A DNA stretch of 64,000 bases from Verrucomicrobiia bacterium (GTDB lineage: Bacteria > Verrucomicrobiota > Verrucomicrobiia > Verrucomicrobiales > DEV007), in contig JAUIAH010000039.1 of NCBI GenBank assembly GCA_030425385.1, positions 1 through 64,000 of the forward strand. Direction: 5' to 3'. This document shows positions 1-64,000 of the stretch, piece after piece (the first letter of the stretch is position 1; each line of letters begins with the position of its first letter). The notes under the pieces were generated by a model. It had not been told where the DNA came from. It searched no databases and saw only the letters and a list, made by a program, of their open reading frames with translations. Position numbers and translations under genes: made by a program.

Positions 1-111
1 AAAGACCCTTATGAATTGCCGAACGGCTATCCATTGGTGCACTCGGAAACGCTCCCGCAATGGAACTACACATGTTATCCATTTGAACCTCTAAAAGCTC
101 ATCTTAACTAA
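1..111 (+). CDS. C-terminal fragment of an unidentified protein
   Basis: An open frame enters from the left edge and runs 36 codons to a TAA at 109-111. It is rich in Pro, Tyr and Leu and ends in PLKAHLN. I do not recognise the family. It converges on and overlaps by about 20 bases the 3' end of the truncated methyltransferase on the other strand, so one of the two may owe its present end to a rearrangement. It could be the true end of a glycan-modifying enzyme, judging only by its neighbours. The base of the gene lies outside the window, so neither start nor function can be given. Confidence 0.4.
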   Translation, partial: KDPYELPNGYPLVHSETLPQWNYTCYPFEPLKAHLN

Positions 112-549
112 TTCTTGCGCCATTCCATAGTGAGGTTCGATCGGAAAATACTTGTTGGGCGTTTGTACGAAGATCCGCTCACCAACACGCAACATCTCCG
201 CTGCCATTTTTGCTTGGTTCTCTTTGGTCTCGACATGCTCAATAACAGAGTTTGAATGAACGAGATCAAAAGAGCGATCTTCATACTGAGAAAGGTTGGT
301 GGCGTCGCCAGCGATACTTTTGACATAGGAACACGATGTCGGGACCTCTTGGAAGTTGAGCAGCAAGACTTCCACTTCTTTCTTGACATCTCCCCAGTGA
401 GAACGCCAGAACGCTTCGGTTCCTCCGACGTCAAGTATTCGGCATGGCTTCGGAACCGAGTCCATCAAGGACTCGAAAAAACGAAAACGTCGCTCCCTAA
501 AACGGTGTGCGATCGAACCATTGACATAAGGATTGGAAAAATTGGCCAT
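91..549 (-). CDS. class I SAM-dependent methyltransferase, C-terminally truncated
   Basis: The 152-residue product starts like a small Methyltransf_11-type enzyme: the SAM-binding ILDVGGTE motif is near residue 40, an acidic GDAT motif near 82 and FDLVHSNSVIEHV near 95-107. The late core motif TPNKYFPIEPH is present near 132, but the protein stops about 11 residues later. Relatives as I remember them continue for roughly 70-90 residues with a hydrophobic Phe/Pro-rich stretch. The gene is the last in the leftward polysaccharide operon and its end overlaps a convergent gene fragment, so a deletion or insertion near base 130 probably removed the tail. It was likely a glycan or lipid O-methyltransferase and may be non-functional now. 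Confidence 0.7.
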   Translation of the reverse strand: MANFSNPYVNGSIAHRFRERRFRFFESLMDSVPKPCRILDVGGTEAFWRSHWGDVKKEVEVLLLNFQEVPTSCSYVKSIAGDATNLSQYEDRSFDLVHSNSVIEHVETKENQAKMAAEMLRVGERIFVQTPNKYFPIEPHYGMAQELVKMSF

Positions 550-596
550 ATTGCCTTGTTATCCCTATTTTTATGTCGGTGGGAATACCGGCTTAC

Positions 597-1997
597 TCAG
601 GCATCGAGAACCGCTTCGTAGAGCGCGCGCTGCTTTGCATTTACCAAACGGGTATTGTGCCACAAAAGGTTGAATTGGCCGCCGAAACGACGACAAGTTG
701 ATTTGATATCGCGAATGGCCGAAAGCGCCTTGTCGCCGTGACCGAGATCCATGTATGGTTTGTCTATGACCGATACATCCATGACGTGAAGCGGCCTCTC
801 TCGAAGCCTTAATTGACGACGGTTCTTAAGATCATAGAGTTGGTACTCTTGGCAAGTGCCGCAGCGGAACCCAATATGTTCCGGGAACCCCAAAGTGCTA
901 TCGTATTGCAGGTCCGCCTCCTCCCAATAGGCTGGCGTGATGGCTTGGTCCCAACGCAAATAATGCTGCCTGCCACCCCACTTGCTTTGTGTGATCCCGA
1001 GAGTCTTGCCGAGGTCCAGCAACCGATGGAATTCCGTCCTGATCGCATCGGAACTGTTGTAGGAGCTGTAGCTGGGGTGGATTCCAACCTCATGGCCTCG
1101 TTCCGAAATCTCATGGATCAGTGACCTTACAACTGGCTCCTCGATGCAGTAGTCTCCATCGATCGAGGGCTTGTTGTTTGAAGAGATGAAATAGAACGCG
1201 CTCCGGAGATCCCTCTGCTCGCTTTGGCGCATGATATAGTCGAGATTATTGAATGGGTCTGCGTTTTTCCGCCGGTTGTCCCTCCACAACCATTTACAAG
1301 CCTCCCGGGAAGCTGGATTGGCCACGAATGTCTTCAATGAGCGCTTAATGGCGTCTCTCCAGTTCCAGTTTCTGAAGTAGAACAGGAAATCGATATCGTG
1401 CGACAGTCGAAGCTCGTAATTGCGGGCGGGTCGAACAAAATCCAACGAGGGCCAGAGTCGCTGCACAGCAGCGAACACTACTTCGACGTACTCGTCGACC
1501 AAGGCTCGGCTGATCGTACCGAACCGGCTCGAAGCCGATTGCAGATAAGGGAAACGGCCGTGCTTATCACGACCGCCATCCGCCACTTCCTCGTAGCGGG
1601 AAAGCAGGAAAAATGCGCTTCCTAGTAGATCGCCATTTATGGTTATCTGTTGGTTGCTATCCTGGCTCGCGATCTCTGGCAGTTCGAGGCCAAAAAAAGC
1701 CGGAATATCCTGATGAGTTGTCTCAATGCCGAGCCAAGTTGGTATTGAGTAGGTTCGCTTCTTCTTTGGAAGTGATGCGGGTGTTAGCCACTCACGTTGC
1801 GGTGTGTGAAAAAATATGTCGGCAATCCTGAGCCTCCTGCCCTGGAATTCGACGACGGTAAAGCCTTCGTCCTTGGCCACATCTGATTGCTTCCACGGGA
1901 TGCCTAAAAAATCCCCCAGAAGCAAAGCCATTGTGTAGTGCCATTCTTCCTGGAACCTAGTGGTTGTCGAGGCAAGAAGCATGATTACGGGAGGCAT
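597..1997 (-). CDS. polysaccharide deacetylase-like protein
   Basis: This 466-residue protein has an N-terminal alpha/beta half and a C-terminal half that looks like the carbohydrate esterase NodB fold. LRLSHDIDFL near residue 197 supplies the Asp pair typical of the first deacetylase motif, GHEVGIHPSYSS near 305 supplies the H-x(3-4)-H/S metal motif, and a GRQHYLRW stretch near 345 follows. Such DUF7033/deacetylase proteins occur in capsule clusters and are presumed to remove N-acetyl groups from the glycan or its precursor. There is no signal peptide, so a cytoplasmic role is likely. It begins 6 bases after the stop of the upstream methyltransferase gene, which indicates co-transcription. 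The substrate cannot be read from the sequence. Confidence 0.7.
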   Translation of the reverse strand: MPPVIMLLASTTTRFQEEWHYTMALLLGDFLGIPWKQSDVAKDEGFTVVEFQGRRLRIADIFFHTPQREWLTPASLPKKKRTYSIPTWLGIETTHQDIPAFFGLELPEIASQDSNQQITINGDLLGSAFFLLSRYEEVADGGRDKHGRFPYLQSASSRFGTISRALVDEYVEVVFAAVQRLWPSLDFVRPARNYELRLSHDIDFLFYFRNWNWRDAIKRSLKTFVANPASREACKWLWRDNRRKNADPFNNLDYIMRQSEQRDLRSAFYFISSNNKPSIDGDYCIEEPVVRSLIHEISERGHEVGIHPSYSSYNSSDAIRTEFHRLLDLGKTLGITQSKWGGRQHYLRWDQAITPAYWEEADLQYDSTLGFPEHIGFRCGTCQEYQLYDLKNRRQLRLRERPLHVMDVSVIDKPYMDLGHGDKALSAIRDIKSTCRRFGGQFNLLWHNTRLVNAKQRALYEAVLDA

Positions 1998-2003
1998 TCT
2001 CTT

Positions 2004-2963
2004 TCATGAAAGTCTGCGCAGCACGACGTGAAGCCCATATTCTGTTGGGAATCGCCGCTTGCCAAGAAATTCGCTTAGGCGGGACATCTTGAACGCATAC
2101 CGATAGTAGAGCCTTCTCAGTTTAGAGCGCCAGTGGAGCGTTGAATTCTTGAACAAATAATCTTTGGGTAGCAGTCGGCCCACAGCCTTGGCCAAATCAT
2201 GGACTGCCATAGGCCTATCGATCTCTTGAATCGTGACTTCAGCATTGGCGCGAAATCGTGATTCCCAGACGTTGGGCTGGAATAAACATACTAAATCAGG
2301 TGGGGAGCAGCTGGTCATCCAGTCCAGGTCCAGTTCTTTGCAGTGTCTTAAGTTTGGGCAGTTAAATACTAGTTGGCCACCCGGCTTTAACATATCAAAG
2401 TACGTTTGCGTGAACTCGAGGGGGGTGTCTACGCACCCTATGGTTCCAACATGATAGATGAGATCGTAAGGAGCACGATCAGACAAGGCCCGTGATTCCG
2501 TGACGGCGAAATGCTCGCCAAATAACGCATTGGCTCGTTCGACGGCACTGTTCGAGATGTCGACGCCGAGAATGCGGTGTCCCGCCTTAATGGCATAGGA
2601 TGTTAAATATCCACATGAGCAACCAAGTTCCAAAATATTGGAGTGTTCGTCGAGTTGGTTGATGCTATCGATTACCAGTTTGTTTTTATCGAAACGGCTG
2701 AGGTGCTGACCCAGTTCCGAAAGAGATCCTTGAGTGAAAAGCGAAGCCAATTCTTGAGCGTACCTAACATGGCCTGCGTAGGAACTCGTCTCTGAAGCGT
2801 GCAAATGTTCGTATATGGATTCGTCTCTCGGAGAGAATCGGCATTTGCAGTCGTTGCAGTCGTATAGCGGCGCTTCGTAGTCAAGGTAAACAGAAAGCGT
2901 ACCTCGGAATGAAACATCTGAAGAGCCGCAGATGGAGCAGTTTGAGACCGGTTGCGTGTGCAT
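2004..2963 (-). CDS. SAM-dependent methyltransferase with N-terminal zinc ribbon
   Basis: The 319-residue product opens with a CxxC...CxxC pair (CSICGSS and CNDCKC, within the first 40 residues), as in C-methyltransferases and related enzymes of deoxysugar pathways. A Rossmann SAM site follows (ILELGCSCGYLT near residue 113) with GVDIS as the acidic motif and LKPGGQLVFNCPN as the late motif. I chose the ATG at 2963 instead of an upstream Met at 3032, because the longer frame would overlap the pyruvyl transferase gene, whose stop codon is at 2965-2967. The gene is therefore butted end to end with its neighbours. It probably methylates a nucleotide sugar or a glycan terminus. Confidence 0.75.
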   Translation of the reverse strand: MHTQPVSNCSICGSSDVSFRGTLSVYLDYEAPLYDCNDCKCRFSPRDESIYEHLHASETSSYAGHVRYAQELASLFTQGSLSELGQHLSRFDKNKLVIDSINQLDEHSNILELGCSCGYLTSYAIKAGHRILGVDISNSAVERANALFGEHFAVTESRALSDRAPYDLIYHVGTIGCVDTPLEFTQTYFDMLKPGGQLVFNCPNLRHCKELDLDWMTSCSPPDLVCLFQPNVWESRFRANAEVTIQEIDRPMAVHDLAKAVGRLLPKDYLFKNSTLHWRSKLRRLYYRYAFKMSRLSEFLGKRRFPTEYGLHVVLRRLS

Positions 2964-2964
2964 T

Positions 2965-4188
2965 CTATTTGGTGAAGTGATCTCTATAAGTGTTTGCGAA
3001 TAGAGAGCCATTTTCCCTAATTTTAGCGGCAACTGATTTTTGACGGTCTATCAAAGACGAAACGATTTGTTCCCGGCGTCGAAAAAGCTCCTGGATAAGT
3101 TCAAGCAAAGAGTCCTTGTCGAGATCGTCCAAGCTGTCCGACACGAAGTCGCCCAGACCATACATGGTCATTGCATCCCGATATTTGTCGTGCCACGAAA
3201 GTGATATGCACGGAACTCCTGAAGATAGAGAAGCAATTATGCTATGATACCTAGCCCCAATGTGAATAGCAGCATTTGAGATGATAGACTTGAGTTCGAT
3301 GGCGGAAAGGTCGGCATCGACAATTGGGACTGGATGTTCAAAGCCTTCCTCGGCGATTAGGTCACAGACGGCTTTGTCGCATGCTTCTGGCTTGCACACG
3401 CTTGGCCGGTAGGTATGGGGAACGAGTAAGACCTGATGACCGAGATGGTGAATACAACGGATGATGTTGCGGCAGAGCAGAACATGATTGTTTGAGCCTT
3501 CTTGGGCGCCAAGTTTGTAAAGGACCGAGCTAGGGGACAATGAAACGTAATTCGTGTGGTCGCGTAGATGTGCTACCTTCGCAGTGAGGGTTCGCCCAAG
3601 TTCCTTTTCGTGGGAAAGTACGCAGGCCACGTCTGGGAATACTTTTGTTGTTTTGTGTGGGAGTAGTGCATGGACGGATTGCTCGCACTTTTCGCCTCGG
3701 CAGAAAATGAGAGGTTGGGATTTCAGATCCAACTTAGCCATCAGACGAATGGGAAAGCTCGAAAATGGACCGTAAGTTTGAGTCCATGCCAAAAATGGTA
3801 TTTTGAAAAGCCTGGCCAACAAAAAGTAAAAGAAGCGGGTTTGCAGAGGCCCAAGAGAACGGCCGTTTGGTGGACCGACATAGGTCAACGCAGTCAAGTC
3901 GACGATGAGATCAGCATTTCTCATCGTCGAAAGGTATGAAGCCCTTCTATTTCTTGATAGCTTTTGAAAGACCCAAGGGGGCATGAAATCTTTCAGCGAT
4001 ATCTTGCGAAGCACGTTCATCCCAAGCTTGTCAGCCCAAAGTTGTTCTCGGGGGAACTCGGCATTGGGGACGGAGAAGGTGAAGGAAGCATCCTTAAACT
4101 GTTCGGTAAGGACGCCTTGGAGCGCTTGGGCGAGCGCCATGCCACCTTTGTTGCCCTGGAGACATAGGCCTGTTACTAAGATTTTCAT
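2965..4188 (-). CDS. polysaccharide pyruvyl transferase family protein
   Basis: The 407-residue protein begins with MKILVTGLCLQGNKGG, the usual N-terminal beta strand and glycine turn of the CsaB/WcaK pyruvyl transferase family. Further family marks are DLIVDLTALTY near residue 95, the YGPF loop near 145, a DVACVL strand near 200 and the C-terminal region IHIGARYHSIIASLSSGVP, whose R-x-H-x-x-x-x-A pattern is the best family signature. These enzymes move a pyruvate ketal from PEP to a sugar of an exported glycan. Some members act on other groups, so the donor is inferred. It lies between the zinc-ribbon methyltransferase and a nitroreductase-like gene, a pairing that also occurs in other capsule loci. 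Confidence 0.85.
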   Translation of the reverse strand: MKILVTGLCLQGNKGGMALAQALQGVLTEQFKDASFTFSVPNAEFPREQLWADKLGMNVLRKISLKDFMPPWVFQKLSRNRRASYLSTMRNADLIVDLTALTYVGPPNGRSLGPLQTRFFYFLLARLFKIPFLAWTQTYGPFSSFPIRLMAKLDLKSQPLIFCRGEKCEQSVHALLPHKTTKVFPDVACVLSHEKELGRTLTAKVAHLRDHTNYVSLSPSSVLYKLGAQEGSNNHVLLCRNIIRCIHHLGHQVLLVPHTYRPSVCKPEACDKAVCDLIAEEGFEHPVPIVDADLSAIELKSIISNAAIHIGARYHSIIASLSSGVPCISLSWHDKYRDAMTMYGLGDFVSDSLDDLDKDSLLELIQELFRRREQIVSSLIDRQKSVAAKIRENGSLFANTYRDHFTK

Positions 4189-4224
4189 GGGGTGTATCGA
4201 TTTAGCCTAGTGCCAGGTCCTACT

Positions 4225-5208
4225 CTAGACGGTCTTCACGATTTCTTCTGCGTCTCGATGATATTTTTTTGGGACTAGCACTTGGCTGGCGGGATAGCCA
4301 CAAGCGATCATCATGATAAAGATCTCGCTCGATTGGGCGCCGATCAATCCCCGCAATTCATCGTGGAGGTCATCGGTCACGTTGAGGTTCAACATGCACG
4401 TCGCAATGCCCTTGGCGTTTAGAGAGTAGCCCAGAGTCATCGAGAATAATCCGCCATCGACGTAAACGGCGTTACGTTCTCGTATGCCCTGATAATAGCC
4501 GAGATCTCCGGTGATGATCAGGATGCAGGCATCATTGCGCCATGCGCTCCGATTGTTTTGGATCTCCAAGGCACGCTTCTTTTTTTCGGGGTCTCGTATG
4601 ATGTATACGCGGCAAGGTTGCCGATTGCAGGCAGAGGGGCTTCGAAGAGCCACTGAGGCCGAGTCAAGAATGATCGTCGGGTCAACGGTCTTCGCGGCGT
4701 AGTCTCGGCAGCTTCGGCGGGAAACGGCGAGGGAGTCAAAACTGTCTGTTTTGGGGCCCTCAAAGCCTTGTGCCTCTGGCATTTGATTGGGAGAGATCGG
4801 TGATTCCAATCTCGCCGAGAGTCGGTCCGTGGCATCGGAGAAATGCTTAACTGGATGAGCAAGTGATTCGTTGAGGTTACAGTATTCTCGGAGGGTTTGG
4901 ACGGAACTGACGATTAAGGAGTCCGTTCCGTAGGCGTCAAGATACGTCGTGATGTTGTCGATTAATCGTTCGACAGTAGCGGTTGCAAATCCTGGCCGGG
5001 TGGGCCGGTAGATCATCCCAACCTCTACCGCGTGCGCTTGCCGAATGATGAGACCTTGGAGCTTGCTGCGAGAATCGGCGTCTGCAAAGGTGCTCGAGTA
5101 GCGGGCATATTTGCAATAGTCTCTCAGGTGACTGGAAATGCCGCGAGAGCGTTCGATCCACTTCCGCTTGAGTTCCTTGAGTCTCTCAACAATGTACTTA
5201 GACGGCAT
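4225..5208 (-). CDS. nitroreductase-family protein of the polysaccharide cluster
   Basis: The 327-residue protein carries an FMN-binding nitroreductase domain in its second half (residues about 165-327). The flavin phosphate motif appears as SRRSCRDY near 165 and the second motif as RSPSACNRQPCRVYII near 190-205; GGLFSMTLGYSLNAKGIATC near 255 is the dimer helix. The N-terminal 150 residues are a charged helical extension unlike simple nitroreductases. In glycan clusters such proteins sit next to pyruvyl transferases; their redox role in polymer modification is not established. The gene overlaps the upstream flippase gene by 11 bases, which supports translational coupling. Confidence 0.8.
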   Translation of the reverse strand: MPSKYIVERLKELKRKWIERSRGISSHLRDYCKYARYSSTFADADSRSKLQGLIIRQAHAVEVGMIYRPTRPGFATATVERLIDNITTYLDAYGTDSLIVSSVQTLREYCNLNESLAHPVKHFSDATDRLSARLESPISPNQMPEAQGFEGPKTDSFDSLAVSRRSCRDYAAKTVDPTIILDSASVALRSPSACNRQPCRVYIIRDPEKKKRALEIQNNRSAWRNDACILIITGDLGYYQGIRERNAVYVDGGLFSMTLGYSLNAKGIATCMLNLNVTDDLHDELRGLIGAQSSEIFIMMIACGYPASQVLVPKKYHRDAEEIVKTV

Positions 5209-6619
5209 ATTGGTCGACAGTAGCTTTTAGTTTGAGAAGTGCTCGGATACTAAAAGTAAGATGGAGACAGCAGCCGATGGCAAGGATGCAGAAAAGGCTT
5301 GCGGTGTGGGTGATGACGAGAGTAAGGCAGAAGGAAGCGATAGCTGGAGCAATGCCACCGAGGAACAGGTTCCGAGCGAAATCTGGGAGACGACGAAGCT
5401 TGCGTCCCCAAAACGCGTTGACAGCGAGATAGGCAAGAGCGGAGACCGTGCAGAATGCTATCACGGTTTCAGAAGCACCCAAAAAGAGTATGCCAAAAGC
5501 TAGAGCCCCAATCCTTGCGCTCACGAGGGCGATATTGACTACTGACTCGGCTTTAAAAAAGCCGAAGGCGGTAAAGTAGCTAGTGCTATTGGATACAGCA
5601 TTGAAATAGGCCATCAGGCACACCGGAGGTAAGAGGCTTGCCATTTGAGCCCACTGGTCGCCAAAGATGTCGGAAGCATAGCCGCTGAGGGCTGCAATAA
5701 GTGAGAGTGGGAAGCCGAATCCGATGCATATAAAGAGATGCACGCGCTCAAAAATGTCTTCCTTACTCCGTTGGCTCAGGTTGGCTAAACTTGCGTGAGT
5801 TACTTGCCAAAGCGAGGTGCTAGCAATTCTCAGTGGCGTGACGACCACGCGCTCTGTTAATGCGAGCAGGCCAGCCCAGTATTGTCCGAAGAAGATTTGG
5901 AGACTAAAGAAGATGGCAACCTTGGACGCGCCATTGAGAAAGGCGGTCGAGAATACTCTTTTGGGGAACTCTTGGTGGTCGACTAGCGTCTTGATGATCG
6001 CTGGTTTTGTCAATTTGGCAGAGAGAATGTAAGCATGGAGCTTATGGAAGTGGCCGATATTAGGAACTAGGACGGCAAACAAGCTTGCGAATAGATATCC
6101 GATTACTAGTGAGTTTCCTCCTGATAGCGAAGAGTAGTTGAGCAAAAGCAGTGGAATGCCAACCGTGCCTAGTGCGGTGATAATTTTCGCGATAGCGAGT
6201 CTTCGGTAAAGACTGCGTCTGGTGCACCAGTAGCTGTAGATTTGGAAGAGAACGGTGACAAAGGTTCCAAGTGGAGTTAGCCAGAGCCAGTGGGGCGTAG
6301 CGTTTAGATCTAAGACCTCAAGGATCTCTTGATGTGCAATGGCAATGATTACCAACATGAGCACAGAACTCAAGAGTGCGAATGACAGCGCAAGGATGAC
6401 GAGATTCTTGGCGTCAGAGGTGTCTTTGGCCAATGGGATGGCGATTTCGAGGCGGCCTGAAGCCGCGAGAACGAAGACGCCGGTGATGCTTAAGTATAAA
6501 GTGAGAATCGAGTAGTCTTCGGGGGTGAAGACTCGAGACATCACGGGAATTGCCATCAGACCAATAAACTGAGCGGCAATGGTCGCTGTGGAGAAGGATG
6601 CTAAGCGCTGCAGATACAC
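5198..6619 (-). CDS. Wzx-type polysaccharide flippase (MOP superfamily)
   Basis: The 473-residue protein is almost wholly hydrophobic, with about 12 to 14 predicted membrane segments. The N-terminal region LQRLASFSTATIAAQFIG followed by PVMSRVFTPEDYSILTLYLS matches the usual first two helices of O-antigen and capsule translocases, including the F-x-P-x-D-Y/F turn. It should carry lipid-linked repeat units across the inner membrane for Wzy-type polymerisation. No Wzy polymerase or chain-length regulator lies within the window, so these may be further left or elsewhere. The gene overlaps the downstream nitroreductase gene by 11 bases. Confidence 0.88.
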   Translation of the reverse strand: MYLQRLASFSTATIAAQFIGLMAIPVMSRVFTPEDYSILTLYLSITGVFVLAASGRLEIAIPLAKDTSDAKNLVILALSFALLSSVLMLVIIAIAHQEILEVLDLNATPHWLWLTPLGTFVTVLFQIYSYWCTRRSLYRRLAIAKIITALGTVGIPLLLLNYSSLSGGNSLVIGYLFASLFAVLVPNIGHFHKLHAYILSAKLTKPAIIKTLVDHQEFPKRVFSTAFLNGASKVAIFFSLQIFFGQYWAGLLALTERVVVTPLRIASTSLWQVTHASLANLSQRSKEDIFERVHLFICIGFGFPLSLIAALSGYASDIFGDQWAQMASLLPPVCLMAYFNAVSNSTSYFTAFGFFKAESVVNIALVSARIGALAFGILFLGASETVIAFCTVSALAYLAVNAFWGRKLRRLPDFARNLFLGGIAPAIASFCLTLVITHTASLFCILAIGCCLHLTFSIRALLKLKATVDQYAV

Positions 6620-6662
6620 TCACCTTATGACTTGCTAGATTCGCTATTGCGAATCGGTTCCG

Positions 6663-6944
6663 CTATTCGTCGTCGTCGTCTTCTGGCGTCGCCTCTGGCG
6701 CACGGCTGGAACCCCCAGGCTTGTGTTTTTGCATGCCATCAAACACTTCGTCGATACCGAAGATGGATGTCATGCCCAGTGAGAATCCGAAGGAAAGGGC
6801 GACGAGCAATAAGCCCGCGAGGGCGACCTCGCCGATCTTTGGGCGGAATCGAGGGTTAGGGGAACGCTTCGCATAGAACAGCAGGATTGGAATGCATGCG
6901 GTGACGCAAACCGCGAAGATGATCCAGAATGTGGTAGATGCCAT
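6663..6944 (-). CDS. small two-helix membrane protein
   Basis: The 93-residue product has two clear membrane segments (about residues 5-25 and 39-60), a basic loop between them (RSPNPRFRPK) and a C-terminal tail that ends in a run of acidic residues. I do not recognise a family. It sits between the flippase and the WecG-type glycosyltransferase with short spacers of about 40 and 27 bases, so it is most likely part of the polysaccharide operon. A scaffold or stabilising role for the neighbouring membrane proteins is possible but is a guess from position only. Confidence 0.65.
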   Translation of the reverse strand: MASTTFWIIFAVCVTACIPILLFYAKRSPNPRFRPKIGEVALAGLLLVALSFGFSLGMTSIFGIDEVFDGMQKHKPGGSSRAPEATPEDDDDE

Positions 6945-6971
6945 GGTTCGTGCGGTTGGATGGAGGGGCCT

Positions 6972-7757
6972 TTATTTGGCTAGGCAAAGGTCCGCGATGA
7001 AGCGTAAGTTGTGCGTTAAATAGCGGCGCCACAGTCGGCGAGGTTCCATGGCGAGGCGGTAGGCCCATTCCATGCCGATCTTTTGCAGGAAAGGAGGGGC
7101 CATTTTGACTTTCCCGGCGTGGAAGGCGAAGGCCGCTCCTATTCCTAGGTAGACGGCAGGAGGGAGCTGGTGTTTTTGTTGGGCGAGCCAGGTTTCTTGT
7201 TTGGGGCAGCCGAAACAGGTCCAGACGACATCAGGATTTGCTTTTTTAATCTTGGAAATGGTTTCTTGGTGATGATCGTCAGACCACTCGCCAAAGGGTG
7301 GGGAGTGGTCCCCGACGATTTGGGCATTGGGGAATCGCTGCTCAAGTTTGGCTCGGAGGGTAGTGCGGATTTCGTCGCTGCTGCCTAGGAGATAGTGGCG
7401 GAGGGGGCTGTTGGGGTGGTCTTGGCACTTTTGGAACGTACGTTCCATGAGGGTGGGGCCGTAGACGCGGTCTTTGAGATTGGCCTGGTACTTCCGATTG
7501 AGGACCCAGATGAGGGGCATTCCGTCCGGGACGATCAAATCAAAGTTATCGATGACTTTGCGGTAGGCTGGGTCGTGGCGAGCGAGGGAGAGGACGTGGG
7601 TGTTGGCGGCGGCGATGAGATAGGGGTGATCTTGTGCTTGGGCCCAGGTGGTGATTTGCTCGATGGTTTGGTCGTAGGTGGTGACGGCGACTTGGGTGCC
7701 GATGATGTCTCTGGTGACGATGTCAGAAGTTGACTCTATTTCTTGGTGAGGAGCCAT
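6972..7757 (-). CDS. WecG/TagA/CpsF-family glycosyltransferase (GT26)
   Basis: The 261-residue protein shows the full GT26 pattern: AAANTHVLSLAR near residue 48, the catalytic VPDGMPLIW near 75, KDRVYGPTLM near 93, YLLGSS near 120 and the C-terminal CFGCPKQETWL and GIGAAFAFHAG motifs near 187 and 211. It ends in the amphipathic WAYRL...PRRLWRRY tail that attaches this family to the membrane. The enzyme adds a sugar, often ManNAcA or a related residue, to an undecaprenyl-linked acceptor. It is the only clear glycosyltransferase here. Its start overlaps the preceding gene by about 22 bases. Confidence 0.9.
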   Translation of the reverse strand: MAPHQEIESTSDIVTRDIIGTQVAVTTYDQTIEQITTWAQAQDHPYLIAAANTHVLSLARHDPAYRKVIDNFDLIVPDGMPLIWVLNRKYQANLKDRVYGPTLMERTFQKCQDHPNSPLRHYLLGSSDEIRTTLRAKLEQRFPNAQIVGDHSPPFGEWSDDHHQETISKIKKANPDVVWTCFGCPKQETWLAQQKHQLPPAVYLGIGAAFAFHAGKVKMAPPFLQKIGMEWAYRLAMEPRRLWRRYLTHNLRFIADLCLAK

Positions 7758-8455
7758 TTGTCGGCTTCGAAGGTGATTTTAAGGTGCTGTTCTTTGGCGA
7801 AGCGGGTGACTGCTAGGCGGACGCCGTCCCAGGTGTAGTCGTCGCCGAAGATGATGCCGCCCTTTGCGAGTATGGGCCAGTAGTCGAGGAGGTCTTGGTA
7901 GACGTCTTCTTCTTCGTGGCTGCCATCGATGTAGATGAGTTGGCTTTGGATGCCGTGGGTACGGAGGAAGAGGGCGGCGGTGGCGGAGGTTTGGGGGAAG
8001 GGGATGATGCGCTTTTGGTGTCCTGCGTGACAGACGTTGGCGAGGAATTGGTAGTAGACGCTGGGGTAACCGTGCTTGAGTTGGAGGCTTTGGTAGCGCT
8101 CAGGGTCTTGGTGGTTTTGCCAGAATTCGAGAGCGCCTAGCCAGGTATCGATGCAGAGAATTTGAGCGTTTTTGCCATGCTTGGAGAGGGCGTTGGCCAT
8201 GGTGATGGCGGAGCCGCCTTTCCAGGTGCCGACTTCGATGATGAGATCAAGGCTGGTTGCTTGAGCAATGAGATTCTCAAAGGCGGGGGAGTCGCTTCCC
8301 CAACCGGAGAGATCGTTTGGGTAGGTGGTGTGGTCGAAGTCCTGGTATGGGTTGGTGGCGTGAAGGAGGTCGGTGAGGGAGTACGCTGCCCGTTCAGCGC
8401 ACTCCGGGTTGGCGCGTTGCTTGGCCGGTTTGAGCTTTTTGATAGAGTAACCCAT
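7736..8455 (-). CDS. class I methyltransferase (Methyltransf_24 / CmcI-like)
   Basis: The 239-residue protein has a SAM-binding core: LIIEVGTWKGGSAI near residue 70, an acidic LCIDTW strand near 100 and a metal-binding type LIYIDGSHEEEDVYQDL near 173. The strand GGIIFGDDYTWDGV near 200 completes the CmcI/Methyltransf_24 pattern, in which the Asp residues bind a divalent metal. Family members methylate small molecules or sugar hydroxyls. The first 60 residues, rich in Lys and Pro, are variable. It overlaps the following glycosyltransferase gene and is separated by about 60 bases from the GDP-mannose dehydratase gene, so it belongs to the same operon. The substrate is unknown, presumably a glycan unit. 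Confidence 0.8.
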   Translation of the reverse strand: MGYSIKKLKPAKQRANPECAERAAYSLTDLLHATNPYQDFDHTTYPNDLSGWGSDSPAFENLIAQATSLDLIIEVGTWKGGSAITMANALSKHGKNAQILCIDTWLGALEFWQNHQDPERYQSLQLKHGYPSVYYQFLANVCHAGHQKRIIPFPQTSATAALFLRTHGIQSQLIYIDGSHEEEDVYQDLLDYWPILAKGGIIFGDDYTWDGVRLAVTRFAKEQHLKITFEADKWLLTKK

Positions 8456-8516
8456 CCGATAGAGGATGGATTTGAGGAACGATTGGAGTCCTAGAGCGAT
8501 AGCGTAGAGGTGCCGT

Positions 8517-9545
8517 TTAGCTTGCTTTGAGCTGGGCTTCGGCTTCTTGGTGCGCTTTTTCGGTGAGCGCTAGTTGGAGGTCAGCGTCGACCATGATCTT
8601 GACGAGTTCCTTGAATTTTACTTTCGGCTCCCAGCCTAGTTGTTTTTTGGCTTTGGCGGGGTCGCCGATGAGGAGGTCGACTTCGGCGGGGCGTTCGTAG
8701 CGTTTGTCGTATTCGACGTATTCTTCCCAGTCGAGACCTAGGTGGCCAAAGGTTTCCTGGACGAATTCTTTGACGGTGTGGGTTTCGTTGGTTGCGATGA
8801 CGTAGTCGTCAGGGGTGTCCTGTTGGAGCATGAGCCACATCATTTCGACGTATTCTTTGGCGTAGCCCCAGTCGCGCTTGGCGTCCATGTTGCCAAGGTA
8901 GAGCTTGTCTTGGAGGCCGACTTTGATTCGTGTCGCCGCGCGGGTGATTTTGCGGGTGACGAACGTTTCGCCTCTTCGGGGTGATTCGTGGTTGAAGAGG
9001 ATGCCGCTGCTGCCGTGGAGTCCAAAGCTTTCGCGGTAGTTGACGGTGAGCCAGTGGCCATAGACTTTGGCACAGGCGTAGGGGGAGCGTGGCCAGAAGG
9101 GGGTGGTTTCGATTTGCGGTACTTCTTGCACTTTGCCGAACATCTCGGAGGAGGAGGCTTGGTAGTAGCGGACTTTGTCGATGAGTCCTGTCTCGCGGAT
9201 GGATTCGAGAAGTCGCTGGGTGCCGAGTCCGGTGACATCGCCGGTGTATTCGGGGGTGTCGAAGGAGACGCGGACGTGGCTCTGAGCCCCTAGGTTGTAG
9301 ATTTCGTCCGGCTTGAGTTCGTGAAGGAGCTTGGAGAGGACACCGGTGTCGGTGAGGTCTCCGTAGTGGAGAAAGAGTTTGGTGTCGTCGAAGTGAGGAT
9401 CGCTGTAGATGTGATCGATCCGCTGGGTGTTGAAGCTGGAGGAGCGACGGATGATGCCGTGAACTTCATAACCTTTGCTAAGGAGAAGTTCGGCAAGATA
9501 GGAGCCGTCTTGGCCAGTGATACCGGTGACGAGTGCTTTTTTCAT
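8517..9545 (-). CDS. gmd: GDP-mannose 4,6-dehydratase
   Basis: The enzyme converts GDP-D-mannose to GDP-4-keto-6-deoxymannose, the precursor of GDP-fucose and related sugars. The 342-residue product starts with [20 protein letters not shown], the NAD(P)-binding glycine motif, followed by [11 protein letters not shown] and HYGDLTD. The catalytic Y-x-x-x-K is in [10 protein letters not shown], and [16 protein letters not shown] is the usual substrate-binding stretch. I chose the ATG at 9545 because the frame extended to 9659 only adds 38 low-complexity residues before the conserved start. The next gene upstream encodes GDP-fucose synthase, so the two steps are encoded together. The length fits the family. 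Confidence 0.96.
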
Positions 9546-9568
9546 GTGGGGGCTGAATGACGCGGTTG

Positions 9569-10522
9569 TTAGGCTCGGACGAGCTTGGATTGAGTTTCCT
9601 CTAAAAAGGTGTGATAGGTTTGCTTGAGGCCTTCTTGGAGAGGGATGGTTGGGGTCCATCCAGTGGCGTGAAGCCGTTCTGTTTTGAGTAGTTTGCGAGG
9701 AGTGCCGTCTGGTTTGGTGGTGTCGAATGTGATGTGGCCTTGATACCCGACGGCTGCTTTGACGTGTTCTGCTAGTTGGGCGATGGTTTGGTCTTCGCCG
9801 CTGCCGACGTTGATCCAGTCAGCTGGATTTTCTAGTGTGAGGAGATGGAGGCAGGCTTGTGCGAGGTCGTCTACGTGGAGGAATTCGCGTCGCACGTTTC
9901 CGGTGCCCCATACGGTGACACTGGGACTTCCGTTTTGTTTGGCTTCATGGAATCGACGAATGAGTCCAGGAATGACGTGAGAATTCTCGGGGTGGTAGTT
10001 GTCGCCTGGCCCATAGAGATTGGTGGGCATCGCGGAGTGATAGAGGACGCCGTGCTGATTCCGGTAAGCTTGGCAGAGTTTGAGGCCGGCGATTTTGGCG
10101 ATGGCGTAGGGTTCGTTGGTGGGCTCGAGCGCGCTCGTGAGGAGGCATTCCTCAGGCATGGGTTGTGGGGCTTCGCGCGGGTAGATGCAGGAACTGCCGA
10201 GGAAGAGGAGCCTTGAGACGCCAGCGAGATAGGCGGCGTGGATAGTGTGCGTGGCGGTGGCGAGATTCTCGTAGATGAAGTCTGCCGGGTAAGTCTTGTT
10301 GGCGTGGATACCTCCGACCTTGGCGGCTGCGACGATGACGACGTCAGGTCTTTTGTCAGTGAGGTAGTGATTGACCGCTGTCTGATTGCAGAGATCGAGC
10401 TCTTGGCGCGTGGGCGCGAGAACTTTGGAGTGTCCGGTGGCGTGGAGGGCACGGCACAATGCACTGCCGACCATACCGCGGCTACCGGTGATGAGGATTC
10501 TGGCGTTCTCAAGACCGCTCAT
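9569..10522 (-). CDS. fcl: GDP-L-fucose synthase
   Basis: This epimerase-reductase makes GDP-L-fucose from the product of the dehydratase next door. The 317-residue protein has the NADP motif [14 protein letters not shown] near residue 9, the AAAKVGGI loop near 65, the serine motif LGSSCIYP near 107 and the catalytic Y-x-x-x-K in [13 protein letters not shown] near 138. [10 protein letters not shown] near 210 is the conserved C-terminal substrate contact. It ends 23 bases before the gmd start codon and follows the cupin gene by a few bases. Together these genes predict a fucose or 6-deoxyhexose residue in the exported glycan. Confidence 0.95.
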
Positions 10523-10529
10523 CGGAGAA

Positions 10530-10952
10530 CTAGGCGCTGGCTTGGATGTTGGGACGTTCGAAACGAACTTTATCGGCGTCTCCTACGTAGGGGCCTTGTT
10601 TGACTTCGATCATTTCGAGGTCGTCGAGCGCTTCAAATCCGTGGCCTCCAGCGATGAGGAGGATGACGTCTCCTTGGTGAAGTGTGCGGCTTTCTAGGTA
10701 CTTTTTGTCCTGAGTGTAGAAGTCGACGCGGAGGCTTCCCTTGCGGATGAAGAGTGCTTCTTGCGTGTCGGTGATGGTGCGTTCGACGGGATTGTGGACG
10801 TGTGGGATGATTTCTTTGCCCTTGGGGTGCCGCATGAAGGCGATCTGCTGAGAGGCTTCGTTTTCAGTGCAGAAGTGGATTCCCGGCTCGTCGAATTGGG
10901 CGGGGATGATGATGGCGAGGAGCTCGTTGTCGTGATGGACCTTTTCGATCAT
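10530..10952 (-). CDS. cupin-fold protein
   Basis: The 140-residue protein looks like a single cupin barrel. [19 protein letters not shown] near residues 43-61 supplies the two histidines and the Glu of cupin motif 1, and [13 protein letters not shown] near 96 supplies motif 2. A signal peptide is absent. In polysaccharide loci similar proteins act as sugar-nucleotide isomerases or are simply labelled hypothetical. I cannot assign a reaction. It overlaps neither neighbour and lies 7 bases before the fucose synthase gene. An AT-richer 82-base gap separates it from the aminotransferase gene upstream, so a separate promoter is possible. Confidence 0.7.
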
Positions 10953-11034
10953 TCGCCTTAACGACTAATCCAACTATAGTATTTGTAAAGACTAGATGGA
11001 TTATTTGAGGTGGGGAGCATGGTGGCCGTTTTTG
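10953..11034. promoter_or_regulatory. AT-rich spacer with 7-bp inverted repeat inside the operon
   Basis: This 82-base gap is visibly richer in A and T than the genes around it. It contains TAATCCA at 10966-10972 and its complement TGGATTA at 10997-11003, with TATAGT-like hexamers between them on the minus strand. This may be an internal promoter with an operator for the cupin-fcl-gmd segment. No strong -35 hexamer at proper spacing is visible, so the call is tentative. Confidence 0.25.
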
Positions 11035-12126
11035 CTACGACGCGTTGCGGAGTGCTTGGCAGACGTGGCCAATTTCTTGGTCGGTCAGGTAGGGATTCAT
11101 GGGGAGGCTGAGTCCCTGGGAGGCGACTTTCTCGGTAATGGGAAAGTCGCCGGCTTGATGGCCGAGGTGCGTGAAGACGGGCTGGAGATGGAGCGGGACC
11201 GCGTAGTAGGAGACGGAGGGGATGTCTTGGTCTGCGAGGCGCCGGTGAAGGGCGTCACGGTCGTCGGAGAGGATGGTGTATTGAGCGTAGACGGAAGTGT
11301 TCCCTTTGGCGACGGGTGGAAGGGTGAGCGCAGTGCCGGCGAGGTGCTGGTTGTAGGTGTCGGCGACAGATTGACGCTTGGTGATTTCGTCGTCAAAGAT
11401 ATCGAGCTTGGCGAGAATGATGGCTGCCTGGAGGGAGTCGAGTCGCCCGTTGATGCCGAGGATGGGGTGATGGTGTTTTTTTGCTTGGCCGTGGACGCGG
11501 ATTTGCCGCATGCGTTCGGCTAGCTGTGCATCGGTGGTGAAGAGGGCTCCACCGTCGCCATAGCCCCCGAGGGGCTTGGATGGGAAGAAGGAGGTGCTAC
11601 CGATGGCGGAAAGGGCGCAGGATTTTTGGCCATGATGAGTGGCCCCGAAGGATTGGGCGGCATCTTCGATGACCGGGAGATTGTGTTTCTCTGCAATGGC
11701 ATTGATGGCGGTCATGTCAGCCGTTTGCCCATAAATTCCGACTGGCATGATGGCTTTCGTGCGGTCGGTGATGGCGGCTTCCACCAATGTGGGGTCCATG
11801 TTCCAGGTGGCTTCATCAATGTCGACGAAGATGGGTTTGGCCCCGGCCAGTTGGATCATTTCCGCCGTGGAGATCCAGGTGTAGGGGACGGTGATGACCT
11901 CATCGCCAGGGCCGATTTCGAGGGCCATGAGGGCGATGAGAAGGGTGTCCGTGCCGCTGGAGGCTCCGATGCAGTGGGGCACACCGACGTAATCGGCTAG
12001 ACGCGCTTCGAGTTCGCGGATCTCGGGACCGAGGATGTACTGGCCGTGGTCGAGGACGGTGGCAATCCTGCGATCGAGTTCGGGTCTGATCCGCGCTTGT
12101 TGCGCTTTGAGGTCAATGAATTGCAT
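11035..12126 (-). CDS. DegT/DnrJ/EryC1/StrS sugar aminotransferase
   Basis: The 363-residue PLP enzyme starts MQFIDLKAQQARIRPELD, the standard opening of the DegT family. Substrate loop GASSGTDTLLIAL lies near residue 60, the DAAQSFGA motif near 160 and the catalytic Lys in FFPSKPLGGYGDGGA near 182-196. It should transaminate a nucleotide-linked keto-sugar to an amino sugar, building a residue of the polysaccharide. I chose the ATG at 12126 because the extension to 12174 lies before the conserved start. It follows the NusG-like gene by about 130 bases and is the first enzyme gene of the operon. Confidence 0.93.
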   Translation of the reverse strand: MQFIDLKAQQARIRPELDRRIATVLDHGQYILGPEIRELEARLADYVGVPHCIGASSGTDTLLIALMALEIGPGDEVITVPYTWISTAEMIQLAGAKPIFVDIDEATWNMDPTLVEAAITDRTKAIMPVGIYGQTADMTAINAIAEKHNLPVIEDAAQSFGATHHGQKSCALSAIGSTSFFPSKPLGGYGDGGALFTTDAQLAERMRQIRVHGQAKKHHHPILGINGRLDSLQAAIILAKLDIFDDEITKRQSVADTYNQHLAGTALTLPPVAKGNTSVYAQYTILSDDRDALHRRLADQDIPSVSYYAVPLHLQPVFTHLGHQAGDFPITEKVASQGLSLPMNPYLTDQEIGHVCQALRNAS

Positions 12127-12258
12127 GTGCCTATGCTGCCGCCCTTGGTCGGTTGCCGTGTTCATGAGAGGCAAGACCTGGGGAGGTGGACCGTTTGCGG
12201 GAATAGGGCGCCATGGGCGTGGCTATGTGGTGTGACCGATTGCTCGGCCAGTCAAGTG

Positions 12259-12813
12259 TCAGCGGTAATTGACCGCGACGAGATCTTTGGTGGGCACCTC
12301 TACGGGTTGTGTCTGCCCGAGGAAATTCATGAGGATTTGGACCCGATCTTTGGCGGGCATGTACCGTTGTACTACTGCGCGAATGCCTTGGAAGGGACCT
12401 TCGGCGACTTCGACTTCATCGCCTGGTTCCATCACTGGATTGAGTGTTTTGACTTCTTCGGGACCTACCTCGGTCCGAAGGAAATCGATGAAGCTGGGAT
12501 CGATGGGGGGGCGGTGATCTCCAAAGTGAACGATGGTGGAGACGCCATTGGCGTAGGTAACGGCGCGGCTGCGGCTTTCGAAGTCGAATCGGGCGAAGAT
12601 GTAGCAAGGGAACATCGCTTGATGGAAGAGAACTTTGCCTCGTTGCGTGGCTTTGTGGTAGCGGATCCGCGGGCAGAACGTTTCGACGTCTCCGAGGATG
12701 CGGAGGTGGGCGGCAGCAATGTGTTCGCTCTTGGTCTTGGTGCGGAGGGTGTACCAGGCGGTTCCATCAGGGAGATGATGGCGAGGGCGTTCGGATTCAG
12801 GTTCTGGGGACAT
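12259..12813 (-). CDS. NusG paralogue (RfaH/UpxY-like antiterminator)
   Basis: The 184-residue protein has the NusG N-terminal (NGN) domain: TAWYTLRTKTKSEHIAAAHL near residues 18-38, FCPRIRY, and PCYIFARFDFES near 68. A KOW-type C-terminal domain follows with PGDEVEVAEGPFQGIRAVV near 126-144. The true nusG lies at 62311-62886, so this is a specialised paralogue. Such proteins load on RNA polymerase at an ops-like site and prevent early termination in long surface-polysaccharide operons. Its place as the second gene of a leftward operon of more than 12 kb fits that role exactly. I did not find a convincing ops element by eye. Confidence 0.88.
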   Translation of the reverse strand: MSPEPESERPRHHLPDGTAWYTLRTKTKSEHIAAAHLRILGDVETFCPRIRYHKATQRGKVLFHQAMFPCYIFARFDFESRSRAVTYANGVSTIVHFGDHRPPIDPSFIDFLRTEVGPEEVKTLNPVMEPGDEVEVAEGPFQGIRAVVQRYMPAKDRVQILMNFLGQTQPVEVPTKDLVAVNYR

Positions 12814-12863
12814 TGCGGATCGAATCGATGAGGAGGTGATTGGGTTGAGGGGAAAGAGGGACT

Positions 12864-13370
12864 TCAGGAGAAGAACCGCTGCACGAGAGGGAGAAACTTC
12901 TCAGTGCGGCGGTGCCAGACGTTGAGCTTGCTCAGTCTTTCCTGATAGAATGCTGCGTGCTCGTGCTCGGGATCTTGGGGAATGGAATCGATGTGCTCAA
13001 GGCGCTCGGTTCCGCTATGAAGGTGAGGGAGGAGTTCCTCTCGGATGAAGCCGCCGACGAGTTTCTTGAGTTCAGTCTCGGCGACAAAGTGGTCTTTCCG
13101 AGTGCCGGCCACATAGACGCACCGCACGGCTCCCAGGGTTCGCAGAAATTTCAGCCCTTGGCTGGTGGAGCCTTTGCTGATCTGCAGGCGGTTCAAGATG
13201 GCGTCGAAGGATAGGGGTTCCGGTGAGATACAAAGAAGTCCGTATATTTCACCAAGGGATTTCGGTAATCCAAGCACGCGAACTCCGTTGACGAAGAGGT
13301 CAATGACGCCGGTTTCCAGGGGGCTGAGCCCTGAGATCGCCTCATCTAAAACCGGTTGCAATTGTGACAT
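12864..13370 (-). CDS. GbsR/MarR-type transcriptional regulator
   Basis: The 168-residue protein is a winged-helix regulator of the GbsR kind: IYGLLCISPEPLSFDAIL near residue 43 and RLQISKGSTSQGLKFLRTLGAV near 65 form the helix-turn-helix. A long C-terminal helical part with many His and Glu residues probably dimerises. It is read away from lpxC, and the 170-base divergent gap holds an inverted repeat that could be its operator. It lies directly upstream of the NusG-like gene (about 50 bases), so it may control the polysaccharide operon together with that protein. The effector is unknown. Confidence 0.83.
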   Translation of the reverse strand: MSQLQPVLDEAISGLSPLETGVIDLFVNGVRVLGLPKSLGEIYGLLCISPEPLSFDAILNRLQISKGSTSQGLKFLRTLGAVRCVYVAGTRKDHFVAETELKKLVGGFIREELLPHLHSGTERLEHIDSIPQDPEHEHAAFYQERLSKLNVWHRRTEKFLPLVQRFFS

Positions 13371-13409
13371 GTTTCCGTATTTCTCAATTCTCTAAGATAA
13401 GGCGGGCTT

Positions 13410-13429
13410 TGTTCAAGAATAAATGAACA
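13410..13429. promoter_or_regulatory. inverted repeat, candidate operator
   Basis: TGTTCA at 13410-13415 and TGAACA at 13424-13429 form a perfect 6-bp inverted repeat with an 8-base AT-only-plus-one-G spacer, followed at once by the palindrome GAATATTC (13430-13437 region). It lies about 40 bases upstream of the GbsR-like start codon. Spacing and symmetry fit a dimeric winged-helix regulator controlling its own promoter, which is an inference. Confidence 0.4.
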
Positions 13430-13438
13430 GAATATTCA

Positions 13439-13470
13439 CTTTGACCGCCGATCAAGGCGGACGTTCAAAG
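13439..13470 (+). promoter_or_regulatory. hairpin in the lpxC-fabZ upstream region
   Basis: CTTTGA plus CCGCC at 13439-13449 can pair with GGCGG at 13456-13460 and TCAAAG at 13465-13470, leaving a six-base loop and a four-base bulge. It lies about 70 bases before the lpxC-fabZ ATG. There is no T-run, so it is more likely a leader structure or a regulator site than a terminator. Confidence 0.3.
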
Positions 13471-13541
13471 AAAGCGGATTGGCTGACGGATGGGTCCGCG
13501 CTTGCGCCTCCGGGTATCATTTGCGATTAGGGAGGCCGATC

Positions 13542-14858
13542 ATGGCCGACCCTGAATTCCAGCACACTCTTGCAAAGGCGAGCACACTCGCAGGCACTTC
13601 CTTGCACACGGGGGAGAAAGTGACGCTCACTTTGAAGCCGGCACCTGTTCACCATGGACTGAAGTTTCGGCGCATTGATCTGGAGGATGAGCCGTTCATT
13701 GATGCGCATGCGTCGAAGGTGAAGATGGTGGAGCGGGCCACGACCCTCGCGGAGGGGAGTGTGAAAGTGCACACAGTCGAGCACGTGATCTCAGCTCTGG
13801 TCGGCATGGGCGTGGATAACGCCATCATCGAGATGGATGCGAATGAGCCGCCCATTGGGGATGGAAGCGCGGCTCCTTTCGTTGAGTGCATCAAACAAGC
13901 GGGGATTGTGGCTCAGGATGCTCCTAGGCAAGTGTTTGAGATTCGCGAACCGATTCACAAGGAGTTTCCCAATGGCTCGATCCTAACGATTGTCCCAGAT
14001 AAGAAGTTCCGCATCTCATGCACGCAGGTGGGCCCGAACGGACGGATGACGCAGTATCGCTCGACGGAGGTCACGCCGGAGATCTACGAGAATGAGATCG
14101 CGGGTGCGCGCACATTTGTTTTTTACGAAGACGTGAAGCCGCTGATGGACAAAGGGCTGATCAAGGGAGGGAGTTTGGAGAATGCCGTGGTCATTCGCGA
14201 TGATACGACCATGAGCAAAGAGCCACTACGGTTCGATGATGAATTTGTGAGGCACAAGATTCTCGATGTGATTGGCGACCTCGCCCTCTGTGGGAAACGG
14301 TTCATGGGGCATGTGATCGCGGTCATGCCAGGACATGCGTCCAACACGGAAATGGCTAATCAGTTAGGGCAACACTTTGCCAAACAGGCCTCAATGGTAA
14401 AGCCCGTTTCCATCCCGACGGGCAAAGCGGTGCTCGACGTGAACGAAGTGATGCAGGTCTTGCCTCATCGGTATCCATTTCTTATGGTAGATCGCATTGT
14501 CGACTTTGAGGGCGACAATCAATGCACGGGGGTGAAATCAGTGACGATCAACGAGCCTTACTTTGAAGGGCATTTCCCGGGGCATCCGGTGATGCCTGGC
14601 GTGTTGCAGGTCGAAGCGATGGCGCAAGTCGCGAGCATTCTCATGCTGCGCAAAGAGGATAATCAGGGGAAGATCGGCTATTTCATGAGTGCGGATAAGG
14701 TTAAATTTCGCAAGCCTGTCTTCCCAGGCGACCAGCTGTTTATCGAAGCGGAGATTGTGAGGATCCGCCGAAGCATTGGGGCGGCCAATGCTCGATGCTT
14801 GGTGAATGGGGAAGTGGTATCCGAAGCGGAATTGAAGTTTAGTCTCTTCTCACCCTAA
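13542..14858 (+). CDS. lpxC/fabZ: bifunctional UDP-3-O-acyl-N-acetylglucosamine deacetylase / 3-hydroxyacyl-ACP dehydratase (LpxC-FabZ fusion)
   Basis: Residues 1-285 are LpxC, the zinc deacetylase of lipid A synthesis, and residues about 295-438 are FabZ of fatty acid elongation. The LpxC zinc ligands are visible as H81 (HTVEH), H238 and D242 (RHKILDVIGD). The FabZ catalytic His/Glu pair is H344 and E358 in GHFPGHPVMPGVLQVE. The ATG at 13542 follows a GGAGG at 13531-13535, so I prefer it to the frame extended to 13479. Fused genes of this kind are known from Bacteroidetes and the PVC group; they join two enzymes that compete for or supply hydroxyacyl-ACP. lpxA follows after 9 bases. The presence of this gene shows that the cell makes LPS. 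Confidence 0.96.
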   Translation: MADPEFQHTLAKASTLAGTSLHTGEKVTLTLKPAPVHHGLKFRRIDLEDEPFIDAHASKVKMVERATTLAEGSVKVHTVEHVISALVGMGVDNAIIEMDANEPPIGDGSAAPFVECIKQAGIVAQDAPRQVFEIREPIHKEFPNGSILTIVPDKKFRISCTQVGPNGRMTQYRSTEVTPEIYENEIAGARTFVFYEDVKPLMDKGLIKGGSLENAVVIRDDTTMSKEPLRFDDEFVRHKILDVIGDLALCGKRFMGHVIAVMPGHASNTEMANQLGQHFAKQASMVKPVSIPTGKAVLDVNEVMQVLPHRYPFLMVDRIVDFEGDNQCTGVKSVTINEPYFEGHFPGHPVMPGVLQVEAMAQVASILMLRKEDNQGKIGYFMSADKVKFRKPVFPGDQLFIEAEIVRIRRSIGAANARCLVNGEVVSEAELKFSLFSP

Positions 14859-14867
14859 CGATACCTT

Positions 14868-15644
14868 ATGGCGACCGCCATTCATCCGACAGCCATCATC
14901 GATTCCCAAGTTAGCCTTGGTGAAGAGGTGATCGTGGGTCCCTACTGTGTGATCCAGGGGGCGGTGACCGTCGGAGATCGTTGTCATTTGAAGAGCCATG
15001 TCGTTCTGCAAGGGCCGTTGGTGATGGGGCCTGACAATGTGGTCTATCCGTTCGCCGTGATTGGCGAGCAAACCCAGGATTTGAAATATGTGGGGGAACC
15101 GACGCGTTTGGAAGTGGGTGCCCGCAACTGCTTCCGCGAGCATGTATCGGTCCATCGGAGCACCGCCGTTGATGGAAAGACTATTGTTGGCAATGATGGG
15201 AATTTCCTCGCTTACAGTCACATTGCGCATGATTGCGTGGTGGGCGATCATGTGATCTTCTCTAACAATGGCACCCTTGCAGGCCATGTGCATGTCGATA
15301 ATCATGCCATCATCGGAGGGCTCACGGCGGTGCACCAATTCTGCAGGATCGGCCAACATGCGATCACGGGTGGCTGCACGAAGATCGTGCAGGATGTGCC
15401 GCCTTTCATGATTGCGGACGGTAATCCGGCGGAAGTGCGTGGGATCAACAAGGTGGGTCTGGAGAGGCGTGGGTTCGACAGTGATGCTCTGCGTGCTTTA
15501 CGAGAATGTTATAAATTACTTTATCGTGAAGGTCTAAATACGAAGCAAGCGGTCGCAATGATCCAAGAGCGCTATGCGGAGCATGCCGTCGTCGAGCACC
15601 TCTGTTCCTTCGTTGCCTCAAGTGAACGAGGGATCATACGCTAA
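14868..15644 (+). CDS. lpxA: UDP-N-acetylglucosamine O-acyltransferase
   Basis: LpxA attaches 3-hydroxyacyl chains to UDP-GlcNAc, the first step of lipid A synthesis. The 258-residue protein shows the left-handed beta-helix hexapeptide repeats from the start (IHPTAIIDSQVSLGEEVIVG) to about residue 185. The catalytic His is in the HIAHDCVVGDHVIFSNN region near 120-136, and GGLTAVHQFCRIG near 147 is the family loop. The C-terminal 70 residues are helical, as usual, with GLERRGFD near 200. The gene is 9 bases downstream of lpxC-fabZ in the same direction, so the three activities are made together. Confidence 0.97.
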   Translation: MATAIHPTAIIDSQVSLGEEVIVGPYCVIQGAVTVGDRCHLKSHVVLQGPLVMGPDNVVYPFAVIGEQTQDLKYVGEPTRLEVGARNCFREHVSVHRSTAVDGKTIVGNDGNFLAYSHIAHDCVVGDHVIFSNNGTLAGHVHVDNHAIIGGLTAVHQFCRIGQHAITGGCTKIVQDVPPFMIADGNPAEVRGINKVGLERRGFDSDALRALRECYKLLYREGLNTKQAVAMIQERYAEHAVVEHLCSFVASSERGIIR

Positions 15645-15661
15645 CATCAGCACCCGATCAC

Positions 15662-16336
15662 GTGCAAGATCCCGGATTCGTCAAACGTGCCTTCTCGCAG
15701 ATTGCGGGACGCTATGTGCTCACGAATCATGTGCTTTCGCTAGGAACAGACATTCTTTGGCGACGAAGATTTGTACGCGGTGTCAGGGCTCGTTCCCCTA
15801 GACTGCTCCTCGATGTGGCTACGGGAAGTGGAGACGTCGCGCGCGAGGTGCAGCGGCAAGCTCCTGAGATTGCCATCTTGGGAGCTGACTTTTGTGCGCC
15901 CATGTTAGGAATTGCGCGCAAGGCTGGAGTGCGGAATCTCGTGGTGGCGGATGGCCTTCATTTGCCTGTAGGGGATGCGTCCTTTGATGCGATCACGGTT
16001 GCGTTTGGCCTGCGAAACATGGCTTCGTGGACAGATGCCCTTCAGGAATGGCATCGGATTCTCAAGCCTGGGGGGGCTTTGCATGTGCTCGATTTCTCAC
16101 AACCTTCGTGGCAGCCTTTTAAAGGGCTCTACCTCTTCTATTTGCACAAAGTGCTTCCCAAAGCGGCGGGGATTCTCACCGGACAACGCCAGGCTTATGA
16201 GTATTTATCGACGTCGATCGATCAATTTCCTCATGGCGAGGCGATGTGTGCGTTGTTAGAGAAGTCGGGATTCAACGAGGTCTCTGCCCAAGGGCTCTCA
16301 GGTGGGATCGCCTCGATCTACGAGGGAGTGAAGTGA
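15662..16336 (+). CDS. ubiE: demethylmenaquinone/ubiquinone C-methyltransferase (UbiE/MenG)
   Basis: The 224-residue methyltransferase acts in quinone synthesis. The family marks are FSQIAGRYVLTNHVLSLG near residue 11-28, the SAM motif LLDVATGSGDVA near 48, the ADGLHLPVGDASFDAITVAFGLRN stretch near 95 to 118 (read in pieces) and LKPGGALHVLDFSQP near 137. The start is a GTG at 15662, 17 bases after the lpxA stop; the first conserved residues begin within ten codons of it. Whether the acceptor is ubiquinone or menaquinone cannot be told from this gene; Verrucomicrobia generally use menaquinone. It is probably in one transcript with lpxC-fabZ and lpxA. Confidence 0.9.
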   Translation: MQDPGFVKRAFSQIAGRYVLTNHVLSLGTDILWRRRFVRGVRARSPRLLLDVATGSGDVAREVQRQAPEIAILGADFCAPMLGIARKAGVRNLVVADGLHLPVGDASFDAITVAFGLRNMASWTDALQEWHRILKPGGALHVLDFSQPSWQPFKGLYLFYLHKVLPKAAGILTGQRQAYEYLSTSIDQFPHGEAMCALLEKSGFNEVSAQGLSGGIASIYEGVK

Positions 16337-16349
16337 ACGATGGCTTCCG

Positions 16350-16586
16350 TTAGGAAGGGTCGTCCGCATCCCAATCATCGCCGCCTGCCGCCAGATCCCA
16401 GTAGCGTCCGAGGCAGAAAGCGATGAAGACGGCGTAGAAGAATGACGCGACCACGGCATAGAGCGCCCAAGTGGGAAACCCCAGGACCACCGGCGGCAAC
16501 TGCTCTCCAGGGAGAAAGAACCATGGCACGGTGAAGAGTAGCGCCACTAGAGAGTAGATGAATAGAGCTCCTTTGGACCGGATCAT
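16350..16586 (-). CDS. small membrane protein, DUF3311/YhdT-like
   Basis: The 78-residue protein has two membrane segments (residues about 7-25 and 38-60) with a short loop containing LPGEQLPPVVLGFPTW between them. This layout, with the G-x-P-x-x turn leading into the second helix, resembles the small DUF3311/YhdT proteins that accompany sodium-solute symporters. No symporter gene is adjacent here, so the comparison is weak. The C-terminus is acidic. It is tail to tail with ubiE and 1 base after the stop region of the large FG-GAP lipoprotein gene in the same direction, so it may be the last gene of that transcript. Confidence 0.55.
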   Translation of the reverse strand: MIRSKGALFIYSLVALLFTVPWFFLPGEQLPPVVLGFPTWALYAVVASFFYAVFIAFCLGRYWDLAAGGDDWDADDPS

Positions 16587-16587
16587 G

Positions 16588-19500
16588 TCAGGGTGTTAGC
16601 GTGATGGAGGGGTCTTCTAAGCCTTGGGTGTATTCCTTGGTGTTTCCGTCAGGCCAGCGCACGGTGATGCTGGTGGGAGCAGACGCACTCCCGAGGCCAA
16701 AGCTCAACGCTGGCGAGCTCTGTGAAAGGTAGCCGGATCCGGCGAGTACTTCTGAAGTCTGTGGCTTTCCTCTCGTGGTCGTCACGGTCACGCGCGCGCC
16801 GATGGCGGTGGGATTGCTTGCGGGGCCTTGCAAACGCACCATGATGATCTTGCCAGCGTCTGTGTGATTCTCAAAGGCGAGCATGGTTCCTTTGTTGCGG
16901 GCGATGAGAAAGTCGGGCCGCGCGTCGTTGTTAAGATCTGTCAGGGCGAGGCTCATGGCGTCTTCGGGCACGACCAGTCCGCTCTTGTCAGGCCAAACCG
17001 GCTCAAAGGTGCCATCACCTTTTCCTCGAAGGAAGAGACTGAGGCCGCCGTCCATGTGGCCGGTTTCGACTTGAGGGCCATAGAAATTCTGCACGACATA
17101 GATGTCAGGGGTGCCGTCACCGTCGAATTCCCCAGTGACGATGCCAAAGATTGGAGCGATTTGAGCAATGTGCGGGAGTGGTTTGAAAGTGAATGTCCCC
17201 CCATCGTTGAGGAAGATGCCGCTATCCAATGTGGTGGCCTCCATACGTAGGGACTCGGTTAGTGCGGTCTCTTCATAAATGTTCTGCAAAGGAGCGAGGC
17301 CCCATTCATGGTAGCTGCTGAACTTGTTCGCCAGGTGAGGCATGGCGGCTGTGGAACAACTGCGCCCGCGCACAGGATAGAGCGTCTCGTCCTCGAACTC
17401 GGCCTCGACAATCTGCGGCTTGCCGGTCTTTTCGAAATCGCCGTAGTAGAGCAACACGGGCTTCTCCTTGCTGGCGTGATACTTGGTGTTGTGCCCGAAA
17501 TTACCAGCCACATAATCGGGATCGCCGTCGCCATCGACATCAGCGCTGGCAAGACTATTCCACCATCCACTGAGATCCGCCAGACCAGCGGCGGCGGACT
17601 TATCTTGAAATCGCCCGTCGGTGTTGTGATAGTATTTCACGGGGCCCCACTCGTGAGCCACCAGGAGATCCAACTGTCCATCGTCATCCACATCGGAAAA
17701 GAGAGCACTCGTCACGAGGCCGGTCTTCTTCAATCCTGGAGCGGCAGTGTCTGTCACATCGACAAAGCGACCGCCCTCGTTTCTTAGAAGGAAACTGTCA
17801 GGGGTGGACGGGTAGTCGCCTCCGACGACTCGTCCGCCGACGAAGAGATCGAGATCACCATCACGATCGATGTCGCAGGCAGCAACGGTGCCACCACTGG
17901 CAATCAAGGGAGGGAGGCCCTCGCGGTCGAGGGTGAAGACGCCTTGGCCGTCATTCTTGTAGAGGCGATCCTGGAGGAGGACTTCAAACTTCGTGCCGAG
18001 CTTCCATTCGTAGCCGCCACTCACGACGTAGAGATCGAGATCACCATCACCGTCTGCTTCGAAGAGCAATAATCCCATCTCTTCGAGATAATGATAGTTC
18101 TGGGTAGGAGGATTGGTTTCGAAAGGTGAAGACTTGGTGAACGTGCCATCAGCCTGGCGCCGTCCAAAGGTGATGCGTTGGCCCGCCGCACTGGAAAGGA
18201 CGAAATCTTCTTGGCCATCTCCGTCGAGATCTCCGACGGCAAGTCCGGGTCCCCACTGAGATTGGCGATTGGGTAGGAGTGGTTGCTCTTGGAAATCGTC
18301 GTATTCATTCTCCAAGTGTTGGAAGCCGTCCACGAGATCCACTTTCTTGAAGAGGGGCTCGGGCAACTCGCGTGCGGAGGGCATTCCTTGAAAGGGATCT
18401 TTCGGCTCCTGGAGAACGAGGTGAGCATTCCCTTCCAGGTCTGTCAGAGTCGTCTGGCGGCCGCTGGGCCAACCAACCACGAGGCGATCAATCTTCGTAG
18501 CATCGCCCAACCCGAAATGCATGATCGGTTCATGTGATGCCATGTAGCCGCGCATCACCGTATTCTGTTTCCGCTGAGTCTGCCCGCCAGCCTCTACCGT
18601 CACGCGCGCGCCGATGCCCGATGGATTGCTCTGACTGCCCCGGAAACTGATCAGGACGCGATTCCCGTCCTGACTATCATTGCGATACACACTTGCGGGT
18701 TCTTGCAAATTCACCACCACCAAATCGAGATCGCCATCACGATCGAGATCGGTGTGCACCGAACTGAAGCTCATGCCTACATGATCCAAGCCCCAATCCC
18801 TGCTCACTTCTTTGAAATGCAAATGGCCCTCATTGTGATAGACTAGGTTCTGCTCGCGTAGTTCGGGCGTGCCTGCCCGGGTATGCCGATCCCACTGGGT
18901 CTCTCCCGGCAGGACCTTGACGGCTGCTTCGTTGTCCGACTCGTTGTAGTTCTTGGACATGCCGTTGGTGAAATAGACATCCTCGTAACCGTCATTGTCG
19001 AAGTCCGCCAATTTCACCGTCCACGTCCAGTCCGTCCCTGACATGCCCGTCATGAAGGCTGCTTCCTTGAATCGTGTGGTCCCGGTGCCGAGATAGAGTG
19101 CATTGCGCATGTACTGGCGTGGGACGGCAGTGGCGAGAAATTCCGCACTATCACTCATCGCACCCATGGCTGTCTTCTGCTTGTAGTGATTTGTCCCTGA
19201 CATATCAGCGATAAGAAAGTCGAACCAGCCGTCGTGATTCAAATCGCCAAAGTCGGCTCCCATGGAGAACCACGTGGTATGAGGCACAGTCGCTTCAAGG
19301 ATGTCCGTAAACGTGCCGTCGCCATTATTCCGGTAGAAATAGTCGGGACTGTTGAAATCATTGCCCACATAAAGGTCGGGATAGCCATCGTCATTGTAGT
19401 CCCACCAGGTGGCGGACAACCCCCAGCCATTGCTGTCGATGCCGACTGTCTTCGTCACGTCTTCGAACGTCCCATTGCCGACATTGCGATAGAGATAGTC

Positions 19501-20328
19501 GGGCCGTCCCCAGTCCTCCCAATCCGCGACGAGGGCACCATTGGGCAACCGCCGGGTTCCCGTGATTCTCACATACTTCTCATACTCCGGCTTCAGCATC
19601 ACCTGCCCGCCAGGACCCATCATGGCCACCGCGGCATTCTCGGCGAATTTGCCGTCAGGATGGTAGTATTTATTGGTGAGGAGAAACAAATCGAGCTTTC
19701 CATCCAGGTCATAATCGCAGAAAGCGGGCGTGTGGCTCGCCTCCACAAGATCCAATCCGTGGCTCTTGGCATCCTCCGTGAAGGTGCCTTGGCCGTCGTT
19801 TAGAAACAACTGATTCGGCGTGTCGTGATTACACACATAGATGTCCAGATCGCCATCATTCTCGATGTCGACCATGGCGACGCCGACGCCCCAGTGATCG
19901 CCGCCGCTCACACCAGCCTTGTCCGTGATGTCTTCAAACTGAAACGCATCTGTTTGGCGAAAGAGCCCATTGGCCTCGGGGCCATTGGCAAAGAACAAGT
20001 CCGGTTTCTCATCGCCATCGATGTCGCCCACCGCGACGCCGCCCACGACCATCGACGACGCGTAAAGCCGTCGCATGGGATGGGTTGTGGGGTCTTTGAG
20101 GGGATTCACGAAATCGATTCCCGTAGCCTCTGGATCCAATTTCGTGAAGAGAGTGGCCCCATTTCCCTTGGACCGGGCATTCAGCGGCGTGGAGATCACG
20201 GCCTCAGTGCTCGCGGGCGTTGACGGCGAAGACGGTTCGGTCTCAGGGGACGACGAGGTGGGCGCATCTTGCTTGCTGCAACCCGCCAGGAGCAGGACCA
20301 GGAGTAAGGCGGAAGGACGTTTCATCAT
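16588..20328 (-). CDS. large FG-GAP/VCBS repeat lipoprotein with two ASPIC/UnbV domains
   Basis: The 1246-residue product starts with a lipoprotein signal (hydrophobic core followed by LLAGCSK, lipobox Cys about residue 17). It then carries more than a dozen calcium-binding DxDGDGxxD repeats in two blocks, each followed by an ASPIC/UnbV domain: NPSGIGARVTV to VVGWPSG near residue 560-620 and NPTAIGARVTV to VRWPDG near 1185-1235. The fold should be two beta-propellers. Proteins with this architecture (CRTAC1-like) are abundant in Planctomycetes and Verrucomicrobia and are thought to work at the cell surface in binding or degradation of polymers. I chose the paired ATGs at 20328/20325 because they directly precede the signal. 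The DUF1501 gene lies just upstream in the same direction. Confidence 0.88.
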   Translation of the reverse strand: MMKRPSALLLVLLLAGCSKQDAPTSSSPETEPSSPSTPASTEAVISTPLNARSKGNGATLFTKLDPEATGIDFVNPLKDPTTHPMRRLYASSMVVGGVAVGDIDGDEKPDLFFANGPEANGLFRQTDAFQFEDITDKAGVSGGDHWGVGVAMVDIENDGDLDIYVCNHDTPNQLFLNDGQGTFTEDAKSHGLDLVEASHTPAFCDYDLDGKLDLFLLTNKYYHPDGKFAENAAVAMMGPGGQVMLKPEYEKYVRITGTRRLPNGALVADWEDWGRPDYLYRNVGNGTFEDVTKTVGIDSNGWGLSATWWDYNDDGYPDLYVGNDFNSPDYFYRNNGDGTFTDILEATVPHTTWFSMGADFGDLNHDGWFDFLIADMSGTNHYKQKTAMGAMSDSAEFLATAVPRQYMRNALYLGTGTTRFKEAAFMTGMSGTDWTWTVKLADFDNDGYEDVYFTNGMSKNYNESDNEAAVKVLPGETQWDRHTRAGTPELREQNLVYHNEGHLHFKEVSRDWGLDHVGMSFSSVHTDLDRDGDLDLVVVNLQEPASVYRNDSQDGNRVLISFRGSQSNPSGIGARVTVEAGGQTQRKQNTVMRGYMASHEPIMHFGLGDATKIDRLVVGWPSGRQTTLTDLEGNAHLVLQEPKDPFQGMPSARELPEPLFKKVDLVDGFQHLENEYDDFQEQPLLPNRQSQWGPGLAVGDLDGDGQEDFVLSSAAGQRITFGRRQADGTFTKSSPFETNPPTQNYHYLEEMGLLLFEADGDGDLDLYVVSGGYEWKLGTKFEVLLQDRLYKNDGQGVFTLDREGLPPLIASGGTVAACDIDRDGDLDLFVGGRVVGGDYPSTPDSFLLRNEGGRFVDVTDTAAPGLKKTGLVTSALFSDVDDDGQLDLLVAHEWGPVKYYHNTDGRFQDKSAAAGLADLSGWWNSLASADVDGDGDPDYVAGNFGHNTKYHASKEKPVLLYYGDFEKTGKPQIVEAEFEDETLYPVRGRSCSTAAMPHLANKFSSYHEWGLAPLQNIYEETALTESLRMEATTLDSGIFLNDGGTFTFKPLPHIAQIAPIFGIVTGEFDGDGTPDIYVVQNFYGPQVETGHMDGGLSLFLRGKGDGTFEPVWPDKSGLVVPEDAMSLALTDLNNDARPDFLIARNKGTMLAFENHTDAGKIIMVRLQGPASNPTAIGARVTVTTTRGKPQTSEVLAGSGYLSQSSPALSFGLGSASAPTSITVRWPDGNTKEYTQGLEDPSITLTP

Positions 20329-20403
20329 CAGGATTTGGGCGCTCACCATCCCAAGAGCGCGGACAGGAGGCAAGGGATTTCAAACGATCTCGTCACCCGG
20401 GCA

Positions 20404-21807
20404 TCAGCCAAGTGGAAGGGGGGTGCCCTCGCACAGGAAATGAGGACGCCCGCTCGGATCATGAATCACCGTCTGAGGATCGATGCCCAGTGCGTGGAAG
20501 ATGGTCGCGTGCAAATCCGCCGGTCCGCAGGGCGACGACGCGGGCGCAAAGCCCGTCGCATCCGAGGCACCGTAGACCTGTCCGCCGCGAATCCCGCCAC
20601 CGGCAAAAGCCACGGAGTAGCAATTTGGGAAATGATCCCGACCGGCAGCACGATTGATCGTGGGGGTGCGTCCAAACTCCGTCAGCCAGACCACCAGTGT
20701 TTCGTCTAACAGGCCACGATCGTTGAGGTCGTCTAACAAAGCAGCAGAAGCCTGATCCAAAGGCGGAAGCATCCCGTTCTTCAATCGATTGAAGTTATTG
20801 GCGTGCGTATCGAAATGATCGCCCACCGAACCATTGAGATCCCCCGCCGCGCAGTAGACCGTCGCGATGGGCAATCCTGCTTCGATCAAGCGACGGGCTA
20901 ACAAGGTGCTCTGCCCACAGATGTGATCGCCATACGCCTCGTGGGTGGCGGCGGATTCCTTCTCCAGATCAAAGGCCTCGCGCACATCCTCACCAAGCAA
21001 CAAATTGAGCGCATTCTCTTGAGAAGCCGTGGCCGCAAGGGTCTCTGTGGGGGTCCCCATGGGGCTGGAAACCTGCAGGGATTTCAAGAAGGCGCGGCGC
21101 TCCAAAGCGCGTAGTTGATCTACCCCGTCCGGGAGATCAAGGTGAATCCGGCCTGATGTCGGCGACTTCCCATCGTAGAGTCGTCCACTCTGGGGCCGGA
21201 AGATTGGCGGATCATAACGCAGTCCTAAGAAACCGCCATCCTGACCGTTGGCAATGCCACCGTCTTCCATGCGATACGGCATGGACGCGCACAATGGTAG
21301 GGCTCCGTTGTCTGCGCGCGGATCCTCACGGAGATCCAACGCTGCCGCGGTCATGGCGCCAATGCTAGGCCAATCCTTGCGAGATGCGGGCCAATTGGCA
21401 TTCAAGCGCTCGGGCCGATGTCCCGTCAGATTCCAGTAAGCCGCCGAACGGTGTGATGGCGCCTCGTGCGTCACGCTCCGGACAATCGCGATATCGTGCA
21501 TGCGCTTGGCGATCCGCGGCAGGTGCTCGCCGATCTCGATTCCTGGCACAGTGGTCTTGATAGGGCGAAACTGACTCCGCACGTCAGAGCCAGCCTCGGG
21601 TTTCAGATCCCAGGTATCCACGTGGCTCATGCCACCCCAGGCAAAGAGAATGATGCAGGCCTTTGCCCTGCCAAATCCCGGAAGGGAAGACTTGGATGCC
21701 GCATGGCCATGTTGCTGAAGAGAGAGATACCCCGGGAGTCCCAAGCCGAGCGCACCCAGGCGGAGAAACTCTCGGCGCATGATCGCTTCGGCACGCGTGT
21801 GATCCAT
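20404..21807 (-). CDS. DUF1501 family secreted protein (Tat signal)
   Basis: The 467-residue protein starts with a twin-arginine signal (MRREFLRLGALGLGLPGYL, residues 10-28). The body shows the DUF1501 pattern: ACIILFAWGGMSHVDTWDLKP near residue 50, GEHLPRIAKRMHDIAIVRS near 92, and GLLDETLVVWLTEFGRTP near 365 with GRDHFPNCYSVAFAGGG near 390. DUF1501 belongs to the alkaline phosphatase-like clan, and its reaction is unknown. In this phylum it usually pairs with DUF1549/DUF1553 proteins, but here the partner is an FG-GAP/ASPIC lipoprotein 75 bases downstream. I kept the ATG at 21807 since CCGGAG lies about 12 bases before it; 21780 is an alternative. Confidence 0.85.
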   Translation of the reverse strand: MDHTRAEAIMRREFLRLGALGLGLPGYLSLQQHGHAASKSSLPGFGRAKACIILFAWGGMSHVDTWDLKPEAGSDVRSQFRPIKTTVPGIEIGEHLPRIAKRMHDIAIVRSVTHEAPSHRSAAYWNLTGHRPERLNANWPASRKDWPSIGAMTAAALDLREDPRADNGALPLCASMPYRMEDGGIANGQDGGFLGLRYDPPIFRPQSGRLYDGKSPTSGRIHLDLPDGVDQLRALERRAFLKSLQVSSPMGTPTETLAATASQENALNLLLGEDVREAFDLEKESAATHEAYGDHICGQSTLLARRLIEAGLPIATVYCAAGDLNGSVGDHFDTHANNFNRLKNGMLPPLDQASAALLDDLNDRGLLDETLVVWLTEFGRTPTINRAAGRDHFPNCYSVAFAGGGIRGGQVYGASDATGFAPASSPCGPADLHATIFHALGIDPQTVIHDPSGRPHFLCEGTPLPLG

Positions 21808-22024
21808 TGAGCCTTTAACTCCGGAAGGCTCTCAACGGAGCGGAATGGCAACCGAGGTGCAGACGCCGACGGGAGCGACGACCATCCTCCTTACCAATCT
21901 CACAGCCTCGGTCATCGGCCGGGAGAGATACTCCCAACGCATTCAACATCGACGTGCCCGACAAAGTTCTGACCAAATGAAACAGGCTGGTTGCCGACGG
22001 CTCTGGTCCCTTAAGCAGATGCGC

Positions 22025-22687
22025 CTACGCCATCAGGTCACGGAGAGCGGCCAGGTTCTTCTGTTCGTCGAAGATGGCTTCGATCTCCAATCCCAAGCCG
22101 GTGATGACGTCACTCTGCAATTTGCCTGAAGAGGATTTGAGGACCAAGCGGTAGTCCTGGTTTGCATCGAGCACATACTGCTCCAATGAGGAGGATTCAC
22201 TGTCAATAATCCAATACTCGCCCACGCCATTGGCGGCGTAGTCGTCAAACTTAACCCCGCGATCACGTTCCTCGGTGGAGGGTGAGATGACTTCGACGAC
22301 GAGATCGGGCACAGGGAACTTTAAGGTGCTCGGCTTGAGTGCGGCGGCTTTCTCGCGGCTGAAGAAGACCACATCGGGCTCGTAATCATTGCGAGGGAAG
22401 ACGCAGAGGCACTTCTCGACCTTCACCGTTCCCAATTGATGCAGGCTGACGAAAGATTTTAGAAGCGTTGCAAGTTGCAGGGTCACGTCCAAGTGCCGGT
22501 TCTTTGCAGGGGAGTGCAAGATGATCTGACCGTCGATAAACTCGACCTTCTGTTCCAGTGTCATCTCGGCGTAGAAGATTCCTCGCTGTTCCTGCTCTTC
22601 GCGCACTTGCTGGGCAAGGATTTCGACCGCCGTCGGCAATTGAGGCGAGTGCCTGAGAGGCTCAATGAGGGCGTCCAGTTTCGTCAT
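22025..22687 (-). CDS. Uma2 family (DUF820) putative restriction endonuclease-like protein
   Basis: The 220-residue protein has the PD-(D/E)XK nuclease-like core of the Uma2 family: YAEMTLEQKVEFIDGQIILHSPAKNRH near residues 39-65 (in parts), YEPDVVFF near 117, PDLVVEVISPSTEERDRGVKF near 146 and the YAANGVGEYWIID stretch near 170. The catalytic Asp of EPDV, Glu of VVEVIS and Lys of KFDDY are all present. Uma2 genes are very numerous in cyanobacteria and also occur in Planctomycetes and Verrucomicrobia; their role is unproven. It stands alone, without a partner toxin or methylase gene next to it. Confidence 0.85.
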   Translation of the reverse strand: MTKLDALIEPLRHSPQLPTAVEILAQQVREEQEQRGIFYAEMTLEQKVEFIDGQIILHSPAKNRHLDVTLQLATLLKSFVSLHQLGTVKVEKCLCVFPRNDYEPDVVFFSREKAAALKPSTLKFPVPDLVVEVISPSTEERDRGVKFDDYAANGVGEYWIIDSESSSLEQYVLDANQDYRLVLKSSSGKLQSDVITGLGLEIEAIFDEQKNLAALRDLMA

Positions 22688-23001
22688 CTCGGAACCAGGG
22701 TATCATCGAAAGGCCCCTCGTCAAAGCTGGGCGAAATCTAGAACTGAGGGTGCCTGGCTCCGTCTGCGCAGTTCGTTTCCACCTCGCCGACGCCCCTTGG
22801 AATGAGGCCGTTTGTCGCTCTTGAGTGGTCTTTAAATAGCGAGAGGTGGCCTTTCTAACAACCATACTTAGGATCCATGGAAACACCAGTTTCCCTGACC
22901 GAGATGGTATCGCGATATGAAATCCAAATACGAAGCTCGTGATATTGGATCGATATCACAGAGACGATGAAGAAGTCCGATGGTTCGAACAAGAGAGGAA
23001 G
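22688..23001. other. intergenic region without a recognised gene
   Basis: I find no coding pattern in this stretch. GTGATAT at 22939-22945 and ATATCAC at 22953-22959 form a 7-bp hairpin with a 7-base loop. It lies about 40 bases beyond the 3' end of the minus-strand tRNA-Glu and may help to end that transcript, though no T-run follows. Confidence 0.3.
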
Positions 23002-23076
23002 TGGCGACCCGTACGGGACTCGAACCCGTGTTGCCGCCGTGAAAGGGCGGAGTCCTAACCGCTAGACGAACGGGTC
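23002..23076 (-). tRNA. tRNA-Glu (anticodon TTC)
   Basis: On the minus strand the acceptor arms GACCCGT and ACGGGTC pair perfectly, the anticodon stem CCGCC/GGCGG encloses loop CTTTCAC with anticodon TTC, and the T arm ACGGGTTCGAGTCCCGT is standard. The 3' CCA is encoded (23002-23004). Confidence 0.96.
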
Positions 23077-23231
23077 ACTAGGACATCGAGGTCGGAAGAT
23101 TTAGAGCAGCAACACCCGTTCGCAAGGGAAAAGATAACGGTTTTTCCAGAGGGGGCGAGGCCGCACTTGACCACCCCACCCTTTGTCGACACGGTAGCGC
23201 CCACTTTGACACCGACCATCAACGAATCTTC

Positions 23232-23729
23232 ATGACCCGCCACACCATCTCCGTCCTCGTCGAGAACAAGTTTGGCGTCCTTGCCCGGATCGCTGGCATG
23301 TTTAGTGGGCGTGGTTACAACATCCACACGCTCAACGTGGGGCCTAGCCACGACCCCACCATTTCCCGCATGACCATCGTGGTGCGTGAGAAGGAGAATG
23401 TCCTCAACCAGATCATCAAGCAGTTGGACAAACTCGTGGACGTCATCCAGGTGGTCGACTTTCGCGAAGGTGAGAGTGTGAATCGGGAATTAGTTCTCGT
23501 GCAGGTTGGGGTGACCCCTGATTTGCGCGCCGAAGTCATCACCCTCTGCGACATCTTTCGTGCGCGCATCATCGATGTTAGCCCGGAGCGGCTCACCATT
23601 GAGGTGACCGGTGACGAAGGGAAGATCGACAAGTTTCTCAAACTGATGGAGGGCTTCAACATCCTGGACCTCACGCGCACGGGGAAGATCGCTCTTCCGG
23701 TGCAACCTGCCGATTCGGAGTCGGACTAG
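23232..23729 (+). CDS. ilvN: acetolactate synthase small (regulatory) subunit
   Basis: The regulatory subunit binds valine and controls acetolactate synthase, the first common step of branched-chain amino acid synthesis. The 165-residue protein begins [20 protein letters not shown], the N-terminal ACT domain, with [18 protein letters not shown] near residues 24-41. The second half (from about 78) is the C-terminal ACT-like domain with [19 protein letters not shown] near 112 to 130. The length is that of the standard IlvH/IlvN type. The catalytic subunit gene ilvB is not in the window. ilvC follows after 55 bases in the same direction. Confidence 0.95.
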
Positions 23730-23784
23730 CGGCTCACCCAACCACTTATTCACCACAACCACACACGTTAGAAACCAAACCAAC

Positions 23785-24813
23785 ATGTCTGCTACCATCT
23801 ACACGGACCAAGATGCCGATCTCAGCCACTTGAAAGAGAAGACCTGCGCGGTCATCGGCTTCGGTTCCCAAGGACACGCCCACGCTTTGAACCTCAAGGA
23901 AAGCGGTGTGCACGTGGTCATCGGTCTCTATCCGGGCAGCAAATCCCGAGAGTCTGCTCAGCAGAAAGGCTTCGAAGTCTTGGACACCGCTGAGGCGGTG
24001 AAACAAGCTGATGTGATCTTTCTCGCCGTCCCCGACGTCAAGATCCCAGCGATTTACGAGGCCGACGTGGAGCCCAGCCTCAGCGCTGGTAAGACCCTTC
24101 TCTTCAGCCACGGATTTGCCATCCACTACAAGACGGTCACCCCACCCGAAAACGTGAACGTCATCATGGTGGCACCGAAAGGTCCCGGACACATCGTTCG
24201 CCGGCAGTACACGGAGGGCAAAGGTGTTCCCAGCCTCATCGCGGTTTACCAAGATCCTTCTGGGAATTCCAAGGACATTGCCCTCGCTTGGGCAAAAGGC
24301 ATCGGCGGCACGCGGGGTGGCGTCTTTGAAACGGACTTTCGTGAAGAAACGGAAACGGACCTCTTTGGCGAGCAAACGGTCCTCTGTGGAGGTGCCTCGG
24401 CGCTGGTTCAGGCTGGGTTCGAAGTCCTCGTGGAAGCGGGTTACCAGCCGGAGATGGCTTACTTCGAGTGCTTGCACGAACTCAAGCTCATCGTCGATCT
24501 CATGAATGAGTCCGGCATCGCAGGCATGCGTTTCTCCATTTCCGAAACCGCCAAGTACGGTGATATCAGCGTCGGTCCCAAGATCATCGACGCCTCCGTG
24601 AAAGAGCGGATGAAAGAAGCTCTCACTGCCATCCAAGACGGCACCTTTGCCAAAGAATGGGTGGCTGAGTACGAAGCTGGACTTCCCAATTACAAACGCC
24701 TCCTTGAAGAGGGTGAGAAGCATCAGATCGAGGAAACGGGTCAGCGCTTGCGCGCGCTCATGCCTTGGATCAAGAAGCGTGATCTCGGCGGCGTACAGGC
24801 CGATTATTCCTAA
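23785..24813 (+). CDS. ilvC: ketol-acid reductoisomerase
   Basis: IlvC rearranges and reduces acetolactate with NADPH, the second step of valine and isoleucine synthesis. The 342-residue protein is a class I enzyme: [20 protein letters not shown] near residues 24-43 is the nucleotide site, with DVIFLAVPD near 82, [14 protein letters not shown] near 132 and the metal site region [18 protein letters not shown] near 198 to 215. ETDLFGEQ supplies the conserved acidic residues. It lies 55 bases after ilvN, so they share a transcript. The DNA immediately downstream holds tRNA-Ser. Confidence 0.97.
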
Positions 24814-24844
24814 GGGAGTACGACTACAATACCCTTTCGAAAGC

Positions 24845-24936
24845 GGAGGGATGGCTGAGTCCGGTTTAAGGCGCTTGACTCGAAATCAAGTGTAGGGGCA
24901 ACCCTACCGTGGGTTCGAATCCCACTCCCTCCGCCA
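24845..24936 (+). tRNA. tRNA-Ser (anticodon CGA)
   Basis: Acceptor GGAGGGA (24845-24851) pairs with TCCCTCC (24926-24932). The anticodon stem CTTGA/TCAAG holds loop CTCGAAA with anticodon CGA. The long variable arm TGTAGGGGCAACCCTACCG is typical of serine tRNA. CCA is encoded. Confidence 0.97.
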
Positions 24937-24955
24937 TTCACCTATTGTTTGATTT

Positions 24956-24990
24956 AAACCCTTGGCGCATACGCGCTAAGGGTTTTCTTC
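24956..24990. terminator. rho-independent terminator, probably bidirectional
   Basis: AACCCTTGGCGC (24957-24968) pairs with GCGCTAAGGGTT (24973-24984) around an ATAC loop, 12 bp with one wobble, followed by TTCTTC. It ends the ilvN-ilvC-tRNA-Ser transcript. It also contains the stop codon of the convergent gene, so it could serve both directions. Confidence 0.8.
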
Positions 24991-26721
24991 TGCGCGTAGG
25001 CGAAAGAAGACGCGATCCGGGACATTTCCGTTCGGCCAGGAATAGCGCACGATTTCCCATCCCGGCCGTAAGAGATTGGGGAAAGTGTCGGTGATTTGAA
25101 GGAGGGCATTGCCCCCAAGCCATGTTTGCATGTCTGTGGAGACTTCGGGGATGCATCGTGGGCGCCCTGGATTGGCGAATGATCCATCTGCATTGACGGT
25201 CGCCGAAACGGAGCGCTGAAAGGCCATGGCGGGCACCTCTTTTCGGATAAAGAAGGGAGCTGAGCCTGTCAGAATCTCAGCGGTATCAAGGAAGGGTGCC
25301 CAAAGGTGCGAGTCGTTTGGGTTGGTATCACTTGAGCCCATGGCTTCTTCGAAGAGGGCGGTGGCACCATCGTGATCCATGTCGTCCTCGTCGAATACGA
25401 GAACCGACAGGATCATCTCTGGTTGGCTCTGGTCGACTTTTCTCCCATGGAGAATGGCAATTCTACCATCGTCATTCACGGCGGCACGGGCGAGTAGCGT
25501 CCGATTGCCCAAGGGATGCGCGATGATTGTTTGCTGGTCCACTGGGAGCGATTGCCCCGGAGGAATGTAGTGGGCAACCATCGCATTGGACTGGCCATCG
25601 GATTGAATCCTTACATGGACGACATGCATATCCTGCCCTGAGCGGAGGAAGCGCGTATCAATCAGAAGATTGTGGTCTTGATAACAAGCCCCACCAGAGA
25701 GCGTCCAGTCGACATCCAAAGTCCAAAGATCACCGTCGTTCTCAAAGCTACCACTCCCTCCGAAGTTGGGGTTGGTGCCCGGCCCTGTGCAGTATAGGCC
25801 CTTTGAGACAAACCACTCGCGATTCACGCCGCTGCGTTCATGGAGGATCGCCGTGTCTTCGAGTGAGAAACCAACTTCTTCCTGCCCCGGAACATCGTCA
25901 ACCACGTTGAGGCTGATGGTCGAGCCGAATGCTCCTGGATCGTCCGTTTGGTCGATGACTTGAGTCGTCCACAGGCCGTTGTCAAAGACGCTCCCACGGC
26001 GAGTTTGAAGTTTATACGCAAGATCACCTCCGGCTAGTTCTTGGTTGGTGATATAGGCGATAGTTACTGTTTGCTGAGCTGTTTGTTCCATAGCGGCAAC
26101 TGGGGACTCGGAGGCGCCATGCGTGGTGTCAATGACTTTAGAGGTCCAAGGGCTCCCAGCCACGATCGCATTATTCTTCTCAGCATAGATGACCTCATAG
26201 GCATCTGGAGCGTTGGGGTTGCTGTCCTTTCGTGCAAGATAGACAATGCCTACTCGAGGCTGCCGAACGGTGCCGCCCACGGCCAGTGAGGGTTGGGCGA
26301 TCCGCCAATTGTTCTGTGCCAATCCGCTCCCCTGAAATGTGCCGCCTCGAGGGCGCGAGGTATAGCTGAGAGATCGGCCATTGGATACAAAGGCGATGTG
26401 GACCGTGCCTCTCGGGTCGACGGCGATCGTCGGAGGGGCGGACAAGCCATCGAGAGGAGTGGCAATCTGAATGGGATCACTGAGACCACTCTCGACCGTC
26501 CAATTGCGATAATAGACTTCTCCCGTATCGAAAAGCCAATACGCCAGATGGAAGTGGCCGTCTGGCCCCACCGCGATGCTGCCTTGCTGGGCAGGCAGAT
26601 TGGGATTCCAGCTGCTTCCAGCCTCGACGATTGGGATATCCAAGAATCGAGGAGCTGCGGTAGCAGACACTAGGAGATTCAAGCCCGTAAGAGAAATCAA
26701 GCATACCAAGCTTCGCGTCAT
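24976..26721 (-). CDS. secreted propeller-like protein with C-terminal FFRL module
   Basis: The 581-residue protein has a Sec signal peptide (residues 1-23, ending SATAAPR). Repeated segments such as GSIAVGPDGHFHLAYW, PTIAVDPRGTVHIAF and PSLAVGGTVRQPRVGIVYL look like sialidase/BNR-type propeller blades. Near residue 470 DDMDHDGATALFEEAMGSSD resembles the D-x-D-x-DG linker that precedes C-terminal modules in this phylum. The last 60 residues carry EVSTDMQTW and finish with VFFRLRAEENP, a signature also seen in other secreted proteins of this window. The substrate is unknown. It is divergent from the GH32 gene and convergent with the tRNA-Ser terminator. Confidence 0.72.
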   Translation of the reverse strand: MTRSLVCLISLTGLNLLVSATAAPRFLDIPIVEAGSSWNPNLPAQQGSIAVGPDGHFHLAYWLFDTGEVYYRNWTVESGLSDPIQIATPLDGLSAPPTIAVDPRGTVHIAFVSNGRSLSYTSRPRGGTFQGSGLAQNNWRIAQPSLAVGGTVRQPRVGIVYLARKDSNPNAPDAYEVIYAEKNNAIVAGSPWTSKVIDTTHGASESPVAAMEQTAQQTVTIAYITNQELAGGDLAYKLQTRRGSVFDNGLWTTQVIDQTDDPGAFGSTISLNVVDDVPGQEEVGFSLEDTAILHERSGVNREWFVSKGLYCTGPGTNPNFGGSGSFENDGDLWTLDVDWTLSGGACYQDHNLLIDTRFLRSGQDMHVVHVRIQSDGQSNAMVAHYIPPGQSLPVDQQTIIAHPLGNRTLLARAAVNDDGRIAILHGRKVDQSQPEMILSVLVFDEDDMDHDGATALFEEAMGSSDTNPNDSHLWAPFLDTAEILTGSAPFFIRKEVPAMAFQRSVSATVNADGSFANPGRPRCIPEVSTDMQTWLGGNALLQITDTFPNLLRPGWEIVRYSWPNGNVPDRVFFRLRAEENP

Positions 26722-26986
26722 GAAATCAATCTATGGTAATGACTTTTGCAGGGCAAGAGTTGCCGCAGTCTATCGTGTTGGTTGCGCAAGCGTTCTCGTC
26801 CAAGACACGCAAATCGGAAGGTTACCGAAGACGTTGTTTCTCGCTTTACGAGAAACACCACTGAGCGGACCGGGGGGGAGGCGTGCCTGGAGAGGTATGA
26901 TTTCGGCGACTACCCGGCTCAGAGGGAGCGTGACAGCGCCGAGCGCTTTGGTTATACCGCAATCGTTCAGTAAGTTCTCATTTCTC

Positions 26987-28999
26987 ATGAAACGTTTCTT
27001 CTTCTGGTCTCGCACTGAGTTTCTCGTTGGGTTCCTCTTGCTTCTTACAGTAGTTGGGGTCGTCGCGCAGGGGGTATCCACCTACGATGAGCCTCACCGC
27101 CCTCAATTCCATTTCACTCCAGCAAAGCACTGGATGAACGATCCTAACGGCATGGTCTATTACGACGGGGAGTATCACCTGTTTTATCAATACAATCCGT
27201 TTGGAAACACGTGGGGTCATATGAGCTGGGGGCATGCTGTGAGCTCCGATTTGGTCCATTGGGAGCACCTGCCCGTGGCCCTTGCCGAGGAGAATAACGT
27301 GATGATCTTCTCGGGAAGTGCCGTGATTGATTGGGAGAATACAAGTGGATTTGGCGAGGGAGAGCATCCTCCTATGGTGGCGATTTATACTGGGCACCAC
27401 ACCGATAAGAAGCTTCAGGATCAGCGAATTGCCTATAGCTTGGATAAGGGGCGGACATGGACGAAGTATGCCGACAATCCAGTGCTTGATATCGGTTATG
27501 CTGACTTTCGAGACCCTAAAGTGTTCTGGCACGAAGATAGCGAGCAATGGGTCATGATCGTGACGCTTTCGAGCGAACAGAAGCTGCGTCTTTATGGGTC
27601 ACCAGATTTGAAGGAATGGACGGTGTTGAGTGATTTCGGGCCACATGGATGTGTCAATGGCGTGTGGGAATGCCCGGATCTGTTCCCATTGCCAGTCGAA
27701 GGGAGCGATGATCACCGGTGGGTGATGGTTCTCAATATTGGAGGTGGAGCGCCTGCTGGTGGATCAGGGTGCCAGTATTTCATTGGAGATTTCGACGGGA
27801 CCCATTTCGTCCTTCACGAGCCTTCGCAACCAGATCCGCAGCCTGCCTATGTGCCAGAGGGAATCGTCTTTGCTGATTTCGAGGACGGCTTTGGTGATTG
27901 GAAAGTCGAAGGAGAGGCCTTTGGAATAGGGCCCGCCGCCGGGGCGGTGGATGGTCAGCAAGCCGTGAGCGGATTCGAGGGAAAACGGTTTGCCAGTTCC
28001 TTTCACGGTGGTGATGCTTCGACGGGCAAATTGATTTCGCCAGCGTTCGTAATCGCACATGAGGCCGTGAGTTTTCTGATAGGGGGAGGTTCCCACGATT
28101 CCAATACGTGTCTCAATTTGCGGGTGGATGGTGACATCGTACGGACGGCGACCGGCAAGGACGCGGAATTGTTGGATTGGGTGGGTTGGGATGTGCGTGC
28201 GTGGATGGGTAAGAAAGCGACGATCGAGATCGTGGATCGGTGGACGGAGGGGTGGGGGCATGTGAGTATTGATCAAATCATCTTTTCGCAGAAGCCCGCG
28301 CGTGCGGCGACACAGCCCGCCTTATGGGCAGATTGGGGACGCGATTTCTATGCCGCGGTGTCCTGGTCAGATATCCCCAAGTGGGATGGTCGTCGGATCT
28401 GGATTGGTTGGATGAGCAATTGGCAGTATGCGCAGGAGGTGCCGACTTCACCTTGGCGGAGTGCCATGACGGTGCCGCGTGCGCTGCGTTTGCGCCAGGT
28501 GGGTGCTGGTTACCGCTTGGTTCAGTCACCCATCCGTGAACTGGCATCTCTTGGGGGGCAGGGGACGATACGACAATACCCGTCGGCAGAAGAGGCAGGC
28601 GCGCTGATAGATTCCCTGAATACGGAACTGCTGGATGTGGAATTGATCTTAGCCGCTGACGAGGTGAGTGAAATCATTCTGGCGAAAGGGGATCACGGGA
28701 GAGCCGTCATCGGCGTCGATCCCGATCGTGGGGTGTTGCGATTCGACCGCACAGCCATTGGAAACACCGAATTCAATCCCCACTTTCCGGGTGTGCACGA
28801 GGCGCCATTGCGATCCATTCATCATCAAATATCCTTGCGACTGTTGATTGACCGATCATCGATCGAACTCTTTGCCAACGATGGTGAAAGGGTGATTTCC
28901 GATCTCTTCTTTGCCGATTCAGGCACCATTCAGCTCGATTTCCATGGGGCTGCGGTAGAGCGCCTCGCCGCCTACCCATTGAAGCGCATATGGAAATAA
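26987..28999 (+). CDS. secreted glycoside hydrolase family 32 (fructan or sucrose hydrolase) with inserted beta-sandwich domain
   Basis: The 670-residue enzyme has an N-terminal hydrophobic signal (residues 10-28). The GH32 propeller shows the nucleophile D52 in WMNDPNG, the transition-state stabiliser D176 in FRDP and the acid/base E228 in WECP. An extra domain of about 140 residues (about 295-436, from FEDGFGDWKVEGEAFG to HVSIDQIIF) is inserted before the last propeller strand, which resumes at LWADWGRDFYAAVSW near 446. The C-terminal beta-sandwich ends the protein. It should cleave levan, inulin or sucrose outside the cytoplasm. The ATG at 26987 directly precedes the signal; an in-frame extension to 26576 overlaps the divergent gene and is unlikely. 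Confidence 0.92.
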   Translation: MKRFFFWSRTEFLVGFLLLLTVVGVVAQGVSTYDEPHRPQFHFTPAKHWMNDPNGMVYYDGEYHLFYQYNPFGNTWGHMSWGHAVSSDLVHWEHLPVALAEENNVMIFSGSAVIDWENTSGFGEGEHPPMVAIYTGHHTDKKLQDQRIAYSLDKGRTWTKYADNPVLDIGYADFRDPKVFWHEDSEQWVMIVTLSSEQKLRLYGSPDLKEWTVLSDFGPHGCVNGVWECPDLFPLPVEGSDDHRWVMVLNIGGGAPAGGSGCQYFIGDFDGTHFVLHEPSQPDPQPAYVPEGIVFADFEDGFGDWKVEGEAFGIGPAAGAVDGQQAVSGFEGKRFASSFHGGDASTGKLISPAFVIAHEAVSFLIGGGSHDSNTCLNLRVDGDIVRTATGKDAELLDWVGWDVRAWMGKKATIEIVDRWTEGWGHVSIDQIIFSQKPARAATQPALWADWGRDFYAAVSWSDIPKWDGRRIWIGWMSNWQYAQEVPTSPWRSAMTVPRALRLRQVGAGYRLVQSPIRELASLGGQGTIRQYPSAEEAGALIDSLNTELLDVELILAADEVSEIILAKGDHGRAVIGVDPDRGVLRFDRTAIGNTEFNPHFPGVHEAPLRSIHHQISLRLLIDRSSIELFANDGERVISDLFFADSGTIQLDFHGAAVERLAAYPLKRIWK

Positions 29000-29008
29000 G
29001 ATGCCGGC

Positions 29009-30229
29009 CTATCGTTCCGCTCCATTGGCCTCTTCCGTGACGACCCAGAAGGCGCGCTTTCGATCACCGTAATCCACGCGAACGCTCAATTCTTCACGTC
29101 CTTGCATGCCACGGGTGCGGAAGGTGCCGATTGGCTCTCCTTCCTCTCCTGGATGCTCGCTTTGCTTGATCGTATAGAGGTATCCGGGCACGCCTGTGAA
29201 GATGATGACGCCACCGGAGCCTGACACTTCACTCACCAGGACTGGACCGGCTTCAAGCCAGGGGAGTCCGCCTCCGATACTGGGACCAAAGTCAGCATGG
29301 GCGTGCCGCCAGAAGGCGTAGTTCTCAAGATGCGCCTCCCCATAGGCGGTTTCAAGACCCTCAGTGACGGATTGAAAGGCAGGATAGGTGGGCCAGATCT
29401 CGCCGGGACCGACCTTGGGTTGCACAGCGACATGCACCGTGCCACCACCGAGAATGAATGGACCCGTGCGTTCATAATCGGTCGCACTGGCCAAGTCGGG
29501 GAGGGTGTCTTTGGAAAACGTCATCACGGAAATGCCATCGAGCACATTGCCGATCGCCGTGTACCAATTGTCACGATCCGTCGCGTCGACCCAAGCAATT
29601 GACCCCGGAATCTTGTCCCAAGTGAATGGGATATCGGCGTAGATGGGAAGACTGCCATAACCACCAGCATCCAAGGCGGCACGGATATCGATGTAAGCAT
29701 CTAACAAATTATCTAAGAACACGCGCTTGTGAGCACCTGTGCCCACGCTCCAGGCATCGAGCGTTTGCGGCTCGAGGTCGAGATGCAGGGCATCAAACTT
29801 GGCGGCCGCGGAGGGCGCATCGTCGTTGAAATCGATCAAGCGATCGGTCACCTTGGTCACGAGGGCACTGTGTGTGGGATCCGTGAGTGGGGTCGGATCG
29901 TCCGGCTCAAATCCCGAGATCAGCAATTGGGAATCGATCCCCGCCGCGTCAAGTTTCGCATTCCACGGCCAGATTTCGTCCGGCACGTCACGCGGGCGGT
30001 GCAAGTAGCTGCCATAAACTTCTTTGATGCCCTGTGCGCTCATAAAAGCGATGGCCTCATCCTCGGCGGCACTGCTGCTTGGTCCCACCACGAATTTGGA
30101 ACTGTGAGGACTATCAACGCCCCCAACCTTGGTGGTATTCCAAAACCACACCCCGCGATGGGGCGTGGTTTGAGCGGCGCTGGAGGCGATGAAGCCGAAG
30201 GTGAAGAGGGCATAGATGACGACCTTCAT
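29009..30229 (-). CDS. secreted TIM-barrel-like protein of unknown function
   Basis: The 406-residue product starts with a Sec signal (MKVVIYALFTFGFIASSAAQ). The body has an alternating strand-helix pattern: RGVWFWNTT near residue 25, QGIKEVYGSYL near 63, FDALHLDLEPQTLDAW near 143 and GISVMTFSKD near 205. The LHLDLEPQ strand end, with Asp and Glu, looks like a glycosidase active-site strand of a TIM barrel, but I do not recognise the family. The last 80 residues form a beta-rich end with a faint likeness to the module of its neighbours. ATGs at 30229 or 30250 are both possible. Longer extensions run antisense through the 550-bp repeat and are not credible. Confidence 0.62.
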   Translation of the reverse strand: MKVVIYALFTFGFIASSAAQTTPHRGVWFWNTTKVGGVDSPHSSKFVVGPSSSAAEDEAIAFMSAQGIKEVYGSYLHRPRDVPDEIWPWNAKLDAAGIDSQLLISGFEPDDPTPLTDPTHSALVTKVTDRLIDFNDDAPSAAAKFDALHLDLEPQTLDAWSVGTGAHKRVFLDNLLDAYIDIRAALDAGGYGSLPIYADIPFTWDKIPGSIAWVDATDRDNWYTAIGNVLDGISVMTFSKDTLPDLASATDYERTGPFILGGGTVHVAVQPKVGPGEIWPTYPAFQSVTEGLETAYGEAHLENYAFWRHAHADFGPSIGGGLPWLEAGPVLVSEVSGSGGVIIFTGVPGYLYTIKQSEHPGEEGEPIGTFRTRGMQGREELSVRVDYGDRKRAFWVVTEEANGAER

Positions 30230-30281
30230 CTGGATAGAAACGGCATGCATGACTGAAAGATACAGCGGATGCGGAAACATT

Positions 30282-30831
30282 GAGAAGAAGTTGTTCTTCC
30301 GCTTGGCCAAGGAGTTGGAGTAGAAGGGCAAATGACTACGGTGGTGACGTTCGATGAGGATCTGCATTGGGAGCCCGTGGTCGAGTTGTGGACGGCCGTC
30401 TTCGGGTATGAGACGGCGCACAACGCGCCGAATGTGGTCCTGAAACAGAAGCAAGCGGTTGATGATGGCCTCTTCTTTGTGGCGCTGGTGCCGTGAAATC
30501 CGGGGCACGTGATCGGAACGGTGATGGCAGGGTACGAGAGCCGCGCAGCATGGGAAAGCGTCTGCCGGAGGGAGAATCCTAACAAGACGTGATGCGGCTT
30601 TACACTGCTTCATGGGTTGGACAGAGTTAGGGTTATGCGATGGCAATGCATTGAGAAGCGAGTGGAGGGATCCGGAGTTGGGTTTCGGCTTGTCTGTTGG
30701 AATATCGTTATCGCTGTGATGCTTTTGGCGGGCGAGGGAAGAGCGCTTGAGATTCCTCTTTTCGTGCGTCAGGCGGAGGCGTGGCTAGAGGAAGATCCGA
30801 TTCCCCGCGAGCCCTTTAATGAGGCGTCGTT
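30282..30831 (+). repeat. 550-bp direct repeat, left copy
   Basis: This copy matches 32229-32778 base for base at a constant offset of 1947, with about a dozen substitutions and no gaps. It contains the last codons of an FG-GAP protein gene (FFRLAKELE stop), a broken acetyltransferase relic and the first codons of the TPR protein gene. The left edge lies about 30-50 bases before the start codon of the opposing secreted protein. The right edge is a sharp junction at GCGTCGTT/ATTTAT. Confidence 0.95.
30332..30592 (+). pseudogene. GNAT acetyltransferase relic, copy 1
   Basis: From ATG at 30332 the frame reads 54 codons, including ELWTAVFGYETAHN and VDDGLFFVALV, to an in-frame TGA at 30494-30496. 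It then continues in the same frame with HVIGTVMAGYE and loses similarity before a stop at 30590. These pieces resemble the N-terminal half of small GNAT acetyltransferases, where V-x-D-D-G-L-F-F-V-A and GTVMAGYDG are common. The C-terminal half with the acetyl-CoA loop is gone. The same nonsense codon occurs in the second copy, so the gene was dead before the duplication. Confidence 0.65.
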
Positions 30832-30844
30832 ATTTATTATATGA
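30680..30844 (+). pseudogene. 5' fragment of the TPR/propeller protein gene
   Basis: This is the repeat-borne copy of the first 50 or so codons of the large gene at 32627. The start codon position holds GGG instead of ATG. The signal peptide region (IVIAVMLLAGEGRALEIP) and AWLEEDPIPREPFNEAS are intact, after which the copy breaks off and reads LFII and a TGA at 30842-30844. It is not expected to make a working protein. Confidence 0.8.
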
Positions 30845-30887
30845 ATCAAGGCTTGCGCTTCGTGGCGCAACATTCAATCTTCTGGCT

Positions 30888-32270
30888 ATGAAATCTTGGG
30901 TGTCTGTGCCGTTGTTCGTTTTAGTGGTGACGTCAGTTTATGCCAATGAAGGGCTTCGGCGGGTGGAATTCTTGGAACCGCGGGATGCGCCTTTGGAAAC
31001 CATTACTTTCGAGGACTTTGATCAAGATGGGTTCCTTGATTTCTGTGGAGCATCGGTGCGATACTCGGCAACGATATTCTATGGCACCTCTGATTCGCGG
31101 GTCTATGATGAAGTGTTGATGGAAGGGGGCATCAACTACACGGTATTTGCACAGGCTGTGGACGACCTAGACGGTGATGGGAGATCCGAAATAGTGGTGG
31201 GAGGGCCGGATGCTCAGCCGTTGCAGGTTTATTGGAATTTGGGTGGCCGCCAATTCAAGCAACAACTTCTCTCGGGTGGAAATAGTGCATTGGGGATTGA
31301 GATCGTGGATTTCGATGCGGATAGTGATCTTGACTTGGTTGTGTGCGAGCGGGTGGACAACCAACTCGTTGTCTACCTTCAGGAACAGGGCTCCGATGGA
31401 GGTGCATTTGAGCGGGTTTTTGAGAGGCAATTGCTCGGGAGCTTTCTCGAACCGTATGCGACCCGAACCTTACAAATGGATGATGATGCAGCGCTTGAGA
31501 TTCTCCTAACAACTTCCGAGGGATTGCGGGTATTGGATTACCGGACGACGCCTTTTCGTCCAGAGGGCGAATGGTGGCCGGGGAATGCAGTCGTCGGAAC
31601 GGGTTATCGGGGTGGGCGTTTCTTATTGCATGATGTGAACGCGGATGGCTTAGACGAAGTCTTGGTGTGTAGCCAATCGCGACCAGTCTTATACGGTTAT
31701 GAACAGACGGCCGATGGTTCCCTGCGCGAGAAGGTGCTTTTCGAATCCGATGGAGCGCCCTTTCGGAACGTAGTTGTGGGAGATATTGATGGAAATACGA
31801 TTTCTGATGTGATTGTCATGTCCCGCCTCACGGAAATCAATGTGCTTATGAATGTGGGATCGGACGATGACGTGGTGTTGCAAGTTAAAGGGCGAGATCC
31901 CGAGGCCGTCCCTAACCGAAACCCTACGTTTCCCTTTGCTGACGATGTTGCCGTGGCCGATATTGATGGTGATGGGCGTGGAGAAATCGTTCCTGCCTCA
32001 GAAGCAGCGGCGTTTGTCTACTATAAATGGACGCCCTCAGTCCCCAATGAATTGGGTATTCATTTGCATGTGGATCGGCCGAATGAGCGGGACAGGTTTC
32101 CAAGGGTGGATCTGCACTGGGAGGGAGTTGGTGGACCTGCCGAGTTGGAAGCCAGCCGAGATTTGAGAACGTGGTTCCGGTGGTTGGGATACGATTCGTC
32201 TTCTCCCTCAGCTAAAGTTCTTCCTCAAGAGAAGCAGTTGTTCTTCCGCTTGGCCAAGGAGTTGGAGTAG
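30888..32270 (+). CDS. secreted FG-GAP/VCBS repeat protein with C-terminal FFRL module
   Basis: The 460-residue protein has a signal peptide (residues 1-20, ending SVYAN). At least six calcium-type repeats are visible: DFDQDGFLDF near residue 43, DLDGDGRSEIV near 95, DFDADSDLDLV, DVNADGLDEVLV, DIDGNTISDVIV and DIDGDGRGEIVP near 365. They should form a seven-bladed propeller. The end carries LEASRDLRTW and QLFFRLAKELE, the same C-terminal signature as in neighbouring secreted proteins. The start at 30888 is preceded by unique DNA; the last 40 bases lie in the right copy of the 550-bp repeat. The gene therefore sits on a repeat-bounded segment of 1947 bp that could be lost by recombination. Confidence 0.82.
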   Translation: MKSWVSVPLFVLVVTSVYANEGLRRVEFLEPRDAPLETITFEDFDQDGFLDFCGASVRYSATIFYGTSDSRVYDEVLMEGGINYTVFAQAVDDLDGDGRSEIVVGGPDAQPLQVYWNLGGRQFKQQLLSGGNSALGIEIVDFDADSDLDLVVCERVDNQLVVYLQEQGSDGGAFERVFERQLLGSFLEPYATRTLQMDDDAALEILLTTSEGLRVLDYRTTPFRPEGEWWPGNAVVGTGYRGGRFLLHDVNADGLDEVLVCSQSRPVLYGYEQTADGSLREKVLFESDGAPFRNVVVGDIDGNTISDVIVMSRLTEINVLMNVGSDDDVVLQVKGRDPEAVPNRNPTFPFADDVAVADIDGDGRGEIVPASEAAAFVYYKWTPSVPNELGIHLHVDRPNERDRFPRVDLHWEGVGGPAELEASRDLRTWFRWLGYDSSSPSAKVLPQEKQLFFRLAKELE

Positions 32271-32778
32271 AAGGGCAAGTGACGACGGTGGTGACGTTCG
32301 ATGAGGATCTGCATTGGGAGCCCGTGGTCGAGTTGTGGACGGCCGTCTTCGGGTATGAGACGGCGCATAACGCGCCGAATGTGGTCCTGAAACAGACGCA
32401 AGCGGTTGATGATGGCCTCTTCTTTGTGGCGCTGGTGCCGTGAAATCCGGGGCACGTGATCGGAACGGTGATGGCAGGGTACGAGAGCCGCGCAGCATGG
32501 GAAAGCGTCTGCCGGAGGGAGAATCCTAACAAGACGTGATGCGGCTTTACATTGCTTCATGGGTTGGACAGAGTTAGGGTTATGCGATGGCAATGCATTG
32601 AGAAGCGAGTGGAGGGAGCCGGAGTTATGTCTCGGCTTGTCTGTTGGAATATCGTTATCGCCGTGATGCTTTTGGCGGGCGAGGGGAGAGCGCTTGAGAT
32701 TCCTCTTTTCGTGCGTCAGGCGGAGGCGTGGCTAGAGGAAGATCCGATTCCCCGCGAGCCCTTTAATGAGGCGTCGTT
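32229..32778 (+). repeat. 550-bp direct repeat, right copy
   Basis: This is the intact context: it links the end of the FG-GAP gene with the true start of the TPR/propeller gene. The identity to 30282-30831 is about 97-98 percent by eye, including the acetyltransferase relic with its TGA. After base 32778 the sequence continues into the large gene, unlike the left copy. Confidence 0.95.
32279..32539 (+). pseudogene. GNAT acetyltransferase relic, copy 2
   Basis: This is the equivalent of 30332-30592, with GTG in place of the ATG at its start and the same in-frame TGA at 32441-32443. The shared stop codon and the lost C-terminal half show that both copies descend from one dead gene. Confidence 0.65.
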
Positions 32779-35700
32779 TGCGCTTGTCGATCTCAGCGGT
32801 GATGCGGGATTGGTGCGTCGTTGGGAATCCAAGGCTGCTGAGGTGCCCCGCTATTGGTTGTTATTGGCCTATCATGCCAGCCATCGCGGCGATTCCCGGG
32901 CGGCGTTTGAATATTTGGCGAAGGCGCCGCGTGATGTTCATGGGATCTTTGCGAGAGCCTATGCCCACTATCAAGGTGGGCAGGACGACGAAGCGGCGGC
33001 TCGTTTGCGTGAAGCGTTGGTCCAAGGGGAGGTGAGACCGAGATCGCGCCGTGCTCTGGGTCAGAGCTTGGCGAACTATCATTGGGGCAACGGAGACTAT
33101 GCCAAGGCACTCGGAGTCTGGGAAGAAATTTGGAAGGACCATGAGGACATCGAAACGCGCATGGAGATCCTTGAGCCCTACATCGAAACGTTGGCGGCGT
33201 TGGGGCGGCTAGAGGCATTCGCGCAATCGTTAGTGCGAGCAAGTGATTCGGGTGGGGGAAGATGGCCGCACGCCCTTTATTTGGCAGAACTGTACCGTCG
33301 TGGCGAGTGGTTGAACTTGGCCGCCATTTGGTTAGATCGGGTGCCAGAGGATCAGCGCGATCATCCCCTGACACATCGGGTTCGGTGGAAGCTCTTGGCG
33401 GACCAGGGGAAGGTCCTCGAGCAGGCGAATCTCACAGTTGCTCAAGGATATATGGACGATGCATCGATCGCGTTGTTGTTCCGTCAGGTGAATCAACGGT
33501 TTCGTGAGGATTTTCCAAAGCTGGAGGCTCTCCGTAATCCTTATCTTGCTCGCGTGGCAGCCGATGTCGCGGCACGGCCTCTTCATTGGGCGGTTTGGAT
33601 GGATCGTGCGGTGGAGGGCGCATCCCTGGAAGCGCGATTTGCCCGTGCGGAGTGGCAATGGAGTCGTGCTCCCGAAGCGCGAGCAGAGCTTGAAGACGTC
33701 TACTGGGCTGTTGCAGAGGAGGCTATTGCTGGGAAAGCCTTGCAGACCGTCTCTCGATGGTGGGACGCGAAGAGGTCCTTTCCCGTCTTTGACTGGCGTT
33801 CTGCTAGTCAGCGGCGTTCGGGATGGTACGAACGCAGCACCAGTCGGTTGCGTCCCATGGATACGATTTTCCGTAGACTTCGCCATACAGTGCGAGATTG
33901 GCCGGAGGAACACATGGGAAACACAAGCGCCTTGGGCGATGAGGGCCATTTGCGGTGGATCGCTTGGCGGCGGCTTGATCAATTACTCGGACGGGAGCGT
34001 TTCCTTGCGAAGCTGGAGGATGTTGAAGCGGCTTGGCGTCTGGAGCGGTCGCTAATCTTGGATGATGCTGATGCCATGAGGGTGCCTTTGTCAGAGAGTG
34101 ATGTCACAGAATGGCCTGTTCACGGACCGCTTGCACGGGCGCTTTTCGCAGAATTGGTCGAAGCCTTTCCTGAGAGCGCGGAGGAGGATCGAACTCGGTG
34201 GCAACCTTACTTGGAGCGGGTGGCAGAGGCTTCTTGGGGAAGGTTCGAGGGAACCCGCTTCTCACTAGCGTTTCTGATGGCTGACCGTTATGCGAAAGCG
34301 GGTTTGCGTGAGGAAGCGGCGAGGTGGCAAGAGCGCTTGCGGTCTTGGGCCTTCTCTGAAGGAGTGTCAGAAATGCTCAGCTGGGCGTGGTACCTGCGAA
34401 AACGAGATCTCTTGGATGGGGAGGCCGTGGAAGCGATCGAGAGCCGGTTGAACGTGTTGGGGGACATCCCTTTGGCCCTGGCGATTTGGCAGCATGACTG
34501 TCAAGGGAGGCAATGGAGTCGCCCTGCTTCGCTGAGCGCTCATGCATTCCCTGATCGGTGGCATTCCACGCTGGATCAATGGCTCTCACGAGCCTTTCCG
34601 AGGCCCTCGCGCGAGACGGATGGATGGAAGCCGTTCGATCTTTCGGTGTCGAGCGATCTCAAGGCGGTTCTTGCTCTCCAGGGGCAGTCAGAAGTGCGGA
34701 AGACACTTTTGGAAGCGAAACGCCCCGCGTTGGTGGTGCAATGTGAGGCCATGACCGTTTTCGAAGATTGGTCGGATGGGCGTTTATCTGACGCTGAGAG
34801 CTTGGAGAAACTTGGGCGATTGGATCGGGAATGGCCCCATTTCTCGGGAGAATGGCGCGCTTTTCGAGCCCTACTTCTGGCGCGAAATGGACAGGCAGGG
34901 GCGATGAGAGATCTCTTTCTAGGATGGGAGGCAAAGCCGGGCTCGACGGGTTACGAGGCGGCGCAGATTCTGATAGGCTCGATGATATCAAGTGGTCTGT
35001 TAGAGCAGGCGAGGCGTCTCATGGGGTTCATGGAGGGGCGAGGGATGACGTGGTGGCAGCGGCATCGCTTGGAGCGTTGGCAGCGGGCCCTTGACCGTGC
35101 GGAGGCGATTCGTAATGAAGCGGCTCAGAAAACCCAAGTGGAGCTGAAGGCACCAAAGGAGAGTCAGGTGCCAGCTGAGGAAACGGCTGATCTTGAGGCG
35201 TTGCGGCAGGCACTAGCATCCAAGCCCATGGATGTGAAGCACGTTCGCGCATTGGTGAAGGCGTTAGCATCTGAACATGGGCGTGCGATTCTGACGGAAA
35301 TGCGAACGGCCATGCGGGAGCTCTATGATTATGAAATCAATCTCACGGTCGCGTCGGTTGCATTGAAGGAGCCACTGCCATTGGAGAAGGAAGATGCCCC
35401 GTTCTTCATGAATATGAGTCGAGCGCTAGTGAGGGCGGATCGCCCAGAGGAGGCGCTGGCCTTGCTGGAGCGCCTAACTAAAGTCGTGGGCCGGCAAGAT
35501 GCAGGGGGATTCCGTCCATGGCGTGAGCGTCTGCGGTTGCTAGCAATGACTGGACGGGAGAACGATGCCGCCGCGGCATTTGCGGACATGCTTGAGGATT
35601 GGCCAGAAGCCGTTTGGGCATCGCCTCCAGGGATCTCCTTGGCGCGCTGTCATGGGATTAGTGAACTCATCAAGGCGAAGGGCGATGGCTTTCTTGAGGA

Positions 35701-37795
35701 GCTGTTAGAGACGCTGAAAGAACGCGGCGAAGAATCAACGTCTTTCCAGATAAGTACGGCGCGTGTTGCGACAGCGTGGCTTCTGAATTCCCCAGAGATG
35801 AATCAGGAACTCCGGCGTCACATTGACCGATTTCCTCAAGCGGACATTGGTTGGCTAGCCAAGGCCCTGCGTAACCAATCCGTCGAAGCGTCTCTTGCCA
35901 ATCGCCTGGCGAGCCATTGGAGAGCAAGGCTAGAGAAGGCCGAGTCGGTGGCAGAGGGGCTCTTGTTATGGCAAAGCCTGCTCGCTTTCGACGTGGAACG
36001 GGTCGATGACGTGTCCGTCCAGCAGTATTCGGAGCATCTTCTGGAGCGCTGGATGCCTGAGAATGGGCTGGAAGAAGGCTGGGTATTGTTGGCTCATCGG
36101 TTCCTACAACGTGGATGGGCAGCATTGGCAAAACCAATTGTGGATAAGATGGTGGCCATGGATAAGCCGTTTCCGAACGGCGCGTGGCCCATGGATTATT
36201 GGCTCATGGCTCCTCCTCGCAAAGAGACGCACGCATTGATGAAGGAGATCGCGAAAGTCTCGGTTGATCAGTGGCCGCCGCAAGAGCCTCCTCGGGGAGA
36301 TCCTCATTGGAATCTTGCTAGGCTTCGTCTATTGACGACTGGGTTGGTTCGGCATCGTTTGGAGGCGGATCTCCTTCGCTTGGAAACAAGTGTGCGTGCG
36401 AAGGCGGCGGTTTCTCCGGTGCCGCAAGGGATTCGTGATTGGCTGGAGGCGTGCGCCGCCTACCGACAGCGTCGTGATGATGGAGCCCCATCGTCCTCTG
36501 TTGTCGCGGGGGGCAAGGCGGCCTTACTAGCCGAAGGCTATCAGCAACTCGACCCGATCCGTTGGGTTGGCTCTGGGTTCACAGCTATCGGGAAACCCAA
36601 GCCCTCCGAAGAGGACTCTTGGGTATTTCCCGAAGCGCATGATGCCTTGCACCTTATCTGGGAAAGCCAGATCATCCCCTTGCCTGAACCTTCCGCGCCT
36701 GCCCGCTTGCTCGTGCGCGGTGTGTTTGATAGTCCCATGATAAATGTAACGTTGACGGTAACGCTAGTGAATAAGGACAATGAAAGACTTCAAGGCGCTA
36801 GCGTCTCCGAGAGGCGAGACTGGGCATCAGCGTTCACCAAGAAACACGTCATTGAGGCGGTGATGGAGTCAACCGCGATGAGTCCTGAGGCAGTGGGTGT
36901 CCGTGTGGGGATCACCACTGACACCGAGCACGTGGGCGTGTGTCAGCAAGTGCGAGTCCATCACTTGCGCCTCTATCATCGAGCGATCGCTACGAGTGAC
37001 GACCTTCAGCAAGTGAACGTGATAGAGCGCGTGCGCGGCCAGAATTACGGATTGGACCTCAACCAGCGCGGTGACCACCTGTTAGTATGGTCTTCTGGAG
37101 ACGGTGGTGGGTTCCGCGTCCTGGACGTGAAAGGCGAGGCCTCCTGGAACTGGGATTCTCCAGAAGAGAAAGCCTACCCACGGTGGGCGCGATTTGTTCC
37201 AGGGAAGGATGGGGCCGATGCCGTCTATATGCGCGCTGGAATGACGTCGTGGCTATGGCCTTACCGATCCAATCAACCCCCTGAAGCCATTGATGCAATC
37301 AGTGGGCCCGTTGATTTCCTAACGTTATCGCCAGAGGGGCGTCGTGTGGCATTGTCAGATGATGAGCATTCGCTGAAAGTCTTTGATCTCTGGCAGCGGA
37401 GATTTCTCTATCAATTGAACCTCGCCGAGAACAAGCGGTTCCGATTGCACTTTCACCAGGACAGCCCCTTCTTTGACCTCGATGGTGGCAGAGGGGATTC
37501 GATCCTCTATGAGACGGCGACCGGGGAGAAGGTAGATTCCGTCGCTCAAGCCCTGTTCTGGAAAAACCATTTCGAGCAGCTGCAAGCAGGCGCTTGGCAG
37601 GAAGGAGACCCGCGTTGGCGCTTTCACAAGCGTGCGAATACCCTCACGTGGTCTGACAGAAAGACCGCAAAGAGTGAGGCGCAATTGGAATGGAAGCAGT
37701 CGCAACGGATCGAGAAAGCAGTTGGCAATGAACGCACAAGGGAGGCCTATTTCATCACGACCAATGGCCTGCTCTATCGTTGGCCAGGCGAGTGA
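32627..37795 (+). CDS. 1722-residue exported TPR-repeat and propeller protein
   Basis: The ATG at 32627 follows GGAG and starts a signal peptide (residues about 3-23, WNIVIAVMLLAGEGRALE). Residues about 60-1150 are helical, rich in Trp, Arg, Glu and Ala, with many TPR-like pairs such as ARAYAHYQGGQDDEAAARL and SLANYHWGNGDYAKALGVW. A charged linker near 830-850 (Lys/Glu/Gln) divides two helical arrays. The last 300 residues turn to beta strands with WD40-like blades: GDHLLVWSSGDGG, LTLSPEGRRVALSDDEHSLKVFDLWQ and AYFITTNGLLYRW. I know no named family. It lies 95 bases before gspE in the same direction and might be an assembly factor or scaffold for secretion, which is an inference from position. 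Confidence 0.8.
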   Translation: MSRLVCWNIVIAVMLLAGEGRALEIPLFVRQAEAWLEEDPIPREPFNEASFALVDLSGDAGLVRRWESKAAEVPRYWLLLAYHASHRGDSRAAFEYLAKAPRDVHGIFARAYAHYQGGQDDEAAARLREALVQGEVRPRSRRALGQSLANYHWGNGDYAKALGVWEEIWKDHEDIETRMEILEPYIETLAALGRLEAFAQSLVRASDSGGGRWPHALYLAELYRRGEWLNLAAIWLDRVPEDQRDHPLTHRVRWKLLADQGKVLEQANLTVAQGYMDDASIALLFRQVNQRFREDFPKLEALRNPYLARVAADVAARPLHWAVWMDRAVEGASLEARFARAEWQWSRAPEARAELEDVYWAVAEEAIAGKALQTVSRWWDAKRSFPVFDWRSASQRRSGWYERSTSRLRPMDTIFRRLRHTVRDWPEEHMGNTSALGDEGHLRWIAWRRLDQLLGRERFLAKLEDVEAAWRLERSLILDDADAMRVPLSESDVTEWPVHGPLARALFAELVEAFPESAEEDRTRWQPYLERVAEASWGRFEGTRFSLAFLMADRYAKAGLREEAARWQERLRSWAFSEGVSEMLSWAWYLRKRDLLDGEAVEAIESRLNVLGDIPLALAIWQHDCQGRQWSRPASLSAHAFPDRWHSTLDQWLSRAFPRPSRETDGWKPFDLSVSSDLKAVLALQGQSEVRKTLLEAKRPALVVQCEAMTVFEDWSDGRLSDAESLEKLGRLDREWPHFSGEWRAFRALLLARNGQAGAMRDLFLGWEAKPGSTGYEAAQILIGSMISSGLLEQARRLMGFMEGRGMTWWQRHRLERWQRALDRAEAIRNEAAQKTQVELKAPKESQVPAEETADLEALRQALASKPMDVKHVRALVKALASEHGRAILTEMRTAMRELYDYEINLTVASVALKEPLPLEKEDAPFFMNMSRALVRADRPEEALALLERLTKVVGRQDAGGFRPWRERLRLLAMTGRENDAAAAFADMLEDWPEAVWASPPGISLARCHGISELIKAKGDGFLEELLETLKERGEESTSFQISTARVATAWLLNSPEMNQELRRHIDRFPQADIGWLAKALRNQSVEASLANRLASHWRARLEKAESVAEGLLLWQSLLAFDVERVDDVSVQQYSEHLLERWMPENGLEEGWVLLAHRFLQRGWAALAKPIVDKMVAMDKPFPNGAWPMDYWLMAPPRKETHALMKEIAKVSVDQWPPQEPPRGDPHWNLARLRLLTTGLVRHRLEADLLRLETSVRAKAAVSPVPQGIRDWLEACAAYRQRRDDGAPSSSVVAGGKAALLAEGYQQLDPIRWVGSGFTAIGKPKPSEEDSWVFPEAHDALHLIWESQIIPLPEPSAPARLLVRGVFDSPMINVTLTVTLVNKDNERLQGASVSERRDWASAFTKKHVIEAVMESTAMSPEAVGVRVGITTDTEHVGVCQQVRVHHLRLYHRAIATSDDLQQVNVIERVRGQNYGLDLNQRGDHLLVWSSGDGGGFRVLDVKGEASWNWDSPEEKAYPRWARFVPGKDGADAVYMRAGMTSWLWPYRSNQPPEAIDAISGPVDFLTLSPEGRRVALSDDEHSLKVFDLWQRRFLYQLNLAENKRFRLHFHQDSPFFDLDGGRGDSILYETATGEKVDSVAQALFWKNHFEQLQAGAWQEGDPRWRFHKRANTLTWSDRKTAKSEAQLEWKQSQRIEKAVGNERTREAYFITTNGLLYRWPGE

Positions 37796-37890
37796 CGCCG
37801 TCTGGAGACGAGATTGGTGGGAAATGCGGGCGTTCCTCCCCTGAGCGCACCCAAGCGGGCGGGGTGGAGTTAGTAGGCTGGTAACGCCTC

Positions 37891-39630
37891 ATGCACGCTC
37901 CTGCTCTCGATCTCAGTTCCATGGTCCGCATGGCCGCCTTGAAGGCGGGCTGCGAGGATGAAACCAACCTTACAGAGCGGGTGACGGCGGCCTGTCAGCA
38001 GGGAGAATCCCCCATCGAAGCCGTGTGTGAGGCGGAATTGCTCGTGGATGATCAGGAGGAGACCTTCTTTGCTTCCATTGCGGAGGCGTTGGCAATGCCG
38101 TTCGAACCCGAGACCGCGATTGACCTTGGGGAACCGCTTCACGGGAAGTTCCCCGCGAAACTGGCCCTGCAGTATCGGGTGCTGCCCCATGAAGTCTCCG
38201 ACGATTACGTGGTGCTGATGACCTATGATCCTTTCGATTTCGAGGCGAAGCAGGCGGTGGCTCAGGAATCACCCGTTTCCGTGAGCTGGCTCATGTCGTC
38301 GCGGAAGCAGATCCTGGAGGGGCTGCGGCGGGGTTATGGGATCGCGGCGGGAAATTTCGAGCAGCTGATTGAGAATCGTGATCTAGACGAAGCCGAAGAT
38401 GTGCTGGCCCAGGAGGTGAACGTCTTGGCTGGGGAAGAGGACGAAGAAGCCACGGTGAATAGCTTCGTGAATCAGATCTTTCGCGAAGCCTTGCTCGAGC
38501 GGGCGACCGACATCCACATCGAGCCCTTGGAACGTGATCTGCGAATCCGCTACCGGGTGGATGGAGCGCTACAGGAAGTCGCGGTGCCGCCCAACGTACG
38601 CGTGTTGCAGGCGTCGCTGATCTCGCGCTTGAAGATCATGGCGAATTTGGACATTGCCGAGCGACGCTTGCCTCAAGATGGGCGGATCAATTTAGAGTTG
38701 GACGGCAAACGGATCGACGTGCGGGTGGCGACGATTCCGTCGGCGAATGGGGAGAGTGTCAGTCTTCGCTTGCTGAGTCGCGAGAGTTACGATTTCAAGA
38801 CGCTGGGACTCGATTCAGAAACGGAAGGGCAGATCAGGGAACTGCTGAAGTTGCCCAACGGTATCATCTTGGTTACGGGACCGACGGGGAGCGGCAAATC
38901 AACGACCTTGTATGCCTTCCTCCGCGTGCTGAACACGAAAGACACACGGATCGTGACGATCGAGGATCCAGTGGAGAACAAGTTGGACGGCGTGGTGCAA
39001 ATTGCGGTGAAGCCGGAGATCAATCTCACCTTCGCTTCCGGGTTGCGAAGCATTCTTCGGGGTGATCCGAATGTGATCATGGTAGGAGAAATGCGTGATT
39101 TGGAGACGACGGAGACGGCGATCCGGGGTGCGTTGACTGGACACTTGGTCTTCAGTACTCTGCATACCAATGATGCCGTTGGAGGCATTTCGCGTTTGTT
39201 AGACATGGGCATTGAGCCCTTCTTGATTGCGTCGTCGGTGCGGGCGTTCCTTGCGCAACGCCTGGTGCGGACGCTCTGTCCGAAGTGTTCGGAGCCCGCG
39301 GGGGATGCCTATACGACGCCGTATTTGGAGACATTGGGGTTTCCTTTGGACAAGCGGGAGGGGCTGCGCAAAGCGGTGGGCTGTCGAGAATGCCGAAATA
39401 CCGGCTATCGGGGGCGGATGGCCATCTTGGAGATTTGCACGATCTCGCAGCGCTTGCAGGATTTGATCACGGAACACGCTTCGAGTTCGGCCTTGCGCCA
39501 GGCGGCGGCAGAAGAAGGAATGGTGCCTTTGCGAGAGTATGGATGGGCGAAAGCGGCAGAAGGGCGCACCACGTTGGAAGAGGTGATTCAAGTGACGGCG
39601 ATGGAAGGCAAAGGGAAAGGGAAGCGTTAG
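37891..39630 (+). CDS. gspE: type II secretion ATPase
   Basis: This hexameric ATPase drives pseudopilus assembly at the inner membrane. The 579-residue protein has an N-terminal MshEN-type domain (residues 1-150), Walker A GPTGSGKST at 330-338, the Asp-box region TIEDPVEN near 355, Walker B ILRGDPNVIMVGEMRD near 390-405 and the His-box HTNDA near 430. The tetracysteine zinc site is C463, C466, C498 and C501, as in GspE and PilB. It starts the secretion operon; gspF begins 12 bases after its stop. Within the GspE/PilB family the assignment to secretion comes from the downstream pseudopilin set. Confidence 0.95.
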   Translation: MHAPALDLSSMVRMAALKAGCEDETNLTERVTAACQQGESPIEAVCEAELLVDDQEETFFASIAEALAMPFEPETAIDLGEPLHGKFPAKLALQYRVLPHEVSDDYVVLMTYDPFDFEAKQAVAQESPVSVSWLMSSRKQILEGLRRGYGIAAGNFEQLIENRDLDEAEDVLAQEVNVLAGEEDEEATVNSFVNQIFREALLERATDIHIEPLERDLRIRYRVDGALQEVAVPPNVRVLQASLISRLKIMANLDIAERRLPQDGRINLELDGKRIDVRVATIPSANGESVSLRLLSRESYDFKTLGLDSETEGQIRELLKLPNGIILVTGPTGSGKSTTLYAFLRVLNTKDTRIVTIEDPVENKLDGVVQIAVKPEINLTFASGLRSILRGDPNVIMVGEMRDLETTETAIRGALTGHLVFSTLHTNDAVGGISRLLDMGIEPFLIASSVRAFLAQRLVRTLCPKCSEPAGDAYTTPYLETLGFPLDKREGLRKAVGCRECRNTGYRGRMAILEICTISQRLQDLITEHASSSALRQAAAEEGMVPLREYGWAKAAEGRTTLEEVIQVTAMEGKGKGKR

Positions 39631-39642
39631 GGAGGTTCGCGC

Positions 39643-40866
39643 ATGGCGTTTGTCTATACAGCATTGGATGCGGGCGGGAAGACCGTGAAGGGACAGGTGG
39701 ATGTCTCCACGCGCGGCGAGGCCTATAAGCGTCTCCAAGAGAAACGGCTCACGCCCGTATCGGTGCGGGCGAGTGATGATTTAGAAGCGGCACAAGCTCG
39801 GAGTAAAGCAAGGGGAACGGTGCGGCTGGGGCGTGCTCAGCTGATCCTCTTTACTGAAGAATTGGCAGATCTGCTAGATGCGGGCGTTCAGTTGCAGCAG
39901 GCCTTGAGCATCATGGCCGAGCGGCAACAGAACCCAGCGGTGAAGAAAGTGAGCGCCCGGGTGCGCGAGCACCTTCGTGATGGCGCCACCTTTTCCCAGG
40001 CTTTGCGTGATGGATCCCCGAGCTTTGATGATTTGTATTGTAACCTCGTCGCGGCGGGCGAAGCGAGTGGTTCCCTGACAAAGATCTTGAAACGGCTCGC
40101 TAGTAGTTTGTCCATCTTGCACGAACTGCAGATGCGCGTGGTGCAGGCCATGATCTATCCGGCTTTTCTCATCCTGGCTTGTGTGGGATTGATCGTCGTC
40201 TTCATGACTGTGTTGATGCCGCAATTGACGACGTTGTTAGAATCGACGAATCAGAAACTGCCCGCTCCGACGCAGGCTCTGGTCGACATGAGTCAGGGAT
40301 TTGCCAAGCATTGGTGGCGAATCTTGTTAGGCTTAATTGCCGCTGTGGTGGCCTGGGGGATTCTCCTGTGTGTCCCGGCTGGACGCTTATGGTGGGACTA
40401 CGTGAAAGTGAAGTTCCCGCTGTTCGGGCCCGTGTTTGCCACCCGCTATTTCGCAACGCTTTCACAGGGGCTGGCCAATCTGGTGCGGAATGGCGTGCCT
40501 CTCTTATCCGCTCTCAAGCTGATGACGCGAGCGACGACGAATCGCTACTATCGGCAGCAATTGGTTAAGGTCACCCAATCGGTGGAAGAGGGGGAGGCAT
40601 TCTCCACTGCGTTGCGGCTGGCCAAAGGCTTTCCGCTCTTGCTGATCGACCTGACGGCGGTGGGTGAACAGACGGGCGATCTGGGGCGTTCGTTAGAGAA
40701 AGCGGCCAAGCGCTATGACAAAGAACTCAACGGACGGATCTCGCGGCTCACCACGATGATCACCCCCGTCATCATCGTCGTCATGGCTGTGATCGTCACC
40801 CTGGTCGCCTACTCCATCGTCACGGCCATCTTCAAGTCGGTCAACGGCATCCGTGCCTCGGGCTAA
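39643..40866 (+). CDS. gspF: type II secretion inner-membrane platform protein
   Basis: GspF is the polytopic platform that couples the ATPase to pseudopilin extraction. The 407-residue protein has the standard two T2SSF domains: an N-terminal stretch with LILFTEELADLLDAGVQLQQAL near residue 65-86 (in parts), then a membrane segment near 170-190, a second near 222-240, and the repeat FATLSQGLANLVRNGVPLL near 268. The last membrane segment is near 375-400. The start MAFVYTALDAGGKTVKG is typical. It follows gspE by 12 bases and precedes the major pseudopilin gene. Confidence 0.95.
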   Translation: MAFVYTALDAGGKTVKGQVDVSTRGEAYKRLQEKRLTPVSVRASDDLEAAQARSKARGTVRLGRAQLILFTEELADLLDAGVQLQQALSIMAERQQNPAVKKVSARVREHLRDGATFSQALRDGSPSFDDLYCNLVAAGEASGSLTKILKRLASSLSILHELQMRVVQAMIYPAFLILACVGLIVVFMTVLMPQLTTLLESTNQKLPAPTQALVDMSQGFAKHWWRILLGLIAAVVAWGILLCVPAGRLWWDYVKVKFPLFGPVFATRYFATLSQGLANLVRNGVPLLSALKLMTRATTNRYYRQQLVKVTQSVEEGEAFSTALRLAKGFPLLLIDLTAVGEQTGDLGRSLEKAAKRYDKELNGRISRLTTMITPVIIVVMAVIVTLVAYSIVTAIFKSVNGIRASG

Positions 40867-40885
40867 CGCTTTTCGAAATCAACCA

Positions 40886-40904
40886 CCTACCTACCTACCT
40901 ACCT
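40886..40904 (+). repeat. CCTA tetranucleotide tract upstream of gspG
   Basis: Four perfect CCTA units and a partial fifth lie 12 bases before the gspG ATG, in the short gap after gspF. Strand slippage here could change the distance between a ribosome site and the start codon. No Shine-Dalgarno motif is visible between the tract and the ATG. Confidence 0.6.
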
Positions 40905-40915
40905 GCAAACAATCT

Positions 40916-41374
40916 ATGAGAATCCAAGCACACACACAGCATTCGCGCACGCGCTCGACGACGGCATTCACCCTGGTCGAACTCGTGCTCGTCATCACGA
41001 TCATTTCCATCCTCGTAGGAGGTGGCATCTACTACATGATGGGCAATGTGGACGTGGCCAAGGAGGTCAAGGCAGAGACGGACATCAAGGCCATCAGCAC
41101 GCAGATCCAGGTGTATGAGTCACGCAACCTCCAACCGCCCACCACCGAGCAAGGCTTGCAGGCGCTCGTGGAACGGCCCACGGCTGAGCCCATCCCCGAG
41201 AAATGGACTCAGCTGATGGAAGAGGTGCTCAAGGATCCATGGGGCAAGCAGTATCAGTACAAGTATCCCGCTGAACGTAGCAAGAAAGCCTACGATTTGT
41301 ATTCGTTAGGGCCTGATGGCGTGGATAGTGAGGACGACATTGGGAATTGGAAGAAAGCTGCTGCGAGCGAGTAA
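40916..41374 (+). CDS. gspG: major pseudopilin
   Basis: GspG is the main subunit of the periplasmic pseudopilus. The 152-residue protein has a type IV prepilin leader with cleavage before FTLVELVLVITIISILVGGG (residues 18-37), including the conserved Glu at +5. The C-terminal part shows the GspG hallmarks: PTTEQGLQALVERPT near 80, DPWGKQYQYKYP near 110 and LYSLGPDGVDSEDDIGNW near 130, the calcium-binding loop. The ATG at 40916 is preferred over the frame extended back into gspF. A prepilin peptidase, needed for its maturation, is not encoded in this window. Confidence 0.95.
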   Translation: MRIQAHTQHSRTRSTTAFTLVELVLVITIISILVGGGIYYMMGNVDVAKEVKAETDIKAISTQIQVYESRNLQPPTTEQGLQALVERPTAEPIPEKWTQLMEEVLKDPWGKQYQYKYPAERSKKAYDLYSLGPDGVDSEDDIGNWKKAAASE

Positions 41375-41377
41375 GTC

Positions 41378-42025
41378 GTGAGGCGGCGCGGGTTCACGCT
41401 GGTCGAAATGGTGGTCGCCTTGACCATCATGGCCGTCTTGCTATCCCTCGCCTTTCCCGCGATGAAGGCTCTTCGGGAGACGGAAGAGCCCACGCACATC
41501 TCCGGCTTGTTAGACCTTAGTCACGTCCTGCGCGCCAAAGCCATTAGCGAGCAACGTCCCTATCAGATTGTCATTGATCACCAGAAGCTCTACGGGTTGC
41601 GTTACTTCTATCCCTATCAGGAGGCCACCACGTTTCAGGAATTCCTTCTCAAACAGGCAGAGGAACGGGAGCAACGGAAGCAAGAGATCGAGCGTATGGA
41701 AGTCGAGCGCATGCAAATGGCTCAGGATGGCCCTGAGGGCACGGATGCGGAGCCGCCGCCGCCGTTGACTAACATTGATGACGAATACTTTGTCAGGGAG
41801 ATCATGCTGCCGGAAGACATGCGCGTGGAGGTGCGCCCCTGGGGAGAATTGGTCTGGCAACCGCTTGAAGGGGATGTCATCCATCGCTGGGTCTTTCAGC
41901 CTAATGGTCTCTGTGATCCCCTGCAGATCCGCTTCGGTCAGTTGGGGAAATGGCATGAGATGACTTTCGAGGTGCTCACGGGGGAGCTCGCCGCACAACG
42001 CTTCTACACGCAGCAAGGAACATGA
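41378..42025 (+). CDS. gspH: minor pseudopilin, GspH-like, with charged insertion
   Basis: The 215-residue protein starts at a GTG 3 bases after the gspG stop and has a prepilin leader, RRRGFTLVEMVVALTIMAVL. The next 60 residues follow the GspH/FimT pattern. Residues about 90-130 form an unusual charged helix (KQAEEREQRKQEIERMEVER) followed by a Pro-rich turn with EPPPPL, which I do not recall from standard GspH. The C-terminal beta part resumes with VRPWGELVWQPLEGDVIHRW near 150. It should form part of the pseudopilus tip with the I, J and K proteins. It overlaps gspI by 4 bases. Confidence 0.8.
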   Translation: MRRRGFTLVEMVVALTIMAVLLSLAFPAMKALRETEEPTHISGLLDLSHVLRAKAISEQRPYQIVIDHQKLYGLRYFYPYQEATTFQEFLLKQAEEREQRKQEIERMEVERMQMAQDGPEGTDAEPPPPLTNIDDEYFVREIMLPEDMRVEVRPWGELVWQPLEGDVIHRWVFQPNGLCDPLQIRFGQLGKWHEMTFEVLTGELAAQRFYTQQGT

Positions 42026-42411
42026 CCACCCGGCGCTTAGGAGGATTCATTCTCTTTGAAGTCATGATCGCCATCGCGGTCTTTGCCATCGTCGCGCTGA
42101 GCCTGGCCACGGCCATGAATTCCACGATTCAAGCGTCCAATTACCTCGACCGCCAGACGGCCATTCGCCATGGCCTGCTCTCCATGATGGACGAGGCCTT
42201 GCGGAAGCCTAAGCGGCAAGAGATGCGCTTTGAGTATGAGGACGAAGCCCTGGGAGTGAAGTATCGGAGTGAACTCGAAGAGATGCGCTTCACGACCTAT
42301 GAAGGGGAAAGTGTGAGGAATTTGTACACCTTGCGGATCCGAGCGTTCTACGTGGAGGATGGTGAGGAACGAGAGGAAGTCGCGGAACGCTATGTTTATC
42401 GCACATCCTAA
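42022..42411 (+). CDS. gspI: minor pseudopilin, GspI-like
   Basis: The 129-residue protein has a short leader and the hydrophobic N-terminal helix GGFILFEVMIAIAVFAIVAL (residues 7-26), with Glu at +5 after the processing Gly. The remainder (about 90 residues) is rich in Arg and Glu and has the beta pattern of GspI. The start overlaps the end of gspH by 4 bases (ATGA type), typical of coupled pseudopilin genes. Position between the H-like and J-like genes supports the assignment more than sequence does. Confidence 0.8.
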   Translation: MTTRRLGGFILFEVMIAIAVFAIVALSLATAMNSTIQASNYLDRQTAIRHGLLSMMDEALRKPKRQEMRFEYEDEALGVKYRSELEEMRFTTYEGESVRNLYTLRIRAFYVEDGEEREEVAERYVYRTS

Positions 42412-43099
42412 CGGCACATTTCGAAAGCATGCGCGCGGGTTCACTCTGTTAGAGGTGGCTTTGGGCGTAACCATTCTCGCAGTCCTTGCCGGCACCATGT
42501 TCACCATTGTGCAAGGCTCGCTCCGAGCGGCGAGCGAGATCCAAGTGGTGCAGCGCGACAATCGACGGCTAGATCGATTCATCGAAACCTTGCGGCAGGC
42601 CTTCCGCACCATGCCAGCGAATGCGCGCATCAGTTTGGTCATGGTCGAACGCGCGCCCATGCGGCAGGAGATCACGTTTAGCGGGGTGCCCGAAGCCTTT
42701 GCCTGGGGAGATGAACCCGTCGTGCGGGAGAATTTCACCCTGGCATTGCAACCGTATCCAGAAGCGCTCGTGGCGGAGGGAGACCCTGAATACTACCTCG
42801 CCATCACGCGGCCAAGCTTCTTTCGCCCCGAAGAAGGGGAAGGGCCGCAAGAAATGTTGATGAATGCCAGTGTGACGATTCCTCTGGGCCAGAAGAATGT
42901 GCCGTTGATCGCTGACGAGCGCTCGCGTTACTGGCTTCCCCTGGCCCCTGCGGTGCGCGACATGACATGGCGATTCTATCAAACAGACAAGAAGCGGTGG
43001 GTGGAAGAATCGGGAGCGGTGCGCCCACCCTTGGTCGAGCTCACCCTGTTTCCCTTCGAACGTAACACACCGATCCGCGTCGTCTTCGCCACGCGTTAG
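42392..43099 (+). CDS. gspJ: minor pseudopilin, GspJ-like
   Basis: The 235-residue protein has a 15-residue basic leader ending HARG, then the prepilin helix FTLLEVALGVTILAVLAGTM. The middle contains DNRRLDRFIETLRQAFRTMP near residue 55, as in GspJ proteins, and the rest is beta-rich with LPLAPAVRDMTWRFY near 190. It overlaps the end of gspI by about 20 bases. The in-frame extension to 42359 is less likely because the ATG at 42392 already gives a normal leader. Confidence 0.82.
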   Translation: MFIAHPNGTFRKHARGFTLLEVALGVTILAVLAGTMFTIVQGSLRAASEIQVVQRDNRRLDRFIETLRQAFRTMPANARISLVMVERAPMRQEITFSGVPEAFAWGDEPVVRENFTLALQPYPEALVAEGDPEYYLAITRPSFFRPEEGEGPQEMLMNASVTIPLGQKNVPLIADERSRYWLPLAPAVRDMTWRFYQTDKKRWVEESGAVRPPLVELTLFPFERNTPIRVVFATR

Positions 43100-43102
43100 C
43101 CC

Positions 43103-44095
43103 ATGCTCGTCTGCCGCGCATCATCTCCGATCCGTGCCTCTGCCATGCTCATGGTGTTGTGGGGCATCATGATCATGGGTATGGCCGTCGGCGGGCTGGT
43201 GCTCTACATGCGTCGGAGTGTGTTAGAAGATGTGGATGCGGCCAAGGCCTTTGAGGCACGATTGTTAGCAGAATCTGGAGTCACCCTGGCTTTCCATCCG
43301 ACCATCAAGCGGAATGATCCCTTGCTCCACCAGCAAGTGTCTGCAGTGAAACGGTATGATGTCTCCGTGACCACGGAAGGTTCGCGGATCGCCGTGAATC
43401 AGGTCGCGACGAATCCGGCAGTGCATGAATACTGTCAGAAGCTCTTCATTCTTTGGGGATTGAATCCAGAAAGCGCAGGGATCATCGCGGATTCGCTCAA
43501 AGATTGGATCGATGCGGATGATGAGGTGAGTCCGTTAGGCGCAGAGGACGAGCATTACACGCTTCGCGGAGCCTTGGACTTCCCGCGTAACCGTCCGTTT
43601 CAGCACCTTGATGAGATGGTCTTTGTCCGCGGCATGCACGAGGTCGCGCGTCGCAAGCCGAATTGGAAGGATTCCTTTACGCTGTATGGGAATGGGTTGA
43701 TCGATGTGAACGAGGCCTCATCCGAGATGCTAGAAGTGGTGTGCGGCGTGACGCGTGCGGAGACAGACGCGCTGGTGCTCTTGCGTCGTGGACCGGACAC
43801 GATCCCTCACACGGAGGACGACGAGCCCTTCACCAGCATGCGTGATGTGGGGCAAGCCCTGGGCATGTCGCGCTGGGACTTCGCTGACATCGTCGACCGC
43901 TTGACCTTGGCGCATCCCGTCAAACGGGTGATCAGCACGGGCAGAGCTGGAGATTTCGAAGTCACGCTCACGGCCATTGTCGGTCCGGGGGTGAACGTGA
44001 TGGAAGAGAGGAAATCCATGGGCAAGGCGCTTGTTGAGGAACTCGCTCGCGACGGCGGCCCTCCCGAGCCGTCAAAGGAAGACGCACCCGATTGA
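43103..44095 (+). CDS. gspK: type II secretion pseudopilus tip protein, GspK-like
   Basis: GspK caps the pseudopilus and lacks the +5 Glu. The 330-residue protein has a membrane helix at residues about 13-35 (SAMLMVLWGIMIMGMAVGGL), then LLAESGVTLAF near 55 and DSLKDWIDADDEVSPLGAEDE near 128, which is the family's metal-binding stretch. A helix-hairpin-helix like pattern follows (LIDVNEASSEMLEVVCGVT near 198) and then VGQALGMSRWDFADI near 248. The gene starts 3 bases after gspJ. After it the operon is broken by an 850-base stretch before gspL. Confidence 0.9.
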   Translation: MLVCRASSPIRASAMLMVLWGIMIMGMAVGGLVLYMRRSVLEDVDAAKAFEARLLAESGVTLAFHPTIKRNDPLLHQQVSAVKRYDVSVTTEGSRIAVNQVATNPAVHEYCQKLFILWGLNPESAGIIADSLKDWIDADDEVSPLGAEDEHYTLRGALDFPRNRPFQHLDEMVFVRGMHEVARRKPNWKDSFTLYGNGLIDVNEASSEMLEVVCGVTRAETDALVLLRRGPDTIPHTEDDEPFTSMRDVGQALGMSRWDFADIVDRLTLAHPVKRVISTGRAGDFEVTLTAIVGPGVNVMEERKSMGKALVEELARDGGPPEPSKEDAPD

Positions 44096-44413
44096 GCAAT
44101 CGCGCACCCCGCCTCATCCTTAGACACCAATGTCCGATTCGTAAACCGTCATGTCCACCGGGCGGACAGTGCATTCCGTGCCGGTCGCTCCCGCCACGGC
44201 CATTTCGTGCCGGGACGACAGAAAGGCCTTCGGGACGATAGAAAGGGACAGGACCGTAATTAGAAAGGCCTTGACGAGGAGGATAGAAAGGGACAGGACT
44301 TTAGTTAGAAAGGCCTTGACGACGTCGTGCGCCTCACCGGAATCCCAATCGGCACAGCTCCGGACCCCAACCGGACTGCGAAGTGCGCTACGACTAGGAC
44401 CACGTCAATCGCC
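44096..44413. other. non-coding spacer after gspK with short repeats
   Basis: I see no gene on either strand in this 318-base stretch. It contains two 41-base direct repeats with a 45-base period and an extra AGAAAGGCCTT upstream, described separately. Its composition and repeats differ from the tight gene packing to the left. Confidence 0.5.
44237..44322 (+). repeat. 45-bp tandem direct repeat
   Basis: The unit GATAGAAAGGGACAGGAC...TTGACGA occurs at 44237-44277 and again at 44282-44322 with three differences. The core AGAAAGGCCTT, which contains the palindrome AGGCCT, occurs three times (44219-44229, 44262-44272, 44307-44317). There are only two full units, so this is not a CRISPR array. 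Confidence 0.8.
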
Positions 44414-44599
44414 TCAATCCTTCTTTCGGCGATTGGCGATCCCCATGATCACGGCCGTGACGGCACCGATCACGCCGCCAATCAATCCACCTTCCACAGC
44501 GCTGGGCAGGTCAAGGTCTAAGGCCTTGAGCAGGATTGTTAGGAGACTCGCCGCGATGACGGCACTGAGGATGATGATGCCGAGGAGTTTCGCAGTCAT
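44414..44599 (-). CDS. small membrane protein with two helices
   Basis: The 61-residue product is almost wholly two membrane helices: LLGIIILSAVIAASLLTILL (residues 5-24) and a Gly-rich GGLIGGVIGAVTAVIMGIA (37-55), followed by a basic NRRKKD tail. The glycine zipper-like second helix suggests oligomerisation. It lies in the gap between gspK and gspL on the opposite strand, with no clear Shine-Dalgarno sequence. It may be a genuine small gene that moved into the operon. I do not know its function; holin-like or toxin-like small proteins share this look. Confidence 0.5.
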   Translation of the reverse strand: MTAKLLGIIILSAVIAASLLTILLKALDLDLPSAVEGGLIGGVIGAVTAVIMGIANRRKKD

Positions 44600-44948
44600 G
44601 AAGAGAATGGAAACGGACGCGCATCACTCCTACAAGAATGTTCTTTCCATTGGACAGGTGGAGAAGACTGTCACGAAGAAGAGCGAACCAGGGTGAGCTG
44701 AACTCCGCTTGGGCAGCGAGGGTGAACCTTCCTGTCCACCTTCGAAAGGAACCATGTGTGCCGTCCTCGCCCCTCCCTTTATAATTGAAGTGCTGGCCCA
44801 TTTCATCAGCTTTCCGGCTGTGCGATTACCGTTGGAGGTGTCATGGCGTTCCATCTTTCGGCCTTCGAGACGTTCGTGAGATCTTGAGATGTTGAGGAGC
44901 TGCTCGCGACGGAGGTCCTTCCGGGTGGTTATACGAGGACTCACCTGA
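44600..44948. promoter_or_regulatory. gap upstream of gspL with a candidate -10 box
   Basis: No coding pattern is convincing here. A perfect TATAAT lies at 44780-44785 on the plus strand, about 165 bases before gspL, without a good -35 match. It could drive a second half-operon gspL-gspM-gspC/P-gspD, which would explain why the operon tolerates the interruption after gspK. Confidence 0.3.
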
Positions 44949-46148
44949 ATGATCAATCGTAATCCAGTGCTCCTGCCCACGTCCGAGATGGACTGGGAAC
45001 TTTGGGGAAACGCTCGCCTCAAGCGTGTCGATGATCCGGCGGCCTTGAACGGCCAACCGTTGCATTTCGCGCTGCCCTTGGACTTTTGCCGGAGTTTCCC
45101 TCTCCGCCTGCCCACCAAGGACAAGAAGCTGTTTCGAGACCTCATCTACTCGCAGCTGGAGAAGCGTCATCTGGTGTCGCCGACGAGCAACGCACGCTTT
45201 GATTTCGAGCCCTTGGATCGCTCCGCGGAGGGGACGTTGGTGCGGGTGGACCTGGTGAATCGCGATCTGCCGCAGACGTGGGAGGACAAGAAGGCTCTGA
45301 GCTACGCCGCGTCCCTCCGTTACTACAGTTATCCTCTGGATCACGCCGTGGTGCTGCGGGAACGGGGGCGCCTTTGTTTGGTGCTGAACCGTGGTGGCAA
45401 ATTGCTCTACAGCACGATTCTGAATCAATCTGGGCAGTTGAATGCGTCCGTTCCGAGTGAGATCCAGTCGGCGGCTCTGTCATTGCAGTCGAAGGGGTTG
45501 TTAGAATCACCCTTGAAGGGGGTAGAAGTATGGGGAGCCTTTCCACCCGAAGACGTGGAGGCGATGCGGGCGCGCATGAGTATTCCGGTGACGGTGCGGG
45601 AACATCCCTCGCCGGAGGGCATGCGGAAACCTATCAACGGGGCACTCTTACCACCATCGGTCGACATTGATGCGAAGAAGCGTCGGAAGCTTTTAGGGGT
45701 GTTGTTAGTCTTGGCAATCGTGGTAGCAGGCTATCTTGCGGTGCTCAAACATTTCCGCGACAAGTTGGTTCGATTGGAAGCACAGATCGAGGCGCAGCAA
45801 GAGGACTTGGGTGAGAACAGTGCGAACTCGGCCACTTACGCGGCGTCCGAGGCGCGGTGGAAGGCCATGGCCAATGCGATTGACCCGCTTCGGTATCCGC
45901 TCTTGCAGTTTAACAAGATCGCTGAGGTGATGCCACCTGACGGGGTCATCCTGTCGCGCTATGAGACGAAGATCACCGAGGTCCGGCTCCGTGGGCATGC
46001 GAACAATGCAAAGGGGGTGTTCGATTTCCTCGACAATCTTAACGCGCATCCTGAACTGGGGGCCGTCCATCGGTGGAGCCGCAAACGGGAGCCTTCGCTG
46101 GACGATGACGGCACGGCAAACTTCGAAATCATTGGGAAATTGCGCTAA
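44949..46148 (+). CDS. gspL: type II secretion GspL/PilM-PilN-like protein
   Basis: The 399-residue protein is cytoplasmic in its first 240 residues, with PilM/GspL-like segments such as LHFALPLDFCRSFPLRLP near 38 and LDHAVVLRERGRLCLVLNRGG near 135. A single membrane helix lies near 244-262 (LLGVLLVLAIVVAGYLAVL). The periplasmic part has a coiled coil (LEAQIEAQQEDL) and a PilN/GspL-like ferredoxin-type domain with ILSRYETKITEVRLRGHA near 338. It should anchor the ATPase to the platform. The assignment leans on position next to gspM and gspD. Confidence 0.75.
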   Translation: MINRNPVLLPTSEMDWELWGNARLKRVDDPAALNGQPLHFALPLDFCRSFPLRLPTKDKKLFRDLIYSQLEKRHLVSPTSNARFDFEPLDRSAEGTLVRVDLVNRDLPQTWEDKKALSYAASLRYYSYPLDHAVVLRERGRLCLVLNRGGKLLYSTILNQSGQLNASVPSEIQSAALSLQSKGLLESPLKGVEVWGAFPPEDVEAMRARMSIPVTVREHPSPEGMRKPINGALLPPSVDIDAKKRRKLLGVLLVLAIVVAGYLAVLKHFRDKLVRLEAQIEAQQEDLGENSANSATYAASEARWKAMANAIDPLRYPLLQFNKIAEVMPPDGVILSRYETKITEVRLRGHANNAKGVFDFLDNLNAHPELGAVHRWSRKREPSLDDDGTANFEIIGKLR

Positions 46149-46153
46149 CGCTT

Positions 46154-46699
46154 ATGCGATCACTCACGCGATCAGAAGTCATCTTGATAGGGTTGTGCCT
46201 CTTCTCGGTGCTTTTCATGGGCCATCTCATTGCCTACAAGCAGTATGCTTTGAAAGTTACCAAGGCCGAGCAAGTGCTCGCGGATTTGGAAGTGCGCGGG
46301 GAGAATCCGAAGATTGAGGCGGCGGCCAAGACGCCTGTGGCTCAGGCGAAGGTTTGGGAGGAGCGCATGGCATGGATTGATGCGATGCTTCCGAAGATGG
46401 AGAATCGTGATCAGGCGCAAGCGGCTTTGTTAGAGGATTTGCGCGGCGCTGCCAAGGAATACAACCTGGACATCGACGCACTGAGTTTCGTCAAGCCGGC
46501 GAAGACGCCTCACTATCAGGAGGTTGCCGTGAAGATCCAGCTCGATGGTCCAGAGCGCAAGGTGTATCAGTGGCTCGCGGGCGTGCAATCGCCGGAGAAA
46601 TTTCAAGCGATCAAGATGCTTCGGTTAGAGCCGGAAGGCCGCCGCTCTCATCCTGAAGGGGAGTGTGAAGTGATCGTGGCGCGCTGGTTCAAACCCTAA
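46154..46699 (+). CDS. gspM: type II secretion GspM/PilO-like protein
   Basis: The 181-residue protein has one N-terminal membrane helix (residues about 8-27, VILIGLCLFSVLFMGHLIA), a helical stretch with a heptad-like pattern to about 100, and a C-terminal beta-alpha-beta domain (EVAVKIQLDGPERKVYQWLAG near 130 to 148, in parts). This is the GspM/PilO layout, partner of the GspL protein encoded 5 bases upstream. Sequence similarity in this family is low, so topology and order carry the call. Confidence 0.75.
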   Translation: MRSLTRSEVILIGLCLFSVLFMGHLIAYKQYALKVTKAEQVLADLEVRGENPKIEAAAKTPVAQAKVWEERMAWIDAMLPKMENRDQAQAALLEDLRGAAKEYNLDIDALSFVKPAKTPHYQEVAVKIQLDGPERKVYQWLAGVQSPEKFQAIKMLRLEPEGRRSHPEGECEVIVARWFKP

Positions 46700-46724
46700 C
46701 AAATATCACCAACACAACCGAACT

Positions 46725-47441
46725 GTGTACTCTCATCGATTTCTGATTCCCTTGGCCTGTCTGGGCATTCTCCCGCTTCAGGCGGACGAGGACGATTCTC
46801 CAGAGAAGGCTTCCGTCCCGCGCCCCGATGGGGTGGCGGATCCTGTCACCCTCGACCATTTCCGAGAGATCCTGTCCAATTCACCCTTCCGGCGATTGAT
46901 GAGTTTCTCGGATGATCTCAGCCTTACCGGCGTGGCGAAGCTCCCAGGAGGTACGGTCGTCACGGTCTACGATCGTCGCGCGCGGGAGACCTACACGGTT
47001 GCGGCCAAGGAGAATGCGCAGGGATGGCGATTGGTAGATGTGTCAGGTGGGCGTGAGTTGGATGATGTCCAGGCCACCATCCATGTGGGGCGTCAGGAAG
47101 TGACCTTACGCTTTGACGAACGCCGCCTGAGTCCGGAGGCGATCCGTCGATCCCGCCCCCGGCGCGTGAAGCCAGCGACGAGGCCGGAAGAGCCGTCCGT
47201 TGAGCAATGGTTGGCTGAGTTAGACCCCAACTTATTGAAGAATTACGATCAGTTAGACGAGAAGTATCAGGATCGCTTCCGCTATGCGTTTGAAGACTAT
47301 TTGGAAACGTATCCCACTGCGAGTTCTGAACTCCGTATGATCACGGCCCGAGAGAATCTTGAGGCTGCCCAATCGCAACAAGACGACGAGCGCGATCAAG
47401 AAACGAGTACACTCCAAACCCTCGAAGTAGGTCAACCATGA
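46725..47441 (+). CDS. secretion-operon periplasmic protein, possibly GspC/PilP-like
   Basis: The 238-residue protein starts at a GTG and has a signal peptide (residues 1-20, ending LPLQA). Residues about 45-125 read like the small beta-barrel homology domain of GspC or PilP: LSLTGVAKLPGGTVVTVYD, ETYTVAAKENAQGWRLVDV and VTLRFDERRL. A helical, acidic end follows (EQWLAELDPNLLKNY) with many Gln and Glu. GspC normally has a membrane anchor and binds the secretin; here the N-terminus may be cleaved. It overlaps the secretin gene by 4 bases, which is the usual place of gspC-like partners. The identity is an inference. Confidence 0.5.
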   Translation: MYSHRFLIPLACLGILPLQADEDDSPEKASVPRPDGVADPVTLDHFREILSNSPFRRLMSFSDDLSLTGVAKLPGGTVVTVYDRRARETYTVAAKENAQGWRLVDVSGGRELDDVQATIHVGRQEVTLRFDERRLSPEAIRRSRPRRVKPATRPEEPSVEQWLAELDPNLLKNYDQLDEKYQDRFRYAFEDYLETYPTASSELRMITARENLEAAQSQQDDERDQETSTLQTLEVGQP

Positions 47442-49705
47442 TGATGTCACGAATACTCACACTTTCACTCGCTGCCTGCTTCCTGGCGCCCCTCCCACAC
47501 TCGGAGGCGCAGTTGGCACCGCCTGAGGAGGTGGTCCTGCAGTTTCCCAATAATCCTGTTTCGGATATCATTGAGGTCTATGAGAAATTGACAGGGCGAT
47601 CTGTCATCAAGCGCTCCGAGATCTTTGACGGCAATACCATCAGCCTGGTGACGCCGAATCCGGTCTCCCGGGAGGAGGCGATCCGTCTCATCGAGAGTTC
47701 GCTCCAACTGAACGATTACGTGGTAGCGAAAGACGAGCAGACGAATACGATCCGCATCATGCCTGAGGATACGAACCAGGCGAACATCCACGTCGGCATC
47801 GCGGTCTATGATGATCCTACCGACCTCCCGGTGAATAACTCGGTGGTCGAGTATTTCATGCGTCTGGAACACCTCGATCCCTTGGAGGCGGCCTCTGTGT
47901 TTTCCAATCACGTCGGGCTGAATCCTTACGGACGCATCACGCCAGTGATGAGCCCCTCAGGGCTCTTGATCACGGAGAACACCGCCCTCATCCGTCAACT
48001 GCTCCAGTTTAAGAAGGTCATGGACAAGCCGCACGAGCGGTCGAAACAGATCACCGAGTTTGTGAAAGTGGAATACGCGGAAGCGACTGTCATTGCGCAA
48101 ATCATCCAAGCTACCCTAGCTAATCGTGAGGATCCTCCCGCCGCGAGCGAGGACACCTTTTCCAGTGGTGGGCGTCGCAATCGTGTGAGGACAGACGATG
48201 AACCCGAGCCCCAGGTGGTGGCGGATGATCGGTTGAACCGGATTATGATCGTCGCCTTCCCAGAGGATCATGCTTACATCCTCTCCTTGATCGCGGAATG
48301 GGATCAACCGATCAGCGATAGCAATCAAATTGAGCGGCCTTTGAAATACCTCTACGTGGATGAAGCTTTGCCCGTGTTGGTGGATGTGTTGCAGGACACA
48401 GGTGTCGGGTCCACGGCGTTGCCTGGTGGTGGTCGGATTACCACGCGTCAACCCCCAACCGCTTCCACTGCGGCGAGCACACTCACGGGGCGCCTGCGTC
48501 GTGGAGTGCAGGTGCGCGATACCACGACGGGGAGCGTGGCGGGCGAGCAAGATATGTTGATCAATCCGTTAGACAACACGGCGCCGCTTTCGGTATCGGT
48601 CGGCAAGACGCGCATCATTGCCGATCTCCAGGCGAATAGCATCATTGCAATGGGACCTCGTGAGAGTCTCAAGAAGATCAATGACATCCTGGACAAATTG
48701 GATCGCAAGCCGCCGCAGGTCTATTTGGCGACCGTCATCGGTCAATTGACATTGGGAGATGATTTCAATTTGGGAGTTGAGTATTTGCAGCGTTTCAAAG
48801 AGCTCAATTCCAATCCGATCACGCAAGGGGGCACGGCGAGCTTTCTCTCGCGCACCTCGCTCCGGGACGCCATCGGCGACGTGCGCACCAACCTGCTGAC
48901 TCAAGGAGTCGAGGCGGTGGCTCCGGGGCTCAATGTCTACGGAAAACTGGGTGATTCGCTCGATGTCTACATCAATGCTCTGGAAAGCACCTCGCGCTTC
49001 AAAGTGCTTTCGCGCCCATCAATCTACGCGGCGAATAATAAGAAGGCGGTCATCACCTCCGGTCAGCGTATTCCCGTGCCGACAAGTAGTCTAACAGACT
49101 TCGAGAATAACTCCACCAACGTCCGGACAAACATTGAGTTCCAAGATGTGGTGCTCAAACTGGAAGTGGTGCCCCTCATCAACAGTGACAAAGAAGTGAC
49201 GCTGACCATGGCGCAGGTGAATGACAATGTGGTGGGTGAGCAGCGCGTGGCTGACAACACCGTGCCGATCATTGGGACGGAGAAGTTGACCACCACGGTA
49301 ACGATTCCTAACAAATCCACTGTCGTGCTGGGCGGGCTCATCACCGAGAGCGAAGATGAGACTGAGGATGGGATTCCTGTGGTCAGCCGATTGCCTGTCA
49401 TTGGGCATGCTTTCAAGAATTCGAAGTCGAACAAGACGCGCAAAGAGTTGGTTGTCTTCATTCAACCGACCGTGGTCGAAGACAATCTCGATCTGGGTGT
49501 CGCAAGCCGGACGGAGGATCTGCGCACGTCGGTCGGATCAGAAGTAGCAGAGGTGTTTCCTCCCGGGGATCAAGTGCTCGCCGACGAGGCACGCGAGATC
49601 GTGCAGGCGATTCCGGCCGCGAAAGGCGACGACCGTCGGGATGGCAAATTAAAACGCTGGAGCTGGCGCTCCCTGATGCGCAAGAAGCAGAAAGATGATC
49701 GCTAG
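47438..49705 (+). CDS. gspD: type II secretion secretin
   Basis: GspD forms the outer-membrane channel. The 755-residue protein has a signal peptide (residues 1-24), an N0-like domain (FPNNPVSDIIEVYEKLTGRS near 37), N1-N2 domains (VEYFMRLEHLDPLEAASVF near 130; FVKVEYAEATVIAQIIQATL near 207) and the secretin core from about 430: PPQVYLATVIGQLTLGDDFNLGV, LSRPSIYAANNKKAVITSGQ and TTTVTIPNKSTVVLGGLI near 610 to 630. The end is basic (KRWSWRSLMRKKQKDDR). The Gly- and Thr-rich loop near 335 to 365 is long. It is the last gene of the secretion operon. Confidence 0.95.
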   Translation: MMMSRILTLSLAACFLAPLPHSEAQLAPPEEVVLQFPNNPVSDIIEVYEKLTGRSVIKRSEIFDGNTISLVTPNPVSREEAIRLIESSLQLNDYVVAKDEQTNTIRIMPEDTNQANIHVGIAVYDDPTDLPVNNSVVEYFMRLEHLDPLEAASVFSNHVGLNPYGRITPVMSPSGLLITENTALIRQLLQFKKVMDKPHERSKQITEFVKVEYAEATVIAQIIQATLANREDPPAASEDTFSSGGRRNRVRTDDEPEPQVVADDRLNRIMIVAFPEDHAYILSLIAEWDQPISDSNQIERPLKYLYVDEALPVLVDVLQDTGVGSTALPGGGRITTRQPPTASTAASTLTGRLRRGVQVRDTTTGSVAGEQDMLINPLDNTAPLSVSVGKTRIIADLQANSIIAMGPRESLKKINDILDKLDRKPPQVYLATVIGQLTLGDDFNLGVEYLQRFKELNSNPITQGGTASFLSRTSLRDAIGDVRTNLLTQGVEAVAPGLNVYGKLGDSLDVYINALESTSRFKVLSRPSIYAANNKKAVITSGQRIPVPTSSLTDFENNSTNVRTNIEFQDVVLKLEVVPLINSDKEVTLTMAQVNDNVVGEQRVADNTVPIIGTEKLTTTVTIPNKSTVVLGGLITESEDETEDGIPVVSRLPVIGHAFKNSKSNKTRKELVVFIQPTVVEDNLDLGVASRTEDLRTSVGSEVAEVFPPGDQVLADEAREIVQAIPAAKGDDRRDGKLKRWSWRSLMRKKQKDDR

Positions 49706-49726
49706 GTCGCGTTAGGGCATCCGATA

Positions 49727-50470
49727 CTAGCGGCTGCGCGAAGGTCGCGTGACACCATCCTCAACGGTGTCATTCGTGGAGACCGCGATGCGGAAGAAGG
49801 GGATCCCCTGGTCCGTTCCTGATCCGCCCACCACGTCGCCACGAGAACGGCCGCCGGACGTTGGTGTGATTGGCCACGTGAGCGGCTGATCCTCGCTCAG
49901 CTTGCTCACGGATTGGTAGGAATGCCAGTCTATCAGGTTGCTGGACCGCTGCAGTTCGTAGGAGAAACCAGCCTTCCCCTCAATGGTGATCTCGATTGGG
50001 GTGGTCAAACTGATGACGTCGTCGGAAAGGCCCGCGGCCGCCCGGCGCCGAGCTTCCTCGCGAGTGAAGGTCTTGCTCTCTTCAGGACCGTAGTAGGTGA
50101 TGGCGAGCAGTGATTGGGAAATCACCTCCAGGATGGCTTGTTCTTCTTCTTCCATTTGTTGGGCCACGGATTCCTCACAGCCCTCGAGAGCTGCTCTAGC
50201 ACTTGCAACATCAGCGGTAGCCGTGATCAAGTTGGCTTCTGCCAAGTCGCGCTGTTCTCTCGCGGTGGCGAGAACGGGTTCGAGAGAAGGTTGTGCTTCC
50301 ACGAGAGGTTCGTAGAGGCTGACGGCGAGCGCTGTCTTCTGAGCCTGAGAAGCCGCTAGCAAGTGCATCCGCTCAGCGGAGAGTAATGCTGTGATCTCAT
50401 TCTCACATTGTGCCGCGACGGGAGTGATGAAGCCGAGGGCGACGAGTATCCAAACGAGTGAGCGCGACAT
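49727..50470 (-). CDS. secreted coiled-coil protein with C-terminal FFRI module
   Basis: The 247-residue protein has a signal peptide (residues 1-20, ending TPVAAQ). Residues about 22-125 form an Ala/Glu/Gln-rich coiled coil. From about 155 a beta module follows with SLTTPIEITIEGKAG, ELQRSSNLIDW and IPFFRIAVS; it carries the same [E/Q]-x-S-x-[D/N]-L-x-x-W and FFR signature as the secreted proteins at 24976 and 30888. The gene converges on gspD, 21 bases from its end. A substrate of the neighbouring secretion system is a reasonable guess. I know no named family for the whole protein. Confidence 0.7.
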   Translation of the reverse strand: MSRSLVWILVALGFITPVAAQCENEITALLSAERMHLLAASQAQKTALAVSLYEPLVEAQPSLEPVLATAREQRDLAEANLITATADVASARAALEGCEESVAQQMEEEEQAILEVISQSLLAITYYGPEESKTFTREEARRRAAAGLSDDVISLTTPIEITIEGKAGFSYELQRSSNLIDWHSYQSVSKLSEDQPLTWPITPTSGGRSRGDVVGGSGTDQGIPFFRIAVSTNDTVEDGVTRPSRSR

Positions 50471-50544
50471 GAGACAGCTACGGTGAGACTGACTGGGCCG
50501 TCAAGGTGCTTGAGTCTTCGATCGGATGTCTGTAGCCTTCCGGA

Positions 50545-52488
50545 ATGAAGTGGTTACTCTGGGTCCTCGTGTTCCTTTGGAGCAGTGGGTTCGCGAGTTT
50601 GGGAAGGGAGGCTTGGGATCCTTTCCGGCCGCTGGCCCGGCCGTCAGTCGGCTCCGTGGATGAGTTCATCGAAGCTGGATGGACAGGCCGCTCGTTAGCG
50701 CCCACAGGGAGAGCCTCGCGCGAGGTGTTGCTGCGGCGTCTTTCCTTCGACTTGTTAGGCTTGCCTCCCAGTCTTGAGGAGATGGATGCTTTTCTTAAGG
50801 ATTCGGATCTGAATGCGTGGGAGCGTGTGGTGGATCGCTTGTTAGCTTCCCCCCATTTCGGGGAGCGGTGGGCGCGCTATTGGTTGGATGTCATGCGTTA
50901 CAGCGAGACAAAGGGACACGTAACGGATATCGAGCGCCCCTTTGCATGGAAGTATCGCGACTACGTGATCGATGCGTTCAATGTGGACCTTCCCTATGAG
51001 CGCTTTGTGAGGGAACACATCGCAGGCGATTTGGTAGATCCAAGGCCAGGTCTTGGAGGTGAGGTCAACATCGCACCCACGGCTACGGGAGCGCTCTTCT
51101 TCCATGAAATGCATTTCATGGCGGTGGATCCCGTGAAGCAGCGGTGGGATGAGATTGATGCCCAAATTGACGTGATCTCAAAAGCCTTCTTGGGGCTCAC
51201 CGTGGCATGCGCGCGCTGTCATGATCACAAAACGGACCCTATCTCCCAGAGAGATTACTATGCCTTGGCGGGTTATTTCTACGGAACGGAGCAGGGGACG
51301 GCACGGGTGGCGCCTCGGGGTGCGAGCGATGAGGGCATTGTGAGAGCGGAGAGGGCCTATCAGAAGTTCCTAGATCAGAAGCGTGAAGGGCGGCGGAAAG
51401 CGCAGAGTGCGAAGAATCAGGAGTATTTCCCCATCAGTGAAGAACTGGGTGTGCAGACACGTGGTGATGCAAGCACGCTACAGAAGCTCACAGACGCCCT
51501 GAAGATGGTCGACCCCACTTGGTCTCATTGGGTGCGCGCGGCGGTGGATGTGCGAGGCGTGGATGTGCCCCTCCTCATTCGTGGTGACTATCGGACGAAA
51601 GGTGAACCCGTGAGGCGGCGGTTTCTGCACGTGTTAGGTAGCGGCTCCGGTCTTAGTTCTGATGCTGGACTTGGGGGCGACACGAGTGGGCGTCTTGAGT
51701 TGGCGGACGCGCTGGCCACGCATCCGTTAGGCTTTCGCGTGTGGGTGAATCGCCTGTGGTTCCATCTCTTCGGTCGCGGGCTGCAGGCCACGCCGAGTGA
51801 CTTTGGGAGCACGGGAGGAACGCCATCGCATCCGGATTTGCTCGATTACCTCGCCTCTCAGTTCGCCGTTTCCGGTGGATCCACGAAAGCAATCGTTCGC
51901 GAGATCGTGCTCTCACAGACCTACCAACGAGCATCGGCAGTGCCGCGGGAAAGCGATCCAGAGAATCGCTGGTTAGCCCATCAGAATCGGCGCCGGTTGC
52001 AAGCGGAGCCCATTCGCGATGCGATCCTCTCGGTATCGGGCCATTTAGATCGAGCCTTGTTAGGGGAAAGCGTGTCACCTTGGGTGCCGCCCCATGCGAC
52101 GGCGAACAAGGAGGCAAACATCCCGCTCTCGGGACCAGTCGATGGCTTGGGGCGCCGGAGTGTGTATGTGCAAGTGCGGCGGAATTTCCCGGAGCCGTTT
52201 CTCAAGATCTTTGATTTCCCTGACCCCGGATTGAGCATCGGTAAACGGGATGTGACGAGTCCGCCATCGCAAGCGTTGGCGATGATGAATAGCCCTTTTG
52301 TCCACGACCAGGCACATCGGTGGGCCACCAAGGCGATGAGCGCGGGGGAGTCCATTAGTGAGATGTTTCGCCAAGCGTTGGGACGCGCACCTTTGGCTGG
52401 GGAAGTGGCTGCCCTGGAGGCGCTGGCGACCCGCGACGAAGTCGCGCACGTGATCTTGAACCTGACGGAGTTTCGTTATGTCGACTGA
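50545..52488 (+). CDS. DUF1549/DUF1553 (PSD1-type) secreted protein
   Basis: The 647-residue protein has a signal peptide (residues 1-20). The DUF1549 domain (about 35-240) shows LLRRLSFDLLGLPPSLEEMDAF, LLASPHFGERWARYWLDVMRY and CARCHDHKTDPIS near 225, a CxxCH haem-type motif. The DUF1553 domain (about 375-610) shows ALATHPLGFRVWVNRLWFHLFGRGL (in parts) and SDFGSTGGTPSHPDLLDYLA. These proteins are hallmark genes of Planctomycetes and Verrucomicrobia, thought to act with DUF1501 proteins in periplasmic glycan or sulfate ester metabolism, though no reaction is proven. No separate PSCyt1 domain is present. The DUF1501 gene overlaps its end by 11 bases. Confidence 0.9.
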   Translation: MKWLLWVLVFLWSSGFASLGREAWDPFRPLARPSVGSVDEFIEAGWTGRSLAPTGRASREVLLRRLSFDLLGLPPSLEEMDAFLKDSDLNAWERVVDRLLASPHFGERWARYWLDVMRYSETKGHVTDIERPFAWKYRDYVIDAFNVDLPYERFVREHIAGDLVDPRPGLGGEVNIAPTATGALFFHEMHFMAVDPVKQRWDEIDAQIDVISKAFLGLTVACARCHDHKTDPISQRDYYALAGYFYGTEQGTARVAPRGASDEGIVRAERAYQKFLDQKREGRRKAQSAKNQEYFPISEELGVQTRGDASTLQKLTDALKMVDPTWSHWVRAAVDVRGVDVPLLIRGDYRTKGEPVRRRFLHVLGSGSGLSSDAGLGGDTSGRLELADALATHPLGFRVWVNRLWFHLFGRGLQATPSDFGSTGGTPSHPDLLDYLASQFAVSGGSTKAIVREIVLSQTYQRASAVPRESDPENRWLAHQNRRRLQAEPIRDAILSVSGHLDRALLGESVSPWVPPHATANKEANIPLSGPVDGLGRRSVYVQVRRNFPEPFLKIFDFPDPGLSIGKRDVTSPPSQALAMMNSPFVHDQAHRWATKAMSAGESISEMFRQALGRAPLAGEVAALEALATRDEVAHVILNLTEFRYVD

Positions 52489-53848
52489 TCCCACCTTCGT
52501 CTCACGGCGCGACTGGTTGCATCGCAGCTTGGGTGGATTTGGATCGCTGGCATTTGCGGGCTTGTTAGGAGCGGCGCGCGGCGCCCATCATGCGCCGCGT
52601 GCGCAGGCGGTGATCCATCTCTACATGGAGGGTGGGCCTAGTCAGTTGGATACGTTTGACTACAAGCCTGAGCTTGAGACCTGGGCAGGGAAGGATCTGC
52701 CGTTTGAGAAGCCAGCGACGGTTTTTAACAGTAGTGCCAGGGTGATGCCATCGCCCTTTGCCTTCCAGCGGCATGGCCGATCGGGTGCGTGGGTGAGTGA
52801 ACTTTTCCCGCATGTTGCGGGTGTGGTGGACGAGCTCGCCATCATCCGCTCCTTGCATCATGACGTTTCCAATCATTCGGCGGCTTGTTATAAGACGCAC
52901 ACGGGAGAAGCCATGGCCGGGCGGCCCAGCATGGGGTCGTGGGTGACGTATGGGTTAGGCTCCGCAAACGAAGAGCTTCCGGGTTTCGTGGTTCTGGATT
53001 GTGGGCAAGGGCCTTCTGGAGGGGCGCCAACATGGGGTGCGGGATTTCTCCCGGCCGACTTCGAAGGCGTGAAGTTTTTGAAAGGGGATGTCACGGTGCC
53101 TTTTCTGAATCCGTTAGAACGCCCTGCGCAGCGGCAACGGATCAAGCTCGAAGCCTTGGCGTCGCTCAATCGTCAGCGCATGGAAGTGGTCGGGCCCGAT
53201 CCAGCCTTGCAAGCGGCTCTGGCTTCTTACGAAAAGGCAGCGCGGATGCAAACAGCCGTACCTGAGTTGATGGATGTGTCAGGGGAGACGGCGGCGACCA
53301 AGCAGCTCTACGGGATGGACGATGGGCGATGCGCCCTCTTCGGTTCTCGGTGCCTCATTGCTAGGAGACTGATTGAGCGTGGGGTGCGCTTTGTTGAAAT
53401 CTTCTCGCCTCGGGTGCAGGCGGATCGCTGGGATCAGCACGGTGGTCTCGAGATCGGTCATCGACGCAATGCCGTGGCCGTGGACCAGCCCATCGCCGGG
53501 TTGATCAAAGACTTGAAGGCGCGTGGTTTGTTAGAGAGCACCATTGTTCTCTGGGGTGGGGAATTTGGAAGGACGCCCTCCAGTCAGGGGCGAGATGGCC
53601 GTGATCACAACCCCTTCGGTTACACGAATTGGGTCGCCGGTGGTGGCTTCCGGCCAGGGATTCGCTATGGGGAAACCGATCCCTTTGGCTACTACGCGGC
53701 CAAGAATAAGGTTCACCTTCATGACTTGCACGCCACGATTCTACGTCAGTTAGGAATTGATCATGAACGGCTGACCTTCCGCCACGCGGGACGTGATTTC
53801 AGGCTTACCGATGTGCATGGATTCGTGGTGGACGACATCCTGGTGTGA
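52478..53848 (+). CDS. DUF1501 family secreted protein (Tat signal)
   Basis: The 456-residue protein carries a twin-arginine signal (VSRRDWLHRSLGGFGSLAF, residues 8-26). The DUF1501 marks are AVIHLYMEGGPSQLDTFDYKP near residue 44-64, ELFPHVAGVVDELAIIRSLHHD near 108, SMGSWVTYGLG near 150, GLLESTIVLWGGEFGRTPSS near 350 and DHNPFGYTNWVAGG near 374. It differs from the DUF1501 protein at 20404 in that it keeps its classic DUF1553 partner. The 11-base overlap implies coupled translation. The reaction is unknown; the fold belongs to the alkaline phosphatase-like clan. Confidence 0.9.
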   Translation: MSTDPTFVSRRDWLHRSLGGFGSLAFAGLLGAARGAHHAPRAQAVIHLYMEGGPSQLDTFDYKPELETWAGKDLPFEKPATVFNSSARVMPSPFAFQRHGRSGAWVSELFPHVAGVVDELAIIRSLHHDVSNHSAACYKTHTGEAMAGRPSMGSWVTYGLGSANEELPGFVVLDCGQGPSGGAPTWGAGFLPADFEGVKFLKGDVTVPFLNPLERPAQRQRIKLEALASLNRQRMEVVGPDPALQAALASYEKAARMQTAVPELMDVSGETAATKQLYGMDDGRCALFGSRCLIARRLIERGVRFVEIFSPRVQADRWDQHGGLEIGHRRNAVAVDQPIAGLIKDLKARGLLESTIVLWGGEFGRTPSSQGRDGRDHNPFGYTNWVAGGGFRPGIRYGETDPFGYYAAKNKVHLHDLHATILRQLGIDHERLTFRHAGRDFRLTDVHGFVVDDILV

Positions 53849-53907
53849 CGCGTTGTTTCTTTAGAAGAATCCTGTAACCTCACAACCTGAATCCGTCAGG
53901 AATCCAT

Positions 53908-55926
53908 GTGAGCACGAGAACTTGTCCCACCTGTAGCCAGCCCATCCCGGCCGATGCCCCTGGCGGATTCTGCCCCGCGTGCCTCCTGCGGGAAGCGGAT
54001 GAACCCTTCTCTTCCGGCAATGAGGCTCCTTCTGTCGAGGAAATCGCCGCTGCCTTCCCCAATCTCAAAGTCATTCGCCTCCTCGGCCGTGGCGGCATGG
54101 GCTTTGTGTATGAAGCTCGGCAGAACGACCTTGAGCGGACAGTTGCGATCAAAGTCCTCTCGCCCCAACTGGGCACGGATCCCACCTTCGCCGAGCGTTT
54201 TGCCCGCGAAGCCCGGATCCTCGCCAAGTTACAGCACCCTAACATCGTCACGTTGTTCGAGCATGGTGAGCAGGGTGGTTTCTACTATCTCCTCATGGAA
54301 CACGTCGATGGCGTCAATCTTCGCCAGGCCATGCAAGCGGGGCGCTTTACTCCAGAGCAAGCCCTTGCGATTGTCCCCGCCATCTGCGACGCCCTTCAAA
54401 CAGCCCACACTCAGGGCATCTGGCATCGCGATATCAAACCAGAGAACATTCTGTTAGATAAAGAGGGGCGCGTGAAGATTGCCGACTTCGGGATTGCTCG
54501 CATTCTTGGCGATCCCGCCCGCAACTTCACCCTCACCCAAACCGGGAATGCCCTCGGTAGCTCTGCCTACATGGCTCCCGAGCAATTCGAAGATCCCCGC
54601 AAGATCGATCACCGTTCGGACATCTACAGCCTCGGCGTTGTTCTCTACGAGATGCTCACCGGGGAGCTGCCTCTCGGACGATTTCCCACTCCCAGCCAAC
54701 GGGCTGCCGTGGACGCACGTATTGATGAAATCGTCCTGCGCACCCTTGAGAAGGAGCGCGAACTCCGTCAGCAAAGCGCCACCCAGGTGAAGGCGGAATT
54801 GCAGGACACGTCTGCGTCGCCCGCCGCAAGCAACCTCGCCGGTTCCTCTTTCGATCATTCAGACAAATACTTCCTTTGGTCGCTTGGGCTTTGGCTTGGT
54901 GGTTTCTGTTCAACTTTTCTCGCTGGAAGCTTTGCTAGGATCTTGGCAAATTTCACAGGAACCTACAACCTTTCACCATCGCCATTTCTCTTTCGCCTCG
55001 GAGGCTTCGCTGCATTCTTCGGATTCATCGGCTGCTTGTGGATTCTGTGCAGAATTCGCCATGACAAACATCCTATAAGGCATCGCACGCCGCTTCTCGT
55101 GCTCGTCTTCTGGCCAGCAGTCCTTCTCCTCACTGCGGGATGGCTTGGGTTGGTATTCGAATCGCACCAGCAATCATTCGATTTCCGGGGTGAAATTGAT
55201 AGGCTCACCTCCGCACCTCCCTTGGTGATCCTCGCTGCAATCATGGTTCCGAGTATTCTTGTGAGATTCCTGTGGGGCCAATGTGCGAAACCACGCGCCT
55301 CTCGATCACACCGCTGGCCCGCCATCCTGGCAACCACCATCGCCCTAACGAGCATCGTTGGTCTTCACTTTGTCACGGAACGGATCAACGACTTCAGCGC
55401 ATACTTCGGAGCACGTTTCACTCTTGAAGACACCTCTCCAGGTGCTGATGAACGGTCGCTGCTGGAACACGAGACGGCCATCAACCAGGCGGCAAGGGCA
55501 GCTCTGGGCAGTAACTCACAGTTATCACCCCGAGTTCTCAGCTCCATGGCGCTTGGCGGTGATGCTAGCGAAGAATCCTACCAGATCTATGTCGCCTGGC
55601 GTTCCTCAATCGCCAAGGATGCGGAGGATTTCGCTCGGCGATATCAAGTGAGGCTGGTAACTTATTTGCCTAACGGCATCTCAATCACGCGCAAGACTCT
55701 GGAGGACCAACGCCAACGGTTCGGTGGACGGCCATTTAGAGAATTTATCCCCATCTTCTTCCTGGTTGCTTTCGTCATTGTCTTCTTACTGGCAAAGAGC
55801 AGTTGGATAAGCATCGGGTTAACGAGTGCCCTAAGCCTGATCACTGCTGGCCTCCTCCTTATGTCAGATTGGCCGAAGGATCCAAGTGAACTGCCTCCAT
55901 TCATTGTCGCCCCAGACTCCCCATGA
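53908..55926 (+). CDS. membrane Ser/Thr protein kinase with zinc ribbon
   Basis: The 672-residue protein begins at a GTG (53908) with a CPTC...CPAC zinc ribbon (C6, C9, C22, C25). The Hanks-type kinase domain spans about 55-320: P-loop GRGGMGFVYEA at 60-70, K82 in AIKVL, HRDIKPEN at 173-180 and DFG at 193-195, followed by APEQ near 225. Five to seven membrane segments lie after residue 330 with a soluble loop near 490-600. The last gene bases overlap the ATG of an ECF sigma factor gene by 4, which points to a kinase-sigma signalling pair. Such pairs are known in Planctomycetes and Verrucomicrobia; the signal sensed is unknown. Confidence 0.9.
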   Translation: MSTRTCPTCSQPIPADAPGGFCPACLLREADEPFSSGNEAPSVEEIAAAFPNLKVIRLLGRGGMGFVYEARQNDLERTVAIKVLSPQLGTDPTFAERFAREARILAKLQHPNIVTLFEHGEQGGFYYLLMEHVDGVNLRQAMQAGRFTPEQALAIVPAICDALQTAHTQGIWHRDIKPENILLDKEGRVKIADFGIARILGDPARNFTLTQTGNALGSSAYMAPEQFEDPRKIDHRSDIYSLGVVLYEMLTGELPLGRFPTPSQRAAVDARIDEIVLRTLEKERELRQQSATQVKAELQDTSASPAASNLAGSSFDHSDKYFLWSLGLWLGGFCSTFLAGSFARILANFTGTYNLSPSPFLFRLGGFAAFFGFIGCLWILCRIRHDKHPIRHRTPLLVLVFWPAVLLLTAGWLGLVFESHQQSFDFRGEIDRLTSAPPLVILAAIMVPSILVRFLWGQCAKPRASRSHRWPAILATTIALTSIVGLHFVTERINDFSAYFGARFTLEDTSPGADERSLLEHETAINQAARAALGSNSQLSPRVLSSMALGGDASEESYQIYVAWRSSIAKDAEDFARRYQVRLVTYLPNGISITRKTLEDQRQRFGGRPFREFIPIFFLVAFVIVFLLAKSSWISIGLTSALSLITAGLLLMSDWPKDPSELPPFIVAPDSP

Positions 55927-56606
55927 CGCCCTTTCACGCCACCCGTTGGACGCTTGTCCTTCGCTCGCATGGGCAGGGGGTGGAGGCGGAGGCTGCGTTG
56001 TCGGAGCTGTGTGAGACTTACTACGAGCCCGTTGTTTCCTTTCTGCGCCGTGAAGGCCGGAGCGACGATGATGCTCGCGAAATGGCGCACGGGTTCTTTC
56101 AGCAGATCCTAACAGGTGGACTTGGCCAGCCAGATCCGGCTAAGGGGAGATTTCGAACTTATCTGTTAGGAGCCTTGAAGAACTTCCTTTCCAACCACCG
56201 TGCTGCCGCTCATGCTGCCAAACGCGGGGGCGATGTCGAGCACGTCGAATGGGATGAATCCACTTCCGGCGCCGCTGCCGATGCCGACACCCTCGCCTTT
56301 GATCGCGATTGGGCCTTTGCCCTCCTTGAGCGGGCGTTGTCGAGACTCGAAGCAGGGTTGGCGCACAAACCTGACCATTTCCAGACATTGAAACCTTGGC
56401 TCGACGGTTCCCCTGACCAGTCGCAAGCGTTCGCCGCTCAGACTCTTGGTCTATCCCTCACGGCCACGAAGGTTGCCATTCACCGTCTTCGCACGCGCTT
56501 CCGCGAACTCATCCGTGCCGAGATCGCTGCCACCGTTTCCACGGAAGAAGAGGCCGCCATCGAGCTCCGTCACCTCATTGCGGTCGCGAGTCGTCTTGGA
56601 AGCTAG
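55923..56606 (+). CDS. ECF-type RNA polymerase sigma factor
   Basis: The 227-residue protein starts FHATRWTLVLRS, like the kinase-linked ECF sigma factors of this phylum. Region 2 is seen as ALSELCETYYEPVVSFLRREG near residue 24 and DDAREMAHGFFQQIL near 47 to 61. Region 4 is near 165-205, with AAQTLGLSLTATKVAIHRLRTRFREL (in parts) as the DNA-binding helix-turn-helix. It overlaps the kinase gene by 4 bases, kinase first and sigma second. Control by phosphorylation is inferred from known pairs. Its stop codon shares a CTAG with the stop of the opposite gene. Confidence 0.88.
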   Translation: MTPFHATRWTLVLRSHGQGVEAEAALSELCETYYEPVVSFLRREGRSDDDAREMAHGFFQQILTGGLGQPDPAKGRFRTYLLGALKNFLSNHRAAAHAAKRGGDVEHVEWDESTSGAAADADTLAFDRDWAFALLERALSRLEAGLAHKPDHFQTLKPWLDGSPDQSQAFAAQTLGLSLTATKVAIHRLRTRFRELIRAEIAATVSTEEEAAIELRHLIAVASRLGS

Positions 56607-57172
56607 TTCCAGAAAGCCAAGGCGCAGCCAAGGGTGAGCACGCCGTAGACGACGCCGCCGATGCAGGCGACTTTCCAGCGGGACTGTTGCTGATCGAGCC
56701 AGCTGATCTGATCACGCATGACGTAGGGCATGCCGACCCAGAACATCCCGAGAATGATCCAGGCGTAGGCGAGGATGGGAAGGAGGAGCTTGGTGAATGC
56801 CATCGTCTCTGGGACTTTGAACCAGGCGGCGTCTAACAAGACACACGCAGCCAAGAGCATGAGTGTGCCTAGGGCACGTACGGCGAGGAATTCCTCGACA
56901 AAGAAGACGACGAGGACATAGGCCACCGGAATGGCGAAGAGGATGGTTTGGCGTAAGTGTGAGAATTCGCCCAAGTCCATGGAGGACACGATCCAGAATG
57001 TCCAGAGCGCGTTGATGGTCATGAGAATGACCCCAAAGGCGCGGTTGCGTGGGAAATCATGCAAGATGGAGCGGATAGATTTGCCGTTGAGGAGGGCCAC
57101 GATGTGGGTGGCGATGAGGCCGAGGCCGAGGACGATGCCCGTGGTTTTGAGGTCGGTATTCTCGTAGATCAT
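56603..57172 (-). CDS. polytopic membrane protein of unknown function
   Basis: The 189-residue protein has five or six membrane segments, starting at ATHIVALLNG-flanked helices: IVLGLGLIATHIVALL (12-27), FGVILMTINALWTFWIVSS (45-63), TILFAIPVAYVLVVFFVEEF (75-94), TLMLLAACVLLDAAWF, LPILAYAWIILGMFWVGMPY and VACIGGVVYGVLTLGCALAF. There is no signature that I recognise. It is read in the same direction as miaB and ends on the shared CTAG of the sigma gene. It could be co-transcribed with miaB since only 28 bases lie between miaB's stop and its start. Confidence 0.7.
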   Translation of the reverse strand: MIYENTDLKTTGIVLGLGLIATHIVALLNGKSIRSILHDFPRNRAFGVILMTINALWTFWIVSSMDLGEFSHLRQTILFAIPVAYVLVVFFVEEFLAVRALGTLMLLAACVLLDAAWFKVPETMAFTKLLLPILAYAWIILGMFWVGMPYVMRDQISWLDQQQSRWKVACIGGVVYGVLTLGCALAFWN

Positions 57173-57200
57173 GCGCTCTTGTTGCAGAAATGATAGGAAA

Positions 57201-58592
57201 TTAGACGAGGGCGGGCTCGCGGTCTTCGGCCATTACAAGGTCACCATAGAGACTGAACCCTGTGGTTTCCCGAATGGCGATATCGAGCATTTCCCCTTGG
57301 TGACGCTGGGCGTTGCCTTCAAAGATGACGATCTTATTATTGCTGGCGCGACCCGAGAGGCGCGCTTGGTTAGTCTTGCTGGGGCCCTCACACAGTACTT
57401 GAAGCGTTTTGCCCACGAAGGTGGCGTTTCTGGCCACCGCAATATCGTTGACGACTTTGAGGAGATCTTGGTTGCGCTCTTCTTTGACCTTCTCGGGGAG
57501 TTGGAGGGAATCATCCATCTCGGCGGCAGGTGTGTTCCGCCGTTTGGAATAACGGAAGATAAAGGCGTTATCGAAACGGATGCGTTGGACGAGTTCGCGC
57601 GTGGCGTGGTAGTCGGCCTCTGTCTCACCGGGAAAGCCGACGATGATATCGGTGGTGATCCCGAGGCCAGGACGGGCATCGCGCATCTTCTCGCAGATTT
57701 CTAAAAACTTTGCCGCTTTGTAAGGGCGATGCATGCGCTTGAGGATCCGATCGGAACCCGATTGCATGGGAAAGTGGATGTGAGAGGCGAGCTTGGGGAG
57801 CTCGCGGAAAGCATTGATGAGATCGTCGCGATACCCGATGGGATGAGGCGAGGTGAAGCGAATCCTCTTGAGGCCCTCAATGGTATGGAGTGATTCTAGC
57901 AATTGTACGAAAGGGCTCTTGCCGTCCACTTTGGGAAACTCATGGCGGCCATAGAGATTGACGATCTGTCCTAACAGAGTGACTTCTTTCACTCCGCGAT
58001 CGACGAGGCGGCGCACTTCATCGGTGATCTCGGCAATGGGGCGGCCGCGTTCCTCACCGCGAGTGTAGGGAACGATGCAGAAGGTGCATTTCATGTTGCA
58101 ACCCTGCATGATGGAGACAAAGGCGGTTGCTTGGCGCTCTGTCAGAATGTGGTCGCGAATGGTGTTCTGGCTATCGTCCTCCTCCTCCACATCGACGATC
58201 GTGTGGCGGAGATCGTCCATTTGCCTTTCAAGGCGTGGTTTCAGAATAGCGTCCACGTGATCTACGACGCGGTGATATTTCTGCGTGCCCACCACCAGGT
58301 CCGTGTGGGGAACATCCTTGAGCAGTTCAGCTCCGCGGCTTTGGGCCATGCAGCCCATGAATCCATAGACCAGGTGCGGCTTCTTCTCCCGGTGCCGCCC
58401 CATAATGCCCATCTTGCCCAGTGCCTTTTGTTCGGCTTGATCGCGCACGCTGCAGGTGTTGATGAGAATGACATCCGCCTCTTCCTCCTGGGAGGTCATC
58501 GTGTAGCCCCGCTCCGTGAACATCTGACCGACTTGTTCGGAGTCGCGGACGTTCATTTGACACCCGTAAGTTTTGATGAAGACGCGAGGCAT
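57201..58592 (-). CDS. miaB: tRNA-2-methylthio-N6-dimethylallyladenosine synthase
   Basis: MiaB adds the methylthio group to A37 of tRNAs that read UNN codons. The 463-residue protein has the N-terminal cluster ligands C11, C47 and C81, the radical SAM ligands C165, C169 and C172 in GCNMKCTFC, and a C-terminal TRAM domain near 395-455. IPVYTRGEER-like family text appears as IVPYTRGEERGRP after the cysteines. I chose the ATG at 58592, which begins PRVFIKTYGCQMN; the longer frame adds 42 residues without similarity. A divergent decayed gene lies 95 bases upstream. Confidence 0.96.
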   Translation of the reverse strand: MPRVFIKTYGCQMNVRDSEQVGQMFTERGYTMTSQEEEADVILINTCSVRDQAEQKALGKMGIMGRHREKKPHLVYGFMGCMAQSRGAELLKDVPHTDLVVGTQKYHRVVDHVDAILKPRLERQMDDLRHTIVDVEEEDDSQNTIRDHILTERQATAFVSIMQGCNMKCTFCIVPYTRGEERGRPIAEITDEVRRLVDRGVKEVTLLGQIVNLYGRHEFPKVDGKSPFVQLLESLHTIEGLKRIRFTSPHPIGYRDDLINAFRELPKLASHIHFPMQSGSDRILKRMHRPYKAAKFLEICEKMRDARPGLGITTDIIVGFPGETEADYHATRELVQRIRFDNAFIFRYSKRRNTPAAEMDDSLQLPEKVKEERNQDLLKVVNDIAVARNATFVGKTLQVLCEGPSKTNQARLSGRASNNKIVIFEGNAQRHQGEMLDIAIRETTGFSLYGDLVMAEDREPALV

Positions 58593-58687
58593 GAGAGAGC
58601 GGCTATGTAAGCAGCTTTTCCCGCGGTGACAAGTTCTGGCCCATGAGGATGCTTGCGGGGGGGCAGGGCTGCGGTTATTCTTGCTCG

Positions 58688-59070
58688 ATGGGCGAGCACG
58701 ATCCCACGACGAATCCATTCCCTGGGATGAATCCCTATTTGGAAAGGCAATGGTCGGATGGGCATACCACGTTGATTGCGCTGATTGCCGAGGCGCTATC
58801 TGAAATCTTGCCGCCCGATTTGCGGAGCATGGCCGAGGAGTATCGCGAGGAAGATCGGTGGAAAGACGGACTGCCTTCTTTGTGGGCTCCGAAGAGCGAG
58901 ACGATGGTCCCGATGTGCCACTCGCTCTGCAACCGATGATTGATCGTGTTTATCGCACTGGGCGTTATTGGTTGCTCGACTATGCAGGCGATCCGCCCGG
59001 GCCCGAGTGGTCTGAGGACGAGCGGGCGTGGGTGGATGAGCGGTTGCGCGAGGCAGGATTGCGCGCGTAG
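58688..59070 (+). pseudogene. DUF4058 gene remnant with internal deletion and frameshift
   Basis: From ATG 58688 the frame reads NPFPGMNPYLERQWSDGHTTL and LPPDLRSMAEEY, the N-terminus of DUF4058 proteins. It soon loses frame. A second frame, best seen from about 58880, reads PDVPLALQPMIDRVYRTGRYW and WSEDERAWVDERL, the C-terminus of the same family, and stops at 59070. The whole family is over 200 residues long, so roughly the middle half is missing and the two ends are out of frame. The gene is therefore dead. DUF4058 occurs in Planctomycetes, Verrucomicrobia and cyanobacteria. Confidence 0.8.
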
Positions 59071-59079
59071 AGGGAAGGC

Positions 59080-59967
59080 GTGAGTCGTTTGTTGGACGAG
59101 ATTGATCGCTTCATCCTGTATTTGGCGACGGAACGAGGCCTTTCGACCGCGTATCAATTATCGACCCGACGTGTCCTGGAGCGGTTTGCGGCGTTTGTGA
59201 AGGATGGAGCCAACGACTGGAATGAGGTGACCTTGGTGCATCTGACAGGATACTTGAACGAGCGGAAGAAACGCGGTTTGGCTGCCGGAAGCGTGCGTTT
59301 AGACGTGATCGCGTTGAAGATCTTTTATCGCTTTCTCGAGGGGCGCGGCAAGGTGGGGAAAGATCAGGCCGAGGCCCTTCTCGCGCCGAAAGTGAGTCAA
59401 TATTTGCCGTCTACCCTGAATGAAATTGAAGCGGCGCAACTGATAGAATCCATCGATACGGCGAAGCCATTGGGGTTACGGGATCGGGCGATGTTGGAGT
59501 TGCTCTACGCGAGTGGCTTGCGCGTGAGTGAACTGGTCCACGCGCGCTTGGAGCAGTTGAATCTTGAGGACGGATTGATTCGCGTCACCGGAAAGGGGAA
59601 CAAGACGCGATTGGTGCCCGTGGGGCGTGAAGCGCGTGAGGCCGTCGCCGCTTATGTGGAGAAGGAGCGCCCGACGCTTCTCAAGCGTCACAGTAGCAGC
59701 GAGATATTCTTATCGGTCCGTGGGCGTCCCCTGACCACCGTCCGGGTTTGGCAGATCTGCAAGGCGCGCGCCGAGGCGTCCGGGTTGGAGGTGCATCCGC
59801 ACCTGCTACGACACTCGTTCGCGACCCATCTGCTGAGCAATGGAGCGGACCTGCGAATCATCCAAGAACTGCTTGGGCACGCAGACATCGCCACCACACA
59901 GGTCTACACCCATGTGGACAACCAACGGCTGAAAGAGGTGCACCGGAAATTTCATCCCCGCGCCTGA
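59080..59967 (+). CDS. xerD: site-specific tyrosine recombinase XerD
   Basis: XerD resolves chromosome dimers at dif together with XerC. The 295-residue protein starts at a GTG with LLDEIDRFILYLATERGLS, the SAM-like N-terminal domain. The catalytic residues are seen in ASGLRVSEL (Arg near 147), TGKGNKTRLVPVG (Lys near 171), HPHLLRHSFATHLL (His-x-x-Arg near 246), LGHADIATTQVYTHV (His near 269 and the Tyr nucleophile near 278). The length and the compact form without an arm-binding domain point to a housekeeping recombinase and not a phage integrase. No attachment repeats or phage genes are near. Confidence 0.92.
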   Translation: MSRLLDEIDRFILYLATERGLSTAYQLSTRRVLERFAAFVKDGANDWNEVTLVHLTGYLNERKKRGLAAGSVRLDVIALKIFYRFLEGRGKVGKDQAEALLAPKVSQYLPSTLNEIEAAQLIESIDTAKPLGLRDRAMLELLYASGLRVSELVHARLEQLNLEDGLIRVTGKGNKTRLVPVGREAREAVAAYVEKERPTLLKRHSSSEIFLSVRGRPLTTVRVWQICKARAEASGLEVHPHLLRHSFATHLLSNGADLRIIQELLGHADIATTQVYTHVDNQRLKEVHRKFHPRA

Positions 59968-59985
59968 TCCCTCGCGGCGAGACGG

Positions 59986-60243
59986 CTACTCCTCGTCCTC
60001 TTCGTGCGGAGGAAGGTCGCCAGCTTCTTCAGAGATGCGTCCAAGCGCGTCCCGAAAGTCCTCAAGGGCTTCGAGCGGAAGAATGATGGTGTCACGGCGC
60101 CCGCGCACATCTTCGGTGATCTTAATGAAGCGCCCACGGGCGTTCTCTTTCAGGTCCAGGAAGAAGATCTTGCGGTCAGACAGGATCTTCTCCGTGTAGA
60201 GAGGGGGATTCTGGTTTTGTCCAGAATAGCTCTGATATTCCAT
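59986..60243 (-). CDS. PUR-alpha-like nucleic-acid-binding protein (DUF3276)
   Basis: The 85-residue protein has the compact PUR repeat of DUF3276: KIFFLDLKENARGRFIKITE near residues 25-44 and RDTIILPLEALEDFRDAL near 51 to 68, with an acidic tail. Bacterial homologues in Bacteroidetes, Spirochaetes and Verrucomicrobia bind single-stranded nucleic acids. The ATG at 60243 is preceded by GAGGT about 8 bases upstream; the longer frame to 60510 runs through a non-coding region. It converges on xerD with 18 bases between the stops. Its targets are unknown. Confidence 0.88.
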   Translation of the reverse strand: MEYQSYSGQNQNPPLYTEKILSDRKIFFLDLKENARGRFIKITEDVRGRRDTIILPLEALEDFRDALGRISEEAGDLPPHEEDEE

Positions 60244-60581
60244 GACTAGCTTACCTCGGGTGTTTATGAGTCTTGCAGGCGTCCTCGTGAGGAGGCGCCA
60301 TTTGGGGGACTTGGGGTATGTTCGGGAAACCCATCCACAATGCAAGGGGAATGCCACTTTTCCCCACGAATCGTAGGCTTTGCAGGCTTCTGAGGCCGAT
60401 AAATTATCGTTTGACACCCCTAGACCCACTGCTAGCCTTCCGCTCGCTCTCTGGAGCGGTTTTGAGATCCTCTCGATGCTCACCGTGTTTCTCATGGGAA
60501 TGCGCGGCAATCAGAGGGTCTTTTGACCATCTGGGGAGTGGCTTTCAGCCAAGACTTCAGAAGAGGTTGCGTCTGAGAGAT
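60244..60581. other. intergenic region before tRNA-Thr and tuf
   Basis: No gene is evident in this 338-base stretch. The right part holds a likely sigma-70 promoter for the tRNA-Thr-tuf transcript, described separately. The left part must contain the promoter of the DUF3276 gene read to the left. Confidence 0.45.
60409..60436 (+). promoter_or_regulatory. candidate sigma-70 promoter for tRNA-Thr-tuf
   Basis: A perfect TTGACA at 60409-60414 is followed after 16 bases by TAGCCT at 60431-60436, a weak but acceptable TAnnnT -10. The next bases are GC-rich, like the discriminators of stringently controlled translation promoters. It lies about 145 bases before tRNA-Thr. Confidence 0.4.
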
Positions 60582-60656
<75 letters not shown>

Positions 60657-60733
60657 TGAGAAACCTACGAAACCACTTAGTAAGACTGATACCAATACAA
60701 TCCGCCTAACGGCACACCTGAAAACGCAAAGCA

Positions 60734-61918
<1,185 letters not shown>

Positions 61919-61957
61919 GTCGCGAGGTTCCCTCTCGACAGCACTGATTTCTGTGCC

Positions 61958-61987
61958 ACAGAGAGCCGGGAGACCGGCTCTCTGTTT
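61958..61987 (+). terminator. strong hairpin after tuf
   Basis: ACAGAGAGCCGG (61958-61969) pairs perfectly with CCGGCTCTCTGT (61974-61985) around a GAGA tetraloop, followed by a short TT. With few T residues it may be a partial terminator or an mRNA processing or stability element between tuf and secE. Confidence 0.75.
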
Positions 61988-61991
61988 GGCT

Positions 61992-61997
61992 TATAAT
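61992..61997 (+). promoter_or_regulatory. TATAAT -10 box upstream of secE
   Basis: A perfect TATAAT follows the tuf hairpin by 5 bases and lies about 60 bases before the secE ATG. The position of a -35 box would fall within the hairpin stem and has no good match. It may start the secE-nusG-rplK-rplA transcript. Confidence 0.35.
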
Positions 61998-62058
61998 CAG
62001 GGCGATTGACAGAGGGGACGCGACAGTCATCAATAGCACCAACGCACCACGCATTCCA

Positions 62059-62283
62059 ATGTTCGGGAAATTAGGCAAATACCTCGGGGAAGTGAAGATC
62101 GAGCTCCAAAAGGCCACATGGCCTTGGGATCCAAAGGAGACGGGCTTCAAGAAATACCGTCAGCTCGTGGACCACACCGTTGTGGTGGTCATTGCGATGA
62201 TTCTCCTCGCCGGGTATGTCGGCTTTCTCGATCTCGTCATGCGTGGCTTCATGGCCTTGGTCTTGCCTGGCCAACCCACGTAA
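62059..62283 (+). CDS. secE: preprotein translocase subunit SecE
   Basis: SecE stabilises SecY in the protein translocon. The 74-residue protein has the family pattern: an amphipathic N-terminal helix with YLGEVKIELQKATWPWDPKE near residues 8-27, then one membrane helix (TVVVVIAMILLAGYVGFLDL near 40-60). It is the short, single-helix form of most bacteria. nusG follows after 27 bases. The tRNA-Trp and rpmG genes often found between tuf and secE are not here. Confidence 0.95.
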   Translation: MFGKLGKYLGEVKIELQKATWPWDPKETGFKKYRQLVDHTVVVVIAMILLAGYVGFLDLVMRGFMALVLPGQPT

Positions 62284-62310
62284 TTTCCTTCTTTCTTCCA
62301 CTCTGCTCCC

Positions 62311-62886
62311 ATGCCCGTCATCCCTGCCCCAAAGGATCAATGGTATGTTGTCCACGTGCTCTCTGGACAAGAGGGTAAGGTGCGGGACAACATCAACCGG
62401 CGGGTGGCGTCGGAGGAGATGGCGGACTGCATCTTCGAAGTCCTCGTCCCCACGGAAATGGTTTCGGAGGTGAAGAAGGGGAAGAAGACTTCCAGCAAGC
62501 GGAAATTCTTCCCCGGCTATGTGATCGTCAACATGCACCTCCTCGATGAGGACGGGTCGCTCAACGATCGCACGTGGTATTTCATTCAAGAAACGACGGG
62601 CGTCATCAACTTCGCGGGCAATAAGAATCGCCCCATGCCGATGCGACCGTCAGAGGTGGATAGCATGCTTGCGCAGATCAAGGAGCGCGAGGATGACGAG
62701 AAACCACGCATCACGCACGAAGTCGGCGACACAGTGAAAGTGACCGATGGCCCGTTCGAGAGCCAAAGTGGCGTGGTGCAGGAGATCGATCACGATCGCG
62801 GTAAGCTCATGGTCTCCGTGGAGATGTTCGGTCGGGACACGATCGTCGAATTGGAGAACTGGCAGGTCGAAGAAGAGACTGGTTAA
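62311..62886 (+). CDS. nusG: transcription termination/antitermination factor NusG
   Basis: NusG links RNA polymerase with ribosomes and Rho. The 191-residue protein has the NGN domain (QWYVVHVLSGQEGKVRDNI near residues 10-28; FFPGYVIVNMHL near 66) and the KOW domain near 130-190 (VGDTVKVTDGPFESQSGVVQEID in parts). WYFIQETTGVINFAGNKNRPMP fills the middle, as in housekeeping NusG. It differs from the NusG paralogue at 12259, which lies in the polysaccharide operon. secE precedes it and rplK follows after 78 bases, the standard order. Confidence 0.97.
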   Translation: MPVIPAPKDQWYVVHVLSGQEGKVRDNINRRVASEEMADCIFEVLVPTEMVSEVKKGKKTSSKRKFFPGYVIVNMHLLDEDGSLNDRTWYFIQETTGVINFAGNKNRPMPMRPSEVDSMLAQIKEREDDEKPRITHEVGDTVKVTDGPFESQSGVVQEIDHDRGKLMVSVEMFGRDTIVELENWQVEEETG

Positions 62887-62964
62887 AAACGGGCGTTGCC
62901 TTTCCCAGAATCTGGTGTAGCCCCTTTGTCCCCTCGCGCATAAAATTTTTAGAGTTCATTCCTC

Positions 62965-63390
62965 ATGGCTAAAGAAGTTGTCTCCACCATCAAGCTCCAG
63001 ATCCCTGCTGGCCAAGCCAACCCGGCGCCGCCGGTTGGTCCGGCATTGGGTCAGAATGGAGTGAATATCATGGAATTCTGCAAGGCGTTCAACGCCGCCA
63101 CGCAGAAACAGGCTGGTGATGTCTTGCCAGTGGTGATCTCTGTCTACAAAGACAAGTCTTTCACCTTCGTCACCAAGTCGCCTCCGGCTGCCGCCTTGAT
63201 CAAGAAGACGATCGGCATCGCCAGTGGCTCTGGGGAACCGCACAAGAAGAAAGTTGGTAGCCTGACAAAGGCCCAATTGCTTGAGATCGCCAAGACCAAG
63301 ATGAAAGACCTCAATGCTCGCGACGACGAGGCCGCGTGCCGGATCATCGCTGGTACCGCTCGCCAAATGGGCGTTGACGTGGTCGACTAA
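62965..63390 (+). CDS. rplK: 50S ribosomal protein L11
   Basis: L11 forms part of the GTPase-associated centre of the ribosome. The 141-residue protein shows the standard pattern: [35 protein letters not shown] spans residues 8-42 (seen in pieces), [16 protein letters not shown] lies near 67 and the C-terminal rRNA-binding part near 100-141 ends in [10 protein letters not shown]. The gap of 78 bases upstream and of 95 bases downstream may carry L1 autoregulation, which is known for this operon in other bacteria. Confidence 0.98.
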
Positions 63391-63398
63391 CGCTTTTC

Positions 63399-63422
63399 GA
63401 GGTGGAGCGATTTCTCCGCCTC
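63399..63422 (+). promoter_or_regulatory. hairpin between rplK and rplA
   Basis: GAGGTGGAG (63399-63407) pairs with CTCCGCCTC (63414-63422), nine pairs with one wobble and a CGATTT loop. It begins 9 bases after the rplK stop. It could bind L1 in feedback control or fix the 3' end of the rplK message. No T-run follows. Confidence 0.4.
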
Positions 63423-63485
63423 ACATTCCAACCAACCTAAGCCTGCAGGAGGAGCCTTGGGGTTCCATTCGCACTGCTTCCTAAC

Positions 63486-64000
63486 ATGCCTAAGAAACGT
63501 AGTAAGCGCTACTTGAAGGCCGCCGAACTGGTGGATGCCGACAAGGAGTATTCTCTCGAAGAGGCCGCGGATATCGTGAAGAAATTCCCCGCGCCCAAGT
63601 TTGATCAAACCGTGACCGTCGCCTTTAAAATGGGCGTGGATCCGCGGCAATCCGATCAGATGATCCGTGGAACTTGTCCCTTGCCTCACGGGAGTGGGAA
63701 GCAGGTGCGCGTGCTAGTCTTCGCCCAAGGAGATGCCGCCGCCGCCGCTGAGAAAGCGGGCGCGGAGCACGTCGGCTATGAGGATCTGTTGAAGAAGGTG
63801 AAAGATGGCTTCACGGATTTCGACGTTGCCATTGCCACGCCGGCTGCGATGTCCGAAGTCCGCAAGCTCGGTCGGGTGCTCGGTCCACGCGGTCTCATGC
63901 CAAATCCCAAGACGGGCACGGTGACGGACGACACCGCATCTGCTGTGGACGCCGTCAAAGCTGGTCGGGTCGATTTCAAACTCGATCGCAACGGCAACAT
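63486..64000 (+). CDS. rplA: 50S ribosomal protein L1, cut by the right edge
   Basis: L1 lies at the ribosomal E-site stalk and represses its own operon in many bacteria. The ATG at 63486 starts MPKKRSKRYLKAAELVD, the usual basic N-terminus, and the frame is open for 171 codons to the window end. The family marks FDQTVTVAFKMGVDPRQSDQ near residue 39, GTCPLPHGSGK near 60 and the KLGRVLGPRGLMPNPKTGTVT stretch near 130-150 are present. The last quarter of a normal length L1 (about 230 residues) is outside the window. Confidence 0.97.
   Translation, partial: MPKKRSKRYLKAAELVDADKEYSLEEAADIVKKFPAPKFDQTVTVAFKMGVDPRQSDQMIRGTCPLPHGSGKQVRVLVFAQGDAAAAAEKAGAEHVGYEDLLKKVKDGFTDFDVAIATPAAMSEVRKLGRVLGPRGLMPNPKTGTVTDDTASAVDAVKAGRVDFKLDRNGN

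Follow-up and report, generated by a model that had tools for sequence, protein, structure and literature searches.

A 550-bp close direct repeat around an FG-GAP gene in an apparent Verrucomicrobiales member, probably the scar of a local duplication

Does a gene lying between two long direct repeats belong to a mobile cassette, or are the repeats the trace of a local rearrangement? The question is raised by a 64,000-nucleotide stretch of DNA from a Verrucomicrobiia bacterium (hereafter the window), in which a gene for an FG-GAP protein is enclosed by two nearly identical segments. The sequence-only reading of this locus had described 550-bp repeats at a constant offset of 1947, with about a dozen mismatches and no gaps, and the alignment reproduces that description exactly. 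Copy 1 (30282-30831) and copy 2 (32229-32778), both on the forward strand, are 550 bp long each and differ by 12 mismatches (97.8% identity), without a gap and at an offset of 1947. The pair obtained by local alignment was also returned by blastn, and in the local alignment the repeat ends are sharp, identity dropping at once to background beyond both bounds. An identity extending over 550 bp is far above chance expectation. A repeat finder using 16-base seeds reported the first 300 bp of the pair in the window, and the only other direct repeat of at least 40 bp that it listed there is a 45-bp tandem pair at 44233-44322.

The 2497-bp region formed by the two copies and the DNA between them has a single place in its own genome, itself (whole-genome search, 8,006,327 bases in 74 contigs), and has no match in plasmid records. 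Two copies in the same orientation, of high identity, a few kb apart and nowhere else in the genome, are what defines a close spaced direct repeat. The frequency of such repeats in this genome was estimated on 1,982,373 bases in 61 sequences. These were the window, 58 contigs taken whole or up to their first 20 kb, and two long contigs of which the first 420 kb each were used, with 13 contigs outside the sample. Counting pairs no more than 20 kb apart, 100 bp or longer and at least 80% identical, this part contains 24, all of them direct. Of the 11 local pairs that reach 90% identity, that in the window is the longest, and none of the 23 others is both at least 500 bp long and at least 90% identical, a large size to be read with the fact that the window was selected because of its repeat pair. 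Several of the other pairs lie in integron-like stretches or between neighbouring paralogues and have a different origin. Local direct repeats are usual in this genome, and the window pair stands at the large end. The mismatches carry little sign of gene conversion: the longest identical run between the copies, 154 bp, is not unusual for 12 mismatches placed at random (fraction as long or longer 0.24 in 20,000 random draws). The tightest three mismatches fall within 5 bp at the start of the downstream TPR gene (fraction 0.026 of random draws), which is a weak indication, two measures having been looked at.

What do the copies contain? Copy 2 carries, in this order, the final 13 codons of the FG-GAP gene with its stop, the remnant of a GNAT acetyltransferase gene, a leader and the first 50 codons of the TPR gene. 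Each copy had been described as joining the tail of an FG-GAP gene to the head of the TPR gene; the ends of the copies agree with this, but the decayed GNAT gene that sits between them had gone unnamed, and what copy 1 holds of the FG-GAP gene is, by its translation, just the last 13 codons and the stop (EKKLFFRLAKELE*, 30282-30323, forward strand). The pseudogene occupies 30332-30589 in copy 1 and 32279-32536 in copy 2, on the forward strand in both. Its translation is 51% and 47% identical to proteins of two relatives (matches in 3 of 34 genomes, its own included), and it has no match in Pfam, the name GNAT being our assumption from recognising the family by eye. When the translations of copy 2 are read by eye against the intact protein of one of these two relatives (L056), the remnant shows an in-frame TGA, halts after MAGYE and resumes with the C-terminal SMGKRL in another frame, from which it follows that about 65 internal codons of the gene were lost. 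The match in copy 1 likewise contains one TGA, the internal deletion and an out-of-frame SMGKRL, and in the alignment copy 1 equals copy 2 across the stretch bearing the lesions. Since both copies share the same stop and the same internal deletion, the decay of the GNAT gene would have preceded the duplication.

In copy 1, the TPR gene head (30680-30844, forward strand) differs from that in copy 2 at its very beginning. The start ATG at 32627 reads GGG in copy 1, where the frame stops at a TGA just past the copy; three of the 12 mismatches fall within the first two TPR codons, and the TPR head has two more, both at third codon positions. Both copies also contain an in-frame ATG at 32582, and therefore the argument from the start codon is valid only if 32627 is the true TPR start, as the signal-peptide-like sequence that follows this ATG, read by eye, suggests.

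The FG-GAP gene (30888-32270, forward strand) encodes 460 amino acids from ATG 30888 and matches Pfam FG-GAP_3 with 91.8 bits. This likely start lies 56 bp past the end of copy 1, ahead of what looks by eye like a signal peptide, while the first ATG of the open reading frame, at 30819, lies inside the last bases of copy 1; the product is probably a secreted beta-propeller protein. FusH was the single NCBIfam match for this protein, at 21 bits for a cut-off of 999, and was not accepted. The large gene called here TPR (32627-37795, forward strand) encodes 1722 amino acids from ATG 32627 and is TPR-like only below the Pfam cut-offs (sub-threshold TPR and PPR matches), with no NCBIfam match. Neither protein matches the defence families. 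At the left, a divergent gene of 413 amino acids (29009-30250, reverse strand) has no Pfam match at 0.1 and starts 31 bp left of copy 1. Third-position GC is 0.54 in the FG-GAP gene, the lowest among the eight stretches compared (TPR gene 0.60, GH32 gene 0.59, gspE and gspF up to 0.70, short GNAT remnant 0.78); such a value would fit an acquired or fast-changing gene and proves nothing.

The distribution of the locus was followed by protein and DNA searches. In 57 near genomes, the own one included, the TPR protein matched its own genome only (the gene and the head in copy 1) plus one other genome at 18.5 bits, and among 386 genomes of the order (E 1e-4) and 387 genomes of the phylum (1e-6) it matched its own genome alone. 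The FG-GAP protein matched in 31 of the 57 near genomes, its own included, with top scores beyond its own locus of 35.6 bits (same genome) and 33.9 bits (a congener); weak matches of this kind are as expected of repeat motifs, and among the 387 genomes of the phylum, at 1e-10, the protein found itself only. All these protein searches scored few candidates in each genome; in the order and phylum searches, which used sampled genomes in sets overlapping each other and the near set, the number scored among the matches listed was at most 2 or 4 for any genome. In a collection of named genomes six stretches fitted a pattern for the TPR protein and none was confirmed. At the DNA level, the whole 2497-bp region was found only in its own genome among the four genomes of the genus, and is thus absent from three congeners. 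Among the genomes searched, the locus is thus private to the species.

When 14 window proteins and the GNAT remnant were compared with the stretches upstream of gspE in the three congeners, only gspE and gspF matched; these stretches end near gspF, so that proteins further down could not match, and two of the three contain masked bases. The region immediately upstream of gspE differs in all three congeners. On the KARI side, the KARI contigs of two genomes (G001 and G002) stop shortly after the KARI gene, in a third (G003) KARI had no match at the cut-off used, and in another (G018) it was the sole protein to match. In the interval from KARI to gspE (window 24976-37795), the proteins at 24976-26721, 27038-28999, 30888-32270 and 32627-37795 found nothing at 1e-8 among the congener stretches compared; the divergent gene at 29012-30250 has relatives elsewhere in the congeners. 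Among named genomes, GspE has its top matches in MAGs of Verrucomicrobiales and Verrucomicrobiaceae, the first one listed at 66% identity.

Which of the two copies is the older one can be judged from their surroundings. Copy 2 is unbroken into the whole FG-GAP gene at its left and into the whole TPR gene at its right. The left edge of copy 1 adjoins the upstream region of the divergent gene, whose start is at 30250, and its right edge adjoins the 56 bp that precede the FG-GAP start. The continuity of copy 2 on both sides, the two cut ends of copy 1 and its GGG in place of the TPR ATG indicate that copy 2 is the probable parent, from which copy 1 derives. Copy 1 would most likely be a non-functional remnant that has drifted, the TPR start codon included.

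We propose, with considerable confidence, that the pair is a close spaced direct repeat that arose by local duplication, a scar of a common kind that involves no specialised cassette. In the model, the ancestral order would have been divergent neighbour gene, FG-GAP gene, GNAT gene and TPR gene. The GNAT gene would have decayed first; the DNA reaching from the end of the FG-GAP gene into the start of the TPR gene would then have been duplicated upstream in the same orientation. Two routes could lead to the present arrangement. In the first, one 1947-bp unit would have been duplicated in tandem, with its junction at 30831/30832, and the upstream FG-GAP gene, now redundant, would have been almost entirely deleted. 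In the second, 550 bp would have been inserted in one templated step into the 87-bp divergent intergenic space between the start of the divergent gene and that of the FG-GAP gene. Our preference for the first route is slight, close to an even choice. Microhomology at either junction amounts to at most 2 bp, and the 3-base ATT is present on both flanks of copy 1; neither decides between the routes.

Once formed, the repeat pair could serve as substrate for homologous deletion, by RecA crossover or by single-strand annealing, taking out the FG-GAP gene. It had been claimed that recombination between the copies would remove this gene and leave the TPR gene whole. The first part holds as far as prediction goes: 1947 bp, FG-GAP gene included, would be lost. 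The second part would hold for most exchanges and fail for about a quarter of the repeat positions. An exchange left of 30680 (398 of 550 positions) keeps the TPR ATG, whereas one right of 30684 (147 of 550) puts GGG at the TPR start; hence the TPR gene would be left whole over about three quarters of the repeat, provided that ATG 32627 is its true start. A study on Deinococcus radiodurans gives a median deletion frequency of 6.5x10^-4 for 438-bp direct repeats engineered around a spacer of 1,479 bp, and a 4.8-fold reduction of that frequency by one mutation (PMC4627823). By analogy, deletion between the window copies is plausible, and would be slower than in Deinococcus given the 12 mismatches and the longest identical run of 154 bp. 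As the loss would be irreversible, the arrangement would not constitute a switch.

Among the other explanations, one is compatible with local duplication and concerns what copy 1 may do now: it could have been kept as a promoter or leader taken from the TPR gene and placed before the FG-GAP gene, both genes then being co-expressed. Copy 1 does carry the stretch that precedes the TPR gene, its end lies 56 bp short of the likely FG-GAP start, and a laxer scan gave one weak promoter-like match in it (8 of 12). However, the promoter scan, which covered some promoter types, found none in either copy, its three matches in the region, for 1.5 expected, all lying outside the repeat. In copy 1 the altered TPR start is covered by a terminator-like match (30672-30688), although two such matches in the region for 2.7 expected are within chance. 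The leader of copy 2 folds unremarkably (z -1.73; 5 of 100 shuffles fold as well). We regard a retained leader as unlikely. Very doubtful is the fuller proposal that copy 1 is useful twice over, placing a secreted beta-propeller gene under the leader of an orphan gene and making it losable in one step, with a minority of cells lacking it.

The pair could instead be an artefact of assembly or strain mixture, in which two strain variants of one gene boundary were joined in the contig, and the mere 2.2% difference between the copies is of the size that strains may show. The copies nevertheless have sharp ends in different contexts, copy 1 joining other sequence on both sides, and the replacement of the likely start by three of the 12 mismatches on the first two TPR codons is untypical of a working allele. 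The contamination estimate of the genome is 0.32. An artefact therefore appears quite improbable.

The locus had also been read as what is left of complete [FG-GAP, TPR] pairs in tandem array after the loss of one TPR body. Its junction at 30831/30832, joining the TPR head to sequence upstream of FG-GAP, does resemble an array junction. Such a history nonetheless needs two losses, of an FG-GAP body and of a TPR body, and is thus costlier than one duplication with at most one deletion, or than one 550-bp copy-in. The other FG-GAP matches in the genome are weak, none better than the 35.6 bits given above, and for TPR the genome has a single further match, the head in copy 1. The proposed check, a search of related genomes for tandem FG-GAP/TPR pairs, turned up no second unit, nor an orthologue of either gene, in the overlapping sets of 57 near genomes, 386 of the order (TPR only) and 387 of the phylum, the own genome included. 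We hold an array to be very unlikely.

That the FG-GAP gene is carried by a specialised mobile cassette, of integron type or a composite transposon, as the term excisable cassette had implied, is an explanation with next to no prospect: three integron integrases above the family cut-off are encoded on other contigs of the genome and the ATT flanks copy 1, but the repeats hold gene fragments that showed neither a recombinase nor a transposon feature, nor a recognisable transposase gene, contents that together with the lack of any inverted repeat of at least 40 bp in the window fit neither a composite transposon nor an insertion sequence, three repeat blocks from integron-like stretches of the same genome have no match in the window, and the 2497-bp query has its one place in the whole genome.

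The integron-related elements of this genome (G000) deserve a description of their own. The integrases exceeding the TIGR02249 cut-off lie at C33:112563-113504, C8:1156-2097 and C37:3434-4381; the same model found matches in 14 control genomes, none of them above the cut-off. Near the low ends of the stretches L062 (C5:1-20000), L117 (C61:1-20000) and L115 (C59:1-20000), small open reading frames stand between repeated blocks of about 100-370 bp. Some of the blocks recur between these three stretches, L103 (C46) has one of them too, and L104, L114 and L154 have parts; by their layout the three stretches look like candidate integron cassette arrays that broke the assembly. Within the window, a tyrosine-recombinase-like open reading frame at 59080-59967 scores 74 and 41 bits with the integron integrase model, below the cut-off of 265, and is presumably more likely a Xer-type recombinase. 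The 45-bp tandem pair consists of two units with the core GGGACAGG, 14 bases and GGCCTTGACGA; this core recurs in L104, L115 (twice) and L149, with 6 matches in 1,982,373 bases, and the units perhaps belong to a short dispersed repeat family.

Local duplication of a gene boundary, timed by a pseudogene common to both copies, can thus mimic an excisable cassette in raw sequence. Were the deletion to be seen in strains, it would be a simple example from nature of a secreted-protein gene lost by way of repeats, in an apparent member of the Verrucomicrobiales and by a mechanism already known from textbooks.

Close, spaced direct repeats in bacterial chromosomes have reportedly been traced to local duplication by Achaz and colleagues. 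As in such repeats, the copies in the window share their orientation, lie close together, are highly identical and end sharply within unrelated genes, one of them having decayed; the pair differs in being the longest of the 11 at or above 90% in the sampled part of the genome and in holding a pseudogene by which the event can be dated against gene decay. PMC3857721 describes internal deletion after duplication for large duplications in selected gene amplifications of Salmonella. Duplication and subsequent loss of redundant parts would likewise yield the structure seen in the window in two steps, although the Salmonella amplifications so described are large and selected and the intermediate of the window is a reconstructed one. 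The engineered repeats of Deinococcus (PMC4627823) are similar to the window pair in length and spacing, and in both cases deletion restores, or would restore, one whole gene and drops the gene in the spacer; they belong to another phylum and were built for the purpose, whereas the window pair is natural, carries 12 mismatches and would undergo a deletion that is predicted from its sequence.
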